Source: Kribbella steppae
GTDB lineage: Bacteria > Actinomycetota > Actinomycetes > Propionibacteriales > Kribbellaceae
Direction: 5' to 3'
Assembly: GCF_004342025.1 (NCBI RefSeq)
Contig: NZ_SLWN01000009.1
Span: 248,001 to 312,000 of the forward strand
Length of the DNA stretch: 64,000 bases
In this document: positions 1-64,000 of the stretch, in pieces
Position numbering within the stretch: the first letter of the stretch is position 1
Layout of the letters: the number at the start of each line of letters is the position of its first letter
Position numbers and translations under genes: made by a program
The notes under the pieces: generated by a model
Seen by the model: only the letters and a program-made list of their open reading frames with translations
Databases searched by the model: none
Told to the model about the DNA's origin: nothing

Positions 1-353
1 CGGCCGTTGTCGCTCGGGTCGATCGTCTCGTACTCCGCCGAGCGCGCGTTCTCCACCATCGACTGGATCGGGCCGGTGTTGGCCTTGCGGACCTTGCTCG
101 GGTCCTCACCCTTGGCCGGCGGCATCATGCCGATGATCCGGACGAACCCACCGGCCGGGATCAGCTTGATCCCGTACTCGGTCTCACCGCGCTTGGAGGA
201 CCAGACGGTCCGGCCGAAGCCGACGAAGAACTGGGTCACCTTCATGCCGAACGCCTTCGCGGGCAGCATGTGACCCATCTCGTGCAGTCCGACCGAGATC
301 AGGATGCCGGCCACGAACAGCAGGATGCCGATGAAAGTGAGAAGCGCGGTCAT
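1..353 (-). CDS. rip: Site-2 intramembrane zinc protease, M50 (RIP/RseP type), N-terminal part
   Basis: The first 117 residues are visible; the gene continues past the window edge. Residues 4-22 form a hydrophobic segment and are followed by HEMGH (residues 24-28), the HExxH zinc motif of M50 proteases, and then by [10 protein letters not shown] and the [13 protein letters not shown] loop typical of the RseP/SpoIVFB family. Such proteases cut membrane-bound anti-sigma factors inside the bilayer. The ATG overlaps the dxr stop codon by 4 bp (ATGA), so translation is probably coupled to dxr. Dxr followed by this protease is a common actinobacterial order. The PDZ domain and the second metal-ligand region lie outside the window. 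Confidence 0.93.
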
Positions 354-1585
354 GCCTTCGTGTTCTCCTGGCGCTGGTCGGTTGAGGTGGCGGTCAGTTC
401 ACGGGCCCGGGCGCGCGCCCAGCTGTCCGCGGCGAGTACGTCGTCGATGGACAGTTCCTCATACGAGGGTACGTCGTGTTCGGTCACCACCCGGGCCACG
501 GTGTCGACGATCGCCAGGAACGGCAAGCGCCCGTCCCGGAACGCCTGGACACAGACCTCGTTGGCGGCGTTGAACACGGCCGGCGCCGTCCCGCCGCGGG
601 TCCCGGCCTCGCGGGCCAGCTGGACCGACGGGAAGGCGTCGTGGTCGAGCGGCAGGAACTGCCAGGTGCTCGCCTCTGCCCAGTTCCACGGTGGCGACGC
701 GTCCGGTATCCGGTCGGGCCAGCCCAGGCCGAGCGCGATCGGCAGTGTCATCGTCGGCGGTGACACCTGCGCCATCGTGGACCCGTCGTAGAACTCGACC
801 ATCGAGTGGATCGCCTGCTGCGGATGGACGACGACATCCACCCGGTCCATCGGGATGCCGAACAGCAGGTGGGCCTCGATCAGCTCGAGCCCCTTGTTCA
901 CCAGGGTCGCGGAGTTGATGGTGACGACCGGGCCCATCGCGAAGTTCGGGTGGGCCAGGGCTTGCTCGACCGTGACGTTCGCGAGGTCGTGCCGCGGCCG
1001 GCCCAGGAACGGGCCACCGCTGGCGGTGAGCAGGAGTTTGCGGACCTCGTCGGCCGAGCCGCCGCGCAGGCACTGCGCGATCGCGCTGTGCTCGGAGTCG
1101 ACCGGGACGATCTGACCGGGCTTCACCCGGCGGGTGACCAGCGGGCCGCCGATGACCAGCGACTCCTTGTTGGCCAGGGCAAGCGTGTTCCCGGCGTCGA
1201 GCGCGGCCAGCGTCGGCTGCAACCCGACCGAACCGTTGATGCCGTTGAGAACCACGTCACACGGCATCGCCGCGATCTCGCTGGACGCGTCCGGGCCGGT
1301 AATGATCTTGGGGATCCGGAACGCGCCCTGCGCGTAGCCCTGCCGCTTCGCCTCGACGTAGAACGCGAGCTGCAGGTCCTGGGCGACCGTGGCCTTCGCC
1401 ACAGCGACCACCTCGACGCCGAACTCGAGCGCCTGCGCGGCGAGCAGGCCGACGTTGTCGCCGCCGGCCGAGATCGCGAGCACCCGGAACCGGTCGCGGT
1501 TCCGGCCGATCAGCTCCAGCGCCTGGGTGCCGACAGAGCCGGTCGAGCCGAGGATGACAACGGTTCGCGGATTCACGCCTGCCAT
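350..1585 (-). CDS. dxr: 1-deoxy-D-xylulose 5-phosphate reductoisomerase
   Basis: Dxr (IspC) converts DXP to 2-C-methyl-D-erythritol 4-phosphate with NADPH, the committed step of non-mevalonate isoprenoid synthesis in the cytosol. At 411 residues it is slightly long for the family because of a polar C-terminal tail. Visible motifs are the NADPH-binding GSTGSVGTQ near the N-terminus, ALANKESLV, and the metal and substrate ligands in PVDSEHSA and [23 protein letters not shown] and [12 protein letters not shown] are also diagnostic. It overlaps the downstream M50 protease by 4 bp. The FHA gene starts a short distance upstream on the same strand and may share its transcript. Confidence 0.97.
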
Positions 1586-1623
1586 TGTCCCAGGTCAGGA
1601 CACCAGGAAGCGATTCGGTGTTG

Positions 1624-2049
1624 TCACTCCAGATAGAGGTTGAGGGGGAAGCTTCCGAGGCGGATCTCGTCGCCGTCGCCGACCAGCCGGCTGCCGACCC
1701 GTACACCGTTGACGAAGGTGCCGTTGGTCGAGTCGAGGTCCCGCAACTCGAAGCTGACTCCGTCGATCCGGAGCAGTTCGGCGTGATGGCGGCTGATGTC
1801 CGGGTGCTCCAGGATCAGGTCGCAGTCCGACGCCCGCCCGATCAGCACCAGGTCCAGGACCGGTACGACGTGACTGTCAGGGCTCATCAACACCGGCTGC
1901 GGCGCGGCCTCCGTGACCAAGGCCACGGCTCTGTAGCTCCGTGACTTACGCCGCGCCCCGAGGAACGCACTCACGACGCCCTTGCCGAAGTTGAAGGCCA
2001 CATCCCCCACTGCGGCCGTCACGAACCCACTGATCGGATCCATCTGCAC
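1624..2049 (-). CDS. FHA domain protein
   Basis: A 141-residue protein. Its C-terminal 80 residues form a forkhead-associated phosphothreonine-binding domain, with LIGRASDCDLIL, DISRHHAEL and LRDLDSTNGTFVNG all intact, including the binding Arg, Ser-Arg-His and Asn. The N-terminal 55 residues are unassigned and rich in Gly and Ala. FHA proteins in actinobacteria usually read Ser/Thr kinase signals; no kinase is nearby, so the partner is unknown. A second Met two codons in (MDP, 2043) is an equally possible start. The gene ends 38 bp before dxr on the same strand. Confidence 0.88.
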   Translation of the reverse strand: MQMDPISGFVTAAVGDVAFNFGKGVVSAFLGARRKSRSYRAVALVTEAAPQPVLMSPDSHVVPVLDLVLIGRASDCDLILEHPDISRHHAELLRIDGVSFELRDLDSTNGTFVNGVRVGSRLVGDGDEIRLGSFPLNLYLE

Positions 2050-2136
2050 ACACCCAGCTCTGCAGTTCGGTATCCCGGAGCCGGCACCGCGGTACGGCGG
2101 CTCGCGGTGTGCCGTGGTGGTCTACCGTTGGCGACT

Positions 2137-2880
2137 GTGTCTGCAACTGCCACCCGCCCGATGACGGTGTTGATCATCGAGAACGATCCCGGCAGCGGTC
2201 CGGGGAGACTGCTCGGCTGGATCGAGGAACGGGACTTCACTCCCGTCGTCGTCCGCGCCTGGGCCGGAGAGCCGATTCCTTCCGACGTCTACGGCCACTC
2301 TGCGCTCATACTGCTGGGCGGCGGGATGCTGCCGGACGCCGATGACAAGTCGCCGTGGCTGAAGGCGGAGCGGGAACTGCTGCGGGCAACGACGGAACAG
2401 GACCGCGTACCCGTGCTGGGAATCTGCCTCGGCGCGCAACTACTGGCGCACACGTTCGGCGGTGAGGTGCGCGGCAAGTACGGCCTGCCCGAGAAAGGCG
2501 TGACCGAGCTTCGCCTGCTGCCCGGCGCCGAGGACGACCCGCTGCTCGCCGGTCTGCCGACCACCGTGCGGGCGATCGAGAGCCATCAGGATCAGATCAC
2601 CCGGCTGCCGGCCGGGGCGGTGCCGTTGATGTCGAGCGAGCGCTGTGCACATCAGATGCTGCGCATCGGCCGGAGCTGGGGCGTCCAGTTCCACCCTGAG
2701 GTCACTGTCGACCGGGTGCAGAGCTGGGATCCCGAGCGGCTTCGATCCTGGGGGTTCGATCCTGAGGCGGTGAACGCGGCGGCCGAGCGGTATCAGGCCG
2801 AGCTGGAGCAGACCTGGTCCGTGGTGCTCGGCAGGTTCCTGGACCTGGCCGGCCGGTCCGCTCGTACCCGGGACCGGTAG
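2137..2880 (+). CDS. Class I glutamine amidotransferase-like protein
   Basis: About 247 residues. It carries the glutaminase nucleophile motif GICLGAQLLA and the downstream His-Glu pair in VQFHPEV, the classic class I triad. IESHQDQITRLP resembles the GMP-synthase-like amidotransferase (GATase1) subfamily. It is probably a cytosolic stand-alone glutamine hydrolase; the acceptor is not evident and no synthetase subunit is adjacent. A -10-like TACCGT at 2123-2128 lies 8 bp before GTG 2137, favouring a leaderless start there. ATG 2161, which opens the conserved domain (MTVLIIEND), is the alternative and lacks a Shine-Dalgarno sequence. Confidence 0.87.
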   Translation: MSATATRPMTVLIIENDPGSGPGRLLGWIEERDFTPVVVRAWAGEPIPSDVYGHSALILLGGGMLPDADDKSPWLKAERELLRATTEQDRVPVLGICLGAQLLAHTFGGEVRGKYGLPEKGVTELRLLPGAEDDPLLAGLPTTVRAIESHQDQITRLPAGAVPLMSSERCAHQMLRIGRSWGVQFHPEVTVDRVQSWDPERLRSWGFDPEAVNAAAERYQAELEQTWSVVLGRFLDLAGRSARTRDR

Positions 2881-2898
2881 CGGCGCTACCTTTGGGGA

Positions 2899-3477
2899 AT
2901 GAGTCTGGAGCAGCCGCCGCCCGGGCATCGGGCCTCTGACAACGACCGCGAGCGAGCCGCCGCCGTGGTCCAGGAAGCACACAGCGACGGACGGCTGGAT
3001 TTCCAGGAGCTGGACGAGCGGCTCACCCAGATCTACTCGTCCAAGACCCAGCTCGAGCTGCGGACCGCGACGGCGGATCTGGTGCCGGTCGCGCACGGCA
3101 GCAACGCGGTCGAACTGGTCATCCGGGCCAAGCACAGCGCGCAGAAGCGCGAAGGTCCCTGGACCGTGCCGCAGCGGGTCGTCGCTGTGGCCGAGCACTC
3201 TTCGGTCCGGCTGGACTTCACCGACGCGGTGGTCCGGTGGCCCGAGATCCACGTCGACGCGCAGGCCAAGCACAGCTCGGTGGTGATGATCGTGCCGGAG
3301 GGCTGGAGCATCGATCTCGACGCCGTCGACATGGTCCATGGGACCGCCAAGAACAAGGCGACCACTCCTCGGTCCGGCGGTGTCCGCCTCCGAGTGACCG
3401 GCCAGGCCAAGCACGGCTCGATCGTCGTACGCCATCCGCGCAAGCGCCACTGGTGGTGGCCCTGGTACCGGAAGTGA
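2899..3477 (+). CDS. DUF1707 domain protein with LiaF-like C-terminal domain
   Basis: 192 residues. The N-terminal part (RASDNDRERAAAVVQEAHSDGRL, ELDERLTQIYSSKT) is a typical DUF1707 segment, common in actinobacterial envelope-stress and membrane proteins. The rest is a beta-rich repeat with three similar AKH(S/G)S strands (around residues 78, 118 and 170), like the LiaF/DUF2154-type beta-helix. It ends in a Trp-rich basic tail. No membrane segment is visible. TACCTT at 2887-2892 sits 7 bp before the ATG, so the mRNA is probably leaderless. The function is unknown. Confidence 0.8.
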   Translation: MSLEQPPPGHRASDNDRERAAAVVQEAHSDGRLDFQELDERLTQIYSSKTQLELRTATADLVPVAHGSNAVELVIRAKHSAQKREGPWTVPQRVVAVAEHSSVRLDFTDAVVRWPEIHVDAQAKHSSVVMIVPEGWSIDLDAVDMVHGTAKNKATTPRSGGVRLRVTGQAKHGSIVVRHPRKRHWWWPWYRK

Positions 3478-3523
3478 GCTGCGCCGCTCCGGGATACCCG
3501 TCGTACCGGCTAGCGTGAGCCTC

Positions 3524-4687
3524 ATGACGGCTTCGCTGGATCTTGTGGATGTGGACTCGCTGTTGACCGAGGAGGAGGTCGACGTCCGGGCCACCGCCCG
3601 GCGGTTCGCGGACGAGCGGCTGCGGCCGTCGCTGCCGGAGTGGTTCGAGTCCGCGAGCATTCCGGCGCGGGAGCTGGCGAAGGAGCTCGGTGCGCTCGGG
3701 TTCCTCGGGATGCACCTGACTGGGTACGGGTGTGCCGGCCTCGGTCCGGTTGCGTACGGGCTCGCCTGTCTGGAGATCGAGGCGGCCGACTCCGGGATGC
3801 GTTCGCTGGTGTCGGTGCAGGGGTCGCTGGCCATGTACTCGATCTGGAAGTACGGCAGCGAGGAGCAGAAGAACGAGTGGCTGCCGCGGATGTCCGCGGG
3901 CGAGGCGATCGGCTGCTTCGGCCTGACCGAACCGGACTTCGGCTCGAACCCGGCCGGTATGCGCACGAACGCCCGGCGCGACGGCGACGACTGGGTGCTG
4001 AACGGCTCGAAGATGTGGATCACCAATGGCTCGGTGGCCGAAGTCGCGGTGGTCTGGGCCCGGACCGACGACGGCGTCCGCGGCTTCGTCGTACCGACGT
4101 CGACCCCTGGTTTCTCGGCACCGGAGATCACCGGGAAGTTGTCGTTGCGCGCCTCGGTCACGTCCGAGTTGGTGCTGGACGACGTACGGCTGCCGGCGTC
4201 GGCCCTGTTGCCTGAGGCCCGTGGCCTGTCCGGTCCCCTCGGCTGCCTGAACGAGGCCCGGTTCGGCATCATCTTCGGCGCGATGGGTGCGGCCCGGGAC
4301 TGCCTCGAGACGGCGCTGGCGTACGCCGGCGAGCGGATGGTCTTCGACAAGCCGCTGGCCGGATACCAACTGACCCAGGCCAAGTTCGCCGACATGGCGG
4401 TCGAGCTGAACAAGGGCATTCTGCTCGCTGTCCACCTCGGTCGGCTCAAGGAGAAGGGGACGCTGCGGCCCGAGCAGGTGAGCGTCGGCAAGCTCAACAA
4501 CGTCCGCGAGGCGATCGCGATCGCGCGTGAGTGCCGCACGATCCTGGCCGCGAACGGGATCAGCGGTGAGTACCCGATCATGCGGCACGCCAACAACCTC
4601 GAGTCCGTCCTCACCTACGAGGGCACCTCCGAGGTCCACCAGCTCGTCATCGGCCAGGCCCTCACCGGCCAGGCGGCCTTCCGCTGA
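3524..4687 (+). CDS. gcdH: Acyl-CoA dehydrogenase, glutaryl-CoA dehydrogenase type
   Basis: 387 residues, full family length. It contains FGLTEPDFGSNPAGMRT (FAD and substrate loop), KMWITNGSVAEVAVVWART, the RxxFxKPLAxYQLTQ-like ERMVFDKPLAGYQLTQ, and a C-terminus NNLESVLTYEGTSEVHQLVIGQALTG whose Glu in YEGT is the catalytic base. NLE-x-TYEGT followed by a closing TGxxAF strongly resembles glutaryl-CoA dehydrogenase (oxidative decarboxylation of glutaryl-CoA to crotonyl-CoA in lysine/tryptophan breakdown). TAGCGT at 3511-3516 lies 7 bp before ATG 3524, so I prefer this leaderless start to GTG 3515. The phosphotransferase gene follows after 3 bp. Confidence 0.9.
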   Translation: MTASLDLVDVDSLLTEEEVDVRATARRFADERLRPSLPEWFESASIPARELAKELGALGFLGMHLTGYGCAGLGPVAYGLACLEIEAADSGMRSLVSVQGSLAMYSIWKYGSEEQKNEWLPRMSAGEAIGCFGLTEPDFGSNPAGMRTNARRDGDDWVLNGSKMWITNGSVAEVAVVWARTDDGVRGFVVPTSTPGFSAPEITGKLSLRASVTSELVLDDVRLPASALLPEARGLSGPLGCLNEARFGIIFGAMGAARDCLETALAYAGERMVFDKPLAGYQLTQAKFADMAVELNKGILLAVHLGRLKEKGTLRPEQVSVGKLNNVREAIAIARECRTILAANGISGEYPIMRHANNLESVLTYEGTSEVHQLVIGQALTGQAAFR

Positions 4688-4690
4688 CAC

Positions 4691-5599
4691 ATGCTGACTG
4701 AGCCGCGGCTGGATCGCGCGGCACTGGTGGACACGGTCAGGACGTCGTACGGGATCACTGTCGACGGCCTGCGGTTCGTACCGGTCGGCTGGGCGGCAGC
4801 CTGCTATGAGATCGACGAGCGGTACTTCCTCAAGCTCTGGCTCACGCCAGACGACGCAGCCCGTGCAGTCGCCCGGCTCCCGCTGGTGCAGCACATGCAC
4901 GAGACCGGCTTCCGCGCCCGACTCCCCTACCCCATCGCCACTCATGACGGCCGCTTGTCCGTCCCAACCCCCGACGGTGTCGTGGCGTTGTTCCCCTTCC
5001 TACCTGGTACGACGCCAGCGGGGTGGCCAAGGTGGTCGGACGACGTACTGGACGAACTCGGTTGGGTGCTGACCGATCTGCACGCGGTGACACCGGCGGC
5101 GGATCTGCCACGTGAGGACTTCTCCATCGCCGGGCTGGTGCCGCACGACCGCCTCGCGCAGTTGCAGAGCGTCGTACGACGACTGCCGGAACGCTTCGTG
5201 GTGTGCCACACCGACCTGATCGGCGACAACCTGCTGGTCGGTGCGGACGGGCGGTTGAGCGCCCTCGACTGGGACACCGCGATCCTCGGTCCCCCGGAGC
5301 ACGACCTGGCTCTGCTGATGCACGGTGAGCAACCCGTCGACGACAACGCCCTGCGCCGGGTGCTTGCGGTCTACCCTCGCGACGTACCGCTCGAGCTGGA
5401 GCTGTTCGCCTTCTTCCTGCTCCGGCGGAACGTCGCGGACTACTCGGCGCGGGTTCTGCGGCTGCAGCAGGGCGGGTTGTCGGCGGTCGAGGTCGCCGAC
5501 GCTCGTGCAGGAATGGTCACCTGGGGGTCCGCGCAGTGGTCGCGGCTGGACCGGACGCTCGCGCTCGTCCGAGCCGCTCTCGCCGACCGCGGTGCATGA
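4691..5599 (+). CDS. Aminoglycoside phosphotransferase (APH) family kinase
   Basis: 302 residues with the kinase-like APH fold. The catalytic loop is VVCHTDLIGDNLLV (His-x-Asp and Asn) and the magnesium-binding motif is LSALDWDTAI. The nucleotide-binding Lys is probably in YFLKLWL near residue 48. These enzymes phosphorylate small hydroxyl-bearing molecules; the substrate cannot be told from sequence, and antibiotic resistance should not be assumed. It starts 3 bp after the gcdH stop, so the two are likely co-transcribed. Confidence 0.87.
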   Translation: MLTEPRLDRAALVDTVRTSYGITVDGLRFVPVGWAAACYEIDERYFLKLWLTPDDAARAVARLPLVQHMHETGFRARLPYPIATHDGRLSVPTPDGVVALFPFLPGTTPAGWPRWSDDVLDELGWVLTDLHAVTPAADLPREDFSIAGLVPHDRLAQLQSVVRRLPERFVVCHTDLIGDNLLVGADGRLSALDWDTAILGPPEHDLALLMHGEQPVDDNALRRVLAVYPRDVPLELELFAFFLLRRNVADYSARVLRLQQGGLSAVEVADARAGMVTWGSAQWSRLDRTLALVRAALADRGA

Positions 5600-5718
5600 C
5601 GATTCGCTGCCTGGGTACCGTGAGTGAGCGGGGACTACAGAATGTCATCCTGACACCCCGCTGTGTTGTTGCTGTGTCGTCTCCGCCCGCGGCGCTTGCA
5701 CGCCAGGAAGGAGCAATC

Positions 5719-6009
5719 ATGAGGATCGGTGCCGGCATCGGGCTGGTCGCCATCGGCGCCATCATCGCCTTCGCCGTCCGCGATACGTCCGGGTGGCTGA
5801 ACCTGACCGCCCTGGGCATCATCATCATGCTCGCCGGCGTGGCCGGTATCTGGGTGTCCTACCGGCTCGCCAACCCGCGGAAGCGGGGCGAGTTCAACGT
5901 GATCGACCCGGAGGTCGAGAAGCAGTACACCACCGACCCGCCGGAGCAGGTGGCCGAGCGGCCGATCGACGTGACGCCGAGTCATCTGCGCGAGGAGCGC
6001 CGGGACTAG
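5719..6009 (+). CDS. Small membrane protein, DUF6458 type
   Basis: 96 residues. It opens with MRIGAGIGLVAIGAIIAFAV, the glycine-rich first helix of the DUF6458 family, followed by a second helix (residues 32-51) and a polar cytoplasmic tail. A good Shine-Dalgarno sequence (AGGAAGGAG, 5704-5712) fixes the start at ATG 5719. The longer upstream reading frame has no such signal. The stop codon overlaps the convergent GNAT gene by 4 bp (CTAG). The function is unknown. Confidence 0.85.
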   Translation: MRIGAGIGLVAIGAIIAFAVRDTSGWLNLTALGIIIMLAGVAGIWVSYRLANPRKRGEFNVIDPEVEKQYTTDPPEQVAERPIDVTPSHLREERRD

Positions 6010-6494
6010 GTCAGCTTCTTCAGCAGATAGTCGCAGGGGTCCGCGTGCGAGCGGACGATGTTGCCCTCGGCATCCTGTTCGGTCCAGGTGTCGATCACCT
6101 GCGGGCCGTCCCACAGTTGGTAGCCGAGGCGCTCGTACAGCTTGCGGGCGCGCGGGTTGTCGGCACCGACAGCCATGCCGATCGCGGATCGGGACCAGTC
6201 CGCCGCGATCGCCTCGCTCGCGCGGATGATCGCCGTACCGATGCCTTGGCCCGGGACGTAGGCGTCCAGTGCGTTGATCTCGACGGGGTCGTGGGCCGCG
6301 CGGACTTCGGCGTACTTCGACTGGTTGAGCAGCATCGTGTGGCCGACGATCTCGCCGTCGCGGTGAGCGAGCAGGAACACGCCGTCACCTCGTTGCTGCG
6401 TTTCCCAGCGCTCGCGGAGGTGGTGCTGGGAGGCAGGTTCGGCCGGGGCGATCAGCTGGTCGACCTCCGCTTGCGTGGCAGGCCTGATGTCCAT
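6006..6494 (-). CDS. GNAT family N-acetyltransferase
   Basis: 162 residues starting at MDIRPATQAEVDQL, the usual first strand of a GNAT domain. The acetyl-CoA loop is seen as YVPGQGIGTAIIRASE (QxxGxG/A variant), followed by NPRARKLYERLGYQLWD, the canonical motif B region. The substrate is unknown. The upstream extension of the frame is not conserved-looking and was excluded. The gene converges on the DUF6458 gene with overlapping stop codons. Confidence 0.87.
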   Translation of the reverse strand: MDIRPATQAEVDQLIAPAEPASQHHLRERWETQQRGDGVFLLAHRDGEIVGHTMLLNQSKYAEVRAAHDPVEINALDAYVPGQGIGTAIIRASEAIAADWSRSAIGMAVGADNPRARKLYERLGYQLWDGPQVIDTWTEQDAEGNIVRSHADPCDYLLKKLT

Positions 6495-6571
6495 CGTCCG
6501 ACCGTACGGCGAGTTGCCGTCGGACCGCACCCGCTTTAAGGCTGCCTGAAGAACCGCGGGGACAGTGGACC

Positions 6572-6943
6572 ATGGACCGGAATCGTGAATTGCTGGAGCG
6601 CTTGTGGCCGACCTCCGATCAACTCGCCTTGTCGGCCGAGGCGGAACACGAGATGCGCACGGAGGACTACGTCCTCGAGATGCCACAGTCCGGTGAGCGG
6701 ATCGTCGGGCGGGACCGGATGCGGGCGATGCAACAGGAGTACCCGAATCCGCCGTCGATCCAGCTCATCCGCATCACCGGTGCCGGCGACCACTTCGTCG
6801 TCCTCGGCCGCTCGGACTACAGCGGCGACATCTACTACGTCGCCAACGTCGTCGAGTTCCGCGACGGCCGGATCGCGCGCGAGACCCGAATCTACGGCGC
6901 ACCCTTCGATCCGCCGCCGTGGCGGGCGAAGTACGCCGACTGA
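6572..6943 (+). CDS. SnoaL-like / NTF2-fold protein
   Basis: 123 residues. The layout is that of the SnoaL-like NTF2 superfamily: an N-terminal helix (RNRELLERLWP), a short strand EDYVLEMPQSGERIVGRDRMRAM, and the final sheet YYVANVVEFRDGRIARETRIYGAPFDPPPWR. Family members are polyketide cyclases, isomerases or ligand-binding proteins, and no specific activity can be assigned. It ends directly against the convergent rny stop codon. Confidence 0.8.
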   Translation: MDRNRELLERLWPTSDQLALSAEAEHEMRTEDYVLEMPQSGERIVGRDRMRAMQQEYPNPPSIQLIRITGAGDHFVVLGRSDYSGDIYYVANVVEFRDGRIARETRIYGAPFDPPPWRAKYAD

Positions 6944-8608
6944 CTACTTGGCGACCTCGGTGGCGCGGGACTCGCGGACGACGGTGACGCGGATCTGGCC
7001 GGGATAGGTCAGCTCCTCCTCGACCTGCTTGGCGATATCGCGTGCCATCACCTGCGCGCCGATGTCGTCGACCGCGTCCGGCAGCACCATCACCCGGATC
7101 TCCCGGCCGGCCTGCATCGCGAACACCTTCTCCACTCCGTCGTGGTGCATCGCGATCTCCTCCAGGCGCTCGAGCCGCTGCACGTAGGCCTCCAGCGACT
7201 CCCGCCGTGCCCCCGGCCGGCCGCCGCTCACCGCGTCCGCAGCCTGGGTCAGCACCGCCTCGACGGTCCGCACCTCGACCTCGTTGTGGTGCGCCTCGAT
7301 GCAGTGCACGACGTCGTCGTTCTCGCCCCACTTCCGGGCCAGCTCCGCACCGACGATCGCGTGACTACCCTCGGACTCGTGCGTCAGGGCCTTGCCGATG
7401 TCGTGCAGGAACGCGCCGCGCTTGCACAGCTTCGGATCCAGCCCGAGCTCGGCCGCCATCATCCCGGCGATGTGCGCCGACTCGATCAGGTGCTTCAGCA
7501 CGTTCTGCCCGTACGACGTCCGGTACCGCAGCAGCCCCATCGTCCGGGTCAGCTCCGGGTGCAGGTCGGTGATCCCGACCTCCGCCATCGCATCCTCGGC
7601 GGCGCGCTCACACAGCTCGGCCACCTCACCCTTGCTGCGTTCGTAGATCTCCTCGATCCGGCTCGGGTGGATCCGGCCGTCGAGGACGAGCGAATCCAGG
7701 GTCAGCCGTGCGGTTTCCCGCCGTACCGGATCGAAGCAGGACAGCAGCACCGCCTCGGGGGTGTCGTCGATGATCAGGTTGACCCCGGTGGTCTGCTCGA
7801 ACGACCGGATGTTGCGGCCCTCGCGGCCGATGATCCGGCCCTTCATGTCGTCACTCGGCAGGTGCACCACCGACACGACCGACTCGCTGGTCTGCTCCGA
7901 CGCCAGCCGCTGGACCGCACCGGTGATGATCTTGCGGGCCTTCGTCTCGCCCTCGTCCAGCGCCTGCCGCTCGATATCGCGGACGATCGCGTGCGCGTGC
8001 CGCTTCGCCTCCGCCTCGATCGCCGCGACCAGCTCGCTCTTCGCCTGCTCGGTGGTCAGGTTCGCGACACCCTCCAGGATCCGGCGACGCTCGTCCTCGA
8101 GGTCGCGGATCTCGGCCTTACGGCGATCCAGCTCGGCCAGTTGCGCGGTCAGCTCGGTCTGGCGTTGCTCGGTCGTGCGGTGCTGCTCGTCGAGTCGTTC
8201 CTCACGCTCGGTCAGCCGGTGCTCACGGCGTTCCATCTCCAGGCGCTGCTCGCGCAGGTCGTCCCGGATCGACTGTGCCTCGGACTCCGCTTCCCGCCGT
8301 ACGTCGGACGCCCGCTGCTCGGCCTCCCGCCGTACCTCGGTCGCCCGGTCCTCCGCGGCGCGGCGGATCTCCTCGGCCCGCTGCTCGGCGGCCTCGGCCC
8401 GGACCCGCAGGACGGCGGCCTCCTCCTCGGCCTGGCGGCGGACCGACTCAGCCGCCGACTTCGCACCGGCGGTGATGGTGGCGGCCTGGAGCTCGGCGGC
8501 CGCCGTTCCCTCGGCGGCTTTTCGGCGGGAGAGGGTGAAACCGATCCAGGCCAGCAGCCCGGCGATCAGAAGTCCGATCAGAGACAGACCGACAGATGTG
8601 GCCGTCAT
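6944..8608 (-). CDS. rny: Ribonuclease Y
   Basis: 554 residues. RNase Y is a membrane-anchored endoribonuclease that starts mRNA decay. The N-terminal membrane helix (SVGLSLIGLLIAGLLAWIGF) is followed by a long Arg/Glu/Ala-rich coiled coil to about residue 215, a KH domain (GRIIGREGRNIRSFE, near residue 255), and an HD domain with HIAGMMAAELG and FLHDIGKALTHE (near 370-405). The start at ATG 8608 is preceded by AGGGGAG and puts the membrane helix at the N-terminus; the frame also runs 33 codons further upstream without support. The next minus-strand gene upstream is 511 bp away, so rny probably has its own promoter. Confidence 0.96.
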   Translation of the reverse strand: MTATSVGLSLIGLLIAGLLAWIGFTLSRRKAAEGTAAAELQAATITAGAKSAAESVRRQAEEEAAVLRVRAEAAEQRAEEIRRAAEDRATEVRREAEQRASDVRREAESEAQSIRDDLREQRLEMERREHRLTEREERLDEQHRTTEQRQTELTAQLAELDRRKAEIRDLEDERRRILEGVANLTTEQAKSELVAAIEAEAKRHAHAIVRDIERQALDEGETKARKIITGAVQRLASEQTSESVVSVVHLPSDDMKGRIIGREGRNIRSFEQTTGVNLIIDDTPEAVLLSCFDPVRRETARLTLDSLVLDGRIHPSRIEEIYERSKGEVAELCERAAEDAMAEVGITDLHPELTRTMGLLRYRTSYGQNVLKHLIESAHIAGMMAAELGLDPKLCKRGAFLHDIGKALTHESEGSHAIVGAELARKWGENDDVVHCIEAHHNEVEVRTVEAVLTQAADAVSGGRPGARRESLEAYVQRLERLEEIAMHHDGVEKVFAMQAGREIRVMVLPDAVDDIGAQVMARDIAKQVEEELTYPGQIRVTVVRESRATEVAK

Positions 8609-9119
8609 CGGCGTCTCCCCTCTTTCGAGTCCCACCAGGCGGGACTTTGTGGTCGGTCGAAGGGATCCGCCACGGGAGCCGACTGACGGTACGGCTGACC
8701 GCACCACCGGCGTACGGCGGTGGGCTGTCCGTCCGTTACGGCGGTACCGCTCAGCGACCGGGCGGCCCCTGGGTGTGCGTCACCCAGGCACGTACTCATG
8801 GCCGCCACCGTCGAACCGCGGTGCCGTCTATCCGACGACGCTGCGAGTCGCCGTCGTCAGTCCTTCAGCTCGGTCGAGCGTAGTGTCGTGTCTTCTCCGG
8901 CCGGTCGGCCCGTGATCAACCGGCCTGCCGGTGCTATACCCGCCACCGTCAGGTGGAGTGATCCCTTATTGATTCCGAGGCTAGGCGTGCCCCACCACCC
9001 GGTCAAGACGGACACTCCCACCCCGGCCCACCATCACCGAAGGCACCGAAACCAACGTCCTCCGTTACCCTGCGACCCCGTCGCACAACAAAACCACCAC
9101 CCGCACTGGTCCACTCCAG
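8609..9119. other. Gene-free interval upstream of rny
   Basis: 511 bp with no convincing coding region. It probably holds the rny promoter and leader. A hairpin with an 8-bp perfect stem (CCTGGGTG / CACCCAGG, 8768-8788, 5-nt loop) is present. A TATAGC on the minus strand (8933-8938) could be a -10 box for rny. The stretch 9000-9119 is C- and A-rich on the plus strand. None of these is strong. Confidence 0.5.
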
Positions 9120-9749
9120 TTACCCGCGTGGGCCGGGGAGGCCTTCCTCGGACTCGGTGGTCTCGGACTCGGTGGTCTCGGACTCGGTGGTCTCGGTCTG
9201 GCCAGTGACGGTCCCGCCGGTCTGGGTGCCTTCGGGGCGTGATCCGGCCGAGCTGGCCGGCTCGGTCGACGGGTCAGGGGCGTCTCCGCCTACGACTCCG
9301 CCGTGAGCTTCAGGATCGCCCCCACCACCCGGCTCAGCCACACCGCCGCTGGCCTGTGCCTCAGGCCCCTCGTCGGCAGAGCCGGATTCAGCCTCCGCGC
9401 TCGCGCTTCCGGCCTCACCGGACGACTGCGGTTCCTCGGCCCTCGCCGACGCTTCCCCACCCTGCTGCTCCGCGGTCGACTCTCCCCCGGCGCTGGCCGA
9501 CTGCTCGCCGGCGGACTCGGTGGTTGTCGAGTCGGCGGTAGGCGGCTGGGCTGGTGGGTTCTCGGAGTTGTGTGAATCGACGTAGCCGCCGACCTTCTGC
9601 TGTACAGCGTCGACCTTCTCCGCGTACTTGCCGCCTGTCTGCTTATCGACCAGGTCGCCGGCCTTCTCCACACCGGCCTTGATCTTGTCCGGGTTCTGCT
9701 TGACGACGTTCCGGAGCCAGTTCTTCGCCTGTTCCTGGAAATCGCTCAT
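9120..9749 (-). CDS. Rv0909/MT0933-like antitoxin family protein with long disordered tail
   Basis: 209 residues. The first 60 (MSDFQEQAKNWLRN, NPDKIKAGVEKAGDLVDKQTGGKY, AEKVDAVQQKVGGYVD) match the Rv0909/MT0933-like antitoxin family of small helical proteins. The remaining 150 residues are Ser/Glu/Gly/Ala-rich, acidic and surely disordered, ending in repeated TTESE units. Mycobacterial relatives are usually shorter and pair with a SRPBCC-type toxin gene; no such gene is next to this one, so an antitoxin role is only a family label here. Confidence 0.72.
   Translation of the reverse strand: MSDFQEQAKNWLRNVVKQNPDKIKAGVEKAGDLVDKQTGGKYAEKVDAVQQKVGGYVDSHNSENPPAQPPTADSTTTESAGEQSASAGGESTAEQQGGEASARAEEPQSSGEAGSASAEAESGSADEGPEAQASGGVAEPGGGGDPEAHGGVVGGDAPDPSTEPASSAGSRPEGTQTGGTVTGQTETTESETTESETTESEEGLPGPRG
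9151..9195. repeat. 15-bp tandem repeat, three perfect copies
   Basis: GACTCGGTGGTCTCG occurs three times head to tail inside the 3' end of the antitoxin-like gene, encoding the ETTES repeats of the tail. Perfect identity suggests recent slippage, so copy number may vary among strains. Confidence 0.95.
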
Positions 9750-9983
9750 TGCACCCTCCGCGGTGTCAGGGGCGGATCGACCGAAAATCCCAGCCTACGG
9801 ACCAGTCCAAACACCGGCCCTCTTCGGATGACACACCGTCAGCCCGCACCCGTCAACGCCCCTCGCCGCCCGCAGCCCCACAGATTCCCCCCATCGCGCT
9901 CAATCCGCACCCTCCGCCACCCGCTCCAGCTCACTCATCCCCCAACCACAACCCCGGCGCCGCAACGCCCGCCGCACACCCGC

Positions 9984-12251
9984 CTACTCCACGACACATC
10001 CACCACCCGCCTTGCGGGTGGATGTCAGAGCAGTACTGGTGGGGGTTGCCGGATGGGTGTAGTCGGCGGGTCGGCCTTCGTAGAGGATGGAGCCGCCGTG
10101 GCGGCCGGGGCCTGGGCCCAGGTCGATCAGCCAGTCGGCTTGGCGGATGACGTCGAGGTTGTGTTCGACCACGACGACGGTGTGGCCGTGTTCGACCAGG
10201 CTGTCGAGCACACGCAGCAGCATGTCGATGTCGCTCAGGTGGAGACCGGTCGTCGGTTCGTCCAGCAGGTACGTGGTCGGCTGGTCCGCCTGCCGAAGCT
10301 CCTTCGCGATCTTCACCCGCTGACACTCACCACCCGACAGCGTGTTCAACGACTGCCCCAACCGCAGATACCCCAAACCAACCGCCGCCAACTGATGCAG
10401 AGCCCGCGAAATACCCGCGTCGGGCAGTCTCGCAGTGGCCTCATCGATAGTGAGCTCGTCGACGTCGGCGATGGAGAGTCCGTCCACCGTGTGCGCGAGG
10501 ACCTCCGGAGTGAAGCGGCGCCCGTGACACGTTTCGCACACAACCTCCTGCCCATCCATGAACGCGAGGTCGGTGTAGATGACCCCCAACCCTTTGCAGT
10601 CCGGGCAAGCTCCCGCCGAGTTGGCACTGAACAGAGCAGCGGGTACGTCGTTGTGCCGCGCAAACAACCTGCGAATCGCCGGAGCGATGCCGGTGTAGGT
10701 GATCGGCGTCGACCGACGGTTGGTGCTCACCGGCTTCTGATCGATCACCACCGCGGAGTACTGCTCCACCAACTCCGCCGCCAGGCTGGACTTCCCAGAA
10801 CCAGCCACACCGGTCAGCACACTCATCACACCCGTGGGAAAGCTCACGGTCACGTCCTGTAGGTTGTTGCGACTGGCATCCACCACGGTCAGCTTCCCGA
10901 TGCCGCGACGTGGCGCGACTTTGAGTGGTCGCTCTCGAGCCAGCGCGCGACCGGTGGAGGTGCCGGCATCGCGGAGGTCCGCGAACGTCCCTTGGAACAC
11001 CAGCCGTCCACCGGCATTCCCCGCTTCGGGACCGACTTCGATGATCTGGTCCGCGTGGGCCATCACGGCGGGGTCATGCTCGACGACCAGCACGCTGTTG
11101 CCGCTGTCACGAAGCCGTTCCAGCAGGTCGATCATCGACTCCACATCGGTCGGATGCAGGCCGACGGTCGGCTCGTCCACGACGTACGTCATCTCGGTGA
11201 GACTGGACCCGAGATGCTTCACCGTCTTGATCCGTTGCGACTCACCACCGGACAAAGTGGTCGTTGCCCGAGACAACGTCAGGTACCCGAGCCCGATCGT
11301 GACCATCGCCTCCAGCCGCGCGGTCAACGCGGCCACCACCGGTACGACGCCCGCCTCGTCGATCCTGCGTACGACGTCGACGAGCTCGGTGATCTCGAGT
11401 CGCGACAACTCACCGATCGTGTAACCGAGTACTGTCACGGTCCGCGCCGCCTGATTGAGCCGGTCGCCGGCGCAATCCGGGCAGATCTCGGAGCGGGTGA
11501 ACTTGCGAATGGCGTCCTGCTTCCGCTCGGACAGGTTGTCGGAGGTGTGCAGGTAGATCCGCTCGAACCGTTCGACGACTCCCTCGTACTCCTTCGGGAG
11601 CTTCTGACCCAGATCGGCTGCTGCTTGGCCGCCGTACAGCAACGCCTGGCGTTCCGACTCGGTCCAGTCCCGCAGCGGGGTGTCCACCTCGAAGGTGCCG
11701 ATGTCGGCGTACTGGGCGTGCCAGTAGCCGCCGTTGCCGAATCCCGGGAGCATGATGGCGCCGTCGGCGAGTGACTTGTCCAGGTCCAGGAACTGTTCGA
11801 CGTTGCTCACCACCACCTCCCCGAGCCCGGAGCAGGTCGGGCACATGCCGATGGGGTCGTTGAAGGAGAAGTGGTTCGACTCGCCGACGTACGGCTCGCT
11901 CAGGCGGGAGAAGAGCAGCCGCAAGTACGTCCAGGCGTCGGTGATCGTGCCGACGGTCGAGCGGGCGTTGCCGCCGATCCGCCGCTGGTCGATGACGATC
12001 ACGGGCGTCAGGCCGCCGATGTGGTCGACCTGCGGTCGCGTCCACTTCGGCAGCCGGTTCCGGGCGAACGGCGGGAAGGTCTCGTTGAGTTGATAGCCCG
12101 CCTCCGCGGCGATCGTGTCGAACACCAGCGACGACTTGCCCGAACCGGATCTGCCGACGAACACCACCAACTGGTTCCGCGGGATGTCGAGGTCCAGGTC
12201 GGCCAGGTTGTTCGTCCGGGCTCGGCGAAGGGTGATGGCTCGCTGTGTCAT
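9984..12251 (-). CDS. UvrA-like ABC ATPase lacking the UvrB-binding domain (UvrA2 / drug-resistance type)
   Basis: 755 residues against about 950 for housekeeping UvrA. Two ABC modules are present: Walker A GRSGSGKSSLVFD (33-45) and GVAGSGKSSLAAE, signatures TLSGGESQRIK and TLSGGECQRVK, Walker B TYVVDEPTVGLHP and YLLDEPTTGLHL, and zinc-binding CPTCSGLG and CPDCKGLG/CETCHGRR. The stretch between the first Walker A and the first zinc module is too short for the UvrB-binding domain, as in UvrA2 and DrrC-like proteins linked to tolerance of DNA-binding drugs. It is divergent from a WYL regulator 63 bp away, which may control it. Confidence 0.88.
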   Translation of the reverse strand: MTQRAITLRRARTNNLADLDLDIPRNQLVVFVGRSGSGKSSLVFDTIAAEAGYQLNETFPPFARNRLPKWTRPQVDHIGGLTPVIVIDQRRIGGNARSTVGTITDAWTYLRLLFSRLSEPYVGESNHFSFNDPIGMCPTCSGLGEVVVSNVEQFLDLDKSLADGAIMLPGFGNGGYWHAQYADIGTFEVDTPLRDWTESERQALLYGGQAAADLGQKLPKEYEGVVERFERIYLHTSDNLSERKQDAIRKFTRSEICPDCAGDRLNQAARTVTVLGYTIGELSRLEITELVDVVRRIDEAGVVPVVAALTARLEAMVTIGLGYLTLSRATTTLSGGESQRIKTVKHLGSSLTEMTYVVDEPTVGLHPTDVESMIDLLERLRDSGNSVLVVEHDPAVMAHADQIIEVGPEAGNAGGRLVFQGTFADLRDAGTSTGRALARERPLKVAPRRGIGKLTVVDASRNNLQDVTVSFPTGVMSVLTGVAGSGKSSLAAELVEQYSAVVIDQKPVSTNRRSTPITYTGIAPAIRRLFARHNDVPAALFSANSAGACPDCKGLGVIYTDLAFMDGQEVVCETCHGRRFTPEVLAHTVDGLSIADVDELTIDEATARLPDAGISRALHQLAAVGLGYLRLGQSLNTLSGGECQRVKIAKELRQADQPTTYLLDEPTTGLHLSDIDMLLRVLDSLVEHGHTVVVVEHNLDVIRQADWLIDLGPGPGRHGGSILYEGRPADYTHPATPTSTALTSTRKAGGGCVVE

Positions 12252-12314
12252 GAGTACGACGCTACGAGCAGATGTGGCCGGATTCTGGCCGCATTAGCTG
12301 GGATGATCGGGGTC

Positions 12315-13331
12315 ATGGCCGATGTCACCGCACGCATGCTGGCGCTGCTGTCGACCCTGCAGACAGGCCGGTCGTTCAGCGGCGACGAGTTGACCCGGCG
12401 GCTCAGCGTCAGCCCGCGGACTCTGCGCCGGGATGTCGACCGGCTGCGTGGGTACGGCTACCCGGTCGAGACTCAGCCCGGACCCGGCGGGTACTACCGG
12501 CTCGCCGCCGGACGCACCATGCCGCCGCTTGTCCTGGACGACGATGAGGCCGTCGCGACGCTGCTTGCCTTGGCGTCCCTCGCGGCGGTCGGACCTGCCG
12601 CCGTCGGATCTGCCGCCGTCGGACCGTCGAGCGACACCCGTGCAGAACGCGACCAGCAGGTCGAAGGCGGGATCGACGACGCCGCGACGCGTGCCTACGG
12701 CAAGGTGGATCAGTTTCTGCCGGCTCGGCTTCGGGGGCGGGCGGTGTCGGTTCGCTCAAGCTTGGAGACCAGCCCTCAACCGGCGCCGAGCGTGACCGCC
12801 GAGCAACTCGGTCTGGTCGCTGAGGCGATTGCTGACCAAGAGACGATCTCCTTCGGCTACCAGAACGCTCGTGGCGAACGAGCGCGTCGGCGGGTGGAGC
12901 CCTATCGGCAGGTCCACCACATGCTCCGGTGGTACGTGCTGGCTTGGGATCTCGAGCGCGAGGACTGGCGCGTGTTCCGACTGGATCGCATGTGCGATCT
13001 CCTTCGGACCGGCACTCGGTACGAACCACGGCCTCTCCCGGCCGAATCAGCCTCGGACTACCTGCGCCAAGGACTCAACCGGCACAAGCAAACGGTCAGC
13101 CTCGTGGTCGACGCACCCGCGGCGGCCGTCATGGATGCGTTGCGCTACCAGGACGCCGAGATCCAATCCGTCGACGACCACCGAACCAACGTCACCCTCG
13201 CCCTCGACTCCTGGCAGTGGCTGATCCTCAACCTCGCGTTCCTCGACGCTGACTTCCACATCACCGAAGGCGCCCCCTTCACCACCTCCTGCCAGACCTT
13301 CGCCCACCGCCTCCTCAACGCCACGACCTGA
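12315..13331 (+). CDS. HTH-WYL transcriptional regulator (YafY family)
   Basis: 338 residues. The N-terminal winged helix (MLALLSTLQTGRSFSGDELTRRL, SPRTLRRDVDRLRGYGYPVE, PGGYYRLA) is typical of the DeoR-like HTH_11 in YafY proteins. The WYL domain (FGYQNARGERARRRVEPYRQVHHMLRWYVLAWD, WRVFRLDRMCDL) spans about residues 170-245, followed by the WCX region. WYL regulators often sense nucleic acid or damage signals. A Pro/Ala linker at residues 90-104 is made of a 15-bp repeat. ATG 12303 is an alternative start. The divergent neighbour is the UvrA-like gene. Confidence 0.9.
   Translation: MADVTARMLALLSTLQTGRSFSGDELTRRLSVSPRTLRRDVDRLRGYGYPVETQPGPGGYYRLAAGRTMPPLVLDDDEAVATLLALASLAAVGPAAVGSAAVGPSSDTRAERDQQVEGGIDDAATRAYGKVDQFLPARLRGRAVSVRSSLETSPQPAPSVTAEQLGLVAEAIADQETISFGYQNARGERARRRVEPYRQVHHMLRWYVLAWDLEREDWRVFRLDRMCDLLRTGTRYEPRPLPAESASDYLRQGLNRHKQTVSLVVDAPAAAVMDALRYQDAEIQSVDDHRTNVTLALDSWQWLILNLAFLDADFHITEGAPFTTSCQTFAHRLLNATT
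12582..12626. repeat. 15-bp imperfect tandem repeat in the WYL-regulator linker
   Basis: Three 15-bp units encode AAVGP-AAVGS-AAVGP between the HTH and WYL domains. They differ at a few bases, so they are older than the perfect repeat at 9151. Probably a length-variable interdomain linker. Confidence 0.85.
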
Positions 13332-13422
13332 CTTTGCCGAACCCGTCAGCTTGATCTTGTCCTGTTGATCCTGCCTCGACGCCAAGGTCTGCTCGAGCGA
13401 TCAGCGCGGACGCCTGGGCCTA

Positions 13423-13824
13423 CTACTCGCCGTCGAGGTGTGCCTTCGCCAACTGCGGCGGCGCAAAGACGAGCCAGCCGTCAACGAGCGCTTCCCTCAG
13501 GACAGGCTCCGAGACCTTGTCGAGCTCGATCAGGACGGCGGCGTAGTTGTCGAAGTGCGGGATCGTGAAGAACCCATCTGCCGCCCGGGCAGCAAGTACC
13601 GCTTCCTTCTCGGCGAGATCCTCCACCCGGATGGCCAGGATCGGACCGTCCGGCGGAGTCTCGTCGCCGAAGCGCCTCAGATCCGCCTTGCTGAACGGGC
13701 GTTCCCACGCGTACCCCTTGCCGGCGATCGCCCACGTCCGGTGGCCATGCCGCGTCGTCTCCTCAGTCTCCGTCAGCGCCGCAACCAGTCGCTCCACGTC
13801 TTCGAAGCTCGCCATGGCGGTCAC
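13423..13824 (-). CDS. MmcQ/YjbR family protein
   Basis: 133 residues of the MmcQ/YjbR (CyaY-like fold) family, recognised from the start FEDVERLVAALTETEETTRHG, WERPFSKADLRRFG, and the closing DGWLVFAPPQLAKAHL. Members are described as possible DNA-binding proteins, but the biochemical role is not established. An internal Met (13815) is an alternative start. The 90-bp gap to the WYL gene end and the 79-bp gap to recX hold nothing recognisable. Confidence 0.87.
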   Translation of the reverse strand: MTAMASFEDVERLVAALTETEETTRHGHRTWAIAGKGYAWERPFSKADLRRFGDETPPDGPILAIRVEDLAEKEAVLAARAADGFFTIPHFDNYAAVLIELDKVSEPVLREALVDGWLVFAPPQLAKAHLDGE

Positions 13825-13903
13825 GCTACTGCGCGCCCGTCGACCCAGTCGAGCAACACCACCACTTCGTCCGAAGGAACGAGCCGGACTCGCATCCGAG
13901 GGG

Positions 13904-15427
13904 TCAGTCGGGTTCGAGGCCGGACGCGTCCAGGAGCGGGAGTTCTTCGTGGCTGGCGGAGAGTTCTTCTTTGACGACGGTCATGGCGATGCCGCCGGGG
14001 TAACCCTTGCGGGCGAGCATGCCGAGAAGCCGGCGCATCGCTACCTCGCGATCCAGGTTGCGCATGGATCGAAGCTTGCGGCGAACCAGAGCGCGGGCCG
14101 TCTCCTCTTCCTGCCCCGGCTCCAGCTCGTCAAGCGCGTCGCGAGCCAACTGGTCGTCCACTCCCCGGCGACGGAGTTCTTGGGCCAGCGCTCGCTTGCC
14201 GAGACCACGCCCACGATGACGAGACTCGACCCACGCGGTGGCGAACGCGGCGTCATCGATCAACCCGACCTCGGAAAACCGATCGAGCACCTCGTCAGCG
14301 ACCTCATCCGGAATCTCCCGCTCAGCCAGCAGACCAGCCAACTCAGCACGCGTCCGGGGCTGCCCCGTCAACTTGTCCAGCAGAATCGTCCGAGCCACTG
14401 AATGCGGATCCGCCATCCCGTCCAACGCAGGGTCCGCCTCCCCCTCCGGCCCGTCGCCCGCACGCTTCTTCCTCCGCCGAGATGTCCCACCCCCAAACTC
14501 CCGCCGGCGTACCACCGCACGCCGACTCCGACTCTCAACCCCACCAGGAGCCGGCGCTTCAGCCGCACCCCGAACCTCGGGCACCGCCTCAACCCCACTC
14601 GCAGCGGCAGGCCCAGCGGGCGGACGAGCTCGCTGGCTGGTCGTGTCCGCGCCACGGTTTCGGCCAGGTATCGCGGGAGCCTTTGACTGATGTTGTGAGC
14701 TGTCAGCCGGCACGCCGTCGAGCTCTGCCTGAGTGACGGGCTCGCTGAGCGACGGACGACCCAGGGTCGGGCCCGAGGTCGGCGACTCGTCGGCCGCGAA
14801 GGCTATCGCAGCGGCCCGGGAATCCTCGGACCCCGCAACAGGCCGACTTCCACCGGCACCGCGGCCAGACTCCGACGGCTCGTCGGGCTCAGCGATTTCG
14901 GTTTCTCCCCATGGATCCACGATCGCTGGCCTCCGCCTGCTTCCACCGGTACGGTGGCCCGCGCTGCCCGACTCCGGCGGGTCGACGGGAGCGACATCGT
15001 CAGCTTCTCCCCAGGGGTCCCTGGTCGCTGGCTTCTTCCGGCTTGCGCTAGGACGGCGGTGAGCCTGACCCGGCCCGGGTAGGTCGTCGGGCGCGGCGTC
15101 GTCTTCGGCCCAGGGATCTGTGGTCCCTGGGGTCTGTCGGATTCTCCCGACACGGAGGCTGGCCGGTCTCGACTCGGAGGGCTCATCGGGTACGGCCTCG
15201 CCTGCCTGTGGATCGGCGGCGGCGCGTGTCGGGCGGGCACTCGGTCGCCGACGCGGCTTCTCGACAGAGTCCGGAGTCCCGCCGACACCCCCGCCCTCGG
15301 CTAGGAGGGCTCGGGCCAGGGCCAGGCGGTCTGCGTGGGGTAGGGACAGTGCCTCGGGGGCAGCGTCCTCGACAGCTGTGGGCCGAGGAGCGCTGCCGTC
15401 CGCAGCGGATCGATCAGAAATCGACAT
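13904..15427 (-). CDS. recX: RecX, regulator of RecA, with a very long disordered N-terminal extension
   Basis: 507 residues, whereas RecX is usually 150-270. The RecX repeats are confined to the last 170 residues: [57 protein letters not shown], and [23 protein letters not shown]. RecX binds the RecA filament groove and limits RecA activity. The first 330 residues are Pro/Ser/Glu/Arg-rich with a three-fold degenerate repeat around DPW(G/A)E. The start lies 14 bp inside the recA 3' end, so translation is probably coupled and dosage tied to RecA. Confidence 0.92.
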
Positions 15428-16487
15428 CGACCTCGGCCGTGGCGGCCTCGTCGGCCGGCTGGTCCACCGCCGCCCCGATGCCCATCTTCTCCTTGATCTT
15501 CTTCTCCAGCTCGTTGGCCAGATCGGGGTTGTCGCGCAGGAAGTTCCGCGCGTTCTCCCGGCCCTGGCCGAGCTGGTCGCTCTCGTAGGTGAACCAGGCG
15601 CCGGCCTTGCGGACGAAGCCCTGCTCCACGCCGAGGTCCAGCAGGCTGCCCTCGCGGCTGATGCCCTGGCCGTAGATGATGTCGAACTCGGCCTGCTTGA
15701 ACGGCGGGGCCACCTTGTTCTTCACGACCTTGACCCGGGTCCGGTTGCCGACGAAGTCGGTGCCGTCCTTGAGCGACTCGATCCGGCGCACGTCCAGCCG
15801 GACCGAGGCGTAGAACTTCAGCGCCCGGCCACCGGTCGTGGTCTCCGGCGAGCCGAACATGACGCCGATCTTCTCGCGCAGCTGGTTGATGAAGATCGCC
15901 GTCGTACCGGTGCCGTTGACCGCGCCGGTCATCTTCCGCAGCGCCTGGCTCATCAGCCGGGCCTGCAGACCGACGTGGCTGTCACCCATCTCGCCCTCGA
16001 TCTCGGCCCGCGGCACCAGCGCGGCCACCGAGTCGATCACGACGATGTCGATCGCGCCGGAGCGGACCAGCATGTCGGCGATCTCCAGCGCCTGCTCACC
16101 GGAGTCGGGCTGCGAGACCAGCAGCGCGTCGGTGTCGACACCCAACTTCGCCGCGTAGTCCGGGTCGAGCGCGTGCTCGGCGTCGATGAAGGCGGCGATC
16201 CCGCCGGCCCGCTGGGCGTTCGCCACCGCGTGCAGGGCGACCGTCGTCTTACCCGAGGACTCCGGGCCGTAGATCTCCACCACCCGGCCACGCGGCAGAC
16301 CGCCGATCCCGAGCGCGACGTCGAGCGCGATCGAGCCGGTCGGGATGACCTCGATCGGGGCCCTGCCCTGCTCGCCCAGTCGCATCACCGCACCCTTGCC
16401 ACACTGCCGCTCGATCTGCGTCAGCGCGGTTGCCAGCGCTTTCTCCCGATCCGCTACCGCGCGTTCCGCACTCGCTGCACCAGCCAT
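15414..16487 (-). CDS. recA: Recombinase RecA
   Basis: 357 residues, full length and without an intein. Walker A GPESSGKT is near residue 74; also present are [22 protein letters not shown], the L1 region [23 protein letters not shown] (read as two parts), L2 [21 protein letters not shown] and [12 protein letters not shown]. RecA drives strand exchange and LexA self-cleavage. The C-terminal tail is acidic as usual. An SOS box lies 165 bp upstream. A purine-rich AGGTGG precedes the ATG. Confidence 0.98.
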
Positions 16488-16651
16488 GTGACCGCCACCT
16501 GACCCATCTACGTATCGGGGCCGCTGTCCCAGCCGCCCGAAGGATTTCCTTGTCGCCAGAGAAGGTACGGGTTACGTCGGACAGTTTTCGTCGCCACCTG
16601 GAAACTGTGGACAACTCGGCCGCCCGGGTACCTTCAGGAGACCAAACTATC

Positions 16652-16667
16652 CCGAACACCTGTTCGA
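16652..16667. promoter_or_regulatory. LexA (SOS) box between recA and a divergent gene
   Basis: CCGAACACCTGTTCGA matches the actinobacterial/Bacillus-type LexA site TCGAAC-N4-GTTCGA at all but the first base. The centre is 172 bp from the recA ATG and 75 bp from the divergent GTG 16734, so it could serve either or both. recA control by LexA is general knowledge; the shared use is inference. Confidence 0.88.
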
Positions 16668-16733
16668 ATCGCAACTGACACGCCGAAGTTCCTCAGCCGC
16701 CGTCCTGAACCGCCGACTCCCTACCCTGTCGGC

Positions 16734-17525
16734 GTGGCAGACCGTCAAGACATCCCCGATTCCGCCGTCATCCTCGCGCTCAGCCGGGTCGAGTTCGGGA
16801 TCGATTCCGTGCTCGACGCGCTCCGTTCCCAGGACCCGTTCGGCATCCGCAGCATCCTCACCGAGTACTCCGCCCAGGAGCAACCGAACCTGGCCGAGAA
16901 GGGCCTGATCCTGGCGATCGACCGACTGCTGAAGATGAAGGTGCCGGGACACACCGAATGGCCGTCGCTGCCGCTGGCGAAGCGCTGCGACTGGTGGGTG
17001 GAGCGGCTTGGCGGCTTCGCGGCTGTCGTCGCGGGCCTCCCCCGCATCAGCGGTGCAGCCGCCGACTACCTGCCGCTCAAGGACACCCTCGGCGCGTCCG
17101 TCCAGGCCATGGTCATCGGCGCAGTCTGCCGCGAGTACGGCGTCGAAGCGCATGCCGACCGTACGGCGGTCATCGCACGCGTACTCACCGACCGGCCGAT
17201 CACACCGGACGAGGTACTGAAGTACGACGACCCGACCGAGGCCGGCGAGGACGTCGCCAAGCAGTTGGGGCTCGGAGACGAGTCGGACCGGGCAGGACTG
17301 AGCCAGGGCATCCGGCTGGTCTGGCGGATCAGCAAGCTGTTCGGCGGGCTCGGCGAGGTGTTCGACGATCGCCCGCGCGGCAGCATCGGTGCCAGGTTCA
17401 TCGGCCGGCTCCCCGCCATCGGCGTGGTCGGAGGCTTCTTCGACGAACGCAAGGGCATCCGCAAAGCGGCGTACGCGGCCGCGGACCTGCTCGCGAGCAG
17501 CGCCTTCCGGGTGAAGCCCATCTAG
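16734..17525 (+). CDS. Uncharacterised protein, weakly EcsC-like
   Basis: 263 residues with no signal peptide or clear membrane segment. The C-terminal portion (GARFIGRLPAIGVVGGFFDERKGIRKAA) and an AVCREYGVEAHADR segment have the feel of EcsC-type proteins, but the match is too weak to name a function. It starts with GTG 16734, opposite recA, and the SOS box at 16652 lies within plausible promoter distance, so it may be damage-inducible. Confidence 0.62.
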   Translation: MADRQDIPDSAVILALSRVEFGIDSVLDALRSQDPFGIRSILTEYSAQEQPNLAEKGLILAIDRLLKMKVPGHTEWPSLPLAKRCDWWVERLGGFAAVVAGLPRISGAAADYLPLKDTLGASVQAMVIGAVCREYGVEAHADRTAVIARVLTDRPITPDEVLKYDDPTEAGEDVAKQLGLGDESDRAGLSQGIRLVWRISKLFGGLGEVFDDRPRGSIGARFIGRLPAIGVVGGFFDERKGIRKAAYAAADLLASSAFRVKPI

Positions 17526-17564
17526 AGGCTGCGGGCCGGGGCCTGGTGCTGGGATGATCTCGGC

Positions 17565-18128
17565 ATGACTGGGATCGTCATCGTGAGGGCGGACGAGAGT
17601 TGGCCGGCGCAGTTCGAGAAAATCGCGGGCGCGGTGAGCCACCTGCTCGGGGAGACTGCGCAGCGGATCGACCACATCGGGTCGACGTCCGTACCTGGGC
17701 TGGCGGCCAAGGACATCCTGGACATGCAGGTGACGGTCGGGACAGAGCCTGAACTGGACGACGTGGTGGAACGGATGGTCGCGGCGGATTGGGAAGTCCG
17801 GCCGCCCAGACGGGACCACCCGGTTCCCGGACTACCCGCCGACGACGTGCAATGGGTCAAGCGCCTGGTGGTCGAGCCGATGTACAGGCGGCGGGTGAAC
17901 CTGCACGTCCGCGTCGCCGGACGGGCCAACCAGCGGTATGCCCTGCTGTTCCGGGATTACCTGCGCAGCCATCCGGAGACAGCCGCCGCGTACGGCGAGT
18001 TCAAGCGCCGAGCAGCCGCCCTGCCGATCGAGTCGGTCGGGGACTATGCCGACCTCAAGGACCCGGTCTGCGACCTCATCTACCTGCCCGCGGAAGAGTG
18101 GGCCGCTCGCACTGACTGGACTCCCTGA
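17565..18128 (+). CDS. GrpB family protein (UPF0157, nucleotidyltransferase fold)
   Basis: 187 residues with the family hallmarks IDHIGSTSVPGLAAKDILDMQV (nucleotidyltransferase-like metal site), RVNLHVRV and a C-terminal RDYLRSHPETAAAYGEFKRRAA. GrpB domains occur alone or fused to dephospho-CoA kinase; the acceptor is not established. It lies 39 bp after the EcsC-like gene and may share its transcript. Confidence 0.88.
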   Translation: MTGIVIVRADESWPAQFEKIAGAVSHLLGETAQRIDHIGSTSVPGLAAKDILDMQVTVGTEPELDDVVERMVAADWEVRPPRRDHPVPGLPADDVQWVKRLVVEPMYRRRVNLHVRVAGRANQRYALLFRDYLRSHPETAAAYGEFKRRAAALPIESVGDYADLKDPVCDLIYLPAEEWAARTDWTP

Positions 18129-18274
18129 CCGATCGGGCAAGGAGACGCAGGGTGAGTGCAGTACTACAGCGTGGTCGTTGACCCTGTCCGGGTTCAGCCC
18201 GCACGCTGGATCGGGGGTGCGTCGTGGGCAGTCCGACGTACGGGCGGGCGTCCCCTCAAGGGGGCGTGGTTCTG

Positions 18275-20386
18275 GTGGGTGGAGCAGGACGGCTGGCAGC
18301 GTTGCCATGCGGCAAGGTGTCCAAGTGGATCGTGCTGGCACTGTGGATCGTCGCGGTGGCGGCGTCCTTCGGACCGGCGAGCAAGCTGACCGGTGCTCAG
18401 GAGAACGATGCGGTGTCCTGGCTGCCTGCGAAGGCAGAGTCCACCGAGGTGCTGAAGGCGACGCAGCAGTTCTCGTCGCCGGACGAGATCCCGGCGGTGC
18501 TCGTCTACGAACGATCGGCCGGCATCACACCCGCTGACCAGCAAGCGGTTGCGCGGCACGTGACGCAGTTCGCGCAGTTGGAGGATGTCGACCGCGAAGT
18601 GATCGGGCCGATCCCGTCGGAGGACGGCAAGGCGCTGCAAGTGCTGGTCCCGATCAACGCCGGATCCGGCGGCTGGGAGACGATCGGCGCGCGAGCAGAT
18701 GACATCAGGCAGGTGGCTGCCGACCGCCCCGACGGCATGTCGTTCCATGTGACCGGCCCCGGTGGCTTCGCAGCTGACTCGCAGGAGGCCTTTGCCGGCA
18801 TCGACGGCAAGCTCTTGTACTCCGCTGCAGTCGTCGTGATCGTCATCCTCTTGCTGACCTACCGCAGCCCCGTGCTCTGGTTGCTGCCAGTGGTGTCAGC
18901 CGGAGTAGCTCTGTTCGCCGCGCAAGCGGTCATCTATTACCTGGCAACCGAGGCGGACCTGACCGTCAACGCCCAAAGCGCCGGCATCCTCACAGTCCTT
19001 GTGTTCGGCGCTGGGACGGACTATGCCCTGCTGCTGGTCGCCCGATATCGCGAAGAACTGAGGAGACACGAGGACCGGCACGAGGCGATGGCGTTCGCGC
19101 TACACCGGTCCGGCCCGGCAATCATCGCGTCTGGTTCCACTGTGGTGGCAGGCATGCTCTGCCTGCTGTTCGCCTCAATGAACTCGACCCGTGGCCTCGG
19201 ACCAGTCGCAGCGGTCGGCGTAGTCATCGCACTGATCGCCATGCTGACCTTGCTGCCCGCTCTGCTGGTCATCTGCGGCCGCTGGGTGTTCTGGCCGCTA
19301 CGGCCGACGTACGGCTCCGATGACCACACCGAGAACAGTGTGTGGGGTCGCATCGGGCGACGGATCGCAGTACGACCCCGTCTGACCTGGGTCACCACCA
19401 CAGTGGTGCTGGCCATCGCCGCACTCGGCATTCTGCGGCTGGACCCGAACGGCCTCAGCAACGAAGAGTCCTTCATCGGTACGCCGGACTCTGTGGTCGG
19501 TGAGAAGGTCCTGGCCGCCCACTTCCCCGCCGGCGCGGGCAACCCGCTGGTCGTGGTGAGCAACGCGGACAAGGCAGCAGAGGTCCGTACGGCGATGGCC
19601 TCGACGCCAGGCATCGCCGCCGTGGCCGAACCGCGGGTGGCCGGAGGACTGGCCTACCTCGAGGGGACGATGACGGACGCGGCGGACACTCAGGCCGCGA
19701 AGGACACCGTGGATCGGGTCCGGACGGCAGTGCATGCGGTACCGGATGCCGACGCACTGGCCGGAGGCGGAGCCGCGATCCTGCTGGACACGCAGCGAGC
19801 GGCCGATCAGGACAACAAGGTGATCATCCCCGTCGTCCTGGCGGTGGTCCTGCTGATCCTCGCGTTGTTGCTGCGTGCGTTGCTCGCGCCGGTACTGCTG
19901 GTCGCGACGGTTGTCCTGTCGTTCGGCGCGGCGCTGGGCATCAGCGCGCTGCTGTTCGACCAGGTACTCGGTTTCGGCGGCGCGGATGTCTCGCTACCGC
20001 TGTTCGTCTTCGTCTTCTTGGTTGCCTTGGGCATCGACTACAACATCTTCCTGATGACCCGGGTGCACGAGGAATCGAAGACACACGGCACCCGGCGCGG
20101 CGCGCTGATCGGCGTCGCCGCGACCGGCGGCGTGATCACGTCGGCGGGGCTGGTGCTGGCCGGGACGTTCGCGGTGCTGGCGACGCTTCCGGTGGTGGCG
20201 TTCGCCGAGATCGGCATCGCGGTGGCACTCGGTGTCCTGCTGGACACCATCATCGTCCGTTCAGTGCTGGTGACGGCGCTGAACCTCGACATCGGCCGGC
20301 ACCTGTGGTGGCCGAGCAAGCTGGCGAAGAAACGCGATCCGGAACCGGCAGACGAACTACCGGAGCCGGAGCTGACAACCACCTGA
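18275..20386 (+). CDS. MMPL family RND transporter
   Basis: About 703 residues with two repeats of the RND/MMPL topology: a first helix near residue 20 (KWIVLALWIVAVAASF), a large extracytoplasmic domain, and helix bundles around 175-330 and 505-680. Diagnostic motifs are GAGTDYALLLVARYREEL and its partner ALGIDYNIFLMTRVHEE, which hold the proton-relay Asp-Tyr pair. MMPL proteins export lipids or small hydrophobic compounds; the substrate is unknown. I chose GTG 18275 because AAGGGGG (18258-18264) precedes it at good spacing. GTG 18266 and GTG 18224 are alternatives. Confidence 0.9.
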   Translation: MGGAGRLAALPCGKVSKWIVLALWIVAVAASFGPASKLTGAQENDAVSWLPAKAESTEVLKATQQFSSPDEIPAVLVYERSAGITPADQQAVARHVTQFAQLEDVDREVIGPIPSEDGKALQVLVPINAGSGGWETIGARADDIRQVAADRPDGMSFHVTGPGGFAADSQEAFAGIDGKLLYSAAVVVIVILLLTYRSPVLWLLPVVSAGVALFAAQAVIYYLATEADLTVNAQSAGILTVLVFGAGTDYALLLVARYREELRRHEDRHEAMAFALHRSGPAIIASGSTVVAGMLCLLFASMNSTRGLGPVAAVGVVIALIAMLTLLPALLVICGRWVFWPLRPTYGSDDHTENSVWGRIGRRIAVRPRLTWVTTTVVLAIAALGILRLDPNGLSNEESFIGTPDSVVGEKVLAAHFPAGAGNPLVVVSNADKAAEVRTAMASTPGIAAVAEPRVAGGLAYLEGTMTDAADTQAAKDTVDRVRTAVHAVPDADALAGGGAAILLDTQRAADQDNKVIIPVVLAVVLLILALLLRALLAPVLLVATVVLSFGAALGISALLFDQVLGFGGADVSLPLFVFVFLVALGIDYNIFLMTRVHEESKTHGTRRGALIGVAATGGVITSAGLVLAGTFAVLATLPVVAFAEIGIAVALGVLLDTIIVRSVLVTALNLDIGRHLWWPSKLAKKRDPEPADELPEPELTTT

Positions 20387-20399
20387 GCGGACGCTCCGG

Positions 20400-20594
20400 T
20401 CAGCGCTCGCTGGGTGGGAGTTGCAGGTGCGCCCAGACGGCGCGCCAGACAGTCTTGGCGTGCTCGCCGTCGGCCAGGGCCTCGACGACCGTGCGGCCGC
20501 CGAGGTCCCGGACGACCTGGGTCTCGGCCCAGGTACGTGCATAGGCGGGACCGAGGTGTTGATCCATCCGCGCCCAGAATTCCGTCAGTCTCAT
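20400..20594 (-). CDS. DUF3046 protein
   Basis: 64 residues: [34 protein letters not shown] and [18 protein letters not shown]. This is a complete DUF3046 protein, a small actinobacterial family often encoded near recA. Its ATG overlaps the stop codon of the upstream LppM-like gene (ATGA), so the two are translationally coupled. It sits in the recA neighbourhood here too, though 4 kb away. The function is unknown. Confidence 0.9.
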
Positions 20595-21844
20595 GCCTGC
20601 CCGTCGTCGTCCTTCGGTGGCTGTCCCCACCCGCCCTGTGAACCGTCCTGCCCGCCTGGCTGGCCCTGCTGGGGCGGTGCCGGCGGACGGCCTTCCTGCT
20701 GCGGACCCCGGCCACCCTGCTGCGGTTGCCCTGGTTGCCCGTAGCCCTGCTGCGGCTGGCCAGGCTGCTGTCCCCAGCCGCCCTGCCCCTGCCCCGGACC
20801 CGGCTGCCCCTGCTGTGGAGGCTGGCCCTGCGGACCCCACTGACCTGGCTGAGGCTGTCCAGGGTACTGCGGTTGGCCAGGCTGTCCCGGGTACGGCGCC
20901 TGCCCCGGCTGACCGCCCTGACCAGGCTGGCCCTGCCCCGGCTGACCGCCATACTGCCCGGGCTGGCCGCCGTACTGGCCGGGTTGTCCTGGCTGGCCAC
21001 CGTACTGGCCGGGTTGTCCGGGCTGACCGCCGTACTGGCCAGGCTGTCCGCCGTACTGACCACCTGGACCGGACTGCGCGTACCCCGGCTGCCCGGGGTA
21101 CTGACCCGGCTGGCCGCCGTACTGCGGGCCCCACTGGCCCTGTTGCGGCTGGCCCGGGTACTGACCGTATTGCCCGTAGCCCTGCTGGGCCTTGGCCTTG
21201 CGACGACTCCGCAGTACGAAGAAGACAACCGCACCGGCCGCCAGCAACAGCAGCACAACGATGAGGATGATCGCCCAGAGCGGGAAGCTGTTGCCGGCCT
21301 CAGAGGTCAGCGACACGTTGCCGAGCTTGTCGAGGCTGTCGTACGTCGCCGTCCGCCCGTCGACCTTGGCACCGCCGTCTTGCTCGATGATCTTGCCGGG
21401 CATGGTGATCTTGAAGTTCACCGTGGGCTGGCTGCCGGACGGCATGCTGCTGCCCAGGTCGTCCGCCTTCACCGTGACCTTGATCTTGTCGCCCTCTTTG
21501 CTGAAGCCGACGCCCTCGCCACTCGAGCTGCCCATCTTGTCGAACGGCACGCTCTCGAAGGTGCAGTTGGAACCGACGTACCGATCGTCCTCGAACGCCT
21601 TGCAGGTGACCCCGTCGGTGGTGGTCTCCTTGATCCCGTCCTCGATCCGCTCCCGGACCTTGTCGAGCGACTGGCCGCTGGACTCCAGCAGCTGCTTGTC
21701 GACCCCGATCTGCATGTTGCCCGAGACGGTCTCGTTGGAGCTGACCTTCAGGTCGGCGTCGAGTTTCACGCACCCGGTCAGCGCGACCAGGCACGCCCCG
21801 ACGACGAGCGCTGCACGTACGCGGTTCATCATGCGGTCGATCAT
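20591..21844 (-). CDS. LppM-type lipoprotein with membrane anchor and Gln/Gly/Pro/Tyr-rich cytoplasmic tail
   Basis: About 417 residues. A lipoprotein signal with lipobox ALTGC (Cys about residue 24) leads to an LppM/DUF3153 domain (residues about 25-195), then a membrane helix ([24 protein letters not shown]), a short basic stop (RSRRKAK) and about 170 residues built from YGGQPGQ-like repeats. LppM in mycobacteria is an envelope lipoprotein affecting glycolipid content. Having both a lipid anchor and a helix places the repeat tail in the cytosol. The first Met of MIDRMMNRV was taken as the start; MMNRV is an alternative. Coupled to DUF3046. Confidence 0.85.
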
Positions 21845-21965
21845 TCCAGAAGACGGGGACAACGCCGCCACCGGACGGAAACCGCCTGGTCAGACAGGGA
21901 AATCCGAAACTGGCTGACCGGGGCGGTCAGGCGGGGACGGAAAAGTGTCCGTGGGACCGGGCAAG

Positions 21966-24900
21966 ATGGGCGACGTGAAGAAAACCAGCGCGTTGAGCCG
22001 GTTCTCGCCCGCGACCCGGGCGTGGTTCGGCGACGTCTTCGAGGCGGCCACCCCGGCCCAGCTCGAGGCGTGGGACGCCATCACCGCGGGCCGGGATGCG
22101 CTGGTGGTCGCCCCGACCGGTTCGGGCAAGACGCTGGCGGCCTTCCTCTGGGCACTCGACCGGCTGGCCACAGTGCCGCCGCAGGACGATCCGAAATTGC
22201 GCTGCCGGGTGCTGTACGTGTCACCGCTGAAGGCGCTCGCCGTCGACATCGAGCGCAACCTGCGTGCGCCGTTGATCGGGATCCGCGAGACCGCGCGACG
22301 GCTCGGCGAGGCGCCGGTCGATGTCGAGGTCGCAGTCAGGTCGGGCGATACGCCGGCCAGTGAGCGACGACGGTTCGCCACCCGGCCGTCCGACGTACTG
22401 ATCACCACACCTGAGTCCTTGTTCCTGTTGCTGACCTCGCAGGGCCGTGAGTCGTTGCGGGGTGTCGAGACGGTCATCGTCGACGAGGTGCACGCCGTCG
22501 CGGGGACGAAGCGCGGTGCCCACCTGGCGCTCACGCTCGAGCGGCTGGACGATTTGTTGCCGAAGCCCGCGCAGCGGATCGGGCTGTCGGCGACGGTTCG
22601 GCCGGTCGAGGAGGTCGCGCGTTTCCTCGGTGGCGAGCGACCGGTGACGGTGGTGCAGCCGAAGTTCACCAAACAGTGGGATCTGAGCGTCGTCGTACCG
22701 GTCGAGGACATGGCCGAGCTGGCCAGCACCGAGGTGGAGACCTCCGGATCCGCCGCCGGTCCACCGCAGCACGCATCGATCTGGCCGCATGTCGAGGAGC
22801 ACGTCTTCGACCTCATCGCGCAGCACAAGTCGACGATCGTCTTTTCCAACTCGCGGCGCCTGGCCGAGCGGCTGACTGCCCGACTGAACGAGATCGCGGC
22901 CGAGCGGGCCGAACTGGAGCTCGCCGAAGCGGGCTCACCCGCTCAGGTGATGGCTCAATCCGGCGCATCGCTTGCTGCACCACCGTTGATCGCGCGAGCG
23001 CATCACGGTTCGGTCAGCAAGGAGCAGCGGCTGCTGATCGAGGCGGATCTGAAGTCCGGGCGGCTGCCGTGCGTGGTGGCGACGAGCAGCCTCGAGCTCG
23101 GTATCGACATGGGCGCGGTCGACCTGGTGGTCCAGGTGGAGGCGCCGCCGTCGGTCGCGAGCGGTCTGCAACGGGTCGGCCGAGCCGGTCACCAGGTCGG
23201 CGCTGTGTCGCGGGGTGTGCTGTTTCCCAAGTTCCGCGGCGATCTGATCGACACAGCGGTCGTCGTACAGCGGATGCGCGACGGGCTGATCGAGAGCCTG
23301 CACATTCCGGCCAACCCACTCGACGTACTGGCCCAGCAGATCGTGTCGATCGTCGCCCTGGACACGGTCGACGTCGACGAGCTCTTCACTCTGGTACGAC
23401 GCTGTGCCCCGTTCGCGACGTTGCCACGATCGGCGTACGACGGGGTGCTCGACATGCTGTCGGGTCGCTACCCGTCGGACGAGTTCGCCGAGCTGCGGCC
23501 GCGGATCGTTTTCGACCGGGTGAGCGGGGAGATCTCCGGCCGGCCCGGTGCGCAGCGGCTCGCGGTGACCAGCGGCGGCACGATCCCCGATCGCGGGTTG
23601 TTCGGAGTCTTCCTGGTCGGTGAGTCGACGAACCACCGGGTCGGTGAGCTGGACGAGGAGATGGTGTACGAGTCGCGGGTGGGCGACGTGTTCACCCTCG
23701 GCGCGTCGAGCTGGCGGATCGAGGACATCACCCACGACCGCGTGCTGGTCTCCCCCGCTCCCGGTCAACCAGGGCGGTTGCCGTTCTGGAAGGGCGATGC
23801 GGTGGGCCGACCGGCTGAGCTGGGTGCGGCGACCGGCGCGTTCGTGCGGAAGATGGCTTCGCTGCCGGCGAGCAAGGCGGTCGAGCGAGCGCGCGCCGCG
23901 GGGCTGGACGAGTACGCGGCGAACAACCTGGTCTCGTATCTGGCCGAGCAACGCGATGCGACCAGCCGGGTGCCGGATGACGTGACGATCTTGGTCGAGC
24001 GGTTCCGCGACGAGCTCGGTGACTGGCGCGTCTGCGTGCATTCGCCGTACGGCGGCCAGGTGCACGGACCGTGGGCGCTGGCGATCGCGGCGCGGCTGCG
24101 CGAGCGGTACGGGATGGATGCGCAGTCGGTCTCGGGTGACGACGGGATCGTGCTGCGGTTGCCGGAGACGGACGAGCCGCCACCGGGTGCCGATCTGGTG
24201 CTGTTCGATCCGGCCGAGATCGAGGACCTGATCACTACGGAGGTCGGTGGCTCGGCGCTGTTCGCCGCGCGCTTCCGTGAGTGCGCGGCGCGGGCGTTGC
24301 TGCTGCCGCGGCGGAATCCGGGTCGGCGGTCGCCGTTGTGGCAGCAGCGACAACGGTCGGCGCAGCTGCTCAGTGTGGCGAGCAAGTACGGCTCGTTCCC
24401 GATCGTGCTCGAGACCCTGCGTGAGGTGCTGCAGGACGTCTACGACCTGCCTGCACTGAAGGATCTGCTGACTGGGATCAGCGAGCGGCGGATCTCAGTG
24501 GTCGAGGTCGAGACATCGGAGGCTTCGCCGTTCGCGAAGTCGCTGCTGTTCGGCTACGTGGGCGCATTCATGTACGAGGGCGACACACCGCTCGCGGAGA
24601 AGCGTGCTGCTGCCCTCGCGCTGGATCAGAGCCTGCTCGCCGAGCTGCTCGGGCGGACGGAGTTGCGCGAGCTCCTCGACGCCGAGGTCGTACTGCGGAC
24701 CGAGGCGGAGCTGCAACGGCTTGCCGAGGATCGCCGCGCTCGCAATGCCGAGGGGCTGTTCGACGTACTGCGGATGGTCGGACCGCTGTCCTTGTCCGAA
24801 GCGTCACAGCGCTGTGTGGACGATGCCGATGCCGAGTCCTGGTTGACCGAGCTGGCGGCAGCGCGCCGGGTCGTGCGCGTGCGGATCGCCGGCGAACACC

Positions 24901-26642
24901 GGTGGGCCGTGGTCGAGGACGTGGCTCGGCTTCGCGACGCACTCGGCGTACCGCTTCCACCGGGGATCGCGGAGGCGCACGCGGAGCCGGTCGCGGATCC
25001 CCTGGGGGACTTGGTGTCCCGCTACGCGCGGACACATGGGCCGTTCCGTGCGGTCGATCTCGCGACGAGTCTCGGCACCGGCGTGGCCGTGGTCACCGAT
25101 GCGCTGCGGCGGTTGAGTGCGGCTGGGCGAATCGTCGAGGGCGAGTTCCTGCCCGGCGGGATTGCCATGGAGTGGTGCGACAGCGAGGTTCTCCGGCTGT
25201 TGCGGCGTAGGTCGCTGGCCGCTCTGCGCAAGGAGGTCGAGCCCGTCGATCCGTCTGCGCTCGCACGCTTCCTGCCAGCGTGGCAAGGCATCACGAGCAG
25301 CCGCGGGCGCGGGTACGACGTACTGCTCGGTGCAGTCGAGCAGTTGGCCGGATGCGCGGTGCCGGCGTCGGCGCTGGAGTCGATCGTGCTGCCCTCGCGG
25401 GTGCCTGGGTATCAACCGTCGATGCTGGATGAGCTGACCGCCACCGGTGAGGTCGTGTGGGCGGGTTCGGGCTCGTTGCCGGGGACGGACGGTTGGGTGT
25501 CGTTGCACCTTGCGGACAACTGCGATCTGACGTTGCCGGATCCGGACCCGGCGTTCGAGCTCGGTGACACGCATCAGGCGGTGCTCGACGCGCTGTCGGG
25601 TGGCGGTGCGTTCTTCTTCCGCCAACTGAGCGATGTCGTCGGGGCGGCCGCTGGTGTGGTGGACGACGAGACCCTTGTCACTGTGCTGTGGGATCTCGTC
25701 TGGGCAGGTCATCTGACGAACGACACACTCGCGCCAGTTCGGTCGCTCGTCGGCGGTGGCCGCGGCAGTCATCGGACCCGCCGTACGACGCCACGCGCAC
25801 GACCGGGTCGTCCGATGCGTGCCGGGCGACCAGCGATGCCGACTCGGAGCGGACCGCCGACGGCCGGTGGGCGATGGTCGTTGCTTCCAGCCCGTAATCC
25901 GGACGCGACCCGTCGCGCGCATGCCGCGGCGGAGACGCTGCTCGATCGGTACGGGATCGTCACGCGGGGGTCGGTGATCACTGAGCGGACGCCGGGTGGG
26001 TTCGCGGCCGTGTACAAGGTGCTGAGCGCGTTCGAGGAGTCGGGACGGTGCCGGCGCGGGTACTTCGTGGCCGGGCTTGGGGCGGCGCAGTTCGCCTTGC
26101 CTGGCGCGGTCGATCGGTTGCGCGCGATGGCTGAGCTGCCCAGCTCGGTTGGTGGTTCCCCGACTGGTCCTGGACCTGGGCCAGGTGGATCTGGCTCAGG
26201 AGGCACTCGACCTGGCTCTGGGCCTGGCCGGGTTGGCGGTGCGGGGCGCGGTCGGCGTGATGAGGAGCCGGCGGCGCGGGCCGTTGTACTCGCGGCTTCT
26301 GATCCGGCGAATCCGTACGGCGCTGCGTTGCCGTGGCCTGAGCGCGAGAGTGCCAGCGGGCACCGGCCCGGGCGGAAGGCCGGGGCGCTGGTCATGCTGG
26401 TGGACGGACAGTTGATCGTGTACGTCGAGCGAGGCGGACGGACCGTACTCAGCTTCACCGAGGATCCCGACCTGCTGCAGCCAGCTGTCGATGCGCTCGC
26501 TCTGGCCATCAGGGACGGTCAGCTCGGCAAGCTCAGTGTCGAGACGGCCGATGGCGAACAGGTCCGGCACACGGCGTTCGGCGATGCGCTGGCGAAGGCG
26601 GGGTTCCACGCGACGCCGCGGGGATTGCGATTGCGGGCCTGA
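21966..26642 (+). CDS. lhr: Lhr-type DEAD/H-box DNA helicase, long form (Lhr-Core plus C-terminal domain)
   Basis: 1558 residues. Motif I APTGSGKTLAAFLWAL, Ib/TTPESLFLLLTS, motif II VDEVH, motif III LSATVRP, motif V ATSSLELGIDMGAVDLVVQ and motif VI QRVGRAGHQ are all present. These are followed by the Lhr winged-helix and beta-barrel core and the long Lhr-CTD. Lhr is an ATP-dependent 3'-5' helicase on RNA:DNA hybrids and damaged DNA. Two Arg/Gly/Pro-rich linkers (about residues 1264-1310 and 1397-1440) interrupt the CTD. ATG 21966 is preferred over GTG 21945 for its upstream GGGACCGGG. The Nei gene follows after 3 bp, supporting a repair operon. Confidence 0.96.
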   Translation: MGDVKKTSALSRFSPATRAWFGDVFEAATPAQLEAWDAITAGRDALVVAPTGSGKTLAAFLWALDRLATVPPQDDPKLRCRVLYVSPLKALAVDIERNLRAPLIGIRETARRLGEAPVDVEVAVRSGDTPASERRRFATRPSDVLITTPESLFLLLTSQGRESLRGVETVIVDEVHAVAGTKRGAHLALTLERLDDLLPKPAQRIGLSATVRPVEEVARFLGGERPVTVVQPKFTKQWDLSVVVPVEDMAELASTEVETSGSAAGPPQHASIWPHVEEHVFDLIAQHKSTIVFSNSRRLAERLTARLNEIAAERAELELAEAGSPAQVMAQSGASLAAPPLIARAHHGSVSKEQRLLIEADLKSGRLPCVVATSSLELGIDMGAVDLVVQVEAPPSVASGLQRVGRAGHQVGAVSRGVLFPKFRGDLIDTAVVVQRMRDGLIESLHIPANPLDVLAQQIVSIVALDTVDVDELFTLVRRCAPFATLPRSAYDGVLDMLSGRYPSDEFAELRPRIVFDRVSGEISGRPGAQRLAVTSGGTIPDRGLFGVFLVGESTNHRVGELDEEMVYESRVGDVFTLGASSWRIEDITHDRVLVSPAPGQPGRLPFWKGDAVGRPAELGAATGAFVRKMASLPASKAVERARAAGLDEYAANNLVSYLAEQRDATSRVPDDVTILVERFRDELGDWRVCVHSPYGGQVHGPWALAIAARLRERYGMDAQSVSGDDGIVLRLPETDEPPPGADLVLFDPAEIEDLITTEVGGSALFAARFRECAARALLLPRRNPGRRSPLWQQRQRSAQLLSVASKYGSFPIVLETLREVLQDVYDLPALKDLLTGISERRISVVEVETSEASPFAKSLLFGYVGAFMYEGDTPLAEKRAAALALDQSLLAELLGRTELRELLDAEVVLRTEAELQRLAEDRRARNAEGLFDVLRMVGPLSLSEASQRCVDDADAESWLTELAAARRVVRVRIAGEHRWAVVEDVARLRDALGVPLPPGIAEAHAEPVADPLGDLVSRYARTHGPFRAVDLATSLGTGVAVVTDALRRLSAAGRIVEGEFLPGGIAMEWCDSEVLRLLRRRSLAALRKEVEPVDPSALARFLPAWQGITSSRGRGYDVLLGAVEQLAGCAVPASALESIVLPSRVPGYQPSMLDELTATGEVVWAGSGSLPGTDGWVSLHLADNCDLTLPDPDPAFELGDTHQAVLDALSGGGAFFFRQLSDVVGAAAGVVDDETLVTVLWDLVWAGHLTNDTLAPVRSLVGGGRGSHRTRRTTPRARPGRPMRAGRPAMPTRSGPPTAGGRWSLLPARNPDATRRAHAAAETLLDRYGIVTRGSVITERTPGGFAAVYKVLSAFEESGRCRRGYFVAGLGAAQFALPGAVDRLRAMAELPSSVGGSPTGPGPGPGGSGSGGTRPGSGPGRVGGAGRGRRDEEPAARAVVLAASDPANPYGAALPWPERESASGHRPGRKAGALVMLVDGQLIVYVERGGRTVLSFTEDPDLLQPAVDALALAIRDGQLGKLSVETADGEQVRHTAFGDALAKAGFHATPRGLRLRA

Positions 26643-26645
26643 GTC

Positions 26646-27455
26646 ATGCCAGAAGGCGACACCGTCTGGCGGGCGTGCAAGCGGCTTGATCAGGCCTTGG
26701 GCGGGCAGGAGCTGATCCGGACCGACTTTCGCGTGCCCGCGTTGGCAACGACGGACCTCGGCGGCCGGACGGTGCTGGAGGTCATTGCGCGCGGCAAGCA
26801 TCTGCTGATGCGAGTGTCCGGCGGACTGACGGTGCACAGTCATCTCCGGATGGATGGCAGCTGGCATCTGTACCGGCCGGGCGAGCGATGGCGAGGTGGT
26901 CCAGACCACCAAGTCCGGGCGGTACTGGAGACCGCGTCCTGGATCGCCGTCGGCTACCGGCTGCCGGTGCTTGAGCTGGTCGCGACTGACGCCGAGGAGA
27001 GCGTCGTAGGGCATCTCGGGCCGGATCTGCTGTCGCCGTCGTTCGACCGCGCGCAGGCGATCGCCAACGTCGAGGCCGAGCCGGAGCGGACAATCAGCGA
27101 GGCGCTCCTCGACCAGCGGAACCTCGCCGGGATCGGCAACTTCTACCGCACCGAGGTCTGCTTCCTGCTCGGTCTCGATCCGTGGCGACCAGTCTCGTCG
27201 GTCGACGTGGCCGCGGCGGTCGATCTGAGCCGGCGGCTGATGAAAGCCAACGTACGCAACGGCACGCAGGTGAGCACCGGCGTCGACCGGCCCGGGCAGC
27301 GCTCGTGGGTGTTCGAACGGGCGGGCAAGGCGTGCTGGCGCTGCGGTACGACGATCCTGACCGCAACAATCGGCGAACCACCACGAGATCGCGTCACCTA
27401 CTGGTGTCCAACCTGCCAACCCGAGACCGAGCAGCCTCAGACCCAACAGCCGTGA
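26646..27455 (+). CDS. Fpg/Nei family DNA glycosylase (Nei2-like endonuclease VIII)
   Basis: 269 residues. It begins MPEGDTVWR, so Pro2 and Glu3 are the catalytic nucleophile and acid. It also has GKHLLMRV (the beta-hairpin lysine), LHSHLRMDGSW-like VHSHLRMDGSWH, the H2TH segment LLDQRNLAGIGNFYRTEVCFLLGL, and a C-terminal zinc finger CWRCG-x-TYWCPTCQ. MPEGD rather than MPELP places it with Nei enzymes, which remove oxidised pyrimidines. It follows lhr by 3 bp, probably as one operon. Confidence 0.93.
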   Translation: MPEGDTVWRACKRLDQALGGQELIRTDFRVPALATTDLGGRTVLEVIARGKHLLMRVSGGLTVHSHLRMDGSWHLYRPGERWRGGPDHQVRAVLETASWIAVGYRLPVLELVATDAEESVVGHLGPDLLSPSFDRAQAIANVEAEPERTISEALLDQRNLAGIGNFYRTEVCFLLGLDPWRPVSSVDVAAAVDLSRRLMKANVRNGTQVSTGVDRPGQRSWVFERAGKACWRCGTTILTATIGEPPRDRVTYWCPTCQPETEQPQTQQP

Positions 27456-27540
27456 GCTGAGCAGTCAGGGATCGGGCCCGGGAACTGGCCTGTGGACAGC
27501 CGCAGCGACGGGGCGGAACGCGGATATCTTCTCCGGCATA

Positions 27541-27556
27541 TCGAACACCTGTTCGA
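27541..27556. promoter_or_regulatory. Perfect LexA (SOS) box upstream of the DUF4262 gene
   Basis: TCGAACACCTGTTCGA is a perfect 16-bp match to TCGAAC-N4-GTTCGA and shares the central ACCT with the recA box. It ends 18 bp before ATG 27575. A possible -10 (TATCGA, 27539-27544) overlaps it, the right place for repression. Confidence 0.92.
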
Positions 27557-27574
27557 GCGAGAGAGGAGAGGGTC

Positions 27575-28036
27575 ATGTGTGACCTGTGCGGCGGTCTGAC
27601 TGACGAGCAGTACTCGGAGCGGCTGGAGCGGAACATCCAGACCTACGGCTGGACCATGCAGTTCATTGCGGGAGACGGCGTACGCAATCCAGCCTTCGGG
27701 TACACGCTGGGTCTCAGCCTGTACGGCCACCCGGAGATCATCGTCTTCGATCCCGACCCGGACTGGGTCTACCTCGGTGTCAAACCGTTGGCGTGGGCGG
27801 TGCAGAGGGGTGAGGTGTTCGACGAGGGCGACGACCTCACGGCGTACTTCCCACCGCCGGATCGGGCGGAGTTGCTCCGCTTCCCCGACTCGGCGACACA
27901 CCTGTTCACGGCGAACACAATGTTCCGGCAGCCCGGCGAGGGTCCGATCCCGGCCTTGCAGCTGATCTGGCCGAGCCGGAATGGACTGTTCCAGGCGGCC
28001 GTAACAGCCACGACACGCGGAAAGGACGAGCGATGA
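27575..28036 (+). CDS. DUF4262 domain protein, probably SOS-regulated
   Basis: 153 residues. It opens with MCDLCGGLTDEQYSERLERNIQTYGW and continues with FGYTLGLSLYGHPEIIVF and LQLIWPSRNGLF, typical of DUF4262. This small family is of unknown function. Three Cys/Trp-rich N-terminal positions could bind metal, but only one CxxC pair is seen. A Shine-Dalgarno stretch GAGAGGAGAGGG precedes the ATG, and the LexA box lies directly upstream. It follows lhr-nei by 119 bp in the same direction. Confidence 0.86.
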   Translation: MCDLCGGLTDEQYSERLERNIQTYGWTMQFIAGDGVRNPAFGYTLGLSLYGHPEIIVFDPDPDWVYLGVKPLAWAVQRGEVFDEGDDLTAYFPPPDRAELLRFPDSATHLFTANTMFRQPGEGPIPALQLIWPSRNGLFQAAVTATTRGKDER

Positions 28037-28080
28037 CACGCCCAACCGGCTCTCACGCGGCGGAGCGCCACGCGGCTCGG

Positions 28081-28368
28081 TCAGGCGGCGGAAGCGACCT
28101 CGGGCTCGATGGTCGGGTGCGTCAGGACCAGGGCCTCTTCACGGGCCAGGTCTTCGCTGACCTCGGCAAAGATCGTCGACAACGGAACTTCCAGCGCCAT
28201 GCAGATCGCCGCGAGCAGCTCGCTCGAGGCTTCCTTCTGACCGCGCTCGACCTCGGACAGGTAGCCCAGACTCACTCGGGCATCGGCGGACACCTCGCGG
28301 AGGGTGCGCCCCTGGCGCAGCCGCTTACGCCGCAGGACGTCGCCCAGCAGGCCACGAACCAGCACCAT
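28081..28368 (-). CDS. clgR: ClgR-type XRE regulator of Clp protease genes
   Basis: 95 residues: [46 protein letters not shown] is an XRE helix-turn-helix closely like ClgR of Streptomyces and mycobacteria. ClgR activates clpP, lon and related genes. It ends in VASAA; two terminal alanines are the known Clp degron of Streptomyces ClgR. ATG 28368 follows GGGAGAAACCTC; the frame upstream is not protein-like. It lies just beyond cinA-pgsA, the order seen in other actinobacteria. An inverted repeat ACGGT-N6-ACCGT (28409-28424) in its promoter region could be an autoregulatory site. Confidence 0.88.
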
Positions 28369-28531
28369 GAGGTTTCTCCCTTCCGCCTGTCCGGTCGTCT
28401 CTACTCGCACGGTAGCTCGACCGTAGGAACCAACGGTACCCGTTGCTGGGTCACTACTCCTCGCAATGTCCACCTTCGGTGCGCCGTGCCAGTCTGCCCT
28501 ACCTGTCCCCATGCTGGTCTCAACACTCCGG

Positions 28532-29083
28532 TCAGTCGAGTTCTTCCGCCACCAAAGCCGCAGCAAGTTCCAGAACGGCTTGCACACTCCCCCTGCGGAT
28601 GGCTGTCCGATCCCCGCTTAGCTCTAGCTTGCGCACCTCGACGGCCTCTGGTCCAGCGGCTGCGACGTATACAGTGCCGGCCTCCACCCCTGCCTGCGGG
28701 TCCGGGCCGGCCACACCGGTCGTGGCGAGCCCGTAAGTGGCGTCCAGCCGCTCCCGTACGCCGGTGGCAAGTGCGGCAGCTGTGTCCGGGTGAACCGGCC
28801 CCACAGCGGCCAGGAGCTCGTCAGGCACGCCCGCAAGCTTGGCCTTCAGATCAGTGGCGTAGACGATCACACCGCCGCGGTACACAGCGGAGACCCCAGG
28901 TACGTCGGTCAGCGCCGCGCCGACCATCCCACCGGTGAGCGATTCCGCCGTAGCCAGCGTCTCCCCCCGACGCTTCAGCACCCCAACCAACCGATCCAGC
29001 ACAACCTCAAGCTCCCGCTCCCCACCAACCAGCTCGCCACTCCCGCCCGATGGCTTGGGGGCACCCGTTGGGTCTGAGGTCAT
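28532..29083 (-). CDS. cinA: CinA C-terminal domain protein (nicotinamide-nucleotide amidase type)
   Basis: 183 residues consisting only of the CinA/PncC deamidase domain: [41 protein letters not shown] and [26 protein letters not shown]. PncC hydrolyses NMN to nicotinate mononucleotide in pyridine nucleotide salvage. The molybdopterin-like N-terminal domain of full CinA is absent, as is normal in actinobacteria. The ATG overlaps the pgsA stop (ATGA). The next gene, clgR, lies 163 bp downstream and probably has its own promoter. Confidence 0.9.
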
Positions 29084-29703
29084 GGGAGGGGACGTTTGGC
29101 GGCGGCGCGGAGACGGAGGGCGCGGCCGACGTAGTCGAGGCCGGTGACGATGGTCACGATCACGGCGGCGCCCATGAATGCGACGGCGGTCCAGTGGATG
29201 ATCGCCACCGACTGCCACGGAAGGAGGTAGAGGCCCAGCGCGATCGCCTGCAGGACGGTCTTCAGCTTGCCGCCTCGGCTGGCCGGCATCACGCCGTGCC
29301 GGATCACCCAGAACCGCAGCAGGGTCACGCCCCATTCGCGGACCAGCACCACCACGGTCACCCACCACGGCAGTTCGCCGAGGATGGACAACCCGATGAA
29401 CGCGGCTCCGGTGAGCGCCTTGTCGGCGATCGGATCGGCGATCTTGCCGAAGTTCGTGACCATGTTCCAGCGGCGCGCGATGTCGCCGTCGAACCGGTCG
29501 GTGACGATCGCGACCACGAACGCGGCGGTGGCGAGCAGCCGGTTGCCGTCGTCGGTGCCGCCGTCACGCAGCAGCAGCCAGACGAACAGCGGTACCAGGA
29601 CCAGCCGCAGGACCGTGAGCGCGTTGGCTACGTTCCACGCGCTCGGCGCGCTGAGCGCACCGGAGGCAGCGCGCGGCACCGGGTTCGTCGGCGGGTTGGT
29701 CAC
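29080..29703 (-). CDS. pgsA: CDP-diacylglycerol-glycerol-3-phosphate 3-phosphatidyltransferase
   Basis: 207 residues of the CDP-alcohol phosphatidyltransferase family. The active-site signature D-x2-DG-x2-AR-x8-G-x3-D-x3-D is read in [20 protein letters not shown] and IADPIADK. About five membrane helices follow. PgsA makes phosphatidylglycerophosphate, the precursor of phosphatidylglycerol and cardiolipin. It starts with GTG overlapping the rimO stop (GTGA) and ends overlapping the cinA ATG, so rimO-pgsA-cinA is one tightly coupled unit. Confidence 0.93.
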
Positions 29704-31430
29704 GCGGTCAGGTTAGCTGCCCGACGGCCGTCCTGGGTGCTCACGAGTGCCGCGAACTCGGCGATCAGGTCAACACCATCGCTCCCGACCACCTTCGCCG
29801 ACACCAAATCACCTACTCGTACCCCGTCCGGAAGCCCAGTTACGGAGGTAGACCCATCCACCTCCGGGCCCTGATGGGCCGCCCGCCCCTCGGCGGTCGC
29901 GCCCTCGACACCCTCGGCGCCGTCGGCATCGATGGACTCGACGAGGATCTCGAGGAGCTCGCCGATGCGGGATTCGGCTCGGGCGGAGGTGAGGTCTTCG
30001 GCGAGGCGGGTGACCCGGTCCAGGCGGGCGGCGATGGTGTCCTCGTCGAGCTTGCCGTCGTACGTCTCGGCCTCGGTGCCGTCCTCGTCCGAATAGCCGA
30101 ACACACCGATCGCGTCGAGACCGGCGCGGGAAAGGAAGTCGCACAGGATGTCGACGTCTTCCTCGGTCTCCCCCGGGAAGCCGACGATCACGTTGCTGCG
30201 GATGCCGGCCGACGGTGCGGCCGCGCGGACTTGGGCGATGAGCTCCAGGAAGCGCTCCGCGTCGCCGAAGCGGCGCATGCGGCGCAGCAGCGGACCGGAG
30301 GCGTGCTGGAAGGAGAGGTCGAAGTACGGGACCACACCAGGCGTGGACGTCATCGCGGTGATGAGGGTCGGACGCATCTCTGCGGGCTGCAGGTACGAGA
30401 CTCGGACGCGGGTGATACCTGGCACCTCGGCGATATCGCCGACGAGCGTCTCGAGCAGGCGCAGGTCACCGAGGTCCTTGCCGTACGAGGTGGAGTTCTC
30501 GGAGACGAGGAAGAGCTCGCGTACGCCGTTCTCCGCGAGCCAGTGCGCCTCGCCGAGTACCTCGGTCGGCCGGCGTGAGACGAACGCACCGCGGAACATC
30601 GGGATCGCGCAGAACGCACACCGACGATCGCACCCGGACGCCAGCTTCAACGGCGCCATCGGGCCGCCGTCCAGCCGGCGTCGCATAACCCGGGGGCCGC
30701 TCGCCGGCGCCGACTGCAGATCAGGCGCTTCGATCTTCAGCTCGAGGTCGCTCCCAGAGCCGGAGTCGGCCGATGTACTGTCACGCCTCGCCGCGGTCGA
30801 TGGGCCGTTGAGCACGCTCGCAGGACCTGCGGCCGGGCCGCCCGCTGCCGGAGCACCGGCCGGTGTGGCGGATGCACCGTTGGATGCTGTGCCTGGTTGG
30901 TCGGCTGAGGTGGGTGCTCCCGGGGTCGTCCTGCCCTTGAGCTGCTGAGGAGTGTGGTCGCCGTGGCCGGGGATTGCTACGCCTGAGGAGTTGGCGCGGT
31001 CGGCGGGGGCCAGCGGGAGAAGTTTGCGGCGGTCGCGCGGGACGTGGGGTTGGTGCTTGGTGCCGGAGAGGATCGAGCGGAGGCGGTCCGAGATGTCGGC
31101 GTAGTCGTCGAAGCTGAGCACCGCGTCGGTTTCGGGGAGGGCTTCGGCGAGCTGGTCGCCGTACCGCTCGGCGAGGCAGCCGACTGCGACGACGGCCTGG
31201 GTGCGACCGGCTTCCTTGTAGTCGGCGGCCGCGAGCAGGGTGTCGACGGAGTCCTTCTTGGCGGCTTCGACGAAGCCACAGGTGTTCACCACCACGGTGT
31301 CCGCTTCGGCGGCGTCCTCGACCAACCGGAACCCACCGGCTTCGAGCCGGCCGGCCAGTTCCTCGGAGTCGACATCGTTGCGGGCACAGCCCAGCGTGAC
31401 CAGGGCGACGGTGGTGGGAGTCGTAGTCAT
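29700..31430 (-). CDS. rimO: Ribosomal protein uS12 methylthiotransferase RimO with enlarged linker
   Basis: 576 residues, about 85 more than typical actinobacterial RimO. The UPF0004 domain has its three cluster Cys at positions 15 (LGCARN), 51 (NTCGF) and 85 (VGCLAE). The radical-SAM CxxxCxxC is in [13 protein letters not shown] near residue 265, followed by [15 protein letters not shown] and [10 protein letters not shown], and a TRAM domain closes the protein. RimO methylthiolates Asp in S12. Residues about 140-245 are a low-complexity Pro/Ala/Gly/Ser linker, larger than usual. Its stop overlaps the pgsA start. Confidence 0.95.
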
Positions 31431-31738
31431 CCCCCCGAGTATGACGCGCCGCCCACTCCCCCACCTAACTCACCAGCACATCTCACACGGCCCGACAACC
31501 CGGTCCTGGCAATGCGTGCCGCACGTGGTGAAGCACTGCAGTGGCGGGGTCCACCCAGGAGCTGTGATGGGTGTTGGGGCGGGCGCGCGTGGTGGGTTGC
31601 GGTGCTTGACGCACGTGGTGGAGGGCGGTGGTGGTAGCGGGACCCCTGGGTCGCCGATCGGATTGCGGTGCAGGCGTGGCCCCGGCGGCGTGCGGCTAGG
31701 TGGGGCGGCCGACGGCGGTCGTGCGGCCTGGGTGTGGG
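31431..31738. other. Gene-free interval between rimO and the RodZ-like gene
   Basis: 308 bp, G/T-rich on the plus strand, without a supportable gene. CGCACGTGGTG appears twice (31523 and 31611 regions). It should contain the rimO promoter. Confidence 0.4.
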
Positions 31739-32494
31739 CTATTCGGGTTTGGTGATGGTGCCGTTGGGGTGGGCTGTGAAGCGGTAGAGCTTGATGGAGT
31801 GGGTGTGGCCGTTGACGGTGACGGACAGGTTGCCTGGGTCGCCTACGGAGACGCGGAACTCGCCGGTGGTGGTGACGGTTTGGGACGTGCCGGGGCCGAG
31901 GAGGCCCTGGAAGAGGCGCTTGCCTTTCTTGTCCCGGACGGTGACGTAGGAGCCGTCGCCCTTGGCAGTGAGGGTGAGCTTGGTCTTGGTCGGGACCGGA
32001 GGCTTCGTCGGCTTGCTCTTGGTGGGTTTGACGGTCGGCGTGGGGGTCGCCTTCGGGGTCGCGGTGGTGACGGCCGGGGTCGAGGTGGCGGTCTTGGACG
32101 CGTTCGCCTCGACGTCGCTGGGCAGTGTGAAGAGGCGGACCATGCCCCAGCCCATCAGGCCGACCAGGATCGCGCCGACCACGACGGCCCAGCGCGGGCG
32201 GGCCGGGTGGAGGGACGGGCGCTTGACCGCGACGCGTTCCTCGCGGCGGGACTTGTCCTCCTCGACCGCGTGCTCGGCGTCGAAGGACGCGAGTAGCGGC
32301 GCCGGGTCGGCCTTGACCACGCGGGCGATCGCGCGGATGTGGCCGCGGGCGTAGAAGGTGCCACCACAGCGGGAGAAGTCGTCGGCCTCCATGGCGGCGA
32401 GCAGGCCGGTTCTGATCCGGGTCGCGGCGCTCAACTGCTCGATCGTCATGTCGGCCCGTTCGCGCGCCGCCGTGAGCTCGCTGCCGATGCTCAC
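31739..32494 (-). CDS. RodZ-like protein: HTH domain, single membrane helix, DUF4115 domain
   Basis: 251 residues. The N-terminal HTH_25 (GSELTAARERADMTIEQLSAAT, RTGLLAAMEADDFSRCGG, YARGHIRAIARVV) is followed by a basic stretch, one helix (AVVVGAILVGLMGWGMVRLF, about residues 103-122), a Thr/Pro/Lys linker and a C-terminal beta domain of DUF4115 type. The arrangement matches RodZ, the MreB-linked cell-shape protein, and its location near ftsK is usual in actinobacteria. Whether it acts with MreB here cannot be told. Confidence 0.88.
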   Translation of the reverse strand: MSIGSELTAARERADMTIEQLSAATRIRTGLLAAMEADDFSRCGGTFYARGHIRAIARVVKADPAPLLASFDAEHAVEEDKSRREERVAVKRPSLHPARPRWAVVVGAILVGLMGWGMVRLFTLPSDVEANASKTATSTPAVTTATPKATPTPTVKPTKSKPTKPPVPTKTKLTLTAKGDGSYVTVRDKKGKRLFQGLLGPGTSQTVTTTGEFRVSVGDPGNLSVTVNGHTHSIKLYRFTAHPNGTITKPE

Positions 32495-32610
32495 GTCCCC
32501 ACCGTCCTCTCCATCGCCCGACTATTTGGCGGACTGTCGACATCGAAATGCCGACAGCTGGACCGTCGACATCAACTCAACGGCCTTCGTGCGACAGGGT
32601 CACGGACGAG

Positions 32611-33177
32611 TCAGAGTTGCTCCCTGACCGGACACCTGGCATCCGCCAGCATGTGCAGTGCCTGTACCACTTCCCCGTTCGACGGCCGAGCCGTCAACCC
32701 GAACGGTACCGCGAGCGACGAGCCGGTCAACCGACGGTTCGCATCAGTTGTCTTGCGAGTCGAACTCGGCATGGCGCCCAGGATCGGTCCGGGATCCTGC
32801 AGATGGACGGCGATCCTGCCGTCGTCCAGCAGGTGCCGGCGCTTCAGCACCGTCACCTGGTCGATGTCCTCCCAGCGGGTTCCGATCCACTCGCTGCCGA
32901 TCCGCAGCCGGATCCCGACGTCGTCGGCCACCAGCATGTCCCCGACCGTCAGCGCTCGCGCGCAGACGAGCGCCAGTACGGCGAACGCGGCTGCGGCGAT
33001 CCAGCGCAGTACGCCGGTCGGGCTGCTGGATGCGGACGTGGCGAAGCCGACGGCGACCATGGCGGAGCCGAGGGCAAGCCCGCCGTGCACCTTCTGGGAG
33101 GCACGAACGGTGAACGGCACGGGCTCGGGTTCGAGGTCGAAGCGATCTTCCCTGTGCAGGGCACTAGCAGCAGTCAC
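32611..33177 (-). CDS. Membrane-anchored bacterial PH-like domain protein
   Basis: About 188 residues. Two adjacent membrane helices (roughly 35-80) precede a PH-like segment MLVADDVGIRLRIGSEWIGTRWEDIDQVTV, a pattern common to small bPH proteins of actinobacteria. The role is unknown. AAGGAG at 33184-33189 lies 6-7 nt before GTG 33177, which is my chosen start; GTG 33183 is too close to it. The gene lies between ftsK and the RodZ-like gene. Confidence 0.72.
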   Translation of the reverse strand: MTAASALHREDRFDLEPEPVPFTVRASQKVHGGLALGSAMVAVGFATSASSSPTGVLRWIAAAAFAVLALVCARALTVGDMLVADDVGIRLRIGSEWIGTRWEDIDQVTVLKRRHLLDDGRIAVHLQDPGPILGAMPSSTRKTTDANRRLTGSSLAVPFGLTARPSNGEVVQALHMLADARCPVREQL

Positions 33178-33327
33178 ACTCACGCTCCTTCCCAAACGAG
33201 CCGCCGCATAACCGGGAGGAGGTGGTGTTGGTGGGCTGGGGCGGGGTGACTGACGCCGTGCGGTGGGGGCGGGACGGCGGGTGCGATGGGGGCCTCGGTG
33301 TTACGGGGCTTCCAAGGGGTGGGCACG

Positions 33328-35964
33328 TCACTCTCCTCGCAGGGTGGCGATGAAGTCCTCTAGGTCGTCGGGTTTCACCAGCACGTCGCGGGCCTTGGAA
33401 CCCTCGCTCGGCCCGACCACACCCCGGCTCTCCAGGATGTCCATCAGCCGGCCCGCCTTGGCGAAACCGACCCGGAGCTTACGCTGCAGCATCGACGTGG
33501 AGCCGAACTGCGTGGAAACGATCAGTTCGGCCGCCTGGACGACCAGGTCGAGGTCGTCGCCGATCTCGTCGTCGAGGTCCTTGCTCGGCCCGGCCACGGC
33601 GGTGACGTCCTCGCGGTACGTCGGCTGCAGCTGCTCCTTGCAGTGCTCGACCACCGAGCAGATCTCGGACTCGGTGACCCAGGCGCCCTGGATACGCATC
33701 GGCTTGCTTGCGCCCATCGGCAGGAACAGGCCGTCACCCTGGCCGACCAGCTTCTCCGCACCCGGCTGGTCCAGGATGACCCGGCTGTCGGCGAGCGACG
33801 AGGTCGCGAACGCCAGCCGCGACGGCACGTTCGCCTTGATCAGACCGGTGACGACATCCACCGACGGCCGCTGGGTCGCGAGCACCAGGTGGATACCGGC
33901 CGCGCGGGCCAGCTGGGTGATCCGGACGATCGAATCCTCGACGTCGCGCGGGGCGACCATCATCAGGTCGGCCAGCTCGTCGACGATCACGAGCAGGTAG
34001 GGGTACGGCGTCAGCACGCGCTCACTGCCCGGCAGTGGCTTCACCTTGCCGCCGCGGACCGCCTTGTTGAAGTCGTCGACGTGCCGGAACCCGAAGGCCG
34101 CGAGGTCGTCGTACCGCATGTCCATCTCGCGGACGACCCACTGCAGCGCCTCGGCCGCCTTCTTGGCGTTGGTGATGATCGGCGTGATCAGGTGCGGGAT
34201 GCCCTCGTAGTGGTTCAGCTCGACCCGCTTGGGGTCGACCAGGATCATCCGCACCTCGTCCGGCGTGGCCCGCATCAGGACCGAAGTGATCAGCGAGTTG
34301 ACGAACACCGACTTACCCGAACCGGTGGCACCCGCGACCAGCAGGTGCGGCATCTTCGCCATGTTCGCGACCACGAAGCCGCCCTCGACGTCCTTGCCGA
34401 GGCCGGCCACCATCGGGTGGTGATCGTTGCGCGCGGTCGCCGACCGGATCACGTCGCCGAGGCTGACGATCTCCTTGTCGGTGTTCGGGATCTCGATGCC
34501 GATGGCGGACTTGCCCGGGATCGGCGACAGGATCCGCACGTCGGCCGACGCCACCGCGTAGGCGATGTTCTTGCTCAGGGCGGTGACCTTCTCGACCTTC
34601 ACCGCCGAGCCGAGCTCGACCTCGTACCGGGTGACCGTCGGGCCGCGGGTGTAGCCGGTGATCTGCGCGTCGATGCCGAACTGCTCGAACACCTCGGTGA
34701 GGCGATCCACCACCGCGTCCGACGCCTTGGTCCGCGCCTTGTGCACCGACCCCGGCTTGAGCGTCTGCCCGTCGGGCAGCGTGTACGTGATGTCGCCGGA
34801 CAGGCTGAGCTGCTCCACCCGCTGCGGGATCGGCGTGTGCGGAGGCGGCTCTGGCGCCGCTTCCGGCTTGGTGGGACCGCCGCCGGCACCGGCGGCAATG
34901 CCGAGGACCGCTGCGCCGGCTCCAGCGGCGGCATCCCCATCGACGTCGTACGCGTCCTCTTCAGGAACAGGGGCCGCCTTGGACTTGCGGCCGCGCTTGG
35001 TGAGCTCACGCCCCTCGAGCACCGGCGAGTCGTACGGCTTGATCGTGGGCTCGCCGTCCTCGTCCAGAGCGGCCGCCTTGGCCCGGCGCTCCTTGCGAGT
35101 CAACCGCACGGTGTCGTCGGTCGGTGCGGCCACGACCGACGGTGCGTCCTCGGGCAGCGCCGTACGTCCCATCAGTACGTCGAAAGCCGCGCGGACCCGG
35201 AGTGGGATCGCGTAGACCGGCGTACCGGTGATCACCAGGGCGCCGAAGATCGAGAGCAGCACCAATAGCGGTGCGGCGACGTACTGGGTGAGCAGGTCGG
35301 ACAAGAGCGAGGAGACGACGTACCCGATGGCGCCGCCGGCCTCCTGGAGCGGACCGTCGGCCGGGTTGCCGGGACGCGGCAGACCGTTGGCGATGTGGAC
35401 CAGACCGAGCACGCCGAGCGAGACGGCGGTCCAGCCGATCACCTGCCGACCGGCCGGGCCGTTGCGGTCCGGGTGGCGCAGGGTGCGCAGCGCGATGAAC
35501 AGGAGCATCAGCGGGACGGCCCAGCCGAGCATGCCGACGCTGCCGCCGACGACAGTCCGGATGCCCTTGCCGACAGCCCCGGGGAGGTCCCACCAGATGG
35601 CAGCGGCCACCACGACCGCCAGGCCGATGAGGAACAGGCCGCCACCGTCACGGCGATGCTCGGGGTCGAGGTCGCGGGCGCCGTTGCCGATCCCGCGGAC
35701 CATGCTGCCGAGCAGGTGCGCGATACCGATCCAGATCTTCACGATGCCGCGACCGACGGCGATCATGGCGGCCGCGAACGGGCCCGGTCCGCTGCTTTTG
35801 GGCGTGCTGGTCCGCGCGGCGGTGGATCCACCGCGCTTCGCGCTCTGCCCACGCTTCTGGGCGCCTGACGGACGGGAGCGTCCACCAGCAGCCGAACGTG
35901 CCGTGCTCGGCCGTTTGGCTGCCGACTTCTGCGCCCGCGCCGGGGAAGACGTGCGGGTCGCCAT
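33328..35964 (-). CDS. ftsK: DNA translocase FtsK
   Basis: 878 residues. A basic Ser/Ala/Arg-rich N-terminus (about 60 residues) precedes four or five membrane helices (residues 60-270), a linker, and the motor: Walker A GATGSGKSVFVN near residue 543, Walker B LLVIVDELADLMM near 658, then the DNA-reading gamma winged helix (MLQRKLRVGFAKAGRLMDIL, GVVGPSEGSKARDVLV) at the end. FtsK pumps DNA through the septum and orients dif sites. The upstream region holds no co-directional gene for several hundred bp. Confidence 0.97.
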   Translation of the reverse strand: MATRTSSPARAQKSAAKRPSTARSAAGGRSRPSGAQKRGQSAKRGGSTAARTSTPKSSGPGPFAAAMIAVGRGIVKIWIGIAHLLGSMVRGIGNGARDLDPEHRRDGGGLFLIGLAVVVAAAIWWDLPGAVGKGIRTVVGGSVGMLGWAVPLMLLFIALRTLRHPDRNGPAGRQVIGWTAVSLGVLGLVHIANGLPRPGNPADGPLQEAGGAIGYVVSSLLSDLLTQYVAAPLLVLLSIFGALVITGTPVYAIPLRVRAAFDVLMGRTALPEDAPSVVAAPTDDTVRLTRKERRAKAAALDEDGEPTIKPYDSPVLEGRELTKRGRKSKAAPVPEEDAYDVDGDAAAGAGAAVLGIAAGAGGGPTKPEAAPEPPPHTPIPQRVEQLSLSGDITYTLPDGQTLKPGSVHKARTKASDAVVDRLTEVFEQFGIDAQITGYTRGPTVTRYEVELGSAVKVEKVTALSKNIAYAVASADVRILSPIPGKSAIGIEIPNTDKEIVSLGDVIRSATARNDHHPMVAGLGKDVEGGFVVANMAKMPHLLVAGATGSGKSVFVNSLITSVLMRATPDEVRMILVDPKRVELNHYEGIPHLITPIITNAKKAAEALQWVVREMDMRYDDLAAFGFRHVDDFNKAVRGGKVKPLPGSERVLTPYPYLLVIVDELADLMMVAPRDVEDSIVRITQLARAAGIHLVLATQRPSVDVVTGLIKANVPSRLAFATSSLADSRVILDQPGAEKLVGQGDGLFLPMGASKPMRIQGAWVTESEICSVVEHCKEQLQPTYREDVTAVAGPSKDLDDEIGDDLDLVVQAAELIVSTQFGSTSMLQRKLRVGFAKAGRLMDILESRGVVGPSEGSKARDVLVKPDDLEDFIATLRGE

Positions 35965-36015
35965 GCTTAGCAGGCTACCCCGATTACCTCTCGAGTCACA
36001 CGTGTCACACGCCGA

Positions 36016-36177
36016 TCACACTGCCCCATCCGTAGCGTCACCGCCCCAACGCAGCCTGTCCAGTCGTACGGCGTGCCAGGCCACGACGTACCGGGCCCAG
36101 GACGGGACCAGGGCCGTCGGGGCGACCGGATGCGGCGTGGTGCGGCGGAACCAGCGGTAGAGCCAGAGGTCGTCGCC
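36016..36177 (-). pseudogene. Possible 3' remnant of a decayed gene
   Basis: An open stretch of 53 codons ending in TGA reads like real protein (DDLWLYRWFRRTTPHPVAPT, ALVPSWARYVVAWHAVRLDR) with normal third-position GC, but an in-frame TAG sits just before it and no start codon precedes the conserved-looking part. It lies in the 240-bp gap between ftsK and the DinB-like gene. It could be a remnant or a chance frame. Confidence 0.33.
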
Positions 36178-36204
36178 CTAGGCAACCAACCCTGCCCGCC
36201 CCGC

Positions 36205-36720
36205 TCAGGCGCCGGTGGTCCCGTCCAGTTGTTCGCGGATGAGATCGGCGTGCCCGCAGTGCCGGGCGTACTCGCCGATCAGGTGGATGTAGATCATCCG
36301 GAGCGTCGACTCCGTGCCGCCGAAGGTGAACCGGTCGTCCAGCGCGCGCCCGGCAGCGGCCTCGTCGGACAGCTTCCACTCCGCGATCAATCCGTCGTAC
36401 GCCGCCTGCGCGTCAGCCGGATCGATCAGCTCGAAGTCCGCGTCCTTGCCGAGCTCCAACGGAAACACCGGCTCGGCGGGCTCAGTGGCGAAGTGGATCC
36501 GGAACCAGATCCGCTCGACTTTGGTCGCGTGCCGGATCAGCCCGAGCAGCGAGAGATTCGAGGGCGGCGAGGGACGCTCGGCCAATTGCTCGGCGGTCAG
36601 GCCGGCGCACTTGAACAGCAAGGTGGTGCGATAGAAGTCCAGATATCCCTGGAGCAGCTCGCGTTCGGGCGCGGTCAGCGAACCGTCCGGACGGTCGACG
36701 GCGGGTGCTCTCCAGGTCAT
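36205..36720 (-). CDS. DinB/DUF664 family protein
   Basis: 171 residues. It begins with TAPERELLQGYLDFYRTTLLFKCAG and LSLLGLIRHATKVERIWF, and has a C-terminal MIYIHLIGEYARHCGHADLIREQLDG, matching DUF664/DinB-like four-helix bundles with metal-ligand His positions in RHATKVE and YARHCGHAD. Relatives include mycothiol- and bacillithiol-dependent transferases. ATG 36720 is preceded by GAGGGAAGG. A 25-bp palindrome lies 28 bp upstream of the start codon. Confidence 0.85.
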   Translation of the reverse strand: MTWRAPAVDRPDGSLTAPERELLQGYLDFYRTTLLFKCAGLTAEQLAERPSPPSNLSLLGLIRHATKVERIWFRIHFATEPAEPVFPLELGKDADFELIDPADAQAAYDGLIAEWKLSDEAAAGRALDDRFTFGGTESTLRMIYIHLIGEYARHCGHADLIREQLDGTTGA

Positions 36721-36748
36721 GCCTTCCCTCACTGTCCACGATGTGTTC

Positions 36749-36773
36749 GGCTATCTCATCACATGAGATAGCC
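36749..36773. promoter_or_regulatory. 25-bp perfect palindrome between DinB-like gene and riboswitch
   Basis: GGCTATCTCAT - CAC - ATGAGATAGCC: two perfect 11-bp arms around 3 bp. It is much less GC-rich than its surroundings, so chance is unlikely. It looks like a dimeric-repressor operator in the promoter zone of the minus-strand DinB-like gene, and could also affect the plus-strand riboswitch transcript. The regulator is unknown. Confidence 0.7.
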
Positions 36774-36813
36774 ACTGGCGTACTGCGTATCCCGTTCGTT
36801 ACCGTCATCGGCA

Positions 36814-36926
36814 GGTCATGAGTGCCAGCGTCAAGCCCCGGCTCGCTGGCCGGCAACCCTCCTCCGCGGTGGGGTGCCCCGGGTGAAGACCAGGCCGTGC
36901 GGATACCCCGTTCGGCAAGCGCGGAC
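36814..36926 (+). promoter_or_regulatory. SAM riboswitch, SAM-IV type
   Basis: The core GGTCATGAGTGCCAGCG ... CTCGCTGGCCGGCAACCC ... GGTGGGGTGCC ... GGGTGAAGACC carries the SAM-I/SAM-IV signature: terminal GGTC/GACC stem (36814-36817 with 36888-36891), CCAGCG/CGCTGG arm, GGCAACC and GGTGCC internal segments. The following GGATACCCCGTTCGGC up to about 36926 is where SAM-IV has its extra 3' pseudoknot. SAM-IV is essentially actinobacterial and controls sulfur-metabolism genes. It ends about 18 nt before the ATG of the cysteine-desulfurase-like gene and overlaps no gene. Confidence 0.88.
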
Positions 36927-36943
36927 TTCCCGGGAGTTGCACC

Positions 36944-38308
36944 ATGTCGATCCTCTCCATCCTCGAGCCTGCCAGTACGACGACGCTGCGGCCGACGGTC
37001 GCCCGGCTCGCCACCGGCAGCATCCCCGCCACGGTCGGGTCGGACCTGCTGGTCCCGCTGGCCGACGGCCGGGTCACTGACTACGCCAACTTCGACCACG
37101 GGGCCAGCGCGCCGTGCCTGGAGTCGGTCCGCGCCAGCGTCGAAGCGGCACTGCCGTCGTACGCGTCGGTGCACCGCGGCAACGGGTACGCGTCCCGCAT
37201 CACCACCCAGTGGTACGAGCGGGCGCGCGCCGAACTGCACGCCTTCGTCGGCGCCCGTGCGGACGACCAGGTGATCTTCACCCGGCAGACGACCGACGCG
37301 CTCAACCTGCTCGCCCATGCGGTGCCCGCGGACGCCACCGTGATCGTGTTCGAGTCCGAGCACCACGCCGCGCTCCTCCCCTGGCCGGCCGAGCGGACCA
37401 TCCGGCTGGCCGCGCCGGCGAGTCAGAGCGAGGCTGTCACCAGCGTCGCCGACGCGCTGCGCGAAGCACCCGAGGGCCCGCGGCTCGTCGTCGTCACCGG
37501 CGCGTCCAACGTCACCGGCGAGATCTTCCCGATCGCGGAGATCGCTGCCGTCGCCAAGGCCCACGGCGCCCGGGTCTGCCTCGACGCCGCGCAGCTCGCC
37601 CCGCACCGGCCGGTCGACATCGCCACGCTCGACGTCGACTGGGTCGCGCTGTCCGGCCACAAGCTCTACGCCCCGTACGGCGCCGGCGCCCTGATCGGCC
37701 GTGCGGACTGGCTGGACGCCACTGAGCCCTACCTGTACGGCGGCGGCGCCACCACCGCGGTCACCAACGACCTGGTGGTCTGGGCGACCGGACCGGCCCG
37801 GCACGAGGGCGGCTCCCCCAACGTCATCGGCGCGATCGCGCTGGCCTCGGCCTGTGCGGCGATCAGCAAGCATCGCGACGCGATCGAGCAGCACGAGCGC
37901 AGCCTGCTCGCCCGGCTCCGTACCGGTCTCGCTCAGATCCCCGGCGTCACGACGTACTCGATCTTCGGTCAGGAGGCGGACCGCGTCGGCACGGTGTGTT
38001 TCACCGTCGCCGGGTTGACCTCGACCCTGGTGTCCGCGGCGCTGAGCGCGGAGTACGGGATCGGTGTCCGCGACGGCAAGTTCTGTGCGCACCCGCTGGT
38101 CGGCCACCTCCTCGCCGACTCCCCCGAGCACGGCACGGCCATCCGGGCGAGCCTCGGCCTCGGGACGACGCGTGAGCACGTCGACCGTCTCGTCAACGCC
38201 GTACGGGCGCTGGCCACCAGCGGACCGCGGTCGGAGTACGAGGAGTCCGCGCACGGCTGTCAGCCGGCCAACGACCCTCGTGATCTCCAAGCCCCGCGGA
38301 TCTGGTGA
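36944..38308 (+). CDS. Class V aminotransferase, cysteine-desulfurase-like (SufS/Csd type)
   Basis: 454 residues, PLP-dependent. Landmarks are ANFDHGASAPCLESV, SYASVHRGNGYASR, FTRQTTDALNLLAHAV, ARVCLDAAQLAPHRPVDI (Asp and Gln on PLP), SGHKLYAPYGAGALIG (the Schiff-base Lys) and GVRDGKFCAHPL, whose Cys sits where SufS/Csd enzymes hold the persulfide-forming residue. It may release sulfur from cysteine or act on a related substrate. GGGAG (36932-36936) is the ribosome site, immediately after the SAM riboswitch, so it is probably switched off when SAM is plentiful. A polar 40-residue C-terminal tail is unusual. Confidence 0.88.
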   Translation: MSILSILEPASTTTLRPTVARLATGSIPATVGSDLLVPLADGRVTDYANFDHGASAPCLESVRASVEAALPSYASVHRGNGYASRITTQWYERARAELHAFVGARADDQVIFTRQTTDALNLLAHAVPADATVIVFESEHHAALLPWPAERTIRLAAPASQSEAVTSVADALREAPEGPRLVVVTGASNVTGEIFPIAEIAAVAKAHGARVCLDAAQLAPHRPVDIATLDVDWVALSGHKLYAPYGAGALIGRADWLDATEPYLYGGGATTAVTNDLVVWATGPARHEGGSPNVIGAIALASACAAISKHRDAIEQHERSLLARLRTGLAQIPGVTTYSIFGQEADRVGTVCFTVAGLTSTLVSAALSAEYGIGVRDGKFCAHPLVGHLLADSPEHGTAIRASLGLGTTREHVDRLVNAVRALATSGPRSEYEESAHGCQPANDPRDLQAPRIW

Positions 38309-38349
38309 CCACACGCCCCAGGGTGACAACACGCGCCCAGGCAGCCCTC

Positions 38350-40419
38350 CTACTGCTCAGGAGGAACCAGACCTACGTGGTGAGCAGCGAACGCCAGTAG
38401 GTCCGCCCACTCCGACGCGACCATCGCGGCGGGTTTGCCGAAGCCGTGACCGGTGTTGACCTCGATCCGGGTCAAGACGGGTCCGGGATCGGACTCCGCC
38501 GAGGACTGGGCATGCTGCAACGCGGCGATGAACTTGTGACTGTGCAGCGGCACCACCCGGTCGTCGTGGTCACCGGTGACCACGAGGGTCGCCGGGTACG
38601 CCGTACCGTCGCGCAACCGATGCAGTGGCGAGTAGGCCAGCAGATCCTCGAACTGCTCCGCATCGTCCGGGTGCCCGAAGTCGGAGGCCCATGCGGCTCC
38701 CACTGTGAACAGGTGGAACCGGAGCATGTCCATGACGCCGACGCCCGGCAATGCGGCCGCGAACAGGTCCGGGCGCTGCGTCATCGCGGCACCGACCAGC
38801 AGACCGCCGTTGCTGCGGCCGTGAAGGGCCAGCTGCGACGGAGTGGTCACGCCGGTGTCCCGCAGGTGCTCTGCCACGGCGATGACGTCGTCGAACACGT
38901 TCTGCTTGTTCTTCAGTCGTCCGGCCTCGTGCCAGTCGCTGCCGTACTCACCACCGCCGCGCAGGTTCGCGATCACCAGCACACCGCCTGCTGCCAGCCA
39001 CGCCGGCCAGCCCGGCCGGTACTCGGCCAGGATCGGAATGCGGAAGCCGCCGTACCCGTAGAGCATGGTCGGACGGGGTGACGAGAAGTCCAGGTCGGAG
39101 CGGGTGATGACGAAGTACGGCACCTCGCGACCGGGCTCGAGCCGCCGCTCGACCGTGATCGTCGGCGACGTGAACCCACCCGACCCGCGGACGAGTTCGG
39201 GCAGCGCACGTACGTCGCCGGACGAGGCCGAGACGAGGTACGAGAGCGTCGGGTCCGTGGCGGTCGACAGGCCGACGAAGATGTCGTCGTACTCCGGTGA
39301 AGCGTTCAGACCGACCACTCCCCCGCCCGGCGCATCCACGACGCGCGCACCGGAGCCGTCCAGCGCGTACAACGTCAGCACCGGCTGCGCATCCACGAGC
39401 GTCAACGTCGCCAGCCCGGCAGCCGTACCGCGGACCGCCTGCAGGGTGTTCGAACCCTCCGGGATCAGGTCAGTGAACTGCCCATCGAGAGACGCGAGCA
39501 CCACACGACCACGAGGAGCGTCACGATCGGTCCGCAGTACGAACTGATCCCCGGACATCCGCACGAACGCGATCTCGTCGTCGAACGAGTCGACCACCTT
39601 GACCGGCTCGCCGAGCCCGTCGGAGGTGATCGGAAAGACCCACAGCCGGGTGGCAGGGTCGGTGCCTTCGGTGATGTGGACGACGAGATAGCGGTCGTCC
39701 TCGGACATCTCGGGCGTGATGAAGTAGCGGTCGTTGTCCGGGAAGTTGAGCACCAGCTCGTCCTCGGACTGCGACGTACCGACCTTGTGCAGCATCAGCC
39801 GGCCGCCGGCGAGCGTCTTCGTCTCGGTGCCCTCACTGCGACCGCTCGCCGGGTAATGCAGGTAGAGGTACGCCGAACTGTCCGGCAACCAGGTGGCCTC
39901 GCAGAACTTGGCCCCCGTCACCTCGTCGTCCACAGGCGTGGCGGTGGCGATGTCGAGCAGCCGGAACGTCGTCCAGTCGCTGCCGCTCTCGTTGATGCCG
40001 TAAGCGAAGTACTTGCCGTCAGGGCTGACCGTGAACGATCCCAGCGAGTCGGTGCCGTCGGCGGACAGCGTGTTCGGATCGATCAGCACCCGGCCGGCGG
40101 AGAGCAGTTCGTCGAGGGACTCGGCGACGTACACGACGTCCTGCGCCTGCGTGCCGTCGTTCCGGCCGACGAAGTACCAGCCGGACTTCCGCACCGGTAC
40201 GCCGGCCCGCGGCCGGGCCAGGATCGCGGACATCGTGCGCTGGAACCAGCCCCGCTCCGCATACCCGGACAGCTCCGCCTCGGTGAACTCGTTCTGCCTG
40301 CGGACCCAGTCGACGGTGTCGGGTGAGTCGGGGTCTTCCAGCCAGCGGTACGGATCGGCGATCTGATGCCCGTGCAGCGTCTCGACCACATCGTCGCGGC
40401 GGCTCTCCGGATAGGTCAT
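38350..40419 (-). CDS. Prolyl oligopeptidase family serine peptidase (S9A)
   Basis: 689 residues, the usual length for prolyl oligopeptidase. The N-terminus DPYRWLEDPDSPDTVDWV and a seven-bladed propeller precede the hydrolase domain. The catalytic residues are Ser in LHGRSNGGLLVGA, Asp in VTGDHDDRVVPLH and His in NTGHGFGKP. YGYGGFRIP and ANLRGGGEYGSDWH are diagnostic. There is no signal peptide, so it acts on short proline-containing peptides in the cytosol. It starts 6 bp from an independent TetR gene end and is probably transcribed after it. Confidence 0.95.
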   Translation of the reverse strand: MTYPESRRDDVVETLHGHQIADPYRWLEDPDSPDTVDWVRRQNEFTEAELSGYAERGWFQRTMSAILARPRAGVPVRKSGWYFVGRNDGTQAQDVVYVAESLDELLSAGRVLIDPNTLSADGTDSLGSFTVSPDGKYFAYGINESGSDWTTFRLLDIATATPVDDEVTGAKFCEATWLPDSSAYLYLHYPASGRSEGTETKTLAGGRLMLHKVGTSQSEDELVLNFPDNDRYFITPEMSEDDRYLVVHITEGTDPATRLWVFPITSDGLGEPVKVVDSFDDEIAFVRMSGDQFVLRTDRDAPRGRVVLASLDGQFTDLIPEGSNTLQAVRGTAAGLATLTLVDAQPVLTLYALDGSGARVVDAPGGGVVGLNASPEYDDIFVGLSTATDPTLSYLVSASSGDVRALPELVRGSGGFTSPTITVERRLEPGREVPYFVITRSDLDFSSPRPTMLYGYGGFRIPILAEYRPGWPAWLAAGGVLVIANLRGGGEYGSDWHEAGRLKNKQNVFDDVIAVAEHLRDTGVTTPSQLALHGRSNGGLLVGAAMTQRPDLFAAALPGVGVMDMLRFHLFTVGAAWASDFGHPDDAEQFEDLLAYSPLHRLRDGTAYPATLVVTGDHDDRVVPLHSHKFIAALQHAQSSAESDPGPVLTRIEVNTGHGFGKPAAMVASEWADLLAFAAHHVGLVPPEQ

Positions 40420-40429
40420 GCGGACAAAC

Positions 40430-40975
40430 CTAACCGGCGAGTGCGACTTTCAGCAGAAGTTCGTACGTCGGCCGGGGATCGACGTCATCGTGACGAGCGA
40501 TCCGATGCAGGATCAGGCCTTCGGAGGCGGCCGCGATCGCCCGGGCCGCCTCGCGGGGGTCGGGTGCCCCGAGCTCGGCCAGCGCTGCGGTGGCGGTCCC
40601 CTCGATCGCCTCGCGGCCGCGCGACAGCGCCTCCCGGACGACCGGGTCGTGGCTGCCCTCCAGGAACAGGATCAGCCGCGCGGTCGTCCGCACGCGATTG
40701 ATCCGGGTGAGGTAGTCGAACAGACCGCACATCGTGTCGACGAACTCCTCGGCCGTGGCCGGGTTGAACGCCGTACCGAGCGCCTGGTTCTCGCTCTCGG
40801 CGATCCGGTCGGCCACCCCGGTCAGCAGCGCGGCACGAGTCCGGAAGTAGTTCGAGGTCGAGCCCTTCGGCAGGCCGGCCTTGTCGTCGACGCGCGCGTG
40901 AGTAAGGGCGCGTAACCCTTCGGTGCCGAGCAGTTCGATGGCGGCGTCCAGGGCGCGGACACGCGTTGGCGTCAT
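40430..40975 (-). CDS. TetR family regulator
   Basis: 181 residues. The HTH is VRALDAAIELLGTEGLRALTHARVDDKAGLPKGSTSNYFRTRAALL, with the typical GxxxxT..Y.F helix ends. The C-terminal domain resembles QacR/YcdC-like ligand pockets. ATG 40975 lies 6 bp after a -10 TATAGT on the minus strand (40982-40987), implying a leaderless transcript. The same DNA is one of two near-identical palindromes in the 66-bp divergent promoter, so it most likely represses itself and the hydrolase. Confidence 0.92.
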   Translation of the reverse strand: MTPTRVRALDAAIELLGTEGLRALTHARVDDKAGLPKGSTSNYFRTRAALLTGVADRIAESENQALGTAFNPATAEEFVDTMCGLFDYLTRINRVRTTARLILFLEGSHDPVVREALSRGREAIEGTATAALAELGAPDPREAARAIAAASEGLILHRIARHDDVDPRPTYELLLKVALAG

Positions 40976-40981
40976 CCGGTC

Positions 40982-41029
40982 ACTATAGACGTAGTGCCAA
41001 AGTCTAGCGCCGACTACTATGATCGTAGT
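40982..41029. promoter_or_regulatory. Paired TetR operators over two divergent -10 boxes
   Basis: ACTATAGACGTAGT (40982-40995) and ACTATGATCGTAGT (41016-41029) are 11/14 identical and each nearly palindromic (ACTA...TAGT). The first covers the minus-strand -10 TATAGT of tetR; the second covers the plus-strand -10 TATGAT (41018-41023) of the hydrolase. Centres are 34 bp apart. Confidence 0.78.
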
Positions 41030-41041
41030 ACCGTCGGTGGC

Positions 41042-41896
41042 ATGCTTCCGACACTCGATGGGGTGACCCACACCTTCGTCGACCTGCCTGGACTCCGGAT
41101 GCATGTGACCGAAGCCGGCAGCGGCGAACCTGTCCTGATGCTCCACGATTTTCTGCAGCACTGGTGGGAATGGCGCGACGTCATTCCCACAGTCGCTCAG
41201 CACTACCGTGTGATCTGCCCCGACCTGCGTGGCGCCGGCTGGACCGACGCACCGCGCGACGGGTACACCGCCGACCAGTTGCTCGCCGACCTCCTCGCGC
41301 TGCTGGATGCGCTGAACCTCGATCGGGTGCGCCTGATCGCGCACGACTGGTCCGGGATCGTCGTGTACCTGCTGTGCCTGCAGCATCCGGAGCGCGTCCG
41401 CGACCACGTGTCGATCGCGATCCCGCCGCCGTACATCGACTTCGACGGCGCGATGATGCGTAGCCTCCTGCGGCACGCCTGGTTCAACCTCGTCGTACCG
41501 GTGCCGGGGCTCGGTCCGTGGGCGTTACGCGGGTGGCTGACGCGCCACCTGCTGACGGGGTTCACCACCGGGTTGAGCGACGAGGACAGGGAGATCTTCG
41601 CCGAACGGGCGCGGCAACCGGAGCGCGCCCTGGCCGGGTCTGCGCTGTACCGGCATTTCATCCAGCCGACCGGAACGGCGATGCTGCGCGGTAAGTACAA
41701 AGACCAGCGTCTGACCACGCGGACCCTGGTGTTACTCGGCGCCGACGACCCGAACGTGCGGCTCGAGTTCCTGCACGGTTACGAGCCGTACGTCGACGAC
41801 CTGCGCATCGAGGTCGTCGACGAGGCGTCCCACTTCGTCGTCGACGATCAGCCTGCCGAGGTCACCAAGCGAGTCATGGAGTTCTTCGGACGCTGA
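41042..41896 (+). CDS. Alpha/beta hydrolase, epoxide-hydrolase/haloalkane-dehalogenase-like
   Basis: 284 residues with the alpha/beta-hydrolase fold. It has the oxyanion-region HDFLQHWWEWRDVIP, DLRGAGWTDAP, the nucleophile elbow LIAHDWSGIVVY (Asp nucleophile, as in epoxide hydrolases and dehalogenases), an acid in LLGADDPNVRL and His in DEASHFVVDDQP. The Asp nucleophile argues against a plain esterase. The substrate is probably the inducer, or related to the inducer, of the divergent TetR. ATG 41042 follows GGTGG; the longer frame from 40994 would begin upstream of its promoter. Confidence 0.9.
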   Translation: MLPTLDGVTHTFVDLPGLRMHVTEAGSGEPVLMLHDFLQHWWEWRDVIPTVAQHYRVICPDLRGAGWTDAPRDGYTADQLLADLLALLDALNLDRVRLIAHDWSGIVVYLLCLQHPERVRDHVSIAIPPPYIDFDGAMMRSLLRHAWFNLVVPVPGLGPWALRGWLTRHLLTGFTTGLSDEDREIFAERARQPERALAGSALYRHFIQPTGTAMLRGKYKDQRLTTRTLVLLGADDPNVRLEFLHGYEPYVDDLRIEVVDEASHFVVDDQPAEVTKRVMEFFGR

Positions 41897-41910
41897 GCGT
41901 CGTACCCACC

Positions 41911-41948
41911 GGCCCCGGTGGGCGGCATCCCGCACAGGCGCCGGGGCC
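41911..41948. terminator. Hairpin between convergent hydrolase and phoD genes
   Basis: GGCCCCGG (41911-41918) pairs with CCGGGGCC (41941-41948), extended by a G-U and a G-C pair. It lies 15 bp after the hydrolase stop and 20 bp from the phoD stop. There is no U-tract, as usual in high-GC actinobacteria. Probably a bidirectional terminator. Confidence 0.6.
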
Positions 41949-41967
41949 AGTGAGTACGACGAGGCCC

Positions 41968-43494
41968 TCAGTGGCGGGCCGGGTGGATGTCCTTGGTCCA
42001 GAGGACCGTGCCGTAGAGGTCGCGCAGTGACGCGGTGAAGACGCCGGTCCGCGGGTCGATGTCGACGTGACCGAAGAACTGGTTGCCGCCGCTCGGCGGC
42101 TGGTTCGGGAAGTCGGCCGCCTTGACGAACTCGACCTTCGGCCCGAACGTCGAGTCCAGCGAGTTCGGGCCGAACGTGCCTGCGTTGATCGGCCCGGCGA
42201 CGAGTTCCCAGAACGGGTCGAAGTCGGTGAAGGCCGCGCGCGACGGGTCGTAGTGGTGGGCAGCGCAGTAGTGCACGTCCGCGGTCAGCCAGATCGTGTT
42301 GCGAACCTTGCGCCGCTTGAACTGGCTCAGCACCCAGGCGAGCTCGTGCTCGCGACCGCCCGGCGCACCGGGCAGACCGTTGGCGACCGCCTCGATCTCG
42401 GTCCCGTCCGGGACGAGCAGACCGATCGGCATGTCACTGGCGATCACCTTCCAGGTCGCCTTCGACCTGGCGACCTCGCGGACCAGCCACTCGGCCTGCT
42501 CCTCGCCCAGGATCGCGACCTCGCCGGCGACACCCGGCTTCGGGTTGGCGTCGCGGTACGTCCGCATGTCGAGGCAGAAGATGTCTACCAGCGGGCCGTA
42601 GCTCACCTTGCGGTAGATCCGGCCCCGACCTGCCGTGTGCTCCATCGGCAGGTACTCCAGGAACGCCTTCCGCGCCCGGGCCGCGAGTACGTCGACCCGC
42701 TTCTCGGTGTAGCGGTCGTCGGCCAGGATCTCGCCCGGATACCAGTTGTTGACCGTCTCGTGGTCGTCCCACTGGCTGATGATCGGTACGTCGGCGTACA
42801 GCGCCCGGACGTTGTCGTCGAGCAGGTTGTACTTGTACCGGCCGCGGTACTCGGCCAGCGTCTCGGCGACCTTCGAGACCTCCTCGGTCACCACGTTCTT
42901 CCACACGGTGCCGTCGGCAACCTTCACCTCGGCCGCGATCGGGCCGTCGGCGTAGATGTTGTCCCCGGAGTGCAGGAAGAAGTCCGGCCGGGTGTCATGC
43001 ATCGCCTTGTACGCCGCCATGCCGCCGAGCTCGGGGTTGATCCCGTAGCCCTGCCCCGCGGTGTCGCCGGTCCACACGAACGAGAGTCCGCGGTTGCGTC
43101 CCGGCGTACTGAACGAACCCTCGAGCGACTGGCCGCGGCGGCCGTCGCTGTCCTCGAACGAGATCCGGTAGTCGTACCGCTGGCCCGGGCGCAGGCCCTT
43201 CAGCGGCAGCTGCGCGGTGTAGTCGTCGTCGGGACCGGTGACCGGACCCCGCAGCCGGATCGCCCGGTCGAACCGGCCGTGGCTGGTCAGGTCGACGACG
43301 AGGCGGGCGCAGCGATCGGTCCGGGACCAGACGACGGCGGAGTTCGAGGTCACGTCGCCGGACATGATCCCGGACGGCAGCCCGGGACGGTCCCGACGGA
43401 CGAGGTTCGGCGTCGCGGCGGCTACCCCGGGTACTGCGAGGGACGCGCCGGCGACGGTGGATGCGGCCAGGAGCTGGCGGCGGCTCAAGTTCAT
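41968..43494 (-). CDS. phoD: Tat-exported alkaline phosphatase D (PhoD)
   Basis: 508 residues. The N-terminus MNLSRRQLLAAS followed by a hydrophobic stretch and AxA cleavage site is a Tat signal. The PhoD N-terminal beta domain is followed by the metallophosphoesterase: FVWTGDTAGQGYG, FFLHSGDNIYADGP, SQWDDHETVNNWYPGE and WLTADVHYCAAHHYDP hold the Fe/Ca-binding Asp, Asn, Glu and His residues. It releases phosphate from phosphodiesters and monoesters outside the cell. The frame extends upstream past the signal and was cut at ATG 43494. Confidence 0.95.
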   Translation of the reverse strand: MNLSRRQLLAASTVAGASLAVPGVAAATPNLVRRDRPGLPSGIMSGDVTSNSAVVWSRTDRCARLVVDLTSHGRFDRAIRLRGPVTGPDDDYTAQLPLKGLRPGQRYDYRISFEDSDGRRGQSLEGSFSTPGRNRGLSFVWTGDTAGQGYGINPELGGMAAYKAMHDTRPDFFLHSGDNIYADGPIAAEVKVADGTVWKNVVTEEVSKVAETLAEYRGRYKYNLLDDNVRALYADVPIISQWDDHETVNNWYPGEILADDRYTEKRVDVLAARARKAFLEYLPMEHTAGRGRIYRKVSYGPLVDIFCLDMRTYRDANPKPGVAGEVAILGEEQAEWLVREVARSKATWKVIASDMPIGLLVPDGTEIEAVANGLPGAPGGREHELAWVLSQFKRRKVRNTIWLTADVHYCAAHHYDPSRAAFTDFDPFWELVAGPINAGTFGPNSLDSTFGPKVEFVKAADFPNQPPSGGNQFFGHVDIDPRTGVFTASLRDLYGTVLWTKDIHPARH

Positions 43495-43653
43495 GATCCG
43501 AAGGTGCGCTCCCCCGGTGACGGTCAGGTGACGACGGGGCGAACGACCTGACAAATCGATCCAGGTCGGGCGAGGCAGTCGCGTTGCGCGCGATATTTTC
43601 GTCGTGGCCGACCCGGCCGACACTCCGACTGGATGCGTGCTGCGGTCGGGCAT

Positions 43654-43744
43654 GGTTCGGTTGACCCTCAGCCACCCTTCTCGTGGCGCTGCCCCGGATC
43701 CGGTAGCGCATCTCGACCGATGCACTCCAGGACGGGGTATTCCG
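43654..43744 (+). promoter_or_regulatory. Duplicated leader/promoter element, copy 1 (upstream of first desaturase)
   Basis: This ~90-bp segment is nearly identical to 45721-45810 before the second desaturase, beginning at GGTTCGGTTGAC and running to the start codon. It holds two short hairpins: GCCAC-N7-GTGGC (43671-43687) and GCATC-N6-GATGC (43708-43723). Conservation of non-coding DNA at this level between paralogues implies a regulatory role. Confidence 0.8.
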
Positions 43745-44824
43745 ATGTCACAGCTGGTTGCCGATGACGCGCACCCGCGGGGACCGCAGCAGCGGCACGC
43801 GAGCCTCTACACCGACCTCTTGCAGACCGTGCGTGAACTGGGCCTGATGCGGCGGCGTCATGGCTACTACTTCACCCGGATCGGGCTGGTACTCGCGGCC
43901 CTGGCGGCCGTCGGGACCGGAGTCATCTTGCTGGGTGACTCCTGGTACCAGCTGCTGATGGCCGGTGCGCTGGCCCTGGTGCTCACGCAGGTTGCGTTCC
44001 TCAGCCATGACAGCGCACACCGGCAGATCTTCCACTCCGCCGCCTGGAACGACTGGACCGCGCGCCTCCTGGCCAGCGGTCTCGCCGGGATGAGTGTCAC
44101 CTGGTGGCGGAACAAGCACAGCAAGCACCACAACGCGCCCAACCAGCTGGGCAAGGACCCCGACATCGACATCGGGGTGATCGCCTTCACTCCCGAGGCG
44201 GTGGGCAGGCGCCGCGGCCTGGTCAAGTGGTTCGGCGACCGCCAAGGATGGTTCTTCTTCCCGCTGCTGACGCTGGAGGGGCTGAGCCTGCACGTGGCCA
44301 GTCTTCGGCACTTGCTGCGGCGCAAGGCGACCCGGCTGGAGCGGATCGAGGCCGCGATCGTACTCACCAGGCTCAGTGGCTATGTGGCCGTCCTGCTCAT
44401 CCTGTTGCCGGTCGGCAAGGCCAGCGCCTTCCTGGGCATTCAGCTGGCGATCTTCGGGATCTGCCTGGGCGCATCGTTCGCCCCGAACCACAAGGGCATG
44501 CCGCTGGTGCCGGCGACGATGAAGCTGGACTTCTTACGCCGCCAGGTGCTGATGTCGCGCAACATCCGCGGTGGGGTGCTGGTGGACTTCGGGATGGGCG
44601 GACTGAACTACCAGATCGAGCATCACCTGTTTCCGAGCATGCCCCGGCCATCACTCAAGAAGGTGCAGCCGATCGTGCGGGAGCACTGCGCGCGGCATGG
44701 AGTGCCGTACACCGAGGTCGGCCTGTTCACGTCGTACCGGATCGTCATCGACTACCTGAACAACGTCGGCCTGCGGGCCCGCGACCCGTTCCAGTGCCCG
44801 CTCGTCATGCAGTACCGGAACTGA
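43745..44824 (+). CDS. Membrane fatty acid desaturase, copy 1
   Basis: 359 residues. Three histidine boxes of the membrane di-iron desaturases are present: HDSAH (88-92), HSKHH (125-129) and QIEHH (late, in NYQIEHHLFPSMPRP). Hydrophobic segments flank them. QIEHH, with Gln for the first His, marks the front-end/linoleoyl-type clade. It would introduce a double bond into membrane lipid or acyl-CoA chains with O2 and a reductant. The start at ATG 43745 is set by GGACGGGG and by identity with copy 2; the upstream frame extension has no paralogue support. Confidence 0.92.
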   Translation: MSQLVADDAHPRGPQQRHASLYTDLLQTVRELGLMRRRHGYYFTRIGLVLAALAAVGTGVILLGDSWYQLLMAGALALVLTQVAFLSHDSAHRQIFHSAAWNDWTARLLASGLAGMSVTWWRNKHSKHHNAPNQLGKDPDIDIGVIAFTPEAVGRRRGLVKWFGDRQGWFFFPLLTLEGLSLHVASLRHLLRRKATRLERIEAAIVLTRLSGYVAVLLILLPVGKASAFLGIQLAIFGICLGASFAPNHKGMPLVPATMKLDFLRRQVLMSRNIRGGVLVDFGMGGLNYQIEHHLFPSMPRPSLKKVQPIVREHCARHGVPYTEVGLFTSYRIVIDYLNNVGLRARDPFQCPLVMQYRN

Positions 44825-44934
44825 CTCCGATGCCCGCCGTGGTCGGCTCGGACCGGTAGGCCGGGGTCTCACCACATCGATCCGGTGACGACCGGGCGAA
44901 CTGGGTCACCAAATCATTCACTTCCCGGCCGTGT

Positions 44935-45687
44935 GTGACGAAGATGGAAGGGCCGGCCGGGCCGAAGGGAACACAGTTGAGACGGGAACACCGCATCACC
45001 CAAGTCTTCATCGAGCTGGCCGACACGTTGGTCGACGAGTTCGACGTGGTCGACTTCCTCCACACGCTGGCCGAGGTCAGTGTCGAGTTGCTCGATGTCG
45101 ACGCCGCCGGGTTGATGCTGGCCGACGAGGACGGCGTACTGCGGGTGATGGCGTCGTCGGACGACCAGGCCGAGCTGCTGGAACTGTTCGAGCTCCAGCA
45201 GAACGAAGGCCCGTGCCCGGAGTGTTTCCGCACCGGCGCCGCGGTGGTCAACGTCGACCTGCGCCGCTGGCCCGACTTCGCCGCGGCGGCTGCGGCCGGC
45301 GGCTATGCCTCGGCCCATGCGGTGCCGTTACGCCTTCGCGGGCAGGTGATCGGCGCGCTCAATCTCTTCCGGACCAGTACGGAACCACTCGCCGACGAGG
45401 ACATCGCCCTCAGCCGGGCGCTCTCCGACATCGCCACGATCGGCCTCCTGCACGAGCGGCGGCACCGTGGTCAGCAAGTGCTGGCCGAGCAGCTCCAGCA
45501 CGCGCTCAACAGCAGGATCGTGATCGAGCAGGCAAAGGGAATGCTGGCCGAGCGGACCGGGCTGAGCCCGTCGGACGCGTTCACCGTGATGCGTTCGTAC
45601 GCACGAGGCACGGGCCAGGGCTTGAGCATGGTGGCGCACGGCGTACTCGACGGCACTCTCGACACGTCTGCGCTGCTCACTCGTTAG
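44935..45687 (+). CDS. GAF-ANTAR protein, RNA-binding antiterminator type
   Basis: 250 residues. A GAF domain (residues about 22-160, ending PLRLRGQVIGALNLFR) is followed by an ANTAR domain (QLQHALNSRIVIEQAKGMLA, ERTGLSPSDAFTVMRSYARG, last 60 residues), the three-helix fold that binds paired small RNA hairpins and prevents termination. The GAF domain probably senses a ligand or redox state; no heme motif is seen. It sits between the two desaturases, each preceded by a conserved leader with two hairpins. Start GTG 44935 or ATG 44944 are both possible. Confidence 0.9.
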   Translation: MTKMEGPAGPKGTQLRREHRITQVFIELADTLVDEFDVVDFLHTLAEVSVELLDVDAAGLMLADEDGVLRVMASSDDQAELLELFELQQNEGPCPECFRTGAAVVNVDLRRWPDFAAAAAAGGYASAHAVPLRLRGQVIGALNLFRTSTEPLADEDIALSRALSDIATIGLLHERRHRGQQVLAEQLQHALNSRIVIEQAKGMLAERTGLSPSDAFTVMRSYARGTGQGLSMVAHGVLDGTLDTSALLTR

Positions 45688-45720
45688 CTGGACGACAGCT
45701 TGCGTGTGGCAGTCGGCCGT

Positions 45721-45810
45721 GGTTCCGTTGACAGTCACAGCCACCTTCTCGTGGCGCTGCCCCGGACCCGGTAGCGCATCGACCGATGCACTCCGGACTG
45801 GGGCGTTCTC
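45721..45810 (+). promoter_or_regulatory. Duplicated leader/promoter element, copy 2 (upstream of second desaturase)
   Basis: Copy of the element at 43654. GGTTCCGTTGAC opens it; the hairpins here are GCCAC-CTTCTC-GTGGC (45740-45755, six-base loop) and GCATC-GACC-GATGC (45776-45789). Loop lengths differ between copies while stems are kept. Confidence 0.8.
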
Positions 45811-46890
45811 ATGTCACAGCTAGTCGCGGACGAACACAGTCCGCAGCGGCCGCAGCAGCGGTACGCAAACCTCTACACCGACCTCTCCCGGACCGTACGT
45901 GACCTCGGACTACTCCGCCGGCGCCACGGCTACTACTGGACCCGCATCGGCCTGGTGATAGCGGCCTTCGCAGGCGTCTGGGTCGGCTTCGGCCTGCTCG
46001 GCAACTCCTGGTTCCAGCTCCTGATGGCCGGCGCGCTGGCGCTGGTCCTCACCCAGGTCGCGTTCCTCAGTCACGACAGCGCGCATCGGCAGATCTTCGA
46101 CTCCGCGGCGTGGAACGACTGGACCGCACGCCTGCTGGCCAGCGGACTGGTCGGCATGAGTGCCAGCTGGTGGCGTTCGAAGCACAGTCGCCACCACCAG
46201 GCTCCGAACCAACTGGATCGCGACCCGGACATCGGCTCCGGAGTCGTCGCCTTCACCCCGGCGCACGTCGAGAAGCGCACTGGGTTCAGCGGCTGGCTGA
46301 CTCGTCGTCAAGGATGGCTGTTCTTCCCGCTGCTCACCCTGGAGGGCCTGAACCTGTACGTCGCGAGCCTGCGTCATCTGCTCCGCCGATCCGCGTCGTC
46401 CGTCGAGCGCATCGAGGCCGCGATCATCCTGACCCGGCTCGGCGGCTACCTCGCGGTGCTGTTGATCCTGTTGCCGATCGGCAAGGCCGGCGCCTTCCTC
46501 GGGCTCCAGCTCGCTGTGTTCGGGATCTGCCTCGGCGCGTCGTTCGCCCCGAACCACAAGGGCATGCCGCTCGTGCCGGCGACGATGAAGCTCGACTTCC
46601 TGCGCCGCCAGGTGCTGATGTCGCGCAACATCCGCGGCGGCGTGATGGTCGACTTCGCGCTCGGCGGGCTCAACTACCAGATCGAGCACCACCTGTTCCC
46701 GAGCATGCCCCGGCCGACCCTCAGGAAGGTCCAGCCGATCGTCCGCGACTACTGCGAGCTGCACGGGGTCAAGTACACCGAGGTCGGACTGTTCTCGTCG
46801 TACCGGATCGTCATCGACTACCTGAACAACGTCGGCCTCCGGGCCCGCGATCCCTTCCAGTGCCCGCTGGTAGAGCTCTACCGGAAGTAG
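45811..46890 (+). CDS. Membrane fatty acid desaturase, copy 2
   Basis: 359 residues, closely similar to copy 1 over its whole length, with HDSAH (88-92), HSRHH (125-129) and QIEHH. It is clearly a paralogue from local duplication that included the leader. Divergence is greatest at the N-terminus and around residues 145-165, which may set substrate or regiospecificity. It ends 3 bp before the convergent LacI gene. Confidence 0.92.
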   Translation: MSQLVADEHSPQRPQQRYANLYTDLSRTVRDLGLLRRRHGYYWTRIGLVIAAFAGVWVGFGLLGNSWFQLLMAGALALVLTQVAFLSHDSAHRQIFDSAAWNDWTARLLASGLVGMSASWWRSKHSRHHQAPNQLDRDPDIGSGVVAFTPAHVEKRTGFSGWLTRRQGWLFFPLLTLEGLNLYVASLRHLLRRSASSVERIEAAIILTRLGGYLAVLLILLPIGKAGAFLGLQLAVFGICLGASFAPNHKGMPLVPATMKLDFLRRQVLMSRNIRGGVMVDFALGGLNYQIEHHLFPSMPRPTLRKVQPIVRDYCELHGVKYTEVGLFSSYRIVIDYLNNVGLRARDPFQCPLVELYRK

Positions 46891-46893
46891 AGC

Positions 46894-47925
46894 TCAGGCG
46901 GGCGGCGGGATCTCGCCCGAGCCGCGGATGGTGAGCTTCACCGGAACCCGCACGGTCCGGCCCGGTCGGTGCGGCTCCGGAAGACGCTCGGTCATCAGCT
47001 GGATCGCCGTACGAGCCATCACGTCGGCCGACTGCGTTACCGCGGTCAGGCCGGGGCTGAGCAGATCGCCGAGGGCGAGATCGTCGAACGAGACCAGTGC
47101 GACCCGGTCCCGCCGGCCGGCGAGTCCGCGCAGTACCTCGGCCGTCGTCATGTTGTTTGCCGACAGCAACGCAGTGGCCGGCTCCGGACGATCCAGTACG
47201 GCGGACAGCGTGATGCCGATGCCCTCGGTGGTCGGCTCGGACAGGTGGACCAGATCCTCGTCCACCTCGATCCGGTGCCGGAGCATCGCGGCCCGGTAGG
47301 CGACGACCCGCTCGCGAGCGGTGAAGATCCGCTCGTCGTCACCGAGGTACGCGATCCGCCGGTGGCCCTGCCGGACCAGGTGGTCGATCGCCTGGTCGAT
47401 CCCACCGGCGTTGTCGGCCAGTACGGCGTCCGCCTCGATCCCGTGCGCCGGACGGTCGATCGTGACGACCGCCATGCCGGCGTCGACATGTGGTGCGAGG
47501 TAGTCCTGGGTCTCCCCGATCGGCGCCATGATCAGCGCGTCCGGCCGCCGGGCGACGAACTCCAGGCAGACGTCGCGCTCCCGGTCCGGGTCCTCGTCGG
47601 TCAGACCGATCATCACGACCGAGCCGGACGACCGCGCCCACAGCTCGACCGCCCGGCCGAGCGAGGCGAAGAACGGGTCGCCGATATCGCGGATGACCAC
47701 CGCGATCGTCCCGGTCTTGCCCCGGCGCAGCATCCGGGCGCTCTCGTTCGGGGTGTAGTTGAGCTCCTTGATCGCGGCCTGGACCTTGGCGGTCAGCTCC
47801 GGGCTGACGTTCGGCTCCTCGTTCACCACCCGGGAGACGGTCTTCAGCGCGACTCCGGCCCGGGCCGCGACCTCCTTCATGGTGGGCCGGCGCTGGCCCG
47901 TCCCGTTCACTCCGCTGATGGTCAT
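46894..47925 (-). CDS. LacI family transcriptional regulator
   Basis: 343 residues. The HTH (TMKEVAARAGVALKTVSRVVNEEPNVSPEL) and hinge (YTPNESARMLRRGKTGTIAVV) are canonical, followed by a periplasmic-binding-protein-like sensor (IGDPFFASLGRAVE, LADNAGGIDQAIDHLVRQGHRRIAYLG). No sugar operon is adjacent, so its targets are elsewhere or itself. A long palindrome lies 32 bp upstream of its start. Confidence 0.93.
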   Translation of the reverse strand: MTISGVNGTGQRRPTMKEVAARAGVALKTVSRVVNEEPNVSPELTAKVQAAIKELNYTPNESARMLRRGKTGTIAVVIRDIGDPFFASLGRAVELWARSSGSVVMIGLTDEDPDRERDVCLEFVARRPDALIMAPIGETQDYLAPHVDAGMAVVTIDRPAHGIEADAVLADNAGGIDQAIDHLVRQGHRRIAYLGDDERIFTARERVVAYRAAMLRHRIEVDEDLVHLSEPTTEGIGITLSAVLDRPEPATALLSANNMTTAEVLRGLAGRRDRVALVSFDDLALGDLLSPGLTAVTQSADVMARTAIQLMTERLPEPHRPGRTVRVPVKLTIRGSGEIPPPA

Positions 47926-47957
47926 CGCCGGCCCCTCTCTCCCCTGTAGTCCCGGTC

Positions 47958-48120
47958 AGTGCCTCGTGCGTTTCGTAGCTTGAACGATAGCGGTGTCCAG
48001 GTGCGTGCATCACGGTGCTGGCGAAGCGCCCTCGATGCGGAGCATCGTGGGCGCTTCTCCAGTGCCGTGAGGTGCGTGCCTGGGCGCCGGTAGCGTCAAG
48101 TTACGAAGCGCACGAGGCAC

Positions 48121-48121
<1 letters not shown>
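47958..48121 (+). repeat. 164-nt long imperfect palindrome (hairpin) between lacI and rnj
   Basis: The arms run 47958-48038 and 48042-48121 around a 3-nt loop (GGA). Outer arms start AGTGCCTCGTGCG and end CGCACGAGGCACT; the inner part is GAAGCGCCC...GGGCGCTTC. Of 80 paired positions, 65 are Watson-Crick, 10 are G-U if the plus strand is RNA, and 5 mismatch, with one bulged A. The right end touches the rnj stop codon. It could be a structured RNA, a strong terminator or a mobile palindrome. Confidence 0.93.
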
Positions 48122-49811
<1,690 letters not shown>

Positions 49812-49815
<4 letters not shown>

Positions 49816-50723
49816 GCAATCAGTCCTGCCGTCTTGAGGTCGGTGGTGAGCCAGTCCACTTGCTCGGCGGTCGCCTCAATCAACGGCGACCGGAGTGTCG
49901 CGTGCTCGATGACGCCGGCCAGCTTGAGCGCGGCCTTCACCATGATGGCGCCCTGGGTCCTGGTCATGATCGCCTCGACGGCAGGCACCATCCGTCGATC
50001 GATCTTCTGTGCGGTGGCGAGGTCGCCGGCCACCACGGCGTCGATCAGCTGCCGGTACGGCTCGCTCGCGACATGCGCGACGACGCTGGCGACGCCGACC
50101 GCACCGATCGCGAGCCAGGCGAGATTCAACTCGTCGGCACCGCAGTAGTAGAACAGATCGGTGTTCGCCAGCACCTTGGTGGCCCCGGCCACGTCGCCCT
50201 TGGCGTCCTTCACCGCGACGATCCGCGGGTGCTCGGCGAGCGCGATCAGCGTCTCGGACTTGATCTCGACCCCGGCCCGGCCGGGGATGTCGTAGACCAT
50301 GTTCGGCAGGCCGGTGGCGTCGGCCACCGCGGTGAAGTGCAGGCGCAGCCCGTCCTGCGGAGGCTTGTTGTAGTACGGCGTGACGACCAGCAGACCGTGG
50401 GCACCGGCGGCTTCGGCCTGCTTCGCGCACTCGATCGTGTGCGCGGTGTTGTTGGTGCCGACCCCCGCAACCACCTTGGCCCGGTCACCGACCGCGTCGA
50501 GCACCGCCTTGACCAGCTGGACCTTCTCCTGGTCCGAGGTGGTCGGCGCCTCGCCGGTGGTCCCGTTGATGATGAGTGCGTCGTTGCCGCGGTCGACCAG
50601 GTAGGTGGCCACCTTCTGCGCAGCATCGAGATCGAGCGAGCCGTCGGCCCGGAACGGGGTGATCATCGCCGTCGTCAGGCGGCCGAAGGGCAACGCCGGT
50701 GCAGCGGAAGATGCTGAGGACAT
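49812..50723 (-). CDS. dapA: 4-hydroxy-tetrahydrodipicolinate synthase
   Basis: 303 residues. DapA condenses pyruvate with aspartate semialdehyde in lysine and diaminopimelate synthesis. Seen: INGTTGEAPTTSDQEK, VVTPYYNKPPQDGL (catalytic Tyr), MVYDIPGRAGVEI and IVAVKDAKGDVA, whose Lys forms the Schiff base. The rnj start overlaps its end, so they form one transcript. Confidence 0.97.
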
Positions 50724-50907
50724 GGGGCTCAGATTACCGCTCCGCAGCCTCGATGAAATGAGTAGGCCTGATGGCTGTCCGCTCGGGGGTCCGGGCAGCC
50801 ACCAGGCTCACTCGTCCTATCGGGCCGGGCCCGGTAGGCGTTACAGCTTCCGGCAAAAAAGTCAGGAAAAAATTCTGTGGATACTCTGCGTCATCTCGGG
50901 ATCGCGC

Positions 50908-50919
50908 ATTGTCGACAAT
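50908..50919. promoter_or_regulatory. 12-bp perfect palindrome ATTGTCGACAAT
   Basis: Perfect palindrome in a 229-bp gap between dapA and the plus-strand membrane gene, in a locally AT-richer patch (50854-50890). It resembles GntR/FadR-type operators (TNGT-N3-ACNA). Position is 34 bp before GTG 50953. Confidence 0.5.
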
Positions 50920-50952
50920 TCGATGACTTTCTGGACCGCTAGTCTCTGCCGG

Positions 50953-51450
50953 GTGCCTACCGTCTCCCCCGCGCAGCGATCCCTGACCACCACGGCGAGC
51001 GCGCTGCTCGGCGCGATCCCGCTCATCACGCTGACCATGTGGTTCGTCCTGGCCGCCGACGGGATCGGCGACTTCCCGCCCACCTGGGCGCCGTCGTTCG
51101 TGTTGCTCGCCGCCGCGCTGGCCTACGCGTTCTGTGAACTGGCCGGCTTCCGGACTCCCCCGCTCCAGCACAGCGACCGGCCGCCGGCCGAGGTCGAGGC
51201 GGAGTCGTGGCGGCGGTTCACCGCGTCGACCTTCGTCCGGTTCGCGGTCTGCGAGGCCGTCTTCCTGATCTCGATGCCGCTCGCGTTCGTGGTCGACAGC
51301 TTCTGGATGATCCTGATCGGGGCCGTGCTCGCGGTGCCGCTGTTCCTCTGGGAGGTGTGGCCGGGCGCACGCAACCAACAGCGTTTCGCGGCCGCACTCG
51401 AAGCCGGCGGCATCCCGTCGCACCTGACCGGTCGGGTCCAGGACTACTGA
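50953..51450 (+). CDS. Small integral membrane protein, unknown
   Basis: 165 residues with four likely membrane helices: around 14-36 (LLGAIPLITLTMWFVLAADG), 45-65, 95-115 (AVCEAVFLISMPLAFVV) and 118-136. No recognised family. GTG 50953 or the in-frame ATG 50923 may be the start; the latter would lie 3 bp after the palindrome. The 3' end overlaps the convergent DUF457 gene by 7 bp. Confidence 0.7.
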   Translation: MPTVSPAQRSLTTTASALLGAIPLITLTMWFVLAADGIGDFPPTWAPSFVLLAAALAYAFCELAGFRTPPLQHSDRPPAEVEAESWRRFTASTFVRFAVCEAVFLISMPLAFVVDSFWMILIGAVLAVPLFLWEVWPGARNQQRFAAALEAGGIPSHLTGRVQDY

Positions 51451-52238
51451 CCGGCGAGCCAGATCGACGTCGCGTTGAAGAGCTGCGCGACCGCCTGCAG
51501 AGCGCCAGGAAGTAGGAGTACGGCGGCGCCGAGCAGGAGCGGAACGATGATCAGCCGCTCGAACCAGCCGTTGGTGCGGAAGCGGAGCGGACGCGGGAGG
51601 CGGATCTCGTACCAGGTCTCGCCGCGGATCGGCAGCGGCCACATCCACGGGCAGCCGGAGCGGGTCAGGCTGTCGCCGAGACAGTGAACGAACATGCCGA
51701 GTCCGACAGCCACTCCGATCCAGCCACCGATCCCGCTCAGACCGGCTTGTACGGCGTCCGCGGTCGTCGTGCCGGGTAACGCCGTACCGGTGACAGACCA
51801 TGCGGTGGCGCCGAGCACGAGGACGATCAACCAGTCACCCAGTACGTCGGCCGCCAGCAGCAGACCGGTGACGGCTACCGCGAGGACTGCCCATTTTCCC
51901 CGATCACCCGCGCTGGCCGCGAGCATGCCGAGCAGGATCGCGGCGACGAGGGTGTGGGTCGCGTGGCGGTGCTTGCCGGTGCTGTCCTCGTCGCGCGGGC
52001 CCTTGGTGAGGTTGTAGAGGACGCTCGAGAAGGCGCGGACCGCCTCCGAGATGATGCGGGTCAGCGGGCCGACCAGGCGGGATGCGCGAGCACCGGGGTG
52101 ATCCAGGTCCGGGACCAAGGCGTAGCCGGCGGTTGCCGCCGCGAACGGCACCACCTCGGCCACCGTGGTCAGCCCGATGAGCGGCGCCACCACCAGCCCG
52201 GCACACCACCCCGACAACGCATGCGACCGCCCCATCAT
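51444..52238 (-). CDS. Metal-dependent membrane hydrolase, YdjM/DUF457 family
   Basis: 264 residues. It begins MMGRSHALSGWCAGLVVAPL with HALSG near the N-terminus, VPDLDHPGARASR and KHRHATHTLVAAIL, the conserved His/Asp ligands of the YdjM/DUF457 family, followed by several helices and CLGDSLTRSGCPWMWPLP. E. coli YdjM is under LexA control; no SOS box is seen here. Substrate unknown. Confidence 0.86.
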   Translation of the reverse strand: MMGRSHALSGWCAGLVVAPLIGLTTVAEVVPFAAATAGYALVPDLDHPGARASRLVGPLTRIISEAVRAFSSVLYNLTKGPRDEDSTGKHRHATHTLVAAILLGMLAASAGDRGKWAVLAVAVTGLLLAADVLGDWLIVLVLGATAWSVTGTALPGTTTADAVQAGLSGIGGWIGVAVGLGMFVHCLGDSLTRSGCPWMWPLPIRGETWYEIRLPRPLRFRTNGWFERLIIVPLLLGAAVLLLPGALQAVAQLFNATSIWLAGQ

Positions 52239-52355
52239 GGCGCCCCACTCCCCTCATCAGCGGAACCCCATCCTCCCAACTCCAACCCCATCTCCCCCAA
52301 CAGCCACGCTGACCACCCCAGTCACAACCGTTCGACTTCGGAGCATCAGCCGGTT

Positions 52356-53823
<1,468 letters not shown>

Positions 53824-53835
53824 CCCCGCCGCCCG

Positions 53836-53922
53836 ATTTGGCTGGCTATCGAGGCAAATGGTGGGTTTGCCACCCTGATTCCGGGTGGCAGACCCACCAT
53901 CTCGGTGGTCAGCCAGCGAAAT
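53836..53922. terminator. Bipartite long hairpin between convergent argG and paaE
   Basis: Inner stem of 17 bp (ATGGTGGGTTTGCCACC with GGTGGCAGACCCACCAT; one G-U) around a 9-nt loop, then a symmetric 10 x 10 internal loop, then an outer stem ATTTGGCTGGCT / AGCCAGCGAAAT with one mismatch. It starts 12 bp after the argG stop and ends at the paaE stop codon. Probably a bidirectional terminator. Confidence 0.82.
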
Positions 53923-55008
53923 TCACGCGTCGAAGTCGAGGGTGACCTTTGGCGTGGTGGGGTGCGACTGGCAGGTGAGGACGTAGCCGGCGCGGATCTC
54001 GTCGGGCTCCAGGGCCCAGTTGGTATCCATCCGGACCGAGCCCTCGATCACCTTGGCCCGGCAGGTGCCGCAGACGCCGCCCTTGCACGCGAACGGCGCG
54101 TCACTGCGTACGGCGAGCGTCGCGTCCAGCACGGCCTTCGAGTGCTCGGCCAGCGGGAAGCTCGACCGGCGACCGTCCAGGATCACCGTGACCTCGGCGG
54201 CGTCCTCGTCGACCGGAGCCTCCTCGACCGGAGCCGTCGGAGCCTCGTCACCGACGTGGAAGAGCTCGGCGTGCACGTGCTCACGCGGAACACCTTGCTC
54301 GAGCAGCAACTCCTGCGCACCGACGACCATCGCGTACGGCCCGCACAGGAACCACTCGTCGACACTCGCGATCGGCAGGATCGTCGTGAACATCCGCCCC
54401 AGCCGCTCGGCGTCGATCCGGCCGCTGAACAACTCCACCTCGGTCGACTCCCGCGACAACACATGCACCAGGTGGAACCGTTCGGCGTACCGGTCCTTCT
54501 GATCGGCCAGCTCGTCGGCGAACATGACCGACCCGACCGTCCGGTTGCCGTAGAGCAGCGTGACCCGGCTCATCGGTTCGGTGGCGAGAATCGTTGCGAC
54601 CAATGAGAGGACCGGCGTGATCCCGCTGCCCGCGGCAACGAAGGCGTAGTGCTTCGCGTTCGCCGGATCGAGCGTCGTACCGAACCGGCCGAGCGGAGTC
54701 ATCACCTCGAGCTCGTCGCCGACCTTCAACTCGTGGGCGGCGTACGCCGAGAACTCGCCACCCGGGATCCGCTTCACGCCGATCCGCAGTACGCCGGAAC
54801 CAGCCGGCGAGCAGATCGAGTAGCTGCGTCGGACGTCTTCACCGGTACGACGGATGGTCAGGTGCTGACCCGCGGTGAACTCGTAGTCGTCCGCGAGCTC
54901 GGGCGGCACCTCGAAGGTGATCGCGACCGAATCGTCGGTGATCGCCTCGATGCCGGCCACCTTCAACGAATGAAAGACCGCCCGCCGCCGGGTCATAGTC
55001 GTACTCAT
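53923..55008 (-). CDS. paaE: Phenylacetyl-CoA epoxidase reductase subunit PaaE
   Basis: 361 residues. An FAD domain (GQHLTIRRTGEDVRRSYSIC), an NAD-binding domain (FVAAGSGITPVLSLV, TLLYGNRT, WFLCGPYAMV) and a C-terminal plant-type 2Fe-2S ferredoxin (CKGGVCGTCRAKV, then CQSHP) are in order. It passes electrons from NADPH to the PaaA di-iron centre. Its ATG shares one base with the paaD stop. Confidence 0.95.
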   Translation of the reverse strand: MSTTMTRRRAVFHSLKVAGIEAITDDSVAITFEVPPELADDYEFTAGQHLTIRRTGEDVRRSYSICSPAGSGVLRIGVKRIPGGEFSAYAAHELKVGDELEVMTPLGRFGTTLDPANAKHYAFVAAGSGITPVLSLVATILATEPMSRVTLLYGNRTVGSVMFADELADQKDRYAERFHLVHVLSRESTEVELFSGRIDAERLGRMFTTILPIASVDEWFLCGPYAMVVGAQELLLEQGVPREHVHAELFHVGDEAPTAPVEEAPVDEDAAEVTVILDGRRSSFPLAEHSKAVLDATLAVRSDAPFACKGGVCGTCRAKVIEGSVRMDTNWALEPDEIRAGYVLTCQSHPTTPKVTLDFDA

Positions 55009-55484
55009 CACAACGCCTTGAAGTGATCGAAAGGCTCGCGGCACGCGTTGCACCGCCACAGCGACTTGCACGACGTGGACCCGAAGCGACTCAGCTCGGT
55101 CGTGTCCGGCGATCCGCACAACGGGCACCGGATGGTCAGACTCAGCATCACCTGGCCGACAGCGCGACGACCGGTCGGCGGAGCGATGCCGTACTCGACC
55201 AGCTTCGCCTTGCCGGCCTCACTCATCCAGTCGGTCGTCCAGGCCGGCGACAGCACGGTCTCGACCCGGCCGTCGACGTGTAACGCCTGGAGCGTCAGCT
55301 CGACCTCGTGCCGGATCATGTCCATGGCCGGACAGCCGGAGTACGTCGGTGTGATCGTCACGACGACCTCATCACCCTCATGCCGAACACCACGCAGTAC
55401 GCCAAGGTCCGCGATCGTCAGCACCGGCACCTCAGGGTCTGCCACCTCGCCAACGGCCTCGAGGATGGCTGTGTCCGTCACCAT
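55008..55484 (-). CDS. paaD: PaaD, Fe-S/di-iron assembly factor for the phenylacetyl-CoA epoxidase
   Basis: 158 residues. An MIP18/DUF59 domain (EAVGEVADPEVPVLTIADLG, TYSGCPAMDMI) precedes a C-terminal zinc ribbon (CPLCGSPDTTE, CNACREPF), the usual PaaD layout. It is needed for epoxidase maturation. It overlaps paaC by 7 bp and paaE by 1 bp. Confidence 0.94.
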   Translation of the reverse strand: MVTDTAILEAVGEVADPEVPVLTIADLGVLRGVRHEGDEVVVTITPTYSGCPAMDMIRHEVELTLQALHVDGRVETVLSPAWTTDWMSEAGKAKLVEYGIAPPTGRRAVGQVMLSLTIRCPLCGSPDTTELSRFGSTSCKSLWRCNACREPFDHFKAL

Positions 55485-56218
55485 GTCGCCCCCGGGTGGG
55501 ACCGGGCCACGTGCTGCAGCTCCGCGAGCAGGTACCCCAGGTGCTCGGTGTGACGCCCCTGACGAGCACCACGATGCTGGTACGACGACTCAGGCCGGCT
55601 GCACGTGGACTCGTCGATTACTGCCATCACCCGGCGCTCCCACTCGTCGTGCAGCGTCGACGGGTCGACAGCGACGGCAAGACGTCGTACCAGGTCGTCG
55701 GACTCGAACATCTCCGCGGTGTAAGGCCAGAACCCCTCCAGCCCGGCCTGCATCCGGCGGTGACTCTCCTCGGTCCCGTCACCGAGCCGCAGCACCCACT
55801 GGGTCGCGTGGTCGACGTGGTACGCGACCTCCTTGACCGCCTTGCCCGCAACACCGGCCAGCATCTCGTCGGCGCTCCCCCGCAGCTCTTCGTACAGCAA
55901 GTGCTGGTAGGTCGCGAAGTACAACAGCTTTGCCATCGCGTGGGCGAAGTCGCCGTTCGGGAGTTCGCACAGCTGCAGGTTGAGGAAGTCGCGCTCGTCC
56001 CGGAAGTAGGCGAGGTCGTCCTCCGACCGCCCCTCCCCCTCGACCTGACCGGCGTACTGCAGCAGCGACCGGGCCTGGCCGAGCTGATCGAGTCCGATGT
56101 TGCCCAGGGCAACGTCCTCCTCGAGCTGCGGGGCGGCCGCGATCCACTCGGCGGTGCGCTGTGCGGAGATCAGCGCGTCGTCACCGAGCCGCAGCGCGTA
56201 GACGAAGAGGTCGTTCAC
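55478..56218 (-). CDS. paaC: Phenylacetyl-CoA epoxidase subunit PaaC
   Basis: 246 residues, ferritin-like: YALRLGDDALISAQRTAEWIA, GNIGLDQLGQARSLL, YFRDERDFLNLQL and KEVAYHVDHATQWVLRLGDG. PaaC is the inactive structural partner of PaaA in the PaaABCE multicomponent monooxygenase that forms ring-1,2-epoxyphenylacetyl-CoA. Start overlaps paaB by 4 bp. Confidence 0.95.
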   Translation of the reverse strand: MNDLFVYALRLGDDALISAQRTAEWIAAAPQLEEDVALGNIGLDQLGQARSLLQYAGQVEGEGRSEDDLAYFRDERDFLNLQLCELPNGDFAHAMAKLLYFATYQHLLYEELRGSADEMLAGVAGKAVKEVAYHVDHATQWVLRLGDGTEESHRRMQAGLEGFWPYTAEMFESDDLVRRLAVAVDPSTLHDEWERRVMAVIDESTCSRPESSYQHRGARQGRHTEHLGYLLAELQHVARSHPGATW

Positions 56219-56496
56219 AGGTGCTCGACGCCTTCCGGAACGTGGTAGAAGGTCGGGTGCCGGTAGACCTTGTCGCCCGCCGGGTCGAAGAACTCGTCCT
56301 TCTCGTCCGGGCTCGACGCGGTGATGTCGGCCGCGGGCACGACCCAGATCGACACACCTTCCTGCCGGCGGGTGTACACGTCACGCGCGTTGCGGAGCGC
56401 CATGGTCGCGTCCGGCGCGTGCAGGCTGCCGACGTGCGTGTGTGAGAGCCCGCGGCGCGAGCGGACGAACACCTCCCACAACGGCTCGACGCTCAT
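56215..56496 (-). CDS. paaB: Phenylacetyl-CoA epoxidase subunit PaaB
   Basis: 93 residues: [28 protein letters not shown] and [19 protein letters not shown] are characteristic of PaaB, the bridging subunit that links the PaaAC heterodimers. It overlaps both neighbours by 4 bp. Confidence 0.95.
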
Positions 56497-57437
56497 GCGG
56501 CACTCCCCTGCTTGCGAGCAGCTTGCTTGGAGGCGTACGCCGCTGCGGCCTCACGGACCCACGCGCCGTCCTCATGCGCCTTCACCCGATGCGCGAGCCG
56601 CTCCTGGTTGCAGGGCCCGTTGCCCTTCACCACGTCGTACAGCTCGGTGTAGTCGGGCTCGGTGAACCGGTAGCGCCCGGACTCCTCGTCGTACCGCAGT
56701 CCCTCGTCGGGGACCTTCAGCCCGAGTACGTCGGCCTGCGGGACGGTCATGTCGACGAAGCGCTGGCGCAGCTCGTCGTTGCTGTGCCGCTTGATCCCCC
56801 ACGCCATCGACTGCTCGGAGTGCGTCGACGCGGAGTCCGGCGGCCCGAACATCATCAGCGATGGCCACCACCAGCGGTCGAGCGCGTCCTGAGCCATCGC
56901 CTTCTGCCCCTCGGTGCCGTTGCACAGCGTGTGCAGGATCTCGAACCCCTGCCGCTGGTGGAACGACTCCTCCTTGCAGACCCGGACCATCGCCCGCGCG
57001 TACGGCCCGTAGGAGCAGCGGCACAGCGGGACCTGGTTCACGATCGCGGCACCGTCGACCAGCCAGCCGATCGCGCCGATGTCGGCCCAGGTCAGGGTCG
57101 GGTAGTTGAAGATGCTGGAGTACTTCTGCCGGCCGCTGTGCAGCAGGTCGAGCAGGTCGGCCCGATCCACGCCGAGCGTCTCGGCGGCGGCGTACAGGTA
57201 GAGCCCGTGACCTGCCTCGTCCTGCACCTTCGCCATCAGGATCGCCTTGCGGCGCAGCGACGGCGCGCGACTGATCCAGTTTCCCTCCGGCTGCATGCCG
57301 ATGATCTCCGAGTGCGCGTGCTGCGCGATCTGCCGGATCAGGGTCTTGCGGTACCCGTCCGGCATCGCGTCCCGCGGCTCGATCCGGCCGTCGGCGTCGA
57401 TGGTCGCCTGGAAGCTGTCGTCCATGTCGGTCAGCAT
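56493..57437 (-). CDS. paaA: Phenylacetyl-CoA epoxidase catalytic subunit PaaA
   Basis: 314 residues. [40 protein letters not shown] and [17 protein letters not shown] carry the di-iron Glu and ExxH ligands, with a second set in [15 protein letters not shown]. It inserts oxygen into phenylacetyl-CoA. The frame starts at 57437 (MLTD), but the DNA just there (TATGCT) looks like the -10 box, which would make ATG 57425 (MDDS) a leaderless start. First gene of the paaABCDE unit. Confidence 0.95.
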
Positions 57438-57444
57438 AGCCGAG

Positions 57445-57485
57445 TTGTGACACTTTCTGTCCAGATCAACGCATAAGTGTCACAA
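57445..57485. promoter_or_regulatory. Inverted repeat operator in the paa promoter
   Basis: TTGTGACACTT (57445-57455) and AAGTGTCACAA (57475-57485) are perfect 11-bp arms 19 bp apart. The half nearer paaA falls between candidate -35 and -10 (TATGCT) elements. A repressor such as a PaaR-type TetR or a GntR protein is a plausible binder; no regulator gene is adjacent. Confidence 0.72.
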
Positions 57486-57602
57486 AGTCGGACGGTGGTG
57501 CTAGCCCCACCCCGGAAGTGGTGGCAACGCGCTGGGTCCACGCCTGGTCGGCCGGGAGTATTCAGTTCAAGGCTTACACAGTTTTCCGAAAGGGTGGACC
57601 CC

Positions 57603-58787
57603 GTGACCACGCAGACTCTCCCGGCCGTCGATCACCGCGGACCGGTCACCGGTAAGGAACGCGCACTCGCACCCGACCTGATCCGGGGCGCGATGCTGCT
57701 GCTGATCGGGTTGGCCAACAGCGCCAACTTCGCGTTCGCCGGCCAGCCGGGCGTCGAAAGTACGCCGCACGGCCTCGAGCGCCTCCTCAACTTCCTCAAG
57801 CTCACGCTCGTCGACGCCCGGGCCTACCCGGTATTCGCGGTGATGTTCGGCTACGGCCTGGTCCAGCTGGCCCGGCGGCAGCGATCGGCCGGCGCGACGC
57901 CGAGTGCCGTCCGGAGGATCTTGCTGAAGCGGAACGGTTGGCTGATCGCCTTCGGCGCTGTGCACGCGACGTTGCTGTACTTCGGTGACTTCCTCGGCGC
58001 CTACGGGATCGTCGGGATCATCTGCACGCTGTTGCTGCTCAATCGCGGCGACAAGTTCCACCGGATCGTGATCGGCATCTGGGCGATCGAGGCCCTGTAC
58101 GTCTTCCACGTCGGCTTCCAGGCTGTCGTCGCAGTGATGAACAGCAACGGTCCCGCTCATCCGCTCACGAACAGCCCGAACCCCTCGCTCGCGGCTTCCT
58201 CGTACGGCGCGAGCCTGGTCGACCGGTTGCACGAGTACCCGATGCACACCGCCAGCGTGATCGGCTTCATCATGGTCGTCTGGCTCGGCATCTGGGCCGC
58301 CCGCAAGCAGATCCTGGAGAACCCGGCCGCACACCGCGCCCTGCTGAAGGGTGTCGCCTTCGTCGGCCTTGGCATCACGATCCTCGGTGGTCTGCCGCTC
58401 GCGCTGGTCGGCGCCGGTTGGCTGCACGTCGACTCGGCCGCGGTCGATTCGCTGAGCTACCTCTCCCACGTGAGCGGCATGTTCGGCGGGCCTGGGTACG
58501 TCGCTCTGTTCGGTCTGCTGGTCGCGCGACTGACCCGGCTGACGCTGCCGGTTCAGGCGATTGCCGCACTCGGTCAGCGGTCGATGTCGGGCTACCTGTT
58601 CCAGTCGGTCTGCTGGCTGGTGCTGCTGGCTCCTTTCACTCTCGACCTTCAGTTTGGGAGTACGGCGTACACCGCGGCGCTGATCGCGATCGGCGTGTGG
58701 GTCACCTCGGTGATCGCCACGTACGCGATGAGCAGGCGGGGGAACCGCGGCCCGGCCGAGACGCTGCTCCGGCGGCTCGTCTACTGA
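57603..58787 (+). CDS. DUF418 (YeiB-like) membrane protein
   Basis: 394 residues. It opens with ALAPDLIRGAMLLLIGLANSANFAF, typical of DUF418/YeiB proteins (acyltransferase-3-like topology, about ten helices), and contains YPVFAVMFGYGLVQLARRQ and a C-terminal GQRSMSGYLFQSVCWLVLLAPF. Function unknown; possibly transfers groups to envelope molecules. GTG 57603 follows AAAGGGTGG. The gene is divergent from paaA. Confidence 0.9.
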   Translation: MTTQTLPAVDHRGPVTGKERALAPDLIRGAMLLLIGLANSANFAFAGQPGVESTPHGLERLLNFLKLTLVDARAYPVFAVMFGYGLVQLARRQRSAGATPSAVRRILLKRNGWLIAFGAVHATLLYFGDFLGAYGIVGIICTLLLLNRGDKFHRIVIGIWAIEALYVFHVGFQAVVAVMNSNGPAHPLTNSPNPSLAASSYGASLVDRLHEYPMHTASVIGFIMVVWLGIWAARKQILENPAAHRALLKGVAFVGLGITILGGLPLALVGAGWLHVDSAAVDSLSYLSHVSGMFGGPGYVALFGLLVARLTRLTLPVQAIAALGQRSMSGYLFQSVCWLVLLAPFTLDLQFGSTAYTAALIAIGVWVTSVIATYAMSRRGNRGPAETLLRRLVY

Positions 58788-58793
58788 CCGCTC

Positions 58794-58836
58794 AGCGCCT
58801 CATCGGCAGGACCAGGTGTCCTGCCGATGAGGCGCT
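58794..58836 (+). terminator. Perfect 19-bp hairpin after the DUF418 gene
   Basis: AGCGCCTCATCGGCAGGAC pairs perfectly with GTCCTGCCGATGAGGCGCT around CAGGT. It starts 7 bp after the stop codon. There is no long U-tract (TTTG only), as in many actinobacterial terminators. It also sits right before the GNAT gene. Confidence 0.85.
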
Positions 58837-58853
58837 TTGCGAGGATGGTGCAC

Positions 58854-59468
58854 GTGAGTGACGACTTCGGCGTACCGGAACCTGCCAGCCTCTCGGATCT
58901 GACCGGCGCGGACGAGAGCCCGGTGGCGGAGACGAGTGTGCGGCTGGCGCTTCCGGCCGAGGCGAACGAGATCGGCGAGATCCAGGTCGCGGCCTGGCGG
59001 GCGTCGTACGCCGGACTGCTGCCGGTGGATGTGCTCGCCGACCTCAACCCCGCGCAGTTCGCCGCCCAGTGGCGAGCCGCGCTGATCGCTCCCGGAGAGG
59101 CCCGGAACCGGGTGATGGTCGCGCTGGCCGGCCGGACCCTGGTCGGGTTCGCGGCGATCACGCCGTCGGACGACCCGGACGGCGATCCGCAGCGGGACGC
59201 GTTGATTGCCGAGCTCGCGATCAAGCCCGAGGCGACCCGGGCCGGCCACGGCTCACGACTGCTCAACGCGGTCGTCGACACCGTCCGCGCCGACGGCTTC
59301 GGCCGGGTCACCGTGTGGGTCAACTCTACCGACGACGTCCTCCGCGCCTTCTACACCGAAGCCGGCTGGGCCCCCGACGGCGCCCACCGCGAACTCGACC
59401 TCTACGGCGACGAATCCGTCCGCATCAAACAAATCCGCCTCCACACCGACCCCGGCTCAGCCGACTGA
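58854..59468 (+). CDS. GNAT family N-acetyltransferase
   Basis: 204 residues. VRLALPAEANEIGEIQVAAWRASYAGLLP is the N-terminal GNAT region; LAIKPEATRAGHGSRLLNAVVD is the acetyl-CoA loop and DDVLRAFYTEAGWAPDG the motif B strand. A 35-residue acidic N-terminal extension is present. GTG 58854 follows GAGGA at good spacing; the ATG at 58827 lies inside the terminator stem and is rejected. Confidence 0.86.
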   Translation: MSDDFGVPEPASLSDLTGADESPVAETSVRLALPAEANEIGEIQVAAWRASYAGLLPVDVLADLNPAQFAAQWRAALIAPGEARNRVMVALAGRTLVGFAAITPSDDPDGDPQRDALIAELAIKPEATRAGHGSRLLNAVVDTVRADGFGRVTVWVNSTDDVLRAFYTEAGWAPDGAHRELDLYGDESVRIKQIRLHTDPGSAD

Positions 59469-59473
59469 CGCAG

Positions 59474-59914
59474 CTAGGCCAGGCAGAATTCGTTGCCTTC
59501 GGGGTCTTGCATGATGATGTGGAAGCCGTCGGGGGCGTCCATGCGGGTTGCGACGGTGGCGCCGAGCGCTGTCAGGCGGTTGGCTTCGGACTCGATCGCG
59601 GTACGGCGGTCGTCGGCGGCGAGGCCGGGGGCGACTTTGATGTCGAGGTGGACGCGGTTCTTCACCTGCTTGGACTCCGGGACCTGGAGGAAGAAGATGT
59701 CGGGGCGGGTGCCGCGGTCCTTGTCGACCAGGGTGCGGCCGGCGTTTCGCTGATCGACCGGGATGTTGTTGGCGTCGGCCCACTCGTCCCAGGTCGCGAA
59801 GCCGTCCGGGACGCCCATCGGGAAGTCGTACCCACCGAGCGCCGCCATCCAGAACCGTGCGACCCGGTCCGGATCCGCGCAGTCGAAGACGATGTGCAGG
59901 TCAAACGACGGCAC
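59474..59914 (-). CDS. VOC/glyoxalase superfamily protein
   Basis: 146 residues. DLHIVFDCADPDRVARFWMAALGGYDF begins a glyoxalase-like repeat, and the closing GFHIIMQDPEGNEFCLA is typical of the second. Family members include dioxygenases, lyases and resistance proteins; the substrate is unknown. GTG 59914 lies inside the end of the DinB-like gene, preceded by AAGG at 59919-59926, so the two are coupled. Confidence 0.85.
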   Translation of the reverse strand: MPSFDLHIVFDCADPDRVARFWMAALGGYDFPMGVPDGFATWDEWADANNIPVDQRNAGRTLVDKDRGTRPDIFFLQVPESKQVKNRVHLDIKVAPGLAADDRRTAIESEANRLTALGATVATRMDAPDGFHIIMQDPEGNEFCLA

Positions 59915-60488
59915 GGTGATCACCTTGTTTCTGGGCCAGACCGGCCCGGTAGAGGTCGCGGAGCAGGCAGATCTCGGCGCCATGGTGCATGGCCTCACGG
60001 TTCACGTGGGTGATCAGACCGAGCATGGTGTCGTCGGCGAAGTAGGCACCCTTCGGGCCGAGCGGCTGGTTCAGCGCCTCCTCGTCGAGGCCTCGGATCG
60101 CCGCGTTCCACCTGCGGTACCAGTGCTCGAGGAACACCAACGCGTCGGCCGCCGTCCCGGGGAGGTCGGCCGGGATGTGCCGCGGGTCGAACATGTTCGC
60201 GTCGTCCGGCACACTCCCGTCACCGAAGAACGTGCTCACCCGGGTCGCGAAACAACCGACGCCGACATGCACCAACCGCCACGCGATCGTCGTCAGCGGC
60301 GGCGGATCAGGCACCGGATCCTCGTGGTCGACCACGATCCGCCCGCTGTCGTCACGGCGTACCGACCAAGCACCCTCGGCCGGCTCCCACAGATACTCGT
60401 CATCCGTCAGGCCCTGGAGTCGCGGCCACAGATGGAAGTCCCAGTAGAACGCCAACTGCCCGATCAGCAGGTCACCACAGCCGGCCAT
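59901..60488 (-). CDS. DinB-like protein (DinB_2 fold)
   Basis: 195 residues. LLIGQLAFYWDFHLWPRLQGL, EYLWEPAEGAWSVR, TIAWRLVHVGVGCFATR and GLITHVNREAMHHGAEICLLRDLYR show the DinB_2/mycothiol-dependent maleylpyruvate isomerase N-terminal layout with three conserved His. Such proteins are often thiol- or metal-dependent transferases of unknown substrate. Upstream of and overlapping the VOC gene. Confidence 0.87.
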   Translation of the reverse strand: MAGCGDLLIGQLAFYWDFHLWPRLQGLTDDEYLWEPAEGAWSVRRDDSGRIVVDHEDPVPDPPPLTTIAWRLVHVGVGCFATRVSTFFGDGSVPDDANMFDPRHIPADLPGTAADALVFLEHWYRRWNAAIRGLDEEALNQPLGPKGAYFADDTMLGLITHVNREAMHHGAEICLLRDLYRAGLAQKQGDHRAVV

Positions 60489-60658
60489 CCAGGCACCTCC
60501 CCTTCAGATCAGTACGCCGACCCTAGAACCTGCCGCCGACAAAACCGGCCATAGCACGGGGCGGATCGGCGACGGGCCGGGGGTGGTGCTCGACCGGCAG
60601 GGGTGGACATGACAGATTGCGACGGTCCGATTACGCGTGGCCATCCGCTGGAGTCTGC

Positions 60659-62386
60659 ATGAAGTACCTCACCCTGGCCGTCGGCCTGGGCGTTTCCGCT
60701 GCCGCTGTTCTCGTCGTCCCGGGTTCGGGTGCGACCGCCTCGATGGAGCAGGCGACCGTGGTCGACCGGGCGCATCCGGTGGCCAATCGGTACCTGAAGC
60801 AGAGACCGGCGTGGCAACCGTGCGGCGAGAAGGAGTACCGGACGTACTGCGCCAAGATCACCGCACCGCGCGACTGGGCCAACCAGTACTCCGGCAACGA
60901 CATCCAGATCGCGGTCAGCAAGGTCGCACCAGTGAAGGGCAAGCCGAGCCGGGTGGTCTTCGGCAACCCAGGCGGACCAGGTGGTGCCGGTCTCGGCATG
61001 GCGCCGTACCTGGCCAGTCAGGCACCGCTGGCCAAGGACCACCTCACCGTCGGGTTCGACCCGCGCGGCACCGGCGACAGCACGAACGTCACCTGCCAGG
61101 GCGCACCCGGGTACACGATGGACGCGCGCGACCGCGACCCGTGGAACCTCGACCTGATCGCGGAGGCGTCGCAGCTCAGTCAGCCGTACTGCGACCGCCA
61201 GTCCCGCGGCCTGCTTCCGTACGTCAACACCGCGCAGACCGTGCAGGACATGGACCTGATCCGCCAGCTGCTCGGCTTCGACAAGATCGACTTCGTCGGG
61301 TACTCCGGCGGCACCTGGATGGGGGCGTACTACCAGACGTACTTCCCGCAGCACGTCGGCCGCTTCGTGCTGGACTCCAACACCGACTTCACCCAGCCCT
61401 GGATCAACACCTTCCTCGGGCAGCCGGAGGCGTTCGAGCGCCGGTTCCGCGAGGACTTCGCGCCGTGGGCGGCGAAGTACGACAGTGAGCTGAAACTCGG
61501 GTCGTCGTCACGCACAGTGATCCGGACCTACGAGCGCCTCCGGGCGGCGCTGAAAGCGCAGCCGGCGGTCGAGGAGTTCCTGGACGGCTCGATCAAGATC
61601 AGCTACGACCAGAACACCCTGGACGAGATCGTCTCCGGGGATATGTATACAAAAATCGACTTCTATTCGCTCGCGATCGACCTGGCATTTCTGCGCGACC
61701 TTTCCGCCGCACAGACCAAAGGCGGTCCGCGCGCCGCGCAACGGAAAGTAGATGCGCTGTCACTGGCCCGGCAACACCAGCTGGTACGACGTGCATCCCG
61801 CGAGACCGTCGGCCTGCGTCCACTCGGCCGGATCGTCGGCGACGACGCCGAAGGCGCGACCTTCACGGCAGTCACCTGCAACGACACCCCGTGGCCGCAG
61901 GGCCGCGAGTACGGCGACCAGATGGCCGGCCGTCTCGGGCCGAAGTACCCCTTGCTCGGCTGGGGCGTGAACGAGAACCCCTGCTTCTACTGGAAGCGCC
62001 CGAACCTCACCATGCCGCAGCCCACCGGCAAGGGCCTGCCGACCACCCTGATGGTCCAGTCGGTGCACGATCCGGCGACGAGTTACTCGCTCGCGGTCTC
62101 CGCACACAACCGGTACGCCGGCTCCCGGCTCGTCACCGTCACCCGCGAGGGCGACCACGGCATCTACGGCGGCGTGAACAAGTGCGCCGACAAGATCGTC
62201 AACGCGTTCCTCACCACCGGCAAGGCGCCGGCCAAGGACGTCACCTGCGTCGGCGAGGGCATCCCGGCCCCGTCGTCGCCACCGGTGGGCACCGAGTACG
62301 AAGCCGGACAGCAGGGGTACGGCGACAGCACGCCGCTGCGCCGGATCGCGGGATTCACCAAAGCCGTCTCGGGATATCTGCACTGA
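60659..62386 (+). CDS. Secreted alpha/beta hydrolase, S33 tripeptidyl aminopeptidase type
   Basis: 575 residues with a Sec signal (MKYLTLAVGLGVSAAAVLVV, cleavage probably near residue 26). The body is a TAP/SlpD-like S33 peptidase: VFGNPGGPGGAG (oxyanion), DLTVGFDPRGTGDST-like VGFDPRGTGDST, nucleophile DFVGYSGGTWMGAYY, and a C-terminal TAP-like domain with Asp in VQSVHDPATSYSLA and His in GDHGIYGG. Four Cys in pairs suggest disulfides. It probably removes N-terminal peptides outside the cell. ATG 60659 is chosen because it begins the signal. Confidence 0.9.
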   Translation: MKYLTLAVGLGVSAAAVLVVPGSGATASMEQATVVDRAHPVANRYLKQRPAWQPCGEKEYRTYCAKITAPRDWANQYSGNDIQIAVSKVAPVKGKPSRVVFGNPGGPGGAGLGMAPYLASQAPLAKDHLTVGFDPRGTGDSTNVTCQGAPGYTMDARDRDPWNLDLIAEASQLSQPYCDRQSRGLLPYVNTAQTVQDMDLIRQLLGFDKIDFVGYSGGTWMGAYYQTYFPQHVGRFVLDSNTDFTQPWINTFLGQPEAFERRFREDFAPWAAKYDSELKLGSSSRTVIRTYERLRAALKAQPAVEEFLDGSIKISYDQNTLDEIVSGDMYTKIDFYSLAIDLAFLRDLSAAQTKGGPRAAQRKVDALSLARQHQLVRRASRETVGLRPLGRIVGDDAEGATFTAVTCNDTPWPQGREYGDQMAGRLGPKYPLLGWGVNENPCFYWKRPNLTMPQPTGKGLPTTLMVQSVHDPATSYSLAVSAHNRYAGSRLVTVTREGDHGIYGGVNKCADKIVNAFLTTGKAPAKDVTCVGEGIPAPSSPPVGTEYEAGQQGYGDSTPLRRIAGFTKAVSGYLH

Positions 62387-62567
62387 AGCTGCATAATTCC
62401 GCAAGGGTTTCAGCTCGCGGACCTTTTACGGCAACCACCGAAGAGGCTTCGAACAAAACACCCGACCGGTGCCCGATAGGGCAGGGAATCCGCACGAATT
62501 CGAGGGGTTTCGCCTACGCTCGGGCAGTCAGTGATCACCGTCGGCGAATGCCTGGAAGGGATTTCGT

Positions 62568-62893
62568 TGTCAGGACATATTTGTCAGGGCGATGTCAGGG
62601 TTCCGTCCCTGTCTGACAGAGCGTGATTTCGGCAACCTTGTGTCAGCGCGGAGGAACTGGCCGTCGACTGGGAGGGCTCGACGACAGGTGACTTCGCCGA
62701 CGTGGCTTCGGCCGGCTGTGAGGTGGGGGGACTGCCTGGGGGGTCAGACAGGGACACAGCCGGCCGGGTCCGTCACGTCAGGCCCGCGCTCTCAGATCCC
62801 TCGCGGGGTACCGTCGATCCCCCAGGTCGTGGTGCCTCGCGAGGCAACGTACCGATCAGCAGTTCTGGTGGACTGCTGATCGGTTTTTCTTTG
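62568..62893 (+). ncRNA. Candidate small RNA or long 3' leader ending in a strong terminator
   Basis: The 514-bp gap after the S33 gene holds no supportable protein. It contains three TGTCAGG direct repeats (62568, 62582, 62593), an inverted TGTCAG/CTGACA pair, a long-range CCTGGGGG/CCCCCAGG pairing (near 62735 and 62819) and a GCCTCGCGAGGC palindrome (62834-62845). It ends in a textbook terminator. The next gene is on the other strand, so the transcript is either an independent RNA or a 500-nt 3' UTR. The exact 5' end is unknown. Confidence 0.4.
62852..62892 (+). terminator. Rho-independent terminator with U-tract
   Basis: CCGATCAGCAGT (62852-62863) and ACTGCTGATCGG (62872-62883) form a perfect 12-bp stem with an 8-nt loop, followed by TTTTTCTTT. 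A U-tract of this quality is rare in this genome type. It faces the convergent TPR gene. Confidence 0.93.
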
Positions 62894-62900
62894 TGCCCGG

Positions 62901-64000
62901 TCAGAGCCGACCGGTGTGGTTGGGGTTGGAGCTGCTCGGAGCGGGTGGGTATCCGTCGGCCACGGCGGCGAGCGGAGCGGCTCGGCCGGCCGACCAGGCT
63001 GTTCGGAACGCCCGGCGATCGAGGGACTGCTCGATCGCGGTCCGAGTCGCCAGATGGTCGGCCCTCTCGATCACCGGCACCGGCGCACCGATGACCTCGC
63101 GCACACCATCCGCGGCTCCGAGCAGGAACGCGGCGTACTCGCCTCTCCCCCGCTGCTGAGCGACCGTCGCCAGCTCCTCGAGGACACTCGCGGACCGCCA
63201 CCGGTCGCCCAGGTCGCGGTGCTCGGCGAGGCTCTCGTCCAGCAGATGTACGGCGCGCTCCGTCAGCCCGCGACGTCGTTCGACGATGCCGAGCTGGTTC
63301 AGCGACCAGGCAACACCTTCGCGGTACCCGAGCCGCTGGGACAACGCCAGGCTCTCCTGCAGCAAGTCCTCGGCCTCGACGAGTTCACCGCCGTACTGCG
63401 CGATGGTCCCGAGGCTGATCAACGACCACGCGAGCCCTTCACCGTCACCCAGCAGCCGGAAGCTGTCCCGGGCCCGACGACACCGCTTGGCACCGACCTC
63501 CAGGTCACCACGCAACCAGGCGACGAATCCGAGGTGGTTGTGCGCCCACGCCATCCCCGACCGGTCGCCGAGACTCTCGTAGAGGTCGAAGCTCTCGCAA
63601 TGCAGGTCCTCGGCGGCCGCGTAGTCCCCGCGCTCCCGTGCGACACCACCAAGACGTTGCAGCACCAGCGCGGTACCGGCCGCATCGCCCAGCCCCTTGT
63701 ACTGCGCCAGTGCTGTTTCCAGTCGTGCGGTCGCGATGTCGTACTCGCACTGCAGAAAGGCGAGCATCCCTGCACCCAGGTTCGCCTTCGCACACGCAGG
63801 AGCGAGTCCCTCCAGCTCCAACGCAGGGAGTGTGTCGGAGAGCGCCAATGCACGCTCCAGCCACTGACCGCCCTCGGCGTAGTGACCACGCAGGTAGCAG
63901 AACAGCCAGAGCCCACCGGCCAATCGCAGTGCCTCGCGCACCGACCTCGTCCGCAGTGACCACGCCATGGCGGACCGGATGTTGTCCAACTCGCCGTCCA
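62901..64000 (-). CDS. C-terminal TPR region of a large ATPase regulator (AfsR/LuxR type), partial
   Basis: The last 366 or so residues of a gene that continues beyond the window. It starts in ...GELDNIRSAMAWSLRT, the junction that follows the NB-ARC/AAA module in AfsR/SARP and MalT-like regulators, and then has about seven tetratricopeptide repeats (for example GAGMLAFLQCEYDIATARLE, LGGVARERGDYAAAEDLH, LGFVAWLRGDLEVGAKRCR). The C-terminus (LLGAADGVREVIGAPVPVIE) is the usual end of such proteins. The DNA-binding domain lies outside the window. Confidence 0.85.
   Translation of the reverse strand, partial: DGELDNIRSAMAWSLRTRSVREALRLAGGLWLFCYLRGHYAEGGQWLERALALSDTLPALELEGLAPACAKANLGAGMLAFLQCEYDIATARLETALAQYKGLGDAAGTALVLQRLGGVARERGDYAAAEDLHCESFDLYESLGDRSGMAWAHNHLGFVAWLRGDLEVGAKRCRRARDSFRLLGDGEGLAWSLISLGTIAQYGGELVEAEDLLQESLALSQRLGYREGVAWSLNQLGIVERRRGLTERAVHLLDESLAEHRDLGDRWRSASVLEELATVAQQRGRGEYAAFLLGAADGVREVIGAPVPVIERADHLATRTAIEQSLDRRAFRTAWSAGRAAPLAAVADGYPPAPSSSNPNHTGRL

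Follow-up and report, generated by a model that had tools for sequence, protein, structure and literature searches.

The window analyzed here is a 64,000-nucleotide stretch of the Kribbella steppae genome. In this window, a gene encoding a GAF-ANTAR protein (44935..45687, + strand; ANTAR E 9.8e-16, GAF E 1e-12) lies between two genes that encode desaturases of the PF00487 family (FA_desaturase), which are located on the same strand at 43745..44824 (359 aa, E 2e-38) and 45811..46890 (359 aa, E 2e-37). The GAF-ANTAR protein is 250 aa long when counted from a GTG codon, and it is possible that an inner start codon is used instead. The two desaturases are about 80% identical to one another, and a leader of approximately 95 bp is found 5' of each of them. 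The two leader copies are 84% identical across about 117 nt, and they are the only intact copies in this genome. These domain matches and this repeat bear out the initial annotation of the locus, which described paralogous desaturases around a GAF-ANTAR gene, each with a near-identical leader. The first codons of the desaturases (ATG TCA CAG; window 43745-43756 and 45811-45822) are conserved to an unusual degree, and this includes TCA, a codon that is expected to be rare at such a G+C content.

Each leader contains, in order, a -10-like box, a variable hairpin (SL1), a conserved hairpin (SL2), a second variable hairpin (SL3), a Shine-Dalgarno (SD) sequence, and the start codon. The three hairpins abut with zero linker, and their arms are GCCAC/GTGGC, GCTGCC/GGTAGC, and GCATC/GATGC, respectively. 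In leader 1 (+ strand), SL1 occupies positions 43671..43687 (GCCAC-CCTTCTC-GTGGC), the SL2 core hairpin occupies positions 43688..43707 (GCTGCC-CCGGATCC-GGTAGC; model R2, 33.4 bits), and SL3 occupies positions 43708..43723 (GCATC-TCGACC-GATGC). The SD region of desaturase 1 follows at 43730..43737 (GGACGGGG) and is predicted to pair with the 5' arm of SL2, the exact partner being uncertain. In leader 2 (+ strand), SL1 is found at 45740..45755 (GCCAC-CTTCTC-GTGGC), the SL2 core hairpin at 45756..45775 (GCTGCC-CCGGACCC-GGTAGC; model R2, 38.4 bits, and also a match to the core pattern described below), and SL3 at 45776..45789 (GCATC-GACC-GATGC). The SD segment of this copy, CTGGGG at 45798..45803, is complementary to CCCCGG at 45760-45765 in the arm and loop of SL2, with a predicted pairing probability of 1.00. 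The initial annotation had named two hairpins, GCCAC/GTGGC and GCATC/GATGC. Both are present, but neither is the conserved core; that is the better conserved third hairpin between them, which had been overlooked together with the competing helix that overlaps the SD sequence. A third core-like match in the window (20784-20811, 26.9 bits) falls within a low-complexity coding stretch rich in Pro, Gln, and Gly and was judged to be due to chance.

Promoter-like boxes precede both sets of hairpins. They are ATGCGT (43633-43638) and TTCGGT (43656-43661) in leader 1 (43633..43661, + strand) and TTGCGT (45700-45705) and TTCCGT (45723-45728) in leader 2 (45700..45728, + strand), with a 17-base spacer in each case, and the box and spacer length are kept across nearly all aligned leaders of the genus. 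The upstream block that nearly all aligned leaders share consists of TTGCGT (with variants), a 13-base variable spacer, and GTGGTTCCGTTG; if it is a promoter, it may be read as TTGCGT-17-TTCCGT with an extended -10 element, and transcription would then be predicted to start just 5' of SL1. Among unrelated members of the family, TACCGT or TACTGT is frequent at the -10-like position, and TANNNT is enriched 26-62 bases 5' of the core (18/42 versus 8.9 in shuffled sequences, 0/500). A small upstream open reading frame in the leader was considered and rejected, since its frame is not preserved from copy to copy and the indels are not multiples of three.

The initial annotation had called for a search of related genomes. 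The leader is present in 33/38 Kribbella genomes and, where examined, lies directly 5' of the start codon of the desaturase orthologue; a DNA search of the genus had given 34/38, and a short match in genome G003 was dropped because the covariance model did not support it. Since the leader is kept in 33/38 genomes right before the desaturase start, comparison of the sequences confirms that conservation of this block exceeds chance. Only the window genome and Kribbella sp. VKM Ac-2527 (G008; L037) were seen to carry the double-leader cassette, and the leader is not peculiar to the desaturase-ANTAR-desaturase arrangement. The adjacent ANTAR orthologue is missing in 20/33 of the genomes that keep the leader and the desaturase, and no homologue of the cassette's ANTAR protein with more than 62% identity was found anywhere in those 20 genomes. 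Thus, the ANTAR protein of the cassette cannot be a universal dedicated regulator of the leader, and the initial annotation's proposal that this protein controls the two desaturases is not supported as far as a dedicated role is concerned. An ANTAR paralogue could act on the leaders in trans. Where the adjacent ANTAR gene is missing, a second desaturase paralogue is usually located closely 3' of the first, and a leader was not detected between the two (L014, L016, L022-L024, L026-L028, L030, L031, L033, L036). The short distance and the missing leader suggest that these two desaturase genes form an operon. Other weak leader matches in Kribbella (L042-L046) were set aside, as they lack the leader layout and resemble coding sequence. 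In another member of the genus, G018, a leader related to that of the desaturases over its full length (L041:4067-4177, - strand) lies 5' of a sigma-70 region 4-like gene instead of a desaturase gene, inside a cluster of GAF-ANTAR genes.

A covariance model built from the desaturase leaders gave weak matches that turned out to lie beside other GAF-ANTAR genes, and it is mainly SL2 that they have in common. The SL2 core has the consensus GCURCC-CYRGACCY(N)-GGYRGC. Among the 38 Kribbella genomes, the core pattern GCTRCCCYRGACCN{0,2}GGYRGC produces 51 matches versus 4 for a reversed control, and in Nocardioides the pattern is found 5' of STAS genes. When 84,980 species genomes were scanned with a stricter pattern, 44 loci were recovered; many of these are intergenic leaders and about 14 others resemble coding matches, the division between the two having been made by eye. 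The intergenic leaders occur in Actinoplanes, Winogradskya, Virgisporangium, Streptomyces, Allobranchiibius, Cryobacterium, and Curtobacterium, as well as in metagenome-assembled genomes (MAGs) of Pseudonocardiales, Acidimicrobiaceae, and Thermoleophilia. Domains encoded downstream of the leaders include STAS, HATPase_c_2 (two with GAF), sigma-70 regions, GAF-ANTAR, HlyIII, DUF1003, and desaturase. The core hairpin precedes genes for STAS proteins, RsbW-like kinases, ECF sigma factors, GAF-ANTAR proteins, and desaturases. SL2 is mostly 20-60 nt from the start codon. In a class-wide scan with a loose pattern, matches outside the order were hardly above the reversed control and all but about two were coding-like, so the claim of breadth rests on the stricter scan and on the leader layout. 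A search of the regions near the leaders with the Rfam 15 covariance models gave no match at E up to 5, nor at 1, and an earlier description of the leader was not found in the literature on ANTAR proteins with desaturases, STAS proteins, or leaders, which was covered incompletely. Together, these comparisons support the assignment of the approximately 95-nt segments to an undescribed actinobacterial family of leader RNAs.

Evidence that the leader is structured as RNA comes from comparison of its members. Across 63 cores, 99.2% of the cells of the SL2 stem are paired, with G-U, G-C, and A-U alternatives at one position and U-G and U-A alternatives at another. A double compensatory change was not found among these cores, and they were gathered with patterns that constrain stem positions, so the pair variants are support rather than proof. 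A test of the flanks is independent of the search pattern. In 45 diverse leaders, the 40 bases 5' of the core (the region of SL1) fold better than dinucleotide shuffles with z -4.0, and the 24 bases 3' of the core (the region of SL3) do so with z -6.1, related leaders being non-independent samples. The same flanks of 22 chance coding matches give z +1.1 and -1.9, respectively. With a 30-base downstream window, the 45 leaders give z -0.5, which is not significant, and the SL3 signal thus depends on the short 24-base window. SL1 varies in loop length and sequence. These data support the view that SL1 and SL3 retain structure without retaining sequence. Taken singly, the two window copies have folding energies that do not stand out (z -0.1 and -1.2). 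The case is therefore a comparative one, in which conservation and the folding of many leaders support the initial annotation's view of the segments as structured RNA leaders.

The 5' arm and loop of SL2 are able to base-pair with the sequence immediately 5' of the start codon. This complementarity is CCCCGG/CTGGGG in the window, and it takes other forms in other leaders (CCCTGGAC/GTCCAGGG in L083, CCGGACC/GGTCCGG in L102, and CCCCAG/CTGGGG in L107). Of the 36 leaders in alignment A1, 35 belong to desaturases and one is the sigma-like L041. For these leaders, the SD sequence is paired with a probability of 0.92, versus 0.83 when the upstream part is shuffled, and 31/36 exceed their own shuffles. 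SL2 is rarely the ground state in the same set (mean probability 0.03). The hairpin that is conserved best is thus not the thermodynamically favored state, and these folding predictions suggest that a ligand or protein stabilizes it. In the desaturase leaders, SL2 and an open SD sequence are predicted to be mutually exclusive, as would be expected of a translational switch that is off by default. When pairs of SL2 and downstream segments were permuted across 45 leaders, own pairs were favored over foreign ones only weakly (z -2.07, 396/20,000), and occlusion of the SD sequence and the default-off state are therefore described as predicted rather than shown. The leader probably switches translation on and off. 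RNAalifold also proposes a long-range pairing of GUGRC of SL1 with the start-codon region AUGUCAC (GUCAC), a putative contact that is compatible with the leader.

A statistical link between the leaders and GAF-ANTAR genes is supported by genomic proximity. In genomes G009, G012, and G018, 6/7 core matches outside the desaturase leaders have an ANTAR gene within 2 kb. With 16-27 ANTAR matches in each of these genomes, which are about 8 Mb in size, approximately 1% of positions would be that close; these genomes were picked since near-ANTAR matches had already been seen in them, and the count is an illustration. The genus-wide core list and the independent scan agree with it in direction. In the independent scan, an ANTAR-domain gene is found in 14/44 loci (11/41 outside Kribbella), compared with 1/25 for the class-wide matches, a comparison set that is mostly coding and whose loci are shorter (about 3 kb versus up to 8 kb). 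Leaders lie directly 5' of GAF-ANTAR genes at L080, L082, L085, L087, L095, L107, L152, L153, and L216. ANTAR genes are present in 4/4 Kribbella genomes (13-27 matches per Kribbella genome) and 8/8 other leader-bearing genomes that were tested, which is weak evidence because ANTAR genes are widespread in actinobacteria. Both ANTAR genes found in the Thermoleophilia MAG are apparently neighbors of the leader.

Several known or conceivable systems could account for such an element. Like the ANTAR-target RNAs of the NasR, NasT, and EutV type, the leader has tandem hairpins in an mRNA leader and a link to ANTAR genes, and like the actinobacterial set of ANTAR RNAs, which often overlap the ribosome binding site or start codon (PMC8164766), it lies close to the start codon of the gene that it would regulate. 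ANTAR RNAs are dual stem-loops whose six-base loops carry A1 and G4, joined by a linker (Mehta and Ramesh 2021, PMC8164766). In contrast, the leader hairpins abut, the sequences of SL1 and SL3 vary, and conservation centers on a single hairpin whose loop, CYRGACCY(N), has 8-9 bases, rather than on a pair of A1/G4 hexaloops. AnnGnn hexaloop hairpins of at least 4 bp are present in 10/45 leaders versus 6.75 in shuffles, and those of at least 5 bp in 7 versus 2.5; no leader of the 45 has two, and only 2/36 leaders of alignment A1 have the hexaloop. The initial annotation was thus right to caution that the loops do not fit this rule. Because this defining loop test failed, we do not file the leader as a canonical ANTAR-target RNA. 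The initial annotation's proposal of ANTAR-dependent antitermination, which the ANTAR gene between two leaders, the tandem hairpins, and the six-base SL1 loop of copy 2 would favor, is a poor fit and now seems very improbable: the hexaloop rule (PMC8164766) largely refutes it, the SL1 loop varies in length and sequence, the adjacent ANTAR gene is often missing, and the competing helix covers the SD sequence right before the start codon, which points to translation. It is also unlikely that the core is a DNA operator, an inverted repeat GCTRCC-N8/9-GGYRGC just 3' of the -10 box that would be bound by a dimeric repressor. Its palindromic form and its nearness to the promoter boxes are consistent with such a site. 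However, a spacer of 8 or 9 bases alters helical phase, the loop is conserved and asymmetric, the mismatches seen on the sense strand are G-U ones (though the search patterns restrict other types), and SL1 and SL3 keep structure rather than sequence. Moreover, the leaders examined do not show what an operator would be expected to have, namely symmetric half-sites that keep a fixed spacing and occur in both orientations; the core has a single orientation to the gene, and divergent genes carry one copy each (L080, L096, L107).

In translational riboswitches that sequester the SD sequence, a conserved hairpin and an SD-occluding helix are mutually exclusive. The leader resembles this general class in that SL2 and the SD-occluding helix are predicted to exclude one another, and differs from it in matching no Rfam family and in being linked to GAF-ANTAR and partner-switching genes. 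We regard it as a new leader family, predicted to sequester the SD sequence, with a probable but unproven link to GAF-ANTAR proteins. It is an appreciable, though less favored, possibility that the leader is some other RNA switch (a thermosensor, a riboswitch for a small molecule, or an element bound by a different RNA-binding protein) and that the GAF-ANTAR genes are members of its stress regulon rather than its readers. A sequence-conserved core outside the ground state would fit a ligand-bound aptamer, desaturases and HlyIII would fit a signal that comes from the membrane or from temperature, ANTAR genes are missing near many of the leaders that govern STAS, kinase, or sigma genes, and the hexaloop rule fails. 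Weighing against this alternative are the repeated direct proximity of GAF-ANTAR genes and the missing Rfam riboswitch match; in our judgment a conserved hairpin of 20 nt is small for an aptamer, and a thermosensor would presumably not need an invariant loop.

The reading that we favor, and that we regard as close to evenly balanced, is that of an undescribed SD-sequestering leader RNA whose likeliest opener is a GAF-ANTAR protein acting through the non-canonical SL2. Each approximately 95-nt segment would comprise a promoter and, behind it, the folded 5' leader of the desaturase transcript. In the free RNA, the 5' arm and loop of SL2 would pair with the region just 5' of the start codon, and the resulting long helix over SL3 would bury the SD sequence and keep translation off. 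A factor that recognizes SL2, flanked by SL1 and SL3, would trap this hairpin, free the SD sequence, and turn translation on. The likeliest such factor is a GAF-ANTAR protein, whose binding to the leader RNA we infer. Desaturases, STAS and RsbW-like regulators, ECF sigma factors, and the GAF-ANTAR genes themselves would then be translated at a higher level in response to a signal sensed by GAF. The leader family, its hairpins, its place before start codons, and its genomic link to GAF-ANTAR genes are supported by the comparisons above; the direction of control and the signal are what we infer from them.

More broadly, and more tentatively, a widespread actinobacterial RNA family absent from Rfam may be the target of GAF-ANTAR proteins, often encoded as tandem pairs, which would bind one sequence-conserved hairpin in place of two A1/G4 hexaloops and control translation of desaturases and of stress regulators (STAS, RsbW-like, ECF sigma, and ANTAR itself). 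Actinobacteria have many GAF-ANTAR proteins, and their RNA targets are mostly unknown or predicted by a rule from other phyla. An alignable leader that adjoins GAF-ANTAR genes provides direct RNA candidates for testing and could contribute an RNA family overlooked by current models. If the reading is true, membrane desaturation and partner-switching stress regulators would be under one post-transcriptional control. GAF-ANTAR tandem pairs recur in these genomes, one ANTAR domain giving a weak Pfam match, which often begins only at model position 8 or 9, and its partner a full one, and such pairs are often found 3' of a leader (L079, L080, L096, L097; genomes G661, G663, G667, G668). The tandem proteins might act as heterodimers.
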